Assembly (NCBI GenBank): GCA_947446855.1
Contig: CANFIH010000014.1
Coordinates: 1-42,762 of the forward strand
DNA: 42,762 nt
Reading direction: 5' to 3'
From: Burkholderiales bacterium
GTDB taxonomy: Bacteria > Pseudomonadota > Gammaproteobacteria > Burkholderiales > Burkholderiaceae_C
Positions within the stretch are counted from its first letter, which is position 1; every line of letters begins with the position of its first letter. The position numbers and the translations under genes are program-made. Shown one piece after another: positions 1 to 42,762 of the stretch. The notes beneath the pieces are model-generated. The model was not told the DNA's origin. It was given only the letters and a program-made list of their open reading frames with translations, and made no database searches.

Positions 1-2
1 CC

Positions 3-182
3 AGCCAGTTCATCTACACCATCGAGCACCGCCAGGGCCTTAAAGTAGCGGCCCCTGAGGAGGTGGTGTGGCGACATGGCTGGATTGACAACGCGCAACT
101 CGAAGCACTGGCCAAGCCGCTGGCCAAGTCGGGTTACGGGCAGTACCTGCTGCGCCTGCTCAAGGAAGCGACCTACGGATGA
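3..182 (+). CDS. rfbA: glucose-1-phosphate thymidylyltransferase, C-terminal part (5' truncated by window)
   Basis: Open frame from the window edge: SQFIYTIEHRQGLKVAAPEEVVWRHGWIDNAQLEALAKPLAKSGYGQYLLRLLKEATYG*. This resembles the RmlA C-terminus (APEE..W..G.ID..QL..LA.PL.K.GYGQYLL.LL). ATGA overlap with rfbC. Confidence 0.88.
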   Translation, partial: SQFIYTIEHRQGLKVAAPEEVVWRHGWIDNAQLEALAKPLAKSGYGQYLLRLLKEATYG

Positions 183-721
183 AGGCCACTCCCACACGCA
201 TTGCCGACGTGCTGCTGCTCGAACCCAAGGTGTTCGGCGATGCGCGGGGCTTTTTCTTCGAGAGCTATAACCAGCAAGTGTTTGAAGAGGCCACGGGCGT
301 GAAGGCCTGCTTTGTACAAGACAACCACTCCAAGTCCAGCCAGGGTGTGCTGCGCGGCCTGCACTACCAAGTGCAAAACGCCCAGGGCAAACTGGTGCGG
401 GTCACCCAGGGCGAGGTGTTTGATGTGGCTGTGGACATCCGTCCGGGCTCCCCGACCTGTGGCCAGTGGGTTGGCGAGATTTTGAGCGCCGACAACAAGC
501 GCCAGCTGTGGATACCCGCAGGTCTGGCGCACGGTTTTCTGGTGCTCTCGGAAACGGCCGAATTCCTGTATAAAACCACCGAATACTACGCCCCTGCGCA
601 TGAGCGCTGCATAGCCTGGAATGACCCGACACTGGCCATCCAATGGCCGGCTGGGGGACAAGCGCCGCAACTGTCGGCAAAGGACCAGGCTGGAGCCACT
701 TTCGCCAGTCTGCTGCGCTGA
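179..721 (+). CDS. rfbC: dTDP-4-dehydrorhamnose 3,5-epimerase
   Basis: 180 aa with RmlC motifs (EPKVFGDARGFFFESYN, FVQDNHSKSSQGVLRGLHYQ, GEVFDVAVDIR, IPAGLAHGFLVLSE). Confidence 0.96.
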   Translation: MKATPTRIADVLLLEPKVFGDARGFFFESYNQQVFEEATGVKACFVQDNHSKSSQGVLRGLHYQVQNAQGKLVRVTQGEVFDVAVDIRPGSPTCGQWVGEILSADNKRQLWIPAGLAHGFLVLSETAEFLYKTTEYYAPAHERCIAWNDPTLAIQWPAGGQAPQLSAKDQAGATFASLLR

Positions 722-831
722 TGCCGCACCGCTGGAGCCTGCGTAAGCCCGTTGCAACGGGTTACATTTACATTGATTGGGCGATCAGCGATGATCCTTC
801 AACCTGTCACGCAATGGATATGCTGTAACCA

Positions 832-2565
832 ATGGCCGCCTCTGTCGATTCCCTCCTGCAAGATTCAAGTGCCATTGCGCTCCCCGGCCTGGGACGCGCC
901 ATGGTCGCAGCCGGCAAGCTGGGCCAAAAGGCTGCAGAAGACATATACGGCCGGTCCATCGCCAACAAGACCAGCTTCATCTCCGAACTGGTAGGTTCCG
1001 GCGTTGTTTCGGCGTCTGATCTGGCACACACCCTGTCTCAGGCCTTTGCAGCGCCACTTGTCGATCTGGATGCGATAGACCCACAACGCCTGCCCAAGGG
1101 TTTGCTGGACAACAAAACCTGCCAGGATTACCGCCTGGTGGTCTTAAGCAAGCGCAACAACCGCTTGATGGTGGCCACGGCCGACCCTTCTGACCAACGC
1201 GCTGCCGAAAAAATCAAATTCTCGACCCAGATGGGCGTGGACTGGATCATTGCGGAATACGACAAGTTATCCAAATTGGTGGAAGCCAACTCGGTCTCGG
1301 CCACCGAGGCGGTGGAAGACATCATTGGCGGTGATTTTGAATTTGATGAATATGCGTCCGAGACGGCGATGGAAACATCGCAAGCCACCGCTGAAGTGGA
1401 AGACGCACCCGTGGTGCGCTTCTTGCAAAAGATGTTGCTGGACGCCTTCAGCATGCGCGCGTCCGACTTGCACTTTGAACCGTACGAGCACACCTACCGG
1501 GTGCGTTTCCGGATTGACGGACAGCTGCGCGAAATTGCCAGCCCGCCTGTGGCCATTAAGGACAAACTGGCCTCCCGCATCAAGGTGATCTCCCGCATGG
1601 ACATCTCGGAAAAGCGGGTGCCGCAGGACGGGCGCATGAAGCTCAAGGTCGGCCCCGACCGGGTGATCGATTTCCGTGTCAGTACCCTGCCCACTTTGTT
1701 CGGCGAAAAGATCGTGATCCGGATTCTGGATCCGGCCAGCGCCAAGCTCGGCATCGATGCGCTGGGCTACGAAGCGGATGAGAAAGAACGACTGCTCAAA
1801 GCCATCGGCCGTCCCTACGGCATGATTCTGGTCACCGGCCCGACCGGCTCGGGCAAGACTGTGTCGCTGTACACCTGCCTGAACCTGCTGAATCAGCCGG
1901 GCGTCAATATCGCTACCGCGGAAGACCCGTCGGAAATCAATTTACCGGGTGTGAACCAGGTCAACGTGAATGAACGCGCCGGCTTGACCTTTGCTTTGGC
2001 CATGAAGTCCTTTCTGCGCCAGGACCCGGACATCATCATGATCGGTGAAATCCGGGATCTGGAAACAGCCGACATCTCGATCAAGGCCGCGCAAACCGGC
2101 CATCTGGTGCTGTCCACGCTGCACACAAACGATGCGCCTTCCACGCTGGCACGCATGCGCAATATGGGCATAGCCCCATTCAATATTGCGTCCAGCGTGA
2201 TCCTGATCACGGCCCAGCGTCTGGCCCGCAGACTGTGTATGGCCTGTCGCCAGCCCGTGGACATTCCCCGGCAAGCCCTGCTGGATGCGGGTTTTACCGA
2301 TGACGCACTGGATGGCAGTTGGAAACCCTACCGGCCGGTGGGCTGTTCGACCTGCAATCTGGGCTACAAGGGCCGTGTTGGTATCTACCAAGTGATGCCG
2401 ATCACCGAAGCGATTCAGAACATCATCCTGGCCGATGGCAGTGCACGGGAGATTGCAAGGCAGTCCGAACGCGAAGGCGTGCGTTCCCTGAGACAATCCG
2501 GCCTGAGGAAAGTGCAAATGGGGCTGACTTCCCTGGAGGAAGTCCTGGCTGTTACGAACGAATAA
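832..2565 (+). CDS. pilB: type IV pilus assembly ATPase PilB
   Basis: 577 aa with Walker A GPTGSGKT, Asp box, Walker B (PDIIMIGEIRD), tetracysteine (CMAC..CSTC); followed by pilC and pilD. Confidence 0.96.
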   Translation: MAASVDSLLQDSSAIALPGLGRAMVAAGKLGQKAAEDIYGRSIANKTSFISELVGSGVVSASDLAHTLSQAFAAPLVDLDAIDPQRLPKGLLDNKTCQDYRLVVLSKRNNRLMVATADPSDQRAAEKIKFSTQMGVDWIIAEYDKLSKLVEANSVSATEAVEDIIGGDFEFDEYASETAMETSQATAEVEDAPVVRFLQKMLLDAFSMRASDLHFEPYEHTYRVRFRIDGQLREIASPPVAIKDKLASRIKVISRMDISEKRVPQDGRMKLKVGPDRVIDFRVSTLPTLFGEKIVIRILDPASAKLGIDALGYEADEKERLLKAIGRPYGMILVTGPTGSGKTVSLYTCLNLLNQPGVNIATAEDPSEINLPGVNQVNVNERAGLTFALAMKSFLRQDPDIIMIGEIRDLETADISIKAAQTGHLVLSTLHTNDAPSTLARMRNMGIAPFNIASSVILITAQRLARRLCMACRQPVDIPRQALLDAGFTDDALDGSWKPYRPVGCSTCNLGYKGRVGIYQVMPITEAIQNIILADGSAREIARQSEREGVRSLRQSGLRKVQMGLTSLEEVLAVTNE

Positions 2566-2585
2566 GGCGCAACCCAAGGGAACCT

Positions 2586-3809
2586 ATGGCGACGACTACA
2601 GCTAAAGCTGCTGGCAACAAGGAAGCCGTTTTCGAATGGGATGGCAAGGACAGGAACGGCAAACAGGTGCGCGGGGAGCTGCGTGCCAACGGCGAGAACC
2701 AGGTCAAGTCTGCCCTGCGCCGCCAGGGCGTGACGCCCACCAAGATCAAAAAGCGCCGTATGCGTTCCGGCAAGTCGATCAAGCCCAAGGACCTGGCCAT
2801 CTTTACCCGCCAATTGGCCACCATGATGAAGGCGGGCGTTCCCTTGCTGCAAGCCTTTGACATCGTGGGTCGGGGCAACCCCAACCCCAGCGTGACCAAG
2901 CTGCTCAACGACATACGCAACGACGTGGAGACCGGCACATCACTCAGCACGGCGTTTCGAAAATACCCGATTTACTTCGACAACCTGTATTGCAACCTGA
3001 TCGAAGCCGGTGAGTCGGCAGGCATCCTGGACCAATTGCTGGATCGCCTGGCGGTCTACATGGAGAAGACCGAGGGCATCAAGTCAAAAATCAAATCAGC
3101 GCTGATGTACCCCATTACCGTGATGATTGTGGCCTTCGTGGTGGTGGCTGTGATCATGATTTTTGTGGTGCCTTCCTTCAAGCAGGTGTTCACTTCATTT
3201 GGTGGCGAGTTGCCGGGCCCGACACTGATGGTGATCGCTATGAGCGAGTTCTTTGTGAGCTACTGGTACCTGATCTTTGGCGGTATCGGTGGCGGCGTGT
3301 ACTTCTTTCTGCAATCCTGGAAACGCAATGAAAAGGTCCAAGAGTTCATGGACCGCCTGATGCGCAAGCTGCCAATCTTTGGCAATTTGGTCGAAAAATC
3401 CTGCATTGCGCGCTGGACGCGCACGCTGTCCACCATGTTCGCCGCCGGAGTGCCCCTGGTCGAGGCACTGGACTCGGTAGGAGGCGCTGCAGGCAATATC
3501 GTCTACCTGCAAGCCACGCAGAAGATCCAGCAGGAAGTATCCACCGGCACGGCACTGACGGCTGCCATGACCAATGCCAACCTGTTTCCCTCCATGGTGC
3601 TGCAGATGTGCGCCATCGGCGAAGAGTCCGGCTCGATCGACCACATGCTGGGAAAATGCGCCGACTTTTACGAGGCTGAGGTGGATGACATGGTGGCCGG
3701 CATTTCCAGCCTGATGGAGCCCATCATCATCGTGGTGTTGGGTACCGTGATTGGCGGTATCGTGGTGGCCATGTACCTTCCGATCTTCAAGTTGGGGCAA
3801 GTCGTTTGA
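2586..3809 (+). CDS. pilC: type IV pilus inner-membrane platform protein PilC (start trimmed from the ORF-track start at 2319 to MATTTAKAAGN)
   Basis: T2SF domains (LAIFTRQLATMMKAGVPLLQAFDIVG; RWTRTLSTMFAAGVPLVEALDSV); the upstream in-frame part overlaps pilB. Confidence 0.95.
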   Translation: MATTTAKAAGNKEAVFEWDGKDRNGKQVRGELRANGENQVKSALRRQGVTPTKIKKRRMRSGKSIKPKDLAIFTRQLATMMKAGVPLLQAFDIVGRGNPNPSVTKLLNDIRNDVETGTSLSTAFRKYPIYFDNLYCNLIEAGESAGILDQLLDRLAVYMEKTEGIKSKIKSALMYPITVMIVAFVVVAVIMIFVVPSFKQVFTSFGGELPGPTLMVIAMSEFFVSYWYLIFGGIGGGVYFFLQSWKRNEKVQEFMDRLMRKLPIFGNLVEKSCIARWTRTLSTMFAAGVPLVEALDSVGGAAGNIVYLQATQKIQQEVSTGTALTAAMTNANLFPSMVLQMCAIGEESGSIDHMLGKCADFYEAEVDDMVAGISSLMEPIIIVVLGTVIGGIVVAMYLPIFKLGQVV

Positions 3810-4663
3810 TGGGCTATGGTGTGCAATGGCTGGATGCCAGCCTTTTTGGATTGTTCGGGCTGCTGTTCGGCAGTTTTTTAAATGTGGTGGTGTACCGCCT
3901 GCCCAAGATGATGGAACGTCAGTGGCAACAAGAAGCCGCTGAAATGGCGGGGCAGGACGCTCCGGAACAAGAGCCGTTTAACCTCATGGTGCCGCGTTCG
4001 CGCTGCCCGCACTGCGGCCACGCGATCGCCTGGTATGAAAACATTCCGGTGCTGAGCTACCTGGCACTGGGCGGCAAATGCTCGGCCTGCAAGGCCCCCA
4101 TCAGTGCCCGCTACCCGTTGATAGAAGCCACTCTTGCTGCGCTGTTCTTCTATTGCATCTGGACACACGGAGCCAATGCCACCGGCTATGCCTGGTGTGC
4201 GTTCTGTGCCATCTTGCTGACCCTGGCTTTGATTGACTGGGACACCACCTTGTTGCCCGACGACCTCACCCTGCCGCTGCTCTGGTTGGGGATGATTGCT
4301 GCCGCCCTGCACTGGATTCCAGTTTCCCTGAACGATGCGCTATGGGGCGCGGTGGCGGGCTACTTGTCCTTGTGGCTGGTGTACTGGGGCTTCAAACTCG
4401 CAACCGGTAAAGAAGGCATGGGATATGGCGACTTCAAGTTGTTTGCCGCCCTGGGGGTCTGGTTTGGCTGGCAGACGCTGATTCCCATCATCCTGATCGC
4501 CTCTGTCATCGGTGCGGTGATTGGCATTGCCATGAAACTCAACGCCAGTCTGCGCGAGGGCGGCTACGTGCCCTTCGGGCCGTTTTTAGCAGGTGCGGGC
4601 TTCAGTGCGTTGGTGTTGACGCCCCAAGTGCTGTGCCGTGCCATCGGACTTCCGGGTGCCTAA
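3809..4663 (+). CDS. pilD: prepilin peptidase / N-methyltransferase PilD
   Basis: CPHCGH...CSACKAPIS zinc tetracysteine, FGSFLNVVVYRLP, GMGYGDFKLFAALG aspartate motif; an alternative TTG start at 3806 is possible. Confidence 0.95.
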   Translation: MGYGVQWLDASLFGLFGLLFGSFLNVVVYRLPKMMERQWQQEAAEMAGQDAPEQEPFNLMVPRSRCPHCGHAIAWYENIPVLSYLALGGKCSACKAPISARYPLIEATLAALFFYCIWTHGANATGYAWCAFCAILLTLALIDWDTTLLPDDLTLPLLWLGMIAAALHWIPVSLNDALWGAVAGYLSLWLVYWGFKLATGKEGMGYGDFKLFAALGVWFGWQTLIPIILIASVIGAVIGIAMKLNASLREGGYVPFGPFLAGAGFSALVLTPQVLCRAIGLPGA

Positions 4664-5264
4664 ACCTTACCGACTGGGTTTGACCGGCGGCATAGGCAGC
4701 GGCAAAAGCACTGTCGCCCGCATGCTGGCTGATCTGGGAGCCGGCGTGATGGATGCCGATGCCATTTCCCGGGCCACCACGGCAAGCGGTGGCGCGGCCA
4801 TTCCATTGATCCAAGCCCGGTTCGGTGCAAGCTTCATAGGTGAGGATGGCGCATTGAACCGTGAGCGTATGCGCCAACAGGTCTTTAACGACCCGCAGGC
4901 CAAGTCACAACTGGAATCCATCATCCACCCGTTGGTGGGGCAACAAATTGCGACGCAAGCGCAGACACTTGCTGATTCTGGAACGACGTGTCTGGTGTTC
5001 GACATTCCTTTATTGGTGGAGTCTGCGCACTGGCGCACAAGTTTGGACCGCGTTCTGGTGGTGGACTGCACGCCGGCCACACAAATCAGCAGGGTCGCTG
5101 CGCGCAGTGGTCTGAGCGCACCCGAGATTCAAAAAATCATGGCAGCACAAGCCAGTCGAGCCCGGCGTCTGGCTGCGGCCGACATCGTGCTGTTCAATGA
5201 TGGCCTTTCTTTGCAAGCCCTGGCGAGTCGGGTGCAGGAAATTGGGCAGCAGTTCGGGCTATGA
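4638..5264 (+). CDS. coaE: dephospho-CoA kinase
   Basis: LGLTGGIGSGKSTVARMLADLGAGVMDADAISR P-loop; GTG start at 4638, or the in-frame GTG at 4656. Confidence 0.95.
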   Translation: MPSDFRVPKPYRLGLTGGIGSGKSTVARMLADLGAGVMDADAISRATTASGGAAIPLIQARFGASFIGEDGALNRERMRQQVFNDPQAKSQLESIIHPLVGQQIATQAQTLADSGTTCLVFDIPLLVESAHWRTSLDRVLVVDCTPATQISRVAARSGLSAPEIQKIMAAQASRARRLAAADIVLFNDGLSLQALASRVQEIGQQFGL

Positions 5265-5286
5265 TGCGCCCACCCGAAAGCACAGC

Positions 5287-6042
5287 GTGATTCTCTACGA
5301 ATATCCCTTTAACGAACGCATTCGCACTTATCTGCGCCTTGAACATCTGTTCTTGCGTCTAGCCACCCTGGTCTCGCGCGAAGCGCCGCTGGACCACCAC
5401 TTTGCCCTGACCACGATCTTTGAAGTCATGGACGTGGGTGCGCGCGCCGACCTGAAATCTGATGTCCTCAAAGACCTGGACAAGCAAAAACAGGTGCTCA
5501 ACGGCTACCGCGGCAATCCGGCCATTTCTGAAGGCGTGCTGGACAAGGTGATTGCACAGGTCGAAGGCTGTTTTGAAGCCTTGAACGCAACCACCGGCAA
5601 GGCCGGGCAATCGCTGACAGAAAACGACTGGCTGATGAGCATCCGCAGCCGCGTCGGCATCCCGGGCGGAACCTGCGAATTTGACTTGCCAGCCTATTTT
5701 GCCTGGCAACACCGCAGTGCCGATGCCCGCAAGAAAGACCTGCACCGCTGGGCCTCCACGCTGGCTCCGCTGGCGGAATCCATCCATTTGCTGCTCAAGA
5801 TGCTGCGCGATTCAGGCTCACCACAAAAGGTCGTGGCCACGGCTGGCCAGTTTCAGCAAACCCTGCCTCAGGGTCGGACCTTCCAGCTGATGCGCTTGGC
5901 AATCGATCCGGCGTTGCAGCTGATTCCCGAAATCAGCGGCAATCGGCTGATGCTGTCTATCCGTCTGATGCGTATGGATGCTGAGGACAAACTGCAGCCT
6001 GCACTGCAGGACGGCGCGTTCGAAATCGCACTGTGCTCGTAA
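5287..6042 (+). CDS. zapD: cell division protein ZapD (start trimmed to the GTG at 5287)
   Basis: ILYEYPFNERIRTYLRLEHLFLRL N-terminus; coaE-zapD-yacG synteny. Confidence 0.93.
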   Translation: MILYEYPFNERIRTYLRLEHLFLRLATLVSREAPLDHHFALTTIFEVMDVGARADLKSDVLKDLDKQKQVLNGYRGNPAISEGVLDKVIAQVEGCFEALNATTGKAGQSLTENDWLMSIRSRVGIPGGTCEFDLPAYFAWQHRSADARKKDLHRWASTLAPLAESIHLLLKMLRDSGSPQKVVATAGQFQQTLPQGRTFQLMRLAIDPALQLIPEISGNRLMLSIRLMRMDAEDKLQPALQDGAFEIALCS

Positions 6043-6060
6043 GCAGGAAATAGCCAGCCC

Positions 6061-6264
6061 GTGAATTCCTCCATTCCCACAAAAATCGTGCCTTGCCCGG
6101 CTTGTGGCGGCGAAAGCGTCTACTCCGCCAACAACCCGTTCCGGCCCTTTTGCAGTGAACGTTGCAAGAACATCGACTTTGGAGCCTGGGCCAGCGAGGC
6201 CTTTCGGGTACCTACGGAAGCGCCGCCCGAAGGTGAGTTATTCGGCGACCCCAAGCTGCAATAA
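6061..6264 (+). CDS. yacG: DNA gyrase inhibitor YacG (zinc-binding)
   Basis: CPACGGESVYSANNPFRPFCSERCKNIDFGAWA: C-x2-C...C-x3-C zinc motif; GTG start. Confidence 0.93.
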   Translation: MNSSIPTKIVPCPACGGESVYSANNPFRPFCSERCKNIDFGAWASEAFRVPTEAPPEGELFGDPKLQ

Positions 6265-6282
6265 AGACTGCAGCCTGCAAGC

Positions 6283-6774
6283 TCAGCTGGAGCGGGGGCT
6301 CACCGCTTGATGGGTGTCTGCGGAAAAACCCCGCTCTTGCGCAAACCAGGCCAGCACAGGCACCGTGCCCGGTAGCACCGGCTGCACCTGCACCGGCAGT
6401 TGTTCCCAGGAGAACTCTTGTGCCTCACGCATCTGCAGCTCACCACCCCAGTCAAACACCTTGCAGAAATGCAACCGGACCAGCGCGTGCGGATAGTCCA
6501 CCATTTCGACATGCCAAGGCGTGACGGCACCAACGGTGATGCCGAGCTCTTCTTGCAACTCACGGCGCAAAGCCTGCTCTACCGACTCCTCCGCCTCGAG
6601 CTTGCCACCGGGAAACTCCCAGTAACCGGCATACACCTTGCCCACGGGACGTGAGGTCAGCAGAAAAGCACCGTCGCCACGCACCAGCACGCCCACCGCC
6701 ACTTCGGTCACCGGGCGATCCGGCCCACCCAGGCGCTCGGCATGGGCGTCGGCCATCAAGGTGAGTTTGCTCAT
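6283..6774 (-). CDS. mutT: NUDIX hydrolase, MutT family
   Basis: Nudix box GGKLEAEESVEQALRRELQEELGI. Confidence 0.9.
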   Translation of the reverse strand: MSKLTLMADAHAERLGGPDRPVTEVAVGVLVRGDGAFLLTSRPVGKVYAGYWEFPGGKLEAEESVEQALRRELQEELGITVGAVTPWHVEMVDYPHALVRLHFCKVFDWGGELQMREAQEFSWEQLPVQVQPVLPGTVPVLAWFAQERGFSADTHQAVSPRSS

Positions 6775-7658
6775 TCCAGCGAGGTCTTGCGACCGGCGTA
6801 GTCCTGGGCAAACTGCCGGGCCACGCGGCCGCTACGGGAACCGCGCTCCAGCGCCCACAAGAGCGCATCAGGGCGTGCCGTCTCGATCTCGCTGGCAGAT
6901 ACGCCCAACACGCTCAGCCACTGGGCAGCGATGTGCAGGTATTCGTCCTGCGTGAACGGGTAGAAGCTAACCCACAGACCAAAACGCTCGGACAGCGATA
7001 TTTTTTCCTCCACCACTTCGCCCGGATGCACCTCGCCCTCAGGCGTGTGGGTGTAGGTGAGGTTCTCCGACATGTACTCGGGCAACAGGTGACGGCGGTT
7101 GCTGGTGGCATAGACCAACACATTGGCTGTGGCAGCGGCCACCGAACCATCCAGCACCGACTTCAAGGCCTTGTAGCCGGGCTCGCCTTCGTCAAAACTC
7201 AAGTCATCGCAGAACACAATGAACTTTTCGGGCCGCTTGGCCACCAGGTCCACAATGTCCGGCAGGTCCACCAGATCGGCCTTGTCCACTTCAATCAGGC
7301 GCAGACCCTGGGCGGCATAGGTGTGCAGGCAAGCGCGGATCAGGGACGACTTTCCGGTACCCCGGGCGCCGGTCAGCAGCACGTTATTGGCCGTGGCCCC
7401 CCGCACAAACTGCGCCGTGTTGCGCTGGATTTTTTCTTTCTGCTGATCGATATCAACAAGATCTGCCAGGCTCATGGCGCCCACGTGGTGCACCGGCGAA
7501 ATCACACCCTGGCCGGAAGAGCGGCGGCGGTAGCGAAAGGCGATGGACTCGTTCCAGTCCGGCTCGGACAGACCATGCGGCAAGGAAGCCTCGACCCGCG
7601 CCATAAACAGCTCAGCACGCGCCAGAAATAGTTCTATCTTTTCATTCATATCAAGCAT
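6771..7658 (-). CDS. ATP-binding protein of the DUF815 family
   Basis: NNVLLTGARGTGKSSLIRA Walker A, FIVFCDDLSFDEGE Walker B; ATGA overlap with mutT. Confidence 0.85.
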   Translation of the reverse strand: MLDMNEKIELFLARAELFMARVEASLPHGLSEPDWNESIAFRYRRRSSGQGVISPVHHVGAMSLADLVDIDQQKEKIQRNTAQFVRGATANNVLLTGARGTGKSSLIRACLHTYAAQGLRLIEVDKADLVDLPDIVDLVAKRPEKFIVFCDDLSFDEGEPGYKALKSVLDGSVAAATANVLVYATSNRRHLLPEYMSENLTYTHTPEGEVHPGEVVEEKISLSERFGLWVSFYPFTQDEYLHIAAQWLSVLGVSASEIETARPDALLWALERGSRSGRVARQFAQDYAGRKTSLE

Positions 7659-7683
7659 CCGGAGCGCAAGGCGTTAACACAGG

Positions 7684-7760
7684 AACACCGTGGAACCGGC
7701 TTGGCCGGGCCACTGGTGTTGAGCCAGCAAGGGGGGAACAGGCGACACGCAGTGAGCCTG
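7684..7760 (-). repeat. Copy A of a two-hairpin intergenic element (copy B at 24651-24731)
   Basis: Hairpin 1 at 7684-7720 (AACACC-G-TGG-AA-CCGGC-TTG-GCCGG-G-CCA-CT-GGTGTT) and hairpin 2 at 7739-7760 (CAGGC-GACACGCAGTGA-GCCTG), alignable without gaps in both hairpins to copy B. Confidence 0.8.
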
Positions 7761-7771
7761 GACGGGGGTGT

Positions 7772-9001
7772 TCAACTCCGATAATCAGCGTTGATGGTGA
7801 CGTACTCGTGGCTGAAGTCACAGGTCCAAACGGTCTCTGTGGCATCGCCGCGGCCCAGTGCCACACGCACGGTAATCTCGGCCTGCTGCATGACACGCTG
7901 CCCGTCTTCCTCACGGTAGGCCGGATTGCGCCCGCCTTGTGTGGCCACATGCACATCGTCCAGAAACAACTCGATGCCGGTTTGGTCCAGATCGTCGATG
8001 CCGGCGTAACCTACTGCGGCCAGGATGCGGCCCAGATTGGGATCCGACGCATAGAACGCGGTTTTGACCAGCGGCGAATGGGCAATGGCATAGGCTACCT
8101 TGCGGCACTCTTCGGCGTCGCGCCCACCTTGCACCACCACGCTAATGAATTTGGTGGCACCTTCACCGTCGCGCACAATGGCTTGCGCCAGTTTGCGCGC
8201 CACGTCCAGCATCAGCGCTTTGAGTGCCTGGCCTTCGGCAGACGCCAGCGACGCAATGGGCGCATTGCCAGCGTGCTTGGTGGCAATCACCACCAGCGAG
8301 TCATTCGTAGAAGTGTCGCCGTCCACGGTCACGCGGTTGAACGAGCCTTCAGCCAGCTCCAGCGACAGCTGCTTCATCACCGCTTGGTCCACATCCGCAT
8401 CGGTAGCGATAAAACCCAGCATGGTGGCCATGTTCGGGCGGATCATGCCCGCACCCTTGCTGATGCCGCATACGCTCACCCATTTGCCGCCCACCATGCC
8501 TTGGGCACCAAAGGCCTTGGGCTGGGTGTCGGTGGTCATGATGCCTTCGGCGGCCTTTAACCAGTTGTCAGGCTTGGCGTCAGCAAGCGCTGCGTCCAGA
8601 CCGGCTTCAATGCGGTCAACAGGCAGCGTTTCCATGATCACGCCCGTAGAAAACGGCAGCACTTGCGATGCGTCTACGCCCAAACGCCGGGCCAGTGCGG
8701 CACAGGTGCTGCGCGCACGTCTCAGACCGTCGGCTCCCGTGCCGGCATTGGCATTGCCGGTGTTGATGACCATGGCGCGAATGGCATGGCCACCCTCCAG
8801 ATGTTCACGGCACAGTTGCACAGGCGCGGCGCAAAAACGATTCGAAGTAAACACGCCGGAGACGCTGGCACCGGCATCGATCAGCACCACCGTCAGATCT
8901 TTGCGGTTGGATTTGCGGATGCCGGCTTCAGTGACACCGATGCGCACACCCGCGATCGGGTACAGCGTGGCCGCATCTGGCATGGGCAGGTTAACGGGCA
9001 T
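7772..9001 (-). CDS. argJ: bifunctional glutamate N-acetyltransferase / amino-acid N-acetyltransferase ArgJ
   Basis: 409 aa with [18 protein letters not shown] autocleavage region, [17 protein letters not shown]. Confidence 0.96.
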
Positions 9002-9010
9002 GGTCTTCCT

Positions 9011-11797
<2,787 letters not shown>

Positions 11798-11938
11798 GCA
11801 AGCAAGACTGGCCTGTTTCCCACAGCGGGCTAACAGAACAGCGCAGTCCTTTTTCTAATCAAGGTGAAGTGAGGGCAATCCGGCAAAAGGCAAGCGCCAG
11901 AGCGCCCACGGCTTGCACAGCCTGCTAAAACACAGATT

Positions 11939-12958
11939 TTAACGTTGCCGGGACTGCGGATTAAGCGCTGGCATTTCCAGCATGTGCGAACCCGGCACTT
12001 TGTCCGACAGCAGCGCCTGTGCTCCGTGCCATGCCAGCTTGGGGGTCGCCAGTCGGCTCCCCGCATTCAAGAGCTTCTGCGGGTCCTGCGGCACGCCTTG
12101 CACCAGCACCTCAAAGTGCAAATGGGAGCCAGTGGAACGGCCTGTGGTCCCCACTTCTGCGATCTTTTGGCCGCGCTTGATCAGGTCGCCCTTCTTAACC
12201 AAAACCCTTGAGGAATGGGCATAGCGCGTGATCAGTTCATTGCCATGTTCCACCTCGATCAGGTTGCCATATTGCGGATGAAACTCTTGTGTCACCACCA
12301 CACCACCCGCTGCCGCAAAAATCGGCGTACCCGACTCGGCCGGATAATCCAGACCGGTGTGCAATGCGGAACGACCGGTAAATGGATCAATACGCCAGCC
12401 AAATGTTGAGCCCAGGTTCACATCCTTCACCGGCGCCTCGGTAGGCACCAACATTTTTCTGATCTTTTGCTCGAACAGGCGTGACTCAATCACGGTCATC
12501 ACGTCGGTGCGCTGGTTGGTGAGTTGGTCCAAATCAGCCAGAGCGGCCTGCAGTTCGTCCATGGACAGGTTGTGTTGCGCAATCAGTATGCCCCCCTGGC
12601 CTGGCCTGGTCTTGATGTCGCCCGGATTGATACCTGCCAGACCGGAAACCCGTTCACCCAGCGACTCCAGTTGCAGCAGTTTGGCCTGCATCTCGCCCAG
12701 TCGCTTGGCCATGACGTCGATGTTCTCACGCATGAAGCGGTCTTGCTGTGCCACTTCGTCACGGACAACCAGGCGCACGACAGCGCCGATCACGGGCCAA
12801 CCTTCACGCGCTCCCTTGAGAAATACCCAGTGGTAAAGGGTTGCAGACACCAACATCAGGCAAAGTGACAAGCCCAGCGCAGCCAACACCAAACGCAGAC
12901 CACTCAGCTGGACAGCGCGCACTCTGGAAAACCGCGCATCCGTGATAATCAATTGCAT
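11939..12958 (-). CDS. M23 family metallopeptidase, membrane-anchored (start trimmed to MQLIITDARF)
   Basis: Peptidase_M23 motifs HTGLDYPAESGTPIFAAAGGVV...GSHLHFEVLVQG; N-terminal TM helix and coiled-coil; located upstream of secA. Confidence 0.9.
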   Translation of the reverse strand: MQLIITDARFSRVRAVQLSGLRLVLAALGLSLCLMLVSATLYHWVFLKGAREGWPVIGAVVRLVVRDEVAQQDRFMRENIDVMAKRLGEMQAKLLQLESLGERVSGLAGINPGDIKTRPGQGGILIAQHNLSMDELQAALADLDQLTNQRTDVMTVIESRLFEQKIRKMLVPTEAPVKDVNLGSTFGWRIDPFTGRSALHTGLDYPAESGTPIFAAAGGVVVTQEFHPQYGNLIEVEHGNELITRYAHSSRVLVKKGDLIKRGQKIAEVGTTGRSTGSHLHFEVLVQGVPQDPQKLLNAGSRLATPKLAWHGAQALLSDKVPGSHMLEMPALNPQSRQR

Positions 12959-12979
12959 ACCCAATCCTTCTAAGGGGCC

Positions 12980-13285
12980 ATGAACCGCCGCAACCATGCC
13001 ATTACGCTGTTACAGGCGACCCAAGAGTCCGAAACCTTAAGCCGCCTGTGCGGGCTTGCCGTTGAATCCGCACAACGGCTGAAATCGATTGAATCCCTGA
13101 TACCAGGCTCGCTGCGTTCCTACGTGCAGCCCGGCCCTATTGAAGGGACGGTCTGGTGTTTGCTGCTAGCCAATAACGCCGCAGCGGCAAAAATAAAACA
13201 GCTCTTGCCCGCACTGGAGGCGCATCTGCGCTCGAAGGGTTGGGAGGTTACCGCAATTCGATTGAAGGTTCAAATGTCGCGCTAA
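12980..13285 (+). CDS. DUF721 / DciA-like protein
   Basis: 101 aa: LIPGSLRSYVQPGPIEGTVWCLLLANNAAAAKIKQLLPALEAHLRSKGWEVTAIRLKVQ; divergent from the M23 peptidase next to secA. Confidence 0.75.
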   Translation: MNRRNHAITLLQATQESETLSRLCGLAVESAQRLKSIESLIPGSLRSYVQPGPIEGTVWCLLLANNAAAAKIKQLLPALEAHLRSKGWEVTAIRLKVQMSR

Positions 13286-13317
13286 CCCCACTAAGTGGCT
13301 GGTTGCGGAAATAGAAG

Positions 13318-13393
13318 TGGTGCCGCTTGTCGGAATCGAACTGACGACCTACCGCTTACAAGGCGGTTGCTCTACCAACTGAGCTAAAGCGGC
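13318..13393 (-). tRNA. tRNA-Thr (anticodon TGT), CCA encoded
   Basis: Reverse complement GCCGCTTTAGCTCAGTTGGTAGAGCAACCGCCTTGTAAGCGGTAGGTCGTCAGTTCGATTCCGACAAGCGGCACCA folds as a 76-nt cloverleaf; anticodon loop CTTGTAA. Confidence 0.97.
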
Positions 13394-13446
13394 ACGGGCT
13401 GAATTCTAACCCACGGCGCAACGACATTTTGCCGTTGCACGCACAA

Positions 13447-13917
13447 TCACTTGATTCTGGTTAATGACGGGCGTCCGTTGCCCGTGGGACGCGGACCTTC
13501 CGGGTTGCCTGGATCCGCCTTGTCAGAAGTCACGCTGGTGAGCGTGACGGTCTGTACGTCAGACTCCACCCCGGGTGAAGGCGTGACTGAACTGGCGAGC
13601 AAGGGGAAGGCCATGCCCTGACCGTTTTCCCTCGCGTAGATAGCCAACACACGATCCACAGGCACCAGGATGTCGCGCGCTATACCCCCAAAGCGACCCT
13701 TGAATTCAATGTAATCATTGCCCAACTTCAAGGCACTGGTGGCATCGAAGCTGATATTCAGCACGATTTCACCGTCCTTCACAAACTCATTGGGAACACG
13801 CACGGTGTCGTCGACCAGCACCGCAATAAACGGTGTGAAGCCGTTGTCTGTGCACCATTCGTACAACCCCCGAATCAGGTAGGGCCGTGTGGAGTGAGAG
13901 TCTTTGGCGTCAATCAT
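13447..13917 (-). CDS. sspB: ClpXP protease specificity-enhancing factor SspB
   Basis: TRPYLIRGLYEWCTDNGFTPFIAVLVDD...VLNISFDATSALKLGNDYIEFKGRFGG; next to sspA. Confidence 0.95.
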   Translation of the reverse strand: MIDAKDSHSTRPYLIRGLYEWCTDNGFTPFIAVLVDDTVRVPNEFVKDGEIVLNISFDATSALKLGNDYIEFKGRFGGIARDILVPVDRVLAIYARENGQGMAFPLLASSVTPSPGVESDVQTVTLTSVTSDKADPGNPEGPRPTGNGRPSLTRIK

Positions 13918-13930
13918 GGGCCGGGCGGGA

Positions 13931-14542
13931 TTACTTGCGCATGACCTTTTCAGAGGGCGTCAGCGCCTCGATATAAGCGGGGCGCGAGAACACGCGTTCT
14001 GCATACTTCAGCAAGGGTGCAGCATTCTTACTGAGATCAATGCCGTAGTAGTCCAGTCGCCAGAGCAGCGGCGCGATCGCAACGTCGAGCATCGAGAAGT
14101 TATCACCCAGCATGTATTTATTCTTCATGAACACGGGCGCCAACTGCGTCAAACGATCACGGATATGGGCACGAGCCTTTTCCAATGCTTTCTCGTTTCC
14201 TTTGGATGCACGGGCCTCCAAAGTCACCACGTGCACAAAAAGTTCCTTCTCGAAATTAAGGAGAAACAGACGCACGCGCGCGCGATCAACCGGGTCACCG
14301 GGCATCAATTGCGGATGGGGGAAGCGCTCGTCAATATATTCGTTGATGATGTTGGACTCGTACAGAATCAGATCGCGTTCGACCAGAATCGGCACCTGCC
14401 CGTACGGGTTCATGACGCTGATATCTTCAGGCTTGTTGTACAAGTCCACGTCACGGATTTCGAAGTCCATGCCCTTTTCAAACAACACAAAGCGGCAGCG
14501 GTGGGAAAAGGGGCAGGTTGTTCCTGAATACAGCACCATCAT
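13931..14542 (-). CDS. sspA: stringent starvation protein A (GST fold)
   Basis: MMVLYSGTTCPFSHRCRFVLFEKGMDFEIRDVDLYNKPEDISVMNPYGQVPILVERDLILYESNIINEYIDERFPHPQLMP. Confidence 0.95.
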   Translation of the reverse strand: MMVLYSGTTCPFSHRCRFVLFEKGMDFEIRDVDLYNKPEDISVMNPYGQVPILVERDLILYESNIINEYIDERFPHPQLMPGDPVDRARVRLFLLNFEKELFVHVVTLEARASKGNEKALEKARAHIRDRLTQLAPVFMKNKYMLGDNFSMLDVAIAPLLWRLDYYGIDLSKNAAPLLKYAERVFSRPAYIEALTPSEKVMRK

Positions 14543-14556
14543 GGCAAGAGACTCCT

Positions 14557-14598
14557 AAAAATTAAAAAGAGTGGGCTGCCAATTGCAAGCCCACTCTT
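14557..14598 (-). terminator. Rho-independent terminator downstream of petC (petABC operon)
   Basis: On the - strand: AAGAGTGGGCT-TGCAATTGGC-AGCCCACTCTT followed by TTTAATTTTT (11-bp stem, T-rich tail). Confidence 0.9.
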
Positions 14599-14644
14599 CA
14601 ATGCCTTGGCGCTTTTGTGAAGCGCCATGACCTGACTGCAAATG

Positions 14645-15403
14645 TTACTTGACGTCTTTCCAGAACGCTGCATTCATGCGCCAGGTGAAGAAAGTCAAGA
14701 CGCACAGAAATAACAGAACCCAAACTCCCAAACGCACGCGTGTATTTTGCGCCGGCTCTGCCATCCATGCCATGTAATTCACCAGGTCGCCAACCGTCTG
14801 GTCGTATTGCTCAGGAGTCATGGTACCCGGGGTGAGTTGCTCCCAGCCCTTGAACACATGCACTTCGTGGCCATGCTCTTCAATGGTTTCATAAATCGGA
14901 GCGCGCTTGCCCTGCAATTGCCACAAAGCATGCGGCATGCCAATGTTGGGGAAAGCCAGATTGTTCCAGCCGGTAGGCTTGGTGTCATCTGCATAGAAGG
15001 TGCGCAGATAGGTGTACAGATAGTCTGCACCAGTGCCCATGCCTTGTGCTGCACGCGATCGCGTAATCACGGTGAGGTCGGGGGGGTTGCCACCAAACCA
15101 TTGCTTGGCTTGCCTGGGATCAATCGCAGCAACCATGGTGTCACCCACTTTTTCGGTGGTGAACAAGAGGTTATCTTTGATTTGCTGCTCCGTCAGCCCG
15201 ATATCCTTTAGGCGGTTGAAGCGCATGTAGGCAGCAGAGTGACAGTTCAAGCAGTAGTTCACAAAGACCTTGGCGCCATTTTGCAGGGCAGCCAAGTCAT
15301 TGGTTTTGGCCGGGGCTTTATCCCACGCGATGCCGCCAGTGTTGGCTTGAGCCGACAAGGACAAACCCAGAGCCATCAGAAGCGAAACGAGTACTTTTTT
15401 CAT
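14645..15403 (-). CDS. petC: ubiquinol-cytochrome c reductase cytochrome c1 (start trimmed to MKKVLVSLLMALG)
   Basis: Signal peptide, haem motif CLNCH (VNYCLNCHSAAYMRFNRL), C-terminal TM anchor; third gene after petA and petB. Confidence 0.95.
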   Translation of the reverse strand: MKKVLVSLLMALGLSLSAQANTGGIAWDKAPAKTNDLAALQNGAKVFVNYCLNCHSAAYMRFNRLKDIGLTEQQIKDNLLFTTEKVGDTMVAAIDPRQAKQWFGGNPPDLTVITRSRAAQGMGTGADYLYTYLRTFYADDTKPTGWNNLAFPNIGMPHALWQLQGKRAPIYETIEEHGHEVHVFKGWEQLTPGTMTPEQYDQTVGDLVNYMAWMAEPAQNTRVRLGVWVLLFLCVLTFFTWRMNAAFWKDVK

Positions 15404-15419
15404 GGTGTTTGTTTCCATT

Positions 15420-16832
15420 TCAGTGGGCAACAAAGTTGACGCGGCTTGGCACTGGCTTGGGAGTGCCGATGCGGCTCCACCAGGGCATCAAGATGAAGAA
15501 GCCGAAGTAGAACAGAGTGCCGATTTGGGACACACGACCACCCACATCAGACGGAGGCTGTGTACCCAGCCAGCCCAAAATCAGGAAGTTGAACACAAAC
15601 ACGGCGTACATGTACTTGTGCCAGCTCGCACGGTAGCGGATGGACTTGACAGGGCTGTAATCCAGCCAGGGCAGGAAGAACAGGACGACCACTCCGCCAC
15701 CCATCATCACCACACCCCAGAACTTGGCGTCAATGGACAGCATCATCGCGACAACGACAGCCGCAACAACAGCAATTACCGGCTTGAAGATTTTGGGCAG
15801 CGGGGCCTTGAAGATGCCAAACGCAGCGCCAGCCAGCACACAAGCAATCAACACGTACATCATTTCGCCTGTAACGGCGCGCAGCATGGAGTAGAACGGC
15901 GTGAAGTACCAAACCGGCGCAATGTGCAGCGGTGTCTTGAACGGGTCCGCCGGAATGAAGTTGTTGTATTCCAGGAAGTAGCCACCGAACTCGGGCGCAA
16001 AGAAGATGATCGCAGAGAACACCAGCAGGAACAGGCTCACACCATATATGTCGTGCACCGTGTAGTAGGGGTGAAAGGGGATGCCATCCAGCGGGTGACC
16101 GGCCGCATCACGCGGTGCATCGGGGCCCTTGATTTCCACGCCGTCAGGATTGTTCGAACCCACATCGTGCAGCGCCAGCAAGTGCGCAACCACCAGACCC
16201 AGCAGCACCAGCGGCACGGCGATGACGTGGAAGCTGAAGAAGCGGTTCAGGGTGGCGTCACCGACCACAAAGTCACCACGGATTAGCAAAGCCAGATCGG
16301 GGCCGACAAAGGGCACAGCGGCAAACAGATTCACGATCACCTGGGCGCCCCAGTACGACATTTGTCCCCATGGCAGCAAATAGCCCATGAAGGCTTCGGC
16401 CATCAGGCACAGGAAGATGGCACAACCGAAGATCCAGACCAACTCGCGCGGCTTCCGGTAGCTGCCGTACATCAGGCCGCGGAACATGTGCAGATACACC
16501 ACGACAAAGAAAGCCGAGGCGCCGGTGGAGTGCATGTAACGGATCAACCAGCCCCATGGCACATCACGCATGATGTATTCCACCGAGCCGAATGCCAGTG
16601 CAGCATCAGGCTTGTAGTGCATCACCAGGAAGATACCGGTAACGATCTGAATCACCAGCACCAACAGCGACAACGAGCCGAAGATGTACCAGAAGTTGAA
16701 GTTCTTCGGAGCGTAATACTCCGACATATGAACCTTGTAGGCGTCAAACGCAGTCGGGAACCGGTTTTCAAACCAGTTCGTGACCTTGGCACCAGCCGAC
16801 GCGTTGGGGGAAATTTCCTTGAATGTAGCCAT
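15420..16832 (-). CDS. petB: ubiquinol-cytochrome c reductase cytochrome b
   Basis: 470 aa multi-TM protein: WYIFGSLSLLVLVIQIVTGIFLVMHY, GASAFFVVVYLHMFRGLMYGSYRKPRE, HPYYTVHDIYG, EFGGYFLEYNNFIPADP. Confidence 0.97.
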   Translation of the reverse strand: MATFKEISPNASAGAKVTNWFENRFPTAFDAYKVHMSEYYAPKNFNFWYIFGSLSLLVLVIQIVTGIFLVMHYKPDAALAFGSVEYIMRDVPWGWLIRYMHSTGASAFFVVVYLHMFRGLMYGSYRKPRELVWIFGCAIFLCLMAEAFMGYLLPWGQMSYWGAQVIVNLFAAVPFVGPDLALLIRGDFVVGDATLNRFFSFHVIAVPLVLLGLVVAHLLALHDVGSNNPDGVEIKGPDAPRDAAGHPLDGIPFHPYYTVHDIYGVSLFLLVFSAIIFFAPEFGGYFLEYNNFIPADPFKTPLHIAPVWYFTPFYSMLRAVTGEMMYVLIACVLAGAAFGIFKAPLPKIFKPVIAVVAAVVVAMMLSIDAKFWGVVMMGGGVVVLFFLPWLDYSPVKSIRYRASWHKYMYAVFVFNFLILGWLGTQPPSDVGGRVSQIGTLFYFGFFILMPWWSRIGTPKPVPSRVNFVAH

Positions 16833-16844
16833 GGTGTGAGTCCT

Positions 16845-17459
16845 TTAGGCCTTCTTGTCTTCGCCGATCAGCAACTTGCTGTCGGACAGATACATGTGCG
16901 GCGGCACTTCGAGGTTGTCTGGAGCAGGCTTGTTCTTGAACACGCGCCCGGCCAGATCGAAGGTGGAACCATGGCATGGGCACAGGAAGCCGCCCTGCCA
17001 GTCGTCCGGCAACGAAGCTTGAGGGCCGGAAGTAAACTTGTCAGACGGCGAGCAACCCAAATGGGTGCAGATGCCCACAGCCACAAAGAATTCCGGCTTG
17101 ATGGAACGCCCTTCGTTCATAGCGTATTCCGGCGTCTGCTCACCGCGCTTTCGCTCAGACTTGGGGTCTGCCAGCTGACCATCAATTTTAGGCAGAGCAG
17201 CGATTTGCTCGGGCGTGCGACGCACAATCCAAACTGGCTTTCCGCGCCATTCCACGGTGAGCTTTTCACCAGGTTTGATCGCGGCGATGTCAACCTCCAC
17301 AGCGGCACCAGCGGCCTTGGCACGCTCCGATGGCTGGAAAGTGCTGACAAAAGGGATAGCGGCTGCAATACCGCCCACGGCTCCGGCACAACCAGATGCG
17401 ATCATCCAGGTGCGCTTACTGGCATCAATCGATTTGGTGTCGACTAGGGTTTCACTCAT
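16845..17459 (-). CDS. petA: ubiquinol-cytochrome c reductase Rieske iron-sulfur subunit
   Basis: Rieske motifs CTHLGCSP and CPCHGSTFD; Tat-like N-terminus. Start MSETLVDTK, or the in-frame ATG at 17471. Confidence 0.96.
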   Translation of the reverse strand: MSETLVDTKSIDASKRTWMIASGCAGAVGGIAAAIPFVSTFQPSERAKAAGAAVEVDIAAIKPGEKLTVEWRGKPVWIVRRTPEQIAALPKIDGQLADPKSERKRGEQTPEYAMNEGRSIKPEFFVAVGICTHLGCSPSDKFTSGPQASLPDDWQGGFLCPCHGSTFDLAGRVFKNKPAPDNLEVPPHMYLSDSKLLIGEDKKA

Positions 17460-17570
17460 GAGAATCCTCAATGAACATCACAACTAAGGGCAAACGTAGA
17501 TTGTAACTGAGCACCACAACTGAATTGGTCAGGTACATGTCAGACGAACAGCAAGCTCTGCGACAGTACA

Positions 17571-17594
17571 CTCCTATTTATTTTTAAAAAGGAG
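17571..17594 (+). promoter_or_regulatory. Possible hairpin pairing with the mscL Shine-Dalgarno
   Basis: CTCCTATTT-ATTTTT-AAAAAGGAG directly before ATTTCCATG of mscL; GGAG is the likely SD. Confidence 0.35.
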
Positions 17595-17600
17595 ATTTCC

Positions 17601-18029
17601 ATGGGAATGATGCAAGAGTTCAAGGAATTTGCTGTTAAAGGCAACGCCGTTGATTTGGCGGTCGGTGTAATCATCGGTGGCGCCTTTGGCAAGATTGTGG
17701 ATTCTGTGGTGGCAGATCTGTTCATGCCAATCATTGGGGCATTGATCGGCAAGGTGGATTTTTCCAACCTGTTCGTGGTTCTGGGCAGCGTTCCTGCAGG
17801 AACCGACACCTCGCTGGCGGGCTTGAAAAAGGCCGGCGTTCCCGTCTTTGCCTACGGCAATTTCGTCACCATCGCTGTCAACTTTGCAATTCTGGCCTTT
17901 ATCGTATTCATCATGGTCAAGCAACTCAACCGCTTGAAGAAGGCAGAGCCGGCAGTCGAGGCCGCACCGGCAGCCACCCCGGAAGACGTGGTGCTGCTGC
18001 GCGAGATCCGCGACAGCCTCAGGAAGTAA
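17601..18029 (+). CDS. mscL: large-conductance mechanosensitive channel MscL
   Basis: [47 protein letters not shown] signature. Confidence 0.97.
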
Positions 18030-18032
18030 GCT

Positions 18033-19076
18033 TCAGACAGCAGACAATGCCCGCGCCATCCGAATGGCCTCTATCAGGCTACTCGGATCGGCGCTACCGC
18101 TTGCAGCAATGTCGAAAGCGGTCCCATGGTCCGGGCTGGTACGCACCAGAGGCAGACCCAGCGTCACGTTCACTCCCTTCTCCACTCCCAGATACTTCAC
18201 CGGGATAAGGCCCTGGTCGTGGTACATGGCTACCACCGCATCAAATTCCGCGTCCCGCCCAGGCCGCTTGCGCGCACGCATGAATACAGTGTCCGGCGCC
18301 CAGGGGCCGGAAACATCACAGCCACCTTGAGCGGCCGCCCGCATGGCCGGGATAATCACATCCAACTCTTCACGGCCAAACAGCCCGCCCTCACCTGCAT
18401 GCGGATTCAGTCCAGCGACTGCTATGCGGGGCACCCTACCCAAAACCCGGGACAAAGACGCGTGCGTAATCAGCAGGGTTTGCAGCACATTGTCGAAGGT
18501 CACCGCATCTATTGCCTCCCGCAATGAGACATGGATGCTGACCAAGACCGTGCGCAGTTCATCATTTGCCAGCATCATGCGCACAGGCACTGCGGCAATC
18601 GGCTTACCCAGGTGTTCAGCGGCAACCGCCTGCAGCATTTCGGTATGACCCGGGAACTGATTGAAAGGCGCACCAGCGGCGGATAAGGCCTCTTTGTGCA
18701 GGGGCGCCGTGACCAACGCAGCAATTTCTCCACGCATGGCAGCGCGTGCCGCACTCAGCACGCAGCTTCCGGCAAAAGCACCGGCTTTCGCGCTCACCTG
18801 TCCCAATACAAGCGCTGCCAGTGCATCACCCTCCTGCAGCACCGGGATGCAACGCGGCGGGGTCTCCGATAGCCGATCCACCCTGTTGATCCGCGCCAAT
18901 GGGTAAGGCACCCCGGTACCCGTCAGGCGCTGCAAGGCACGCCGCATGGTAGCCACATCGCCCCAGACAAAACAGCCGGACAGGAGCGCAGGCTGCAGGC
19001 AGAAGGCTTTGGCAATGATTTCAGGACCAATACCAGCGGCATCGCCCATGGTGATGGCAATAGGAGGGTGCGACAT
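18033..19076 (-). CDS. pdxA: 4-hydroxythreonine-4-phosphate dehydrogenase (start trimmed to MSHPPIAITMGDAAGIGPEI)
   Basis: ITMGDAAGIGPEI, FPGHTEML, GLNPHAGEGGLFGREE, VAMYHDQGLIPVK motifs. Confidence 0.96.
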   Translation of the reverse strand: MSHPPIAITMGDAAGIGPEIIAKAFCLQPALLSGCFVWGDVATMRRALQRLTGTGVPYPLARINRVDRLSETPPRCIPVLQEGDALAALVLGQVSAKAGAFAGSCVLSAARAAMRGEIAALVTAPLHKEALSAAGAPFNQFPGHTEMLQAVAAEHLGKPIAAVPVRMMLANDELRTVLVSIHVSLREAIDAVTFDNVLQTLLITHASLSRVLGRVPRIAVAGLNPHAGEGGLFGREELDVIIPAMRAAAQGGCDVSGPWAPDTVFMRARKRPGRDAEFDAVVAMYHDQGLIPVKYLGVEKGVNVTLGLPLVRTSPDHGTAFDIAASGSADPSSLIEAIRMARALSAV

Positions 19077-19083
19077 AGGTGTT

Positions 19084-19839
19084 TCAGGCCGGGTTGGCAA
19101 TATCAATGAACTCATGCTCCAAGTCGAACCGACCCGCCACATGGGCAGCTACAGCAGGTGCGCCATAGCGCTCGCTGGCATGGTGACCGCAGGCAATGAA
19201 ACTGACCCCACTCTCGCGGGCGAAGTGGGCTTGCGGCTCGGAAATTTCGCCCGTGATGAACACATCGGCACCGGCGGCGATCGCATCTTCAAAATAGCCC
19301 TGGGCACCCCCTGTGCACCAAGCCACACGCCGCATGGAGCCCGGCTTGGCGGCAATCAGCGTGACCGGCCGCCCCAGCAATGTCTCGATATGGTCGGCCA
19401 ACGCATACGGACTAGCCATGACAGCGGAAGGCGCCTCACCCAAGCAGCCCAATTGCTGCTCACCAAACTGCTCTTGCACCACAAAACCCAAGCGCGCGCC
19501 CAGTTGGGCGTTATTACCTAACTCCGCATGTGCATCCAGCGGCAAATGGTAGGCGAACAAATTGATGTTGTGCTGCAGCAGCAGGGCCAGACGCTGGCGC
19601 AACCAGCCCGTAACTCGTCCATCGTGGCCACGCCAAAACAGGCCATGGTGTACAAAAATGGCATCAGCCCGGACGGCAACAGCAGCCTCAATCAATGCCA
19701 GACTGGCGGTGACGCCGGAAACAATTTTCTGGATCTCCATGCGCCCCTCCACCTGAAGGCCGTTGGGACCGTAATCCTTGAATCGCTCAGGCTGCAGCAA
19801 GCTATCAAAGGCGGATAAAAGTTGGGGGCGTTCAATCAT
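19084..19839 (-). CDS. Nif3-like dinuclear metal centre protein (YbgI family)
   Basis: FKDYGPNGLQVEGRMEIQKIVSGVTASLALIEAAV..ADAIFVHHGLFWRG; C-terminal FIACGHHASERYG. Confidence 0.93.
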   Translation of the reverse strand: MIERPQLLSAFDSLLQPERFKDYGPNGLQVEGRMEIQKIVSGVTASLALIEAAVAVRADAIFVHHGLFWRGHDGRVTGWLRQRLALLLQHNINLFAYHLPLDAHAELGNNAQLGARLGFVVQEQFGEQQLGCLGEAPSAVMASPYALADHIETLLGRPVTLIAAKPGSMRRVAWCTGGAQGYFEDAIAAGADVFITGEISEPQAHFARESGVSFIACGHHASERYGAPAVAAHVAGRFDLEHEFIDIANPA

Positions 19840-19848
19840 GGTTGCATT

Positions 19849-20190
19849 TCAATCCAGGGGGGCGGGAGTTGCGATTGTGAAGGCCAGCGACACATCCAGA
19901 TCACAATCGCAGCCGCAACCCGCGCCTATCCAGCGCCCCACAAGACGGTGCCTCAGGCCTTCTGCGGTGGGCTGCCCCAGGGCGGAACATCGATAGCGTT
20001 GCGTCGTCTGGTCCCAGCGCAAGGACTTACAGGGCCCGAAGCGACTGCGCGACAGCAACATTCCCAAAGGACAGGGCTCTGCAAGACAACAAATGCCACA
20101 GCCATTGCAAGCTGCGCCCGTTTGCGGCTTGGGCGGCGCCAGCGGCTGAATGTGAATGATCCGCTGCAACGGTAGTAGAGATTGGGGCAT
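19849..20190 (-). CDS. YkgJ-type cysteine-cluster protein
   Basis: ACNGCGICCLAEPCPLG...GPCKSL...YRCSALG; cysteine-rich zinc/iron-chelating cluster. Start trimmed to MPQSLLPLQ. Confidence 0.7.
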   Translation of the reverse strand: MPQSLLPLQRIIHIQPLAPPKPQTGAACNGCGICCLAEPCPLGMLLSRSRFGPCKSLRWDQTTQRYRCSALGQPTAEGLRHRLVGRWIGAGCGCDCDLDVSLAFTIATPAPLD

Positions 20191-20247
20191 TATGGGCTCT
20201 TTGGTGCAATGTAACGCCACGACGGCTGCAACCTACAATTTAGTCTT

Positions 20248-21393
20248 ATGAAAAAACTCTGGTCGATTTTTTCGCAGTCCGCCACGGTACTCCTGGCGGC
20301 CTATTTCGTCGTGATGACGCTCAAACCGCAGTGGCTAGGCCAACTGCCAGGTAGCGTGGGTGGCGCCGTGGCGCTCTTGGAAGCACCGGCACCAGCTGCC
20401 GGTGAGTCCCCCCCGGGAAGCCTGCGCGCTGCGGCACAAAAAGCCTCGGCCGCCGTCGTCAGCATCAATACCAGCCAGGCCGCGAAGAAGAATCCGAATG
20501 CCAACGACCCCTGGTTCAAATTCTTTTATGGCGACCAGGGCGAAGAGCCACAGGGCGGGCTGGGCAGTGGCGTTATCGTGAGCCAGAGCGGCTACATACT
20601 CACGAACAACCATGTAGTTGAAGGTGCGGATGAAATCGAGGTCATTCTGAACGACGGCAGACGCACCAAGGGCAAAGTAATTGGCACCGATCCGGACAGC
20701 GATCTGGCGGTGCTGAAGATCGGTCTGGAGAAGCTGCCCTCCATTGTTCTGGGCAATTCAGACACGATTCAGGTGGGTGACCAAGTGCTGGCCATCGGAA
20801 ATCCCTTCGGCGTCGGGCAGACCGTGACCAGCGGCATCGTCAGCGCACTGGGTCGCAACCAGTTGGGCATCAATACCTTCGAAAACTTTATCCAGACCGA
20901 CGCGGCCATCAACCCCGGCAACTCGGGTGGCGCTTTGGTGGACACCAATGGCAACCTGCTGGGCATCAACACGGCCATCTACTCCCGCTCCGGCGGAAGC
21001 ATGGGCATTGGCTTTGCTATTCCCGTGTCCACAGCCAAACTGGTGCTGGAAGGCCTCGTCAAGGACGGTCAGGTAACGCGCGGTTGGATCGGGGTGGAGC
21101 CCAATGATTTGTCGCCGGAGTTGGCCGAGACTTTTGGCGTGAAGGCCACCGAGGGCGTCATCATCACCGGAGTGCTGCAAAACGGCCCGGCTGCGAAGGC
21201 CGGGGTCAAACCAGGCGACGTCATTAACGCCATAGGCGAGCGAAAAATTTCCGACGTGACGCAGTTGCTATCGGTAGTCGCGTCACTCAAACCAGGCAAC
21301 GCTGCACGCTTCACCATTGAGCGTAAGAACCAGCGAGTGGAGCTAGACGTAACGCCTGGCGTGCGTCCCAAACCCAAGGCTCCTTCGCGCTAA
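20248..21393 (+). CDS. S1C trypsin-like serine protease, DegS/HtrA type (N-terminal TM, single PDZ)
   Basis: Catalytic regions TNNHVVEGAD, DSDLAVLKI, INPGNSGGALVDTNGNLLGIN; one C-terminal PDZ domain. Confidence 0.93.
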   Translation: MKKLWSIFSQSATVLLAAYFVVMTLKPQWLGQLPGSVGGAVALLEAPAPAAGESPPGSLRAAAQKASAAVVSINTSQAAKKNPNANDPWFKFFYGDQGEEPQGGLGSGVIVSQSGYILTNNHVVEGADEIEVILNDGRRTKGKVIGTDPDSDLAVLKIGLEKLPSIVLGNSDTIQVGDQVLAIGNPFGVGQTVTSGIVSALGRNQLGINTFENFIQTDAAINPGNSGGALVDTNGNLLGINTAIYSRSGGSMGIGFAIPVSTAKLVLEGLVKDGQVTRGWIGVEPNDLSPELAETFGVKATEGVIITGVLQNGPAAKAGVKPGDVINAIGERKISDVTQLLSVVASLKPGNAARFTIERKNQRVELDVTPGVRPKPKAPSR

Positions 21394-22191
21394 TCAGGGC
21401 GACTGGCTGGTCTTGACGCTCGGTTCTTCGGGCGCCTGGGTGTGGCGAATAAAAATCTGCGCTGCCCAGATGCCGATTTCGTAGAGCAGGCACATCGGTA
21501 TCGCCAGCGCCAATTGGGAAACTACATCAGGCGGCGTCACAATCGCCGCAGCGACAAAGGCCACCACGATGAAGTAGCTGCGAAAGGCCTTGAGCTTGTC
21601 GATACCGACAATGCCCATGCGCGCCAGCACCACGACCACCACCGGGACTTCAAAGGCCAGGCCAAAGGCCAGGAACATGGACAGCACAAAGTCCAGGTAG
21701 GCCTCAATGTCGGGCGCAGCGGTAATGCTTTTGGGCGCAAAACCCTGAATGAATTTGAAGACTTGACCAAAAACGAAAAAGTAACAAAACGCCACGCCGA
21801 TGAAAAACAGCAGGGTGCTGGAGATCACCAATGGCAGCACCAGCTTCTTCTCGTGGGAATACAAACCTGGCGCAACAAAAGCCCAGACCTGCCACAGCAC
21901 AAAGGGTAAGGCCAGCAAAAAGGCCGCCACCATCATGATCTTGAGCGGCACCATGAAGGGGGAAATCACCGAGGTGGCAATCATGGTGGCCCCTTTGGGC
22001 AGGGATGCCACCAGCGGCTGCGCCAGCAAGTCGTACAGCGCCGCAGGGCCGGGATACAAAGCCAGTATGGCCACCGCAATGCCAACCGCAATGGCGGCCT
22101 TGATCAGGCGATCGCGCAACTCCACCAAGTGCGCCACAAAAGGCTGTTCGGTACCAGCGAGTTCGTCTTTATTGGAACGGTCAGAGGCCAT
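21394..22191 (-). CDS. tatC: Sec-independent protein translocase TatC
   Basis: PFVAHLVELRDRLIKAAIAVGIA; multi-TM; FGLAFEVPVVVVVLARMGIV; tatABC order. Confidence 0.97.
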   Translation of the reverse strand: MASDRSNKDELAGTEQPFVAHLVELRDRLIKAAIAVGIAVAILALYPGPAALYDLLAQPLVASLPKGATMIATSVISPFMVPLKIMMVAAFLLALPFVLWQVWAFVAPGLYSHEKKLVLPLVISSTLLFFIGVAFCYFFVFGQVFKFIQGFAPKSITAAPDIEAYLDFVLSMFLAFGLAFEVPVVVVVLARMGIVGIDKLKAFRSYFIVVAFVAAAIVTPPDVVSQLALAIPMCLLYEIGIWAAQIFIRHTQAPEEPSVKTSQSP

Positions 22192-22212
22192 GAAACGCTA
22201 TCAAAAAAAGCC

Positions 22213-22674
22213 TCAACTGGTGCGGCGGGGACGAAAACGCGCCACGCGGGCTGCGCCGGACAAAGCCTTGGTGCGCACGCCATTGCGTGCCTTGTACCAA
22301 TTGGGCGTGGCGCCCTGCTTCAGGCGCCAATTTTTTCCGGGATGCTTGTAGGTGGGGCCGTCGGGCACATAGTCCTCGGTTGCCGCTGCGTCTGCATTCG
22401 CAGTATCTGTCCAGGAGCTCTCGAAGTCGCTGGCCTGGGTCTGGATGGTGTTTTCCACGTCACGGGCGGCGCTTTCAACCGTCTCGCGCATTTTTTTCAA
22501 CTCGTCCATCTCCATGGCGCGGTTGACCTCGGCCTTGACGTCGGATACGTAACGCTGTGCCTTGCCCAGCAAGGTGCCCACAGTGCGCGCAACAGCCGGC
22601 AGCTTTTCAGGACCAATCACGATCAATGCGACAGCGCCAATCAGCGCTATCTTGGAGATACCGAGATCAATCAC
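22213..22674 (-). CDS. tatB: Sec-independent protein translocase TatB
   Basis: [38 protein letters not shown]. Confidence 0.96.
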
Positions 22675-22711
22675 GCCGGACTAACGCCAGCAGTACAGTG
22701 CGAAACGGAGA

Positions 22712-22948
22712 TCAAGACTTGTGCCGTGCTTCCACGTCAATCGTGTTCTTTTCTGAGGCGGCGTTGTTAGCAACCTGGCTGGGGGCAGCGGGCTTTTCCT
22801 CGGGACCGGTTCCGTCTTTCATGCCTTCCTTGAAACCCTTCACGGCACCACCCAGATCCTGGCCGATGTTTTTGAGTTTCTTGGTGCCGAAAATCATCAC
22901 AACGATGAGCAGAACGATCAACCAATGCCAAATTGAAAATGAACCCAT
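22712..22948 (-). CDS. tatA: Sec-independent protein translocase TatA
   Basis: [43 protein letters not shown]. Confidence 0.97.
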
Positions 22949-22986
22949 TTATTTCTCCTAACAATTGATGTGAATTCTAGTCTGGG

Positions 22987-23361
22987 TTAGCCGCGCAACC
23001 AGGGTCTGGGGCCACCCATGACGTGAAAATGCAAATGCTGGACTTCCTGACCGCCCTCGCGCCCGGTATTGCTGACGACACGATAGCCGCCTTCCGGGTA
23101 CGGATTACAGCCCTGCTCCAAAGCCAGTCTGGGCACCAGGGCCATCATGCGCCCCAGCAAAGGCGCCTGTTCGGCCCCGATATGGGCCATAGAGGAAATG
23201 TGCATCTTCGGTATCAGCAAGAAATGTACCGGCGCCCATGGGTTGATATCGTGGAAGGCAAAGACCTCTTCGTCTTCGTACACAATTTTGGCGGGGATCT
23301 TCCTGGCGATGATCTTGCAGAAGATGCAATCCGGATCGTGCGGATGGTTGAGTTCACTCAT
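22987..23361 (-). CDS. hinT: HIT-family nucleotide-binding protein (start trimmed to MSELNHPHDPDCIFCKI)
   Basis: CIFCKIIARKIPAKIVYEDEEVFAFHDINPWAPVHFLLIPK and the HIT triad HLHFHVMGG. Confidence 0.94.
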   Translation of the reverse strand: MSELNHPHDPDCIFCKIIARKIPAKIVYEDEEVFAFHDINPWAPVHFLLIPKMHISSMAHIGAEQAPLLGRMMALVPRLALEQGCNPYPEGGYRVVSNTGREGGQEVQHLHFHVMGGPRPWLRG

Positions 23362-23762
23362 GTTTTTGTTCCTATTTCCTGACCTTTGTTCATGGCCATG
23401 AAGCCTGTGACGATGCGATACAGGAACCAGATCGAAATGACCGTCCACGCCATCCAACCCGGCACCAGAAAAAGAAACCAGAGCGGGACCGTAACCAAAT
23501 ACAGCGCGGCAGCAATCAGCACCGTACGGATGCGCCACCGAAAGTGGGATGCATGCCAGGTGCCTGCCGCCTTATCACGGTTGAGCATATCCAGAATGAG
23601 CGCCGCAATCAGTAACACCGGCCCCATTTGTCCGCCGGGAATCATGGCGCCCACAGCCACCAGCAAATGCAACACATAGCTGATGGTGCCCACGGTGTTG
23701 AGCGACTGCATTTTTTCCAGTTGCGCCTGGTCCGGGATCAATGGCGTCGTGAAGTCCTGCAT
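23358..23762 (-). CDS. small membrane protein, probably DUF4870-like
   Basis: 134 aa with about three predicted TM segments; ATGA overlap with hinT. Confidence 0.6.
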   Translation of the reverse strand: MQDFTTPLIPDQAQLEKMQSLNTVGTISYVLHLLVAVGAMIPGGQMGPVLLIAALILDMLNRDKAAGTWHASHFRWRIRTVLIAAALYLVTVPLWFLFLVPGWMAWTVISIWFLYRIVTGFMAMNKGQEIGTKT

Positions 23763-23767
23763 CCTAT

Positions 23768-24142
23768 TTACTCCCGCTCGCGCGCAATGGCTTTGCGCAA
23801 GGCTTTTTCCTCAATGCCGCTGGTGCCTTCGCGGCGCTGCAATTCATCAATCACGTCTGCAGGAGTCAGGTCGTAGTGGGCAAGTGCAATCATGCAGTGG
23901 AACCACAGGTCGGCCACTTCGTAAACAATTTTGGTCTTGTCGCCACCATGGTCGGCGTCCTTGGCGGCCATGACCACCTCGGTGGCCTCTTCGCCAATCT
24001 TCTTGAGAAAGCTGTCGGGCCCCTTGTGTAGCAAGCGTGCAACATAACTGGCATTGGCGTCGCCACCGTTGACGGCCTTGCGGCTCTCGATGACGGCGGC
24101 CAAACGGGCGAGTGCGTCCTGGGAGGTGGTTGTAAAAGACAT
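23768..24142 (-). CDS. hisE: phosphoribosyl-ATP pyrophosphatase
   Basis: [31 protein letters not shown]...[14 protein letters not shown]. Confidence 0.96.
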
Positions 24143-24146
24143 AAGC

Positions 24147-24536
24147 TTACTTGTAGATGGATGCGGGATCTTTCAAGACCGGGTCGGCACTTTGCCAGGC
24201 TCCGTCCTTCAAGATACTGAAAAAACAGCTGTGGCGACCGGTGTGGCAGGCAATGCCGGGCTCATGACCCAACTGTGTAATCTTGAGCAGCACCACATCG
24301 TTGTCGCAATCGATGCGTATTTCGTGCACGGTTTGCACATGGCCGGACTCTTCGCCCTTGAACCACAACTTGTCGCGCGAACGGCTGAAATACACCGCCC
24401 GGCCCAGCTCGGCGGTCTTCTGCAGCGCCTCGCGGTTCATCCACGCAAACATCAGGACATCGTTGCTGCCCTGCTCCTGCGCGATCACGGGCACCAGGCC
24501 CTGCGCATCCCATTTGACTTCGTCTAACCAGTTCAT
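24147..24536 (-). CDS. hisI: phosphoribosyl-AMP cyclohydrolase
   Basis: [61 protein letters not shown]. Confidence 0.97.
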
Positions 24537-24650
24537 ACGAGGATTGTCCGTGATTTGAAAAATGAAGATTCGGCCACAAACATTTCGGTGGCATTACCGC
24601 AAGTGCGAGGAACTAGCCCAGCCCACAGTGCAGGCCACCGAGCCTCCAGG

Positions 24651-24731
24651 GATACCGCAGAACCGGCTTCGCCGGGCCGCTGGTATCGTCCCCGGCAGGG
24701 GGAAACAGACTTGCGACACGCAGTGCGCAAG
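24651..24731 (-). repeat. Copy B of a two-hairpin intergenic element (copy A at 7684-7760)
   Basis: Hairpin 1 at 24651-24687 (GATACC-G-CAG-AA-CCGGC-TTC-GCCGG-G-CCG-CT-GGTATC), possible TCCCC-GGCAG-GGGGA middle stem, hairpin 2 at 24710-24731 (CTTGC-GACACGCAGTGC-GCAAG). Confidence 0.8.
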
Positions 24732-24743
24732 GCTGATAGGAGG

Positions 24744-25541
24744 TTACCTTCTTACCGGTATGCCGCGTTCGGCCATGCGCGCCTTGGCCTGAGCCACGGT
24801 GAACTCGCCGTAATGGAAGATGCTGGCGGCCAGCACGGCATCGGCGCCGCCCTGTTGCACCCCATCGGCCAGATGGTCCAGCGTGCCGACACCACCGGAG
24901 GCGATCACCGGCACCGGCACCGCATCGGCCACAGCCCGCGTGAGTTGCAGATCAAAGCCCGACTTGGTGCCATCGCGGTCCATGCTGGTGAGCAGAATTT
25001 CGCCGGCGCCGCGCCTTGCCATCTCGGCGGCCCACTGCACCGCGTCCAGGCCGACGTTTTTGCGCCCGCCATGGCTGTACACATCCCAGCCCGGACCAAT
25101 CGCTACGCCGTTAATCAGACGCAGCGCGTCTTCGGCCGAGCGGCGTTTGGCATCGATGGCCACCACAATGCACTGCGCACCGTATTTGAGGGACGCGTCT
25201 TCAATGATTTGGGGATTAGAAATAGCGGCCGAGTTGAAGCTGACCTTGTCCGCACCAGCATTGAGCAGGCGGCGCACATCTTCCACCACGCGCACACCAC
25301 CACCCACTGTCAGCGGAATGAACACCTGGGAGGCCACGGCTTCAATGATGTGGAGGATCAGATCGCGACCATCGCTGGTGGCCGTGATGTCCAAAAACGT
25401 GAGCTCGTCTGCGCCCTGCTCGTTGTAGCGTGCGGCGATTTCGACCGGATCCCCGGCATCGCGCAGTTCTACGAAATTGACACCTTTGACGACTCTGCCG
25501 CCCGTGACGTCGAGGCAGGGAATGATGCGTTTTGCGAGCAT
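24744..25541 (-). CDS. hisF: imidazole glycerol phosphate synthase subunit HisF
   Basis: [54 protein letters not shown]. Confidence 0.98.
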
Positions 25542-26281
25542 CAGCCGTTCAACTCATCAGCAAGCTCTTGCGCCTTTTCAAAGTCCAGATCACCGCTGTA
25601 AATAGCGCGTCCGCAAATCACGCCTTCGACTCCGTCATCTTCCACGTCACAAAGGGCTTCGATATCGGCCATATTGGACAGACCGCCTGAGGCAATCACG
25701 GGAATGGTCAGGGCCTGCGCCAGCTTGACGGTGGCCTCGATATTGATGCCGCTGAGCATGCCATCACGACCAATATCGGTATAAATGATCGATTCCACGC
25801 CATAGTCTTCAAACTTCTTGCCCAGGTCGATCACGTCATGGCGGGTCAGTTTGCTCCAACCGTCGGTCGCCACCTTGCCATCACGCGCATCCAGACCCAC
25901 GATGATGTGGCCGCCAAACGCGGTGCAAGCGTCCTGCAGAAAGCCGGGGTTCTTCACGGCCGCGGTACCAATGATGACGTAGCGCAGGCCTGCGTCCAGA
26001 TAGCGCTCGATGGTGTCCAGGTCGCGGATACCGCCGCCCAGCTGAACGTCCACCTCGCTACCCACTTCCTTGAGAATCTTGCGGATGGCAGCCTCATTTT
26101 TAGGATGCCCGGCAAAAGCGCCGTTCAGGTCCACCAAGTGCAAGCGCCTGGCCCCCTTGGTAACCCAACTTCGGGCCATGACCGCGGGGTCTTCTCCGAA
26201 GGTAGTGGATTGGTCCATATCGCCTTGTTTAAGGCGAACACAGTGACCGTCTTTCAGGTCAATCGCAGGGATGAGCAGCAT
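25541..26281 (-). CDS. hisA: phosphoribosylformimino-5-aminoimidazole carboxamide ribotide isomerase
   Basis: [32 protein letters not shown]. Confidence 0.98.
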
Positions 26282-26308
26282 GATGGCGGGTTTAGCCGAG
26301 AGAAAGGA

Positions 26309-26965
26309 TCAGGGATTCCAGTGAAGGAAATTGCGATAGAGGGACAAGCCGTGCTCTGCACTTTTTTCGGGATGGAATTGGGTTGCGAAAATATTATCGC
26401 GCGCAATCGCGCAAGAGAACCGTTGCCCATAGTCCGTTTCGCCCACGCTGTGGCTTATATCTGACGGTTTGGCGTAGTAACTGTGCACAAAATAGAAGTA
26501 ACTGCCATCCGGCACCTCACCCCAGACCGGATGGCGGGGCACTCCGTGGGCGGTTTGCCAGACCTGGTTCCAGCCCATTTGCGGCACTTTGTAGCGGCTG
26601 CCATCGGGCTGCAACTGCCCGGCCAGCTCAAACTTGACCACGTCACCTGGTATCAAACCAAGGCAAGGGGTATCGAGTTCCTGGCTGTGGTTCAGCAGCA
26701 TTTGCATACCCACGCACACGCCCATGAGCGGCTTGTTGCGGGCGGCGTGCATCACTGCGTCGAACATGCCGCATGCGTGCAGATCCTGCATGCAGTCGCG
26801 CATACCGCCCTGCCCCGGCAGCACCACGCGGTCGGCGTCCAGTACCTCTTGCGCCGTGCGCGCCCACACCACTTCTACACCGGCATCGGCCGCCACGTGC
26901 ATCACCGCCTGGGTGACCGAGCGCAGATTGCCCATGCCGTAATCGACTACCGCAACCTTCTTCAT
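26309..26965 (-). CDS. hisH: imidazole glycerol phosphate synthase subunit HisH
   Basis: [41 protein letters not shown] (glutaminase Cys), [13 protein letters not shown]. Confidence 0.97.
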
Positions 26966-26972
26966 ATCAGTA

Positions 26973-27049
26973 CCGCCCGGCCGCCCGAAGGTGCTGATGG
27001 CTCCCCCTCGGGGGGCAGCGAACGAAGTGAGCGTGGGGGCTGTTTCATC
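26973..27049 (+). repeat. GC-rich intergenic repeat, family 2, copy C
   Basis: CGCCCGGCCGCCCGAAGG..CTCCCCCTCGGGGGGCAGCGAACGAAGTGAGCGTGGGGGCTGTTTCATC; shares blocks with 32558-32636 (opposite strand) and more weakly with 37522-37610. Confidence 0.7.
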
Positions 27050-27682
27050 TTAGAGCGAGCCCTTGGTCGAAGGAATGGTGCCCACCGTGCGCGGGTCGAT
27101 CTCGAGCGCAGAGCGCAGGGCACGGGCAAAGGCCTTGAACACGGTCTCGGCCTGGTGGTGCGCGTTCTCGCCCTTGAGGTTGTCGATGTGCAGCGTAACA
27201 AAGGCGTGGTTCACAAAGCCCTGGAAAAACTCATGGGTCAGCTGGGTGTCAAACGCACCGATCATGCCGCTCTTGAAGGGCACATCCATTACCAGGCCGG
27301 GACGGCCGGAAAAGTCGATCACCACGCGCGACAGGGCTTCATCCAGCGGCACGTAAGCATGGCCGTAGCGGCGAATGCCCTTCTTATCGCCAATGGCTTG
27401 GTGCACGGCCTGGCCCAGGGTGATGCCCACATCTTCCACGGTGTGGTGGCCGTCGATGTGCAGGTCGCCATCAGCCTCAATGTCCAAGTCGATCAGGCCG
27501 TGGCGGGCAATCTGGTCCAGCATGTGGTCAAAGAAGCCGATGCCGGTGGACAGGCGGCTTTTTCCCGTGCCATCCAGATTGACCTTGACGCAGATGCGGG
27601 TCTCCGCCGTATTGCGTGACACCTCGGCAATGCGGGGAGGAGTCGGAGCGGCCGGAACTTCGGTCAAGGGATAGTTACTCAT
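27050..27682 (-). CDS. hisB: imidazoleglycerol-phosphate dehydratase (start trimmed to [13 protein letters not shown])
   Basis: [61 protein letters not shown]. Confidence 0.97.
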
Positions 27683-27795
27683 AGGATTTCCTGTAGGGTT
27701 GCCGGCATAAGCGCGTAATCGGCAGCGGTGGCGACGCTGAAGCACAAACAAATTGGAAGCATGGTCCACATTGTAGAAACCTTCCTTCAAGCAAC

Positions 27796-28194
27796 TCAGC
27801 AAGGATAGACAGTGCTCAGCGCATTGCCCATGACCAATTGCACCGGCATATCGGCCTCGTACAGATCGCTGTTGCGTTTGAGTTCGGTCTGATACAGCCC
27901 CTCGGCCATGGCGGGCTCCAAGCGGCGGCTGTTCAGACAGATCGAGGCCATGGCACCGGCGCGCACGCCCTGGTCATGCGCTGCAAGCGTACCTTCCATG
28001 ACACCAACCAGGTAGTAGCGCTTGTAGTTGGCGCCCTGCTTGGCATCGGACTTCTCCAGCGCACGCAGCTCACGGATGGACATGGCCTGTGCCGCCTGCA
28101 CCGACATGGCAAGCAGGCCCACAACAGCAGCCGCGCGCCAGTGCATCAGCCGCCGAAGCGTACGCAGTTTGGTGAAGGGCAACAAAGGCGGCAT
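27796..28194 (-). CDS. putative secreted protein of unknown function between hisD and hisB (alternative start at 28146)
   Basis: Signal-peptide-like [28 protein letters not shown]; mature part has two Cys (SICLN and a C-terminal YPC). Confidence 0.7.
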
Positions 28195-28223
28195 GGCTGT
28201 CAGTCGCTTGATTGGCGATGTTC

Positions 28224-29591
28224 TTATTGCTTCAGGCGCATTTGCGCGGCCCGGGCATGTGCCTGCAGACCCTCGCCATAGGCCAACTCGGCAGCAATCG
28301 GTCCCAGCACCTGGGCACCAGCCTCGCTGACCTCGATCAGGCTGCTGCGCTTCTGAAAGTCGTAGACGCCAAGGGGGCTGGAGAACCGCGCCGTGCCACT
28401 GGTGGGCAGCACGTGGTTGGGGCCGGCACAGTAGTCGCCCAGGGACTCGCTGGTGAACGCCCCCAGAAAGATGGCACCGGCGTGTTTGAGCAGAGGCTCC
28501 CAGTGGTGCGCCTCGCTGCTGGAGACTTCGAGGTGTTCGGGTGCAATCCGGTTACTGATGGCGCAGGCTTCTTCCATGCTGCGTGTGAGGATCAGGGCAC
28601 CGCGGTCGTTCAGGCTCTTGGCAATGATGGCGGCGCGCGGCATCTCGGGCAGCAGGCGGTTGATCTCGCGCTGCACCGCATCCAGATAAGCCGCATCGGG
28701 GCACAGCAAAATGCTTTGCGCCAGCTCGTCGTGCTCGGCCTGTGAAAAAAGGTCCATGGCCACCCACTCGGGCGGCGTTGTGCCGTCGGCCAGCACCAGG
28801 ATTTCGCTGGGGCCGGCAATCATGTCAATGCCTACGGTGCCAAAGACGCGGCGCTTGGCAGCAGCCACATAGGCGTTGCCGGGGCCGGTGATCTTGTCCA
28901 CCGCAGGAATGGTGGCCGTGCCATAGGCCAGGGCCGCCACAGCCTGCGCGCCGCCGATGGTGAAGGCACGCGTCACGCCAGCCACATAGGCGGCGGCCAG
29001 CACCAACTCATTGCGTTCGCCCTTGGACGCGCCCGCGTTACCGCTACCGCCGGTGGCCACGCTGCCACGCACCGGGGTTGGCACCACCATGATGATTTCC
29101 TGCACACCGGCCACATGGGCCGGCACCGCATTCATGATCAGGCTGGAGGGATAGGAGGCCTTGCCGCCGGGCACGTAAATGCCGACGCGGTCCAACGGCG
29201 TGACTTTTTGACCCAAGAGGCTGCCGTTTTCGTCGCGGTAGCTCCAGCTTTCGCCGCAGGCTTTTTTCTGTGCCTCGTGGTAGCTGCGCACGCGGCGCTC
29301 GGCATCCTGCAGGGCCTTGCGCTGGGCTTCGGGAATGCTGTCAAAGGCGGCCTTGAAGTCGGCCTGCGAGAGCTCCAGTTCGGCCACGCTGCTGGCGTTC
29401 AAGCCATCAAAGCGCGCGGTGTACTCCAGCACAGCTGAATCGCCACGCTGCTGCACATCGCCCAGGATGTCGGCCACACGCTGCTCGATGGCCGCATCCG
29501 CATCCGCAGACCAATGCCGTAGGGCTGTGAGGCGCGCCTCAAAGTCCACGTCGGCAGTGGAAAGTCGAATGGGATTTGCTTGCATTGTCAT
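28224..29591 (-). CDS. hisD: histidinol dehydrogenase
   Basis: 455 aa: [90 protein letters not shown]. Confidence 0.97.
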
Positions 29592-29623
29592 GGCGTGAAT
29601 GGAGGTTACTACGAGGGGGAAAA

Positions 29624-30262
29624 TTACTTGCCGACAGCGCCGGCAAAGGCATTGATGATGGCGCGAATCGGCTCCTGCTTGAGCTTGAGCGCGGCCTGGT
29701 TCACCACCAGGCGCGAGCTGATGTCCATGATGCGTTCGACTTCCACCAGGTGGTTGGCCTTGAGCGTGTTGCCGGTGGACACCAGGTCGACGATGGCATC
29801 AGCCAGGCCCACCAGGGGTGCCAGCTCCATGCTGCCGTAGAGCTTGATCAGGTCCACGTGCACACCTTTGGAAGCGAAGAACTCGCGCGCGATCGCCACG
29901 TACTTGGTGGCGACTTTCAGGCGCGAGCCCTGCTTGACGGCGGAGGCGTAATCAAAGTCGGCACGCACCGCCACGCTGATGCGGCACTTGGCAATCTGCA
30001 AATCCAGCGGCTGGTACAGGCCCTGGCTGCCATGCTCGAGCAGGGTGTCCTTGCCGGTAATGCCCATGTCGGCACCGCCGTACTGCACATAGGTGGGCAC
30101 GTCGGTGGCGCGCACCACCAGCACGCGTACGTTGGGCTGGTTGGTGTCCAGAATCAGCTTGCGCGATTTTTCCGGATCGTCCAGCACCTCGATGCCGGCC
30201 GCCTTGAGCAGCGGCACGGTTTCTTCGAAGATGCGGCCTTTGGAGAGTGCGAGGGTAATCAC
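29624..30262 (-). CDS. hisG: ATP phosphoribosyltransferase, short form
   Basis: [72 protein letters not shown]. Confidence 0.97.
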
Positions 30263-31524
30263 TTCGTTCTTTCGATATCGGCACCAATGCCGCGCAATTT
30301 CGCTTCCATCTGGTCGTAGCCACGGTCCAGGTGGTAGATGCGGTCGACCAGGGTCTCCCCCTCGGCCACCAGACCGGCAATCACCAGACTGGCAGAAGCG
30401 CGCAGGTCGGTGGCCATGACGGTGGCGCCGGACAACTTTTCCACGCCCTCGATCACCGCCACCTTGCCGTCGATCTGGATGTGCGCGCCCAGGCGCACCA
30501 TCTCGTTGACGTGCATGAAGCGGTTTTCAAAAATCGTCTCGGTTACCTTGCTCGGACCCTGCGACACCGCATTGAGGGCCATGAACTGCGCCTGCATGTC
30601 GGTAGGAAAGCCGGGGTATTCGGTGGTGCGAAAGCTCTGGGCTTTGAGGCGGCCTTGCGACTGCACGCGGATGCCATCTTCCTGTGCCGTGATGGTGGCA
30701 CCGGCATCGCGCAGCTTGTCGATGACGGCATCCAGATGTTCGGCACGGCCATGCTTCAGGAACACATCGCCGCCCGTGGCGGCCACAGCGCACAAAAAGG
30801 TACCGGTCTCGATGCGGTCGGCCACCACCTGGTGGCTGCAGCCGTGCAGGGATTCGACGCCCTGGATGCGGATGCGGCTGGTGCCGTGGCCTTCAATCCT
30901 GGCGCCCATGCGGATCAGCAGCTCGGCCAGGTCGGGAATCTCCGGCTCCTGGGCGGCGTTTTCCAGCAGGGTCTCTCCCTCGGCCAGGGCGGCGGCCATC
31001 AGGAAGTTTTCGGTGCCGGTAACGGTGACCATGTCGGTGGCAATGCGTGCACCCTTCAGGCGTGTGCGGCCAGGCGCCAACCTGGCGACCATGTAGCCGT
31101 GCTCCACGTCGATCACGGCACCCATGGCGGCCAGGCCTTTGAGGTGCTGGTCCACCGGGCGCGAGCCAATGGCACAGCCGCCGGGCAAGGACACCTTGGC
31201 ATGGCCAAAGCGTGCCAGCAAGGGGCCCAGGGCCAGCACGGAGGCGCGCATGGTTTTCACCAACTCGTAGGGTGCTTCCGGATTGTTCAGGGCACCGGCA
31301 TTCAGCACCACTGAGCCATCGGCCTGCACATCGGCAGTGACGCCCATATTGCGGATCAGCTTGAGCATGGTGGACACGTCCTGCAGACGTGGCACGTTGT
31401 GCAGCGTGAGCGTGTCGGCCGTCAGCAGTGCGGCGCACAGCTCGGGCAGCGCGGCATTCTTGGCGCCGGAAATCAGCACCTCGCCATGCAATGGACGGCC
31501 ACCGCGAATCAGTAGTTTGTCCAT
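30259..31524 (-). CDS. murA: UDP-N-acetylglucosamine 1-carboxyvinyltransferase (start trimmed to MDKLLIRGG)
   Basis: [65 protein letters not shown]. Confidence 0.97.
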
Positions 31525-31763
31525 CAGGCTTGGGCGGCCCACTCGGCCGGCGTAAAGGTTTTCATGGAAAGCGCATGCACTTCATCGGTCTTCATGCGGT
31601 TACCCAGCGTGGCGTACACCTGTTGGTGGCGCTGGATGGCGCGCTTGCCCTCAAAAGCGCTGGACACGATGGTGGCGTACCAATGGCGGCCATCACCTTC
31701 CATTGCACATTGCTCGCACGGCAGTCCGGCGGTGATCAGGTTTTTAAGTTCTTCTGCGGTCAT
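31524..31763 (-). CDS. BolA/IbaG-family protein
   Basis: 79 aa: [75 protein letters not shown]; next to murA. Confidence 0.9.
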
Positions 31764-31798
31764 GGGGATGCGGGCAAGCCGAAAGGTTAACGTGAAAT

Positions 31799-32554
31799 TT
31801 AGCTGCGGATTTTGTAGCCACTGCGCAGCAACTGCAGGGCAATCAGGCTGACGAGCAGCAAGGTGGATCCCACCACGGCAAAGCTCAGCCAGGGCGAGAC
31901 ATCGCTGACGCCGAAGAAGCCATAGCGGAAGCCGTCAATCATGTAGAAAAACGGATTGAAGTGACTCACAACCTGCCAAAACGGTGGCAATGAGTGAATC
32001 GAATAGAACACGCCGCTCAAAAAGGTCATGGGCATGACGACAAAATTCTGGAATGCCGCCAGCTGATCGAACTTTTCGGCCCACAGACCGGCAATCAAAC
32101 CCAGCGTGCCCATGAGGGCGGCACCCATAAAGGCAAACAGCAGAATCCACAGCGGCGCTTCAAAACTGAAGCCGGTGAAAAAGGCGGACACCGCAAACAC
32201 ACCCAGTCCGACGATGAGGCCGCGCAGGATGGAGGCGCCCACATAGGCCACAAACCAGTGCACATAGGACAAGGGCGTCAGCAGCAAAAACACCAGATTA
32301 CCCATGACCTTGCTCATGATGAGCGAGGACGAACTATTGGCAAACGCGTTTTGCAGCAGGCTCATCATGGCCAGACCGGGCACCAGAAAGGCCGTGTAGC
32401 CGATCTTGTCATAGACCTTGACATGGTTCTCCAGCGCGTGGCCGAAGATCAGCAAATACAGCATGGCGGTCAGCACCGGGCCAGCGATGGTCTGGAAGGC
32501 GACTTTCCAGAAGCGCAGGCTCTCTTTGTAGAGCAGGGTTTGCCAGCCGTTCAT
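31799..32554 (-). CDS. ABC-2 type transporter permease (YadH/NodJ-like)
   Basis: Six-TM ABC-2 membrane protein: WQTLLYKESLRFWKVAFQTIAGPVLTAMLYLLIFGHAL...GVFYSIHSLPPFWQVVSHFNPFFYMIDGFRYGFFG. Confidence 0.92.
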   Translation of the reverse strand: MNGWQTLLYKESLRFWKVAFQTIAGPVLTAMLYLLIFGHALENHVKVYDKIGYTAFLVPGLAMMSLLQNAFANSSSSLIMSKVMGNLVFLLLTPLSYVHWFVAYVGASILRGLIVGLGVFAVSAFFTGFSFEAPLWILLFAFMGAALMGTLGLIAGLWAEKFDQLAAFQNFVVMPMTFLSGVFYSIHSLPPFWQVVSHFNPFFYMIDGFRYGFFGVSDVSPWLSFAVVGSTLLLVSLIALQLLRSGYKIRS

Positions 32555-32557
32555 ATT

Positions 32558-32636
32558 GAAGCCCCCACGTTTCTCGCTGCGCGTAGTGCACTGACCCCCG
32601 AGGGGGCTTTCGCGCCTTGGGACGGCCCAGCGGCGC
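32558..32636 (-). repeat. GC-rich intergenic repeat, family 2, copy D (inverted relative to copy C)
   Basis: On the - strand: GCTGGGCCGTCCCAAGGCGCGAAAGCCCCCTCGGGGGTCAGTGCACTACGCGCAGCGAGAAACGTGGGGGC; shares GGCCG.CC.AAGG, CCCCTCGGGGG.CAG and ACGTGGGGGC-like blocks with copy C. Confidence 0.6.
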
Positions 32637-33596
32637 TCATGCCGCTACTCCCGTAGCGTGCACAGAACCCTTGTTCTGCGCCATCACATCCAGAAACACA
32701 TCTTCCAGATCGGCCTTGCGGATCTCAATATCGTGGGCCACCAAGCCGGCTTCGCGCACGGCGGCCAGATAGCTTTCAATCTCCAATGCATCATTGGCCG
32801 GAAACTGGACGATGCGGCCGGTGATACGCGCCTTGTCGGCCAAAGCTTTGGGCAACTCGGCATCGAGCTTGAAGCGCAGCACATTGCTGGAAGCGGCCTT
32901 GAGCAGGTCACTGGTCTTGTCCAGCGCCACAATGCGGCCGGTCTTGAGCATGGCAATGCGGCCGCACAGGGCCTCGGCCTCTTCCAGGTAATGGGTGGTC
33001 AACAAAACGGTGTGGCCTTCGCGATTCAGTTTGGCAATGAATTGCCACAGGGTCTGGCGCAGTTCCACATCCACACCGGCGGTCGGTTCGTCCAGCACGA
33101 TCACCGGGGGCTTGTGTACCAGAGCCTGCGCCACCAGCACACGGCGCTTCATGCCGCCGGAGAGCTGGCGCATATTGGCGTTGGCCTTGTCGGCCAGGCC
33201 CAGGCTTTCCAGCAGTTCGTCAATCCAGGCACCGTTGTTCTTGATGCCGAAGTAGCCGGACTGGATGTGCAGCAGTTCGCGCACATTGAAGAAGGGGTCG
33301 AACACCAGCTCTTGTGGCACCACGCCCAGGCTACGGCGCGCTGCGGCAAAGTCGGATTGCACGTCGTGGCCCAGCACGCTCACGCGTCCGTTGGTGGCCC
33401 GGGTGAGCCCGGCCAGCACGCTGATCATGGTGGTTTTGCCCGCTCCGTTGGGCCCCAGCAGGCCAAAAAACTCGCCCTCCTGGATATCGAGACTGACACC
33501 GTCAAGGGCCAGAAAGGTGCTACCGGCTGCGCTCGTTTTCGAGGACTTGGGCGACGGATAAGCTTTGGAGACGGATTGGAAGGAGATAGCGGTCAT
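32637..33596 (-). CDS. ABC transporter ATP-binding protein (YadG/NodI-like)
   Basis: GLLGPNGAGKTTMISVLAGLTR Walker A, QLSGGMKRRVLVAQALVHKPPVIVLDEPTAGVD signature and Walker B. Confidence 0.94.
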   Translation of the reverse strand: MTAISFQSVSKAYPSPKSSKTSAAGSTFLALDGVSLDIQEGEFFGLLGPNGAGKTTMISVLAGLTRATNGRVSVLGHDVQSDFAAARRSLGVVPQELVFDPFFNVRELLHIQSGYFGIKNNGAWIDELLESLGLADKANANMRQLSGGMKRRVLVAQALVHKPPVIVLDEPTAGVDVELRQTLWQFIAKLNREGHTVLLTTHYLEEAEALCGRIAMLKTGRIVALDKTSDLLKAASSNVLRFKLDAELPKALADKARITGRIVQFPANDALEIESYLAAVREAGLVAHDIEIRKADLEDVFLDVMAQNKGSVHATGVAA

Positions 33597-33645
33597 GGAA
33601 GCCCGCTATTTTACCTGTGCCGGGCAGGGTAGACCCGAACAAGGT

Positions 33646-33915
33646 CTAGGCAGCGGTGAGCAGGCCTTCAATCCCGTACAAAGCGGCCAGATCCCGCAGG
33701 CGGTCCGGCAGGCCCTTCACTGCAAACAGTTTGCCGGCACGGGCGCATTCCCTGCGCACTGCCAGTAACACGGCCAGCGCGGATGAATCAAAGCTATTGA
33801 GTGGCGCAGCATCGACCACGACTTGCTTATCGGCCTCGCGCTGCACATCCTGCGTCAGCTTTTCAAGGCAGTCGCTGGCCTGGGTCTGGGTAAGGATGGC
33901 GGGCAAAATGAGCAT
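33646..33915 (-). CDS. mlaB: STAS-domain protein MlaB
   Basis: VVVDAAPLNSFDSSALAVLLAVRRECARAGKLFAVKGLPDRLRDLAALYGIEGLL; at the end of the mla locus. Confidence 0.88.
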   Translation of the reverse strand: MLILPAILTQTQASDCLEKLTQDVQREADKQVVVDAAPLNSFDSSALAVLLAVRRECARAGKLFAVKGLPDRLRDLAALYGIEGLLTAA

Positions 33916-33916
33916 A

Positions 33917-34555
33917 TCAAGACTTCTTGGCGTTGGCTTTGTTACGTTCTACCAGCGTGGTAATCAGCCCGTCAAGTCCCTTGGCATTGATCTCGGCGGA
34001 AAACTGGCTTTTGTAGCTTTCCACCAGCCACACGCCCAGCACGTTGATGTTGTAAATCTTCCAACCCGCACCCTGACCGGGTGTTTTGACCAAGCGGTAA
34101 TCGAGTTGAATCGGGTCGCCACCGCCCTTGACCTCTGAACGCACAATCACTTCCTTGTCTTCCGGACTGGCACGCAGCGGCTTCATGGCAATGACCTGGT
34201 CACTGACCTGACCCAGCGCACCGGCATATGTACGCACCAGCAGAGTCTTGAACTCGTCCTGCAGACGCTTTTGCTGCTCGGGCGAGGCCTGACGCCAGGC
34301 CGGACCGACCGAGGAGGCCGTCATGCGTTGAAAATCCAGATTGGGAAGAATCTTGGCATCCACCAGGGCGACGATCTTGGTCAGGTCGCCAGCGCGCATG
34401 GCTTTGTCGGCTTTGATGGCGTCCAGCACCTCAACCGACAAACGTTTGATCAACACATCCGGCGCTTCGTCCTCCGCGCGCGCTTGCATGCCCAGGCCCA
34501 AGCCCGCCACCAGGGAAAAACCAACTACCAGCTTGCGCAAAAACTCTCTTTTCAT
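33917..34555 (-). CDS. mlaC: phospholipid-binding periplasmic protein MlaC (start trimmed to MKREFLRKL)
   Basis: Signal peptide; SVGPAWRQASPEQQKRLQDEFKTLLVRTYAGAL; GWKIYNINVLGVWLVESYKSQFSAEI. Confidence 0.95.
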   Translation of the reverse strand: MKREFLRKLVVGFSLVAGLGLGMQARAEDEAPDVLIKRLSVEVLDAIKADKAMRAGDLTKIVALVDAKILPNLDFQRMTASSVGPAWRQASPEQQKRLQDEFKTLLVRTYAGALGQVSDQVIAMKPLRASPEDKEVIVRSEVKGGGDPIQLDYRLVKTPGQGAGWKIYNINVLGVWLVESYKSQFSAEINAKGLDGLITTLVERNKANAKKS

Positions 34556-34636
34556 GGCTACTTTTCTAGACAAAAACATGCTTTGCATTATGTACCCCCC
34601 ACTTTTTTGCTGCGTTGCGAGGACGTAAAGACTGTA

Positions 34637-35359
34637 TCAGGGCGCGCTGTCGTCTTCCGGCGGATTGCCGTCGTACTCGATATTGCGCTGACGCTGGAAG
34701 TAGGCGTCGCGCCGGAATGAATAGGCATCCAAGGCCGCTCCCTCCAGCACGTCACTGACATTCAGGTATTTGGCACGCAGGTCGATCACATCTGCAATCG
34801 GCAGCAGGGTGCGCGTGTCCTGGTCGCCGATGTTGTATAGCGGCATGCCACGGGTATCGACGGGCATGCCCGCGACCTCACGCAAGGTGCGCGGCCCAAA
34901 AAAGGGCAACACCACGTAGGGGCCTGGTGGCACGCCCCAGCGCCCCAGCGTCAAGCCAAAATCTGCCGTATGGCGTTCGATATTGAGGTCGCTGGCCACA
35001 TCAAATACACCCAGCAGGCCAATGGTGCTGTTGACCATGACCCGGCCGACACTGTCACTGAACTCCTGGCCACGCCCCTGCAGTCCGTTGTTGACAGCGG
35101 ACCACACATCTTCCAGGTTGTTGAAGAAGTTCCCCACGCCCTTGCGAAACCAATCGGGCGTGACGGCCTTGTAGCCAATGGCCACCGGTTTGATCACGGC
35201 TTTGTCGGCCACCTCGTTGAACCCGAACACCGCACGATTAAACGACTCGATCGGATCGCGCGCATTCGGCTGTGCCACTGTGGCGCAGCCTTGCAACACC
35301 AGGATACCGAGCAGCGCCAGGATGCGCCAGGCACCCCCACCAAGCACCGCCGCTCTCAT
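34637..35359 (-). CDS. mlaA: MlaA/VacJ lipoprotein
   Basis: Lipobox LQGC; DPIESFNRAVFGFNEVADKAVIKPVAIGYKAVTPDWFRKGVGNFFNNLED; DFGLTLGRWGVPPGPYVVLPFFGPRTLRE. Confidence 0.97.
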   Translation of the reverse strand: MRAAVLGGGAWRILALLGILVLQGCATVAQPNARDPIESFNRAVFGFNEVADKAVIKPVAIGYKAVTPDWFRKGVGNFFNNLEDVWSAVNNGLQGRGQEFSDSVGRVMVNSTIGLLGVFDVASDLNIERHTADFGLTLGRWGVPPGPYVVLPFFGPRTLREVAGMPVDTRGMPLYNIGDQDTRTLLPIADVIDLRAKYLNVSDVLEGAALDAYSFRRDAYFQRQRNIEYDGNPPEDDSAP

Positions 35360-35838
35360 GGCTTGGCCTTGTCGGCGCCGGGGCCGTCCGCTGCCTTGCT
35401 GTAGAGAAACTGGCTGATCAGGTTCTCCAGCACCACGGCCGACTGGGTGGTGCTGATCGCATCCCCTGCGGCCAGGTTGGCGCTATCGGCACCGGCCTCA
35501 ATGCCGATGTATTGCTCACCGAGCAGACCGCTGGTCAGTATCTTGAGCGAGCTGTCTTTGGGAAAGGTGTAGCGCTTGTCCATGGACAAGGTCACTTTGG
35601 CCTGGAAGCTCTTGTCGTCAAAGGTAATGCCATCGACATGACCCACCACCACTCCGCTGCTTTTGACCGCAGCCTTGGGCTTGAGCCCCCCGATGTTGTC
35701 AAACTTGGCCGTCACCTGGTAACCCTTGTCAAAGCTGATCGTGAGCAGGTTGGCCGCCTGCAGGGCCAGAAAGACCAAGGCTGCGCCACCCAGCAGCACA
35801 AACAGGCCGACCCATACATCCGTGTTGGAGCGTTGCAT
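35356..35838 (-). CDS. mlaD: MlaD, MCE-domain phospholipid transporter subunit
   Basis: VWVGLFVLLGGAALVFLALQAANL N-terminal TM; MCE domain VTAKFDNIGGLKPKAAVKSSGVVVGHV; GLLGEQYIGIEAGA. Confidence 0.96.
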   Translation of the reverse strand: MQRSNTDVWVGLFVLLGGAALVFLALQAANLLTISFDKGYQVTAKFDNIGGLKPKAAVKSSGVVVGHVDGITFDDKSFQAKVTLSMDKRYTFPKDSSLKILTSGLLGEQYIGIEAGADSANLAAGDAISTTQSAVVLENLISQFLYSKAADGPGADKAKP

Positions 35839-35849
35839 GTTTTTTTCTC

Positions 35850-36632
35850 CTAAATACTGAACATCATTGCGGTCAGGACAAAGTCCAGAGCCAACACCGT
35901 AAGCGAAGCCATGACCACGGTGCGCGTGGTCGCGTGCGCCACGCCCTCGGGCGTAGGCTGGGCCTCAAACCCTTGCAGCAGCGCGACAAAGCTGACAGCA
36001 AAACCGAACACCACGCTCTTGATGGCGCCGTTGCCCACATCCTTCCAGACATCGACCCCGCTTTGCATCTGGCTCCAGAAAGCACCTTCGTCAATACCGA
36101 TCAAGAGAACGCAAACCACCCAGCCGCCAATCACACCCACCGCGCTGAACACAGCAGCCAGCAGCGGCATGGCGATCACCGCACCCCAGAAGCGCGGCGC
36201 CAGAATGCGCTGCACCGGGTCCACCGCCATCATTTCCATGGCACTGAGTTGCTCGCCGGCCTTCATCAAACCAATTTCTGCGGTGAGCGAAGTACCGGCC
36301 CGACCAGCGAACAGCAGGGCCGTAATCACCGGCCCGAATTCGCGCACCAGACTCAGACTGATCAACACCCCCACGGAATCCGCCGCACCAAAGCGCTGCA
36401 GGCCGTAGTAGTACTGCAAGCCCATGACAAAGCCCACAAAAACACCCGACACGGCAATGATGGCCAGCGAGTAATTGCCCATGAAGTGGACCTGGTCACG
36501 CAACAGCGCCGGGCGCTTGAGCGTGGCACCAATGGAGGCCAGCAGACGCAGAAACAGGCGGGCGGCGAAGCCCATGTCCGCCAAGGTGCTGCGAACGGCA
36601 AAACCCACCTCAGCCGGTTTGTACCAACTCAT
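35850..36632 (-). CDS. mlaE: MlaE permease
   Basis: REFGPVITALLFAGRAGTSLTAEIGLMKAGEQLSAMEMMAVDPVQRILAPRFWG. Confidence 0.97.
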   Translation of the reverse strand: MSWYKPAEVGFAVRSTLADMGFAARLFLRLLASIGATLKRPALLRDQVHFMGNYSLAIIAVSGVFVGFVMGLQYYYGLQRFGAADSVGVLISLSLVREFGPVITALLFAGRAGTSLTAEIGLMKAGEQLSAMEMMAVDPVQRILAPRFWGAVIAMPLLAAVFSAVGVIGGWVVCVLLIGIDEGAFWSQMQSGVDVWKDVGNGAIKSVVFGFAVSFVALLQGFEAQPTPEGVAHATTRTVVMASLTVLALDFVLTAMMFSI

Positions 36633-37468
36633 TGTGCGGCTCCGGTGGAAAAGTCGGCATCCACGCTGGCTGCGGGGTAGTGAAAACGCACCGGCCCTTC
36701 GGGCAGTGCATTGACAAACTGGTGCACCAGCGGGTTGGCACTGTGGCGCACTTCATCAGGCGTGCCCTGGGCGGCAATCTTGCCATTGGCAATGATGATG
36801 ACCTGATCGGCAATGTGAAAGGTCTCTTCCAGATCATGCGAGACCACGATGCTGGTCAGCCCCATGGCATCGTTGAGCTGGCGGATCAGGCGCGCAGCGG
36901 TACCCAGGGAAATCGGGTCCAGCCCGGCAAAGGGCTCGTCATACATCACCAGCTCCGGGTCCAGCGCAATGGCGCGGGCCAGAGCCACACGCCGCGCCAT
37001 GCCGCCGGAAACTTCCGAGGGCATCAGATCCCGCGCACCGCGCAGGCCCACAGCGTTGAGCTTCATCAGCACCACATCGCGGATCAGGTCTTCAGAGAGA
37101 TCGGTGTGCTCGCGCAAGGGAAAAGCCACGTTGTCAAACACACTCAGGTCGGTGAACAGGGCGCCAAACTGGAACAGCATGCCCATGCGCCGGCGCGCCA
37201 GGTACAGGGCGTCGCGATTCATCCGGCCCACATCCAGTGCCTCACCAGAGCCTTTCAGTCCATGCAGCATGACCTGGCCTTGCTGTGCCTTGAACTGCCC
37301 GCCAATCAAACGCATGACGGTGGTCTTGCCGCCGCCCGACGCACCCATGAGCGCCGTGACCTTGCCGCGCGGAATGGTGAAGGACACGTCGTCCAGGATC
37401 AGCCGCTCGCCATAGCCGAAGCGGACGTTCTTGAATTCGACGAGGGAAGTGGAAGAAGGTGTGACCAT
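36629..37468 (-). CDS. mlaF: MlaF ATP-binding protein
   Basis: ALMGASGGGKTTVMRLIGG; EVSGGMARRVALARAIALDPELVMYDEPFAGLDPI. The start at 37468 is unusual (see findings). Confidence 0.96.
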   Translation of the reverse strand: MVTPSSTSLVEFKNVRFGYGERLILDDVSFTIPRGKVTALMGASGGGKTTVMRLIGGQFKAQQGQVMLHGLKGSGEALDVGRMNRDALYLARRRMGMLFQFGALFTDLSVFDNVAFPLREHTDLSEDLIRDVVLMKLNAVGLRGARDLMPSEVSGGMARRVALARAIALDPELVMYDEPFAGLDPISLGTAARLIRQLNDAMGLTSIVVSHDLEETFHIADQVIIIANGKIAAQGTPDEVRHSANPLVHQFVNALPEGPVRFHYPAASVDADFSTGAAQ

Positions 37469-37501
37469 AAAAAAACAAAAGCCAGCATGAATCTGGCTTT
37501 T
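37466..37501 (-). terminator. Rho-independent terminator of gltBD, overlapping the predicted mlaF start codon
   Basis: On the - strand: AAAAGCCAG-ATTCATG-CTGGCTTTT followed by GTTTTTTTATG (9-bp stem, T-tract). Confidence 0.85.
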
Positions 37502-37521
37502 GCATCATAAGGGATAACGCT

Positions 37522-37610
37522 TAGCCCCGAGCAGGGCCGCCCCAAACGGGGCTACACCCGCATGGGGGGCGTGAGCCACGCACAGCGGGCGAGCTCGGGG
37601 GCGCCATTTC
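37522..37610 (+). repeat. Structured GC-rich intergenic segment, possible diverged copy E of repeat family 2
   Basis: Contains TAGCCCCG..CGGGGCTA (37522-37554), GCGTG-AGC-CACGC (37569-37581), and blocks GGCCGCCC.AA, GGGGGGC, GGGGGC..TTTCATC shared with copy C. Confidence 0.45.
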
Positions 37611-39081
37611 ATCGCGGCAGGACGCTGCTGCCCATGAGGAACTCGTCCACCGCACGCGCTGCCTGACGGCCTTCGCGGATGGCCCACACCACCAGGCTCT
37701 GACCACGACGCATGTCACCGGCAGCAAACACCTTGGGCACATTGGTGGTGTAGCAACCTGCAGCGTCTGTAGTCGCCTTGGCATTGCCACGGGCATCCTT
37801 ATCCACACCAAAGGCTTCGAGGACGGTAGCCACCGGATTGACAAAGCCCATGGCCAGCAGCACCAGGTCGGCCTTGAGGATTTTCTCGGAGCCGGCCACT
37901 TCGACCATCTTGCCTTCCTTCCACTCCACCTGCACCGTCTTCAGACCGGTGACCTTGCCTTTTTCACCGATGAATTCCTTGGTGGAAATGGCAAACACGC
38001 GCTCGCAGCCTTCGTCGTGGCTGGAACTGGTGCGCAATTTCAGCGGCCAGTAGGGCCAGGTCATGGGGCGGTTTTCTTCCACCGGCGGCTGGGGCATGAC
38101 CTCAAACTGCGTGACGCTGACCGCGCCATGCCGGTTGCTGGTACCCACGCAATCGGAGCCGGTGTCGCCGCCGCCGATGACGATGACATGCTTGCCGTCG
38201 GCGCGCAACTGGCCCTTGAGCTTGTCGCCGGCGTTGACCTTGTTTTGCTGCGGCAGGAATTCCATCGCAAAGTGGATGCCGTCGAGTTCGCGGCCGGGCA
38301 CCGGCAGATCGCGCGATTGCTCGGAACCGCCCGTCAGCACCACGGCGTCAAAGTCTTTGTTGAGCTGTTCAGCGGAAATGGTTTCCTTGGCCCAGTTGGT
38401 GACCTTGGAGCCCTTGGGCATTTCACCGATCAGCACGCCGGTGCGAATCGTCACACCCTCGGCCTTGAGCTGTTCGGCGCGGCGGTCGATGTGCGACTTT
38501 TCCATCTTGAAATCGGGAATGCCGTAACGCAACAGGCCACCAATGCGGTCGTTCTTTTCGAACAGGGTCACGTCGTGGCCGGCACGTGCCAGTTGCTGGC
38601 TTGCTGCCATTCCGGCAGGGCCGGAGCCGACCACGGCGACTTTTTTGCCGGTCTTGGTCTTGGCCGGTTGGGCCACCACCCAGCCTTCGTGCCAGGCGCG
38701 GTCGATGATGGCGTGCTCGATGGACTTGATGCCCACCGCTTCCTCGTTGACGTTCAGGGTGCAGGCGGCCTCGCACGGTGCGGGGCAGATGCGGCCGGTG
38801 AACTCGGGGAAGTTGTTGGTGCTGTGCAGCACGTCGATAGCGGCCTTCCAGTCGCCGCGGTACACCAGATCGTTGAAATCCGGAATGATGTTATTGACCG
38901 GGCAGCCGTTGTTGCAAAACGGTGTGCCGCAGTCCATGCAGCGCGCAGCCTGCTTGTTGGCCTGGACATCGTCCAGACCGATGACAAATTCCTTGTAATT
39001 CTTGAGACGTTCGGCAACGGGCTTGTAGCCCTCCTCGATGCGCTCAAACTCCATGAATCCCGTGATTTTTCCCATATTCAC
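37609..39081 (-). CDS. gltD: glutamate synthase small subunit
   Basis: [94 protein letters not shown]. Confidence 0.97.
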
Positions 39082-39146
39082 TCCTTGGCGGCCCGGCGCA
39101 CACGCACCGGGCCAATGGCTTTTAAAACTTGCGACTTGGCTGCCAA

Positions 39147-42762
<3,616 letters not shown>

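Follow-up and report, generated by a model that had tools for sequence, protein, structure and literature searches.

The window, that is, the whole stretch of DNA analysed, comprises 42,762 nucleotides of Burkholderiales bacterium GCA_947446855.1 (contig CANFIH010000014.1, positions 1–42,762, forward strand) and contains two copies, A and B, of an intergenic palindromic repeat (Table 1). Copy A is located between argJ and the gene of a DUF815 AAA-type ATPase; copy B lies between hisF (stop codon 24744–24746, − strand) and hisI (start at 24536, − strand), where we infer the name hisF from the length of the gene and its position beside hisI and hisE. Alignment of many copies reveals a canonical element of about 90 nt, which consists of a left end CAGG, a 15-pair hairpin 1 (CCGYGGAACCGGCTTYGCCGGGCCRC in this element family), a CCCCC/GGGGG hairpin, a third hairpin with the core GACACGCAGTG, and a terminal G-run. 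Copy A extends from CAGG on the left to the G-run followed by TGTTCA on the right. The transcribed strand of argJ is the − strand, on which the G-run, read as mRNA, is the first C-run past the argJ stop codon. In copy B, the G-run is not intact, having been lost or having degenerated.

Table 1. Repeat copies, their modules, adjoining genes and related repeats in the window
Feature	Positions	Strand	Evidence and remarks
Copy A, whole element	7680–7774	+	R2 covariance match 7679–7774, 69.4 bits, E 3.6e-12; R1 match 7679–7773
Copy A hairpin 1	7684–7720	+	37 nt; 15 pairs (6 + 4 + 5), T bulge, AA/G internal loop; covariation
Copy A middle module	7721–7738	+	Degenerate remnant of CCCCC/GGGGG hairpin (GAGCCAGCAAGGGGGGAA), from alignment with other copies
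Copy A hairpin 3 (hairpin 2 of the first-pass annotation)	7739–7760	+	22 nt, core GACACGCAGTG
Copy A terminal G-run	7764–7768	+	3 nt from argJ stop codon (7772–7774, −)
argJ, stop codon abutting copy A	7772–9001	−	Pfam ArgJ, E 7.7e-140
DUF815 AAA-type ATPase gene, next co-directional gene after copy A	6771–7658	−	Pfam DUF815, E 8.6e-103
Copy B, whole element	24646–24746	+	R2 match 24646–24745, 82.4 bits, E 1e-14
Copy B hairpin 1	24651–24687	+	37 nt
Copy B middle hairpin (TCCCC/GGGGA)	24689–24703	+	Intact through compensatory U-A
Copy B hairpin 3	24710–24731	+	22 nt
hisF, stop codon abutting copy B	24744–25541	−	Pfam His_biosynth, E 9.4e-84
hisI (PRA-CH), next gene after copy B	24147–24536	−	Pfam PRA-CH, E 2e-33
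BRE-type sister element, hairpin 1 AGCCCCGAGCAGGGCCGCCCCAAACGGGGCT	37523–37601	+	R2 weak match 37518–37607, E 0.045; motif GGGCCGCCCCAA
BRE-type sister element, opposite orientation	32560–32641	−	R2 weak match 32555–32641, E 0.092; motif GGGCCGTCCCAAG

A first-pass annotation of the sequence had described copies A and B as a two-hairpin element with compensatory base changes. Both hairpins are present, and the comparison between them holds on direct reading. Hairpin 1 aligns over 37 nt with eight differences, six of which make up compensatory pairs at positions 1/37, 3/35, and 8/29, the other two being found at position 9 and at loop position 20; in the second hairpin, two stem pairs are swapped over 22 nt while the core GACACGCAGTG is identical. 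The extent that was proposed, however, was too small, as both copies continue beyond these hairpins and the canonical unit has three of them in addition to the G-run. Likewise, copy A does lie just 3′ of the argJ stop codon as annotated, but the relevant distance is the 3 nt from the stop codon to the G-run instead of 11 nt.

We searched for further copies in the same genome and its relatives. A BLAST search with copy A returned seven other significant hits, complete or partial, in its own genome, and the covariance-model search that the first-pass annotation had put forward as a check yielded 11–17 matches there, with full-element E values down to 4.6e-23. The core GACACGCAGTG by itself, allowing two mismatches, does not occur with unusual frequency; the full element is well beyond chance. 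Within the genus, model R1 detected the element in 25 of 37 genomes, counting the own one, with up to 31 matches per genome. Across the taxonomic family, R1 found matches in 171 of 251 genomes and 110 of 141 genera, a count for which the best 16 or so candidates per genome were scored and in which weak matches may in part represent other GC hairpins; outside the family, R1 found no match in 24 further families of the order. Among named genomes, gathered via a BugD protein query after a Bordetella primer used as a probe had given no match, the element was found in Bordetella sp. BOR01 (28 matches), Achromobacter insolitus (33), A. xylosoxidans (12), Bordetella ansorpii, and Bordetella genomosp. 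13. The copies, which occur in Comamonadaceae-like genomes, Bordetella, and Achromobacter, are 80–100 nt long with a GC content mostly of 0.61–0.77. In the window, Rfam matched only a tRNA, and at copy A nothing meaningful was obtained even with relaxed thresholds; a text search of the literature for the hairpin-1 core found no occurrence. The covariance models allow the annotation of many so far unannotated intergenic stretches.

The stems of the element covary strongly. In an alignment of 83 copies, made with MAFFT from sequence alone and using no structure, 94.2% of cells pair, 16 pairs show double changes (8.9 in shuffles), and 201 cells are changed on both sides (55 in shuffles). Hairpin 1 covaries at 12 of its 15 pairs, and none of 500 shuffles reached the observed values; sliding the partners against each other destroyed the pairing. 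The eight copies in the own genome already display double changes at 9 pairs, versus 4.4 ± 1.3 in shuffles. The same result was obtained for 25 Bordetella/Achromobacter-type copies aligned separately, as well as for 82 further copies in an alignment that was fitted to the model and is hence less independent. Among the 83 copies there are 38 distinct outer-stem sequences, nearly all of them complementary, which indicates that stem changes arose repeatedly. From two sequences, the first-pass annotation had attributed the likeness not to chance but to selection on, or mobilization through, a folded form, and had named as refuting outcomes that no further copies would be found or that loops would vary as much as stems. 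Neither was the case, and its proposal is now backed by many copies.

The repeat resembles the Beta-proteobacterial repeat element, BRE, a GC-rich, mainly intergenic sequence of about 75–91 bp named in 2011 with no function given (PMC3110155). Hot et al. (2011, PMC3110155) reported it, at about 90 bp, from Bordetella, Polaromonas, Delftia, Rhodoferax, and Acidovorax; in B. pertussis it forms two tandem copies beside lexA (PMC3110155). Using this published location, we identified BRE in a Bordetella-genus genome that appears to be B. pertussis as two 82-bp units in tandem behind lexA. These have the same module order as the present element, and R2 aligns modules 2 and 3 to both repeats with 20.8 and 18.2 bits. 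Their hairpin 1, in contrast, has the core GCCGGGCCGCCCCAA instead of CCGYGGAACCGGCTTYGCCGGGCCRC, and the full-element models R1 and R3 gave no match in that genome. Our first assumption, that the element is identical with BRE, was dropped upon finding this different hairpin 1. The shared order and length, the homology of modules 2 and 3, tandem copies in Achromobacter, and the wide occurrence in Comamonadaceae and Alcaligenaceae would all accord with such an identity, which we nevertheless judge to be quite unlikely, given the lexA-locus hairpin and the fact that the BRE type and the CCGGCTTYGCCGG type coexist in the window as well as in the genus. By comparison with the lexA-locus repeat, the element is probably a new sister subfamily of BRE.

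Both sister repeats in the window are of the GGGCCGCCCCAAG type. In the one on the + strand, 7 nt separate the G-run from the stop codon of an ORF at 37609–39081 (−), and the one in opposite orientation has its hairpin-1 end on the stop codon of an ORF at 32637–33596 (−). The BRE core, allowing at most one mismatch, occurs 17 times in the own genome, which seems to hold a third hairpin-1 type as well: near contig ends (L010:143–200 and L015:161–220), GGTGGGCGTCCATATACGCCCCAAG is followed by modules 2 and 3 with GACACGCAGTG. Judging from the sequences of these coexisting hairpin-1 types and of some BRE-type copies that carry the GACACGCAGTG core, the family seems to be built from modules, in that hairpin 1 can be exchanged while the body of hairpin 2, hairpin 3, and G-run is shared. 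In Achromobacter insolitus (for example C21:562008–562351), BRE-type cores recur in tandem every 82 bases or so, in up to five or more copies. Two Bordetella-genus loci (L288 and L292, genomes G331 and G332) contain TGAGCGC..GCGCTCA repeats with stop codons in both directions around the GGGCCGCCCCAA core.

The first-pass annotation had placed both copies just 3′ of a stop codon, a position that proves to be general across the family. We determined the longest ORF running into either end of each copy, ORFs being defined by length rather than with a gene finder, and counted a stop codon if it fell in the range from 15 nt before the G-run end to 5 nt inside it. In a first set, the stop codon was at the G-run end in 69 of 81 copies, versus 4 at the opposite end; in a second, independent set taken from further down the score lists, this was so in 71 of 82 copies versus 5, with 4% for random positions in the same loci. 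Taken together, 140 of 163 copies (86%) have the stop codon of an incoming long ORF at most 15 nt from their G-run end, compared with 4% of random positions. Some of the exceptions are second copies in tandem arrays. Copies of the BRE type are less regular, with the stop codon at the G-run end in 16 of 36 and at the other end in 9; those in one genome of the same genus (G014) mostly abut stop codons too. Outside the G-run, the conserved bases on the mRNA strand are GAACA or GCACA, and in several copies, that at argJ among them, the stop codon is the TGA within TGAACA. The next gene was co-directional for 40 of 81 copies, convergent for 6, and unclear for 35. In the literature examined, we found no such stop-codon rule.

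Comparison of orthologous loci shows that the element is polymorphic. Between argJ and the DUF815 gene it is present in 3 of about 29 loci of the genus, and the distance from argJ to the next gene is about 10–20 nt in closely related empty sites and more than 100 nt in filled ones. ArgJ ends in Tyr-Arg-Ser in all cases, with the serine encoded by AGT before TGA in filled sites and by TCN before TAA or TGA in the empty sites examined. The element at argJ is probably an insertion into the gap of about 10–20 nt found in relatives. Between hisF and hisI, the element occurs in 3 of 30 loci of the genus, one of which (genome G031, L257:1175–1396) has two tandem copies. Since each of these comparisons between empty and filled sites involves few species, deletion rather than insertion could be responsible at a given locus. 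In addition, some copies appear to lie behind the same gene in different species, and once across genera (L028, L030, L031, and L076, by their right flanks; L002, L036, L038, L040, and L046), suggesting either old insertions that were retained or repeated insertion at one gene end. The matching of flanks expected of a target-site duplication, and thus of a MITE, was not in excess over re-paired flanks in 77 copies. As for terminal inverted repeats, the right-end GAACACC has a counterpart at the left end in just those copies whose stem is AACACC, and it shows no covariation with that stem.

Considering these observations, we have moderate confidence that the element belongs, as a new subfamily, to the palindromic, non-coding, mobile-type repeats of the BRE/REP kind, is placed in a fixed orientation behind stop codons, and probably acts as a REP-like hairpin at mRNA 3′ ends. 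The element would insert, or be retained, in that orientation directly behind stop codons, often inside operons, so that on the mRNA of the upstream gene it would be the first structure past the stop codon. By analogy with the REPs of E. coli, of which those at most 15 nt from a stop codon downregulate translation (PMC12306157), its position suggests an action on mRNA ends, where it may form a 3′ hairpin that blocks exonucleases and is able to slow terminating ribosomes. Its spread would presumably depend on an enzyme acting on the DNA hairpin. The proximity to stop codons could, however, reflect selection on retention rather than function.

It is also conceivable, if unlikely, that a functional RNA, either a regulatory or processing element in the 3′ UTR or an sRNA, is the main cause of the covariation, with spread being secondary. 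The fixed orientation toward the upstream mRNA would agree with this, and the − strand folds better as RNA than shuffles in 7 of 8 copies tested (z −2.3 to −4.5); for copies A and L028, the preferred RNA fold is a different one, which makes single-sequence folding weaker evidence than covariation. Moreover, an 80-nt transcript of B. pertussis, BprJ1, stems from a BRE-containing region (PMC3110155), and bprJ is altered in an RNase III mutant (PMC8386462), so that relatives in the BRE group may be transcribed and possibly processed. On the other hand, the element is absent from most orthologous sites in the genus, meaning that no gene depends on it, and G-U is not clearly commoner than A-C in hairpin 1 on either strand. 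Among about 2,400 cells, mismatches on the + strand comprised 9 G-U versus 10 A-C, and 18 G-U versus 7 A-C; the counts are small, and with them hairpin 1 tolerates G-U no better than A-C, its pairing being roughly strand-symmetric. Selection on RNA from one strand should favor G-U there, whereas a symmetric pattern better fits the maintenance, copying, or mobilization of a DNA hairpin. These small counts therefore point to stem pairing being maintained at the DNA level. An intrinsic transcription terminator amplified by duplication, as might be suspected from strong GC hairpins right behind stop codons and from the related BRE, which carries a hairpin followed by T5–T6, is very improbable. Neither copy A nor copy B has a T-run or a terminator-like site, and efficient termination would shut off the gene that follows, which argues against it both between hisF and hisI and between argJ and the co-directional gene that follows copy A after 21 nt.

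The mode of spread allows for further alternatives. A classical REP, mobilized by a TnpA_REP/RAYT transposase of the Y1 HUH type, would likewise be a many-copy extragenic palindrome with an internal stem mismatch, situated between operon genes and near stop codons as in E. coli. We consider this improbable, as hairpin 1 is not preceded on its 5′ side by a conserved GTAG-type tetranucleotide, the left flank being CAGG or CGGG, and in 15 genomes no element was found within 1.5 kb of any of 21 loci with the Y1-family domain PF01797. An undescribed process might instead target insertion to gene ends, in one orientation and a few bases from stop codons, perhaps importing a stop codon with the element (TGAACACCCCC), a tentative idea to which we give a low likelihood. 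If it were true, the element would move by a transposition or copying route linked both to a DNA hairpin and to gene or transcript 3′ ends, and its hairpin-1 modules would be interchangeable. For the favored reading, a REP-like hairpin at mRNA 3′ ends, a clue to the role of the BRE kind comes from the fixed orientation and the spacing of 0–15 nt after stop codons, seen in 86% of tested copies from many genera: do these repeats adjust mRNA decay and the termination of translation in Burkholderiales, as REPs do in E. coli? It also raises the question of which enzyme brings these palindromes to gene ends.

NEMIS and RUP have terminal inverted repeats with TA duplications, from which the present element differs in that no target-site duplication was detected. 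It resembles them, as well as ERIC and BOX, all of which are intergenic repeats given as comparisons for BRE (PMC3110155), in being short, palindromic, non-coding, and dispersed, with features of mobile elements. With the REPs of E. coli (REP/BIME, TnpA_REP), it shares the nature of an extragenic imperfect palindrome found in operons and 3′ UTRs, a share of which is located near stop codons. It lacks their GTAG foot and a linked Y1/RAYT gene, however, and consists of a longer three-hairpin unit of unrelated sequence, a higher share of which adjoins stop codons; for E. coli REPs, 260 of 496 in one count and 446 of 4,072 in another lie at most 15 nt from a stop codon (PMC12306157). Compared with BRE, apart from the less regular placement of BRE at stop codons, the differences are another hairpin 1 and the absence of a T-run after the middle hairpin. 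The likeness to BRE comprises a length of 80–90 bp, the intergenic location, the high GC content, the occasional tandem arrangement, the order of hairpin 1, GCCCCCT–GGGGGG hairpin, third hairpin, and G-run, and a third-hairpin core GACACGCAGTG that is common to some BRE-type copies of the same genus.
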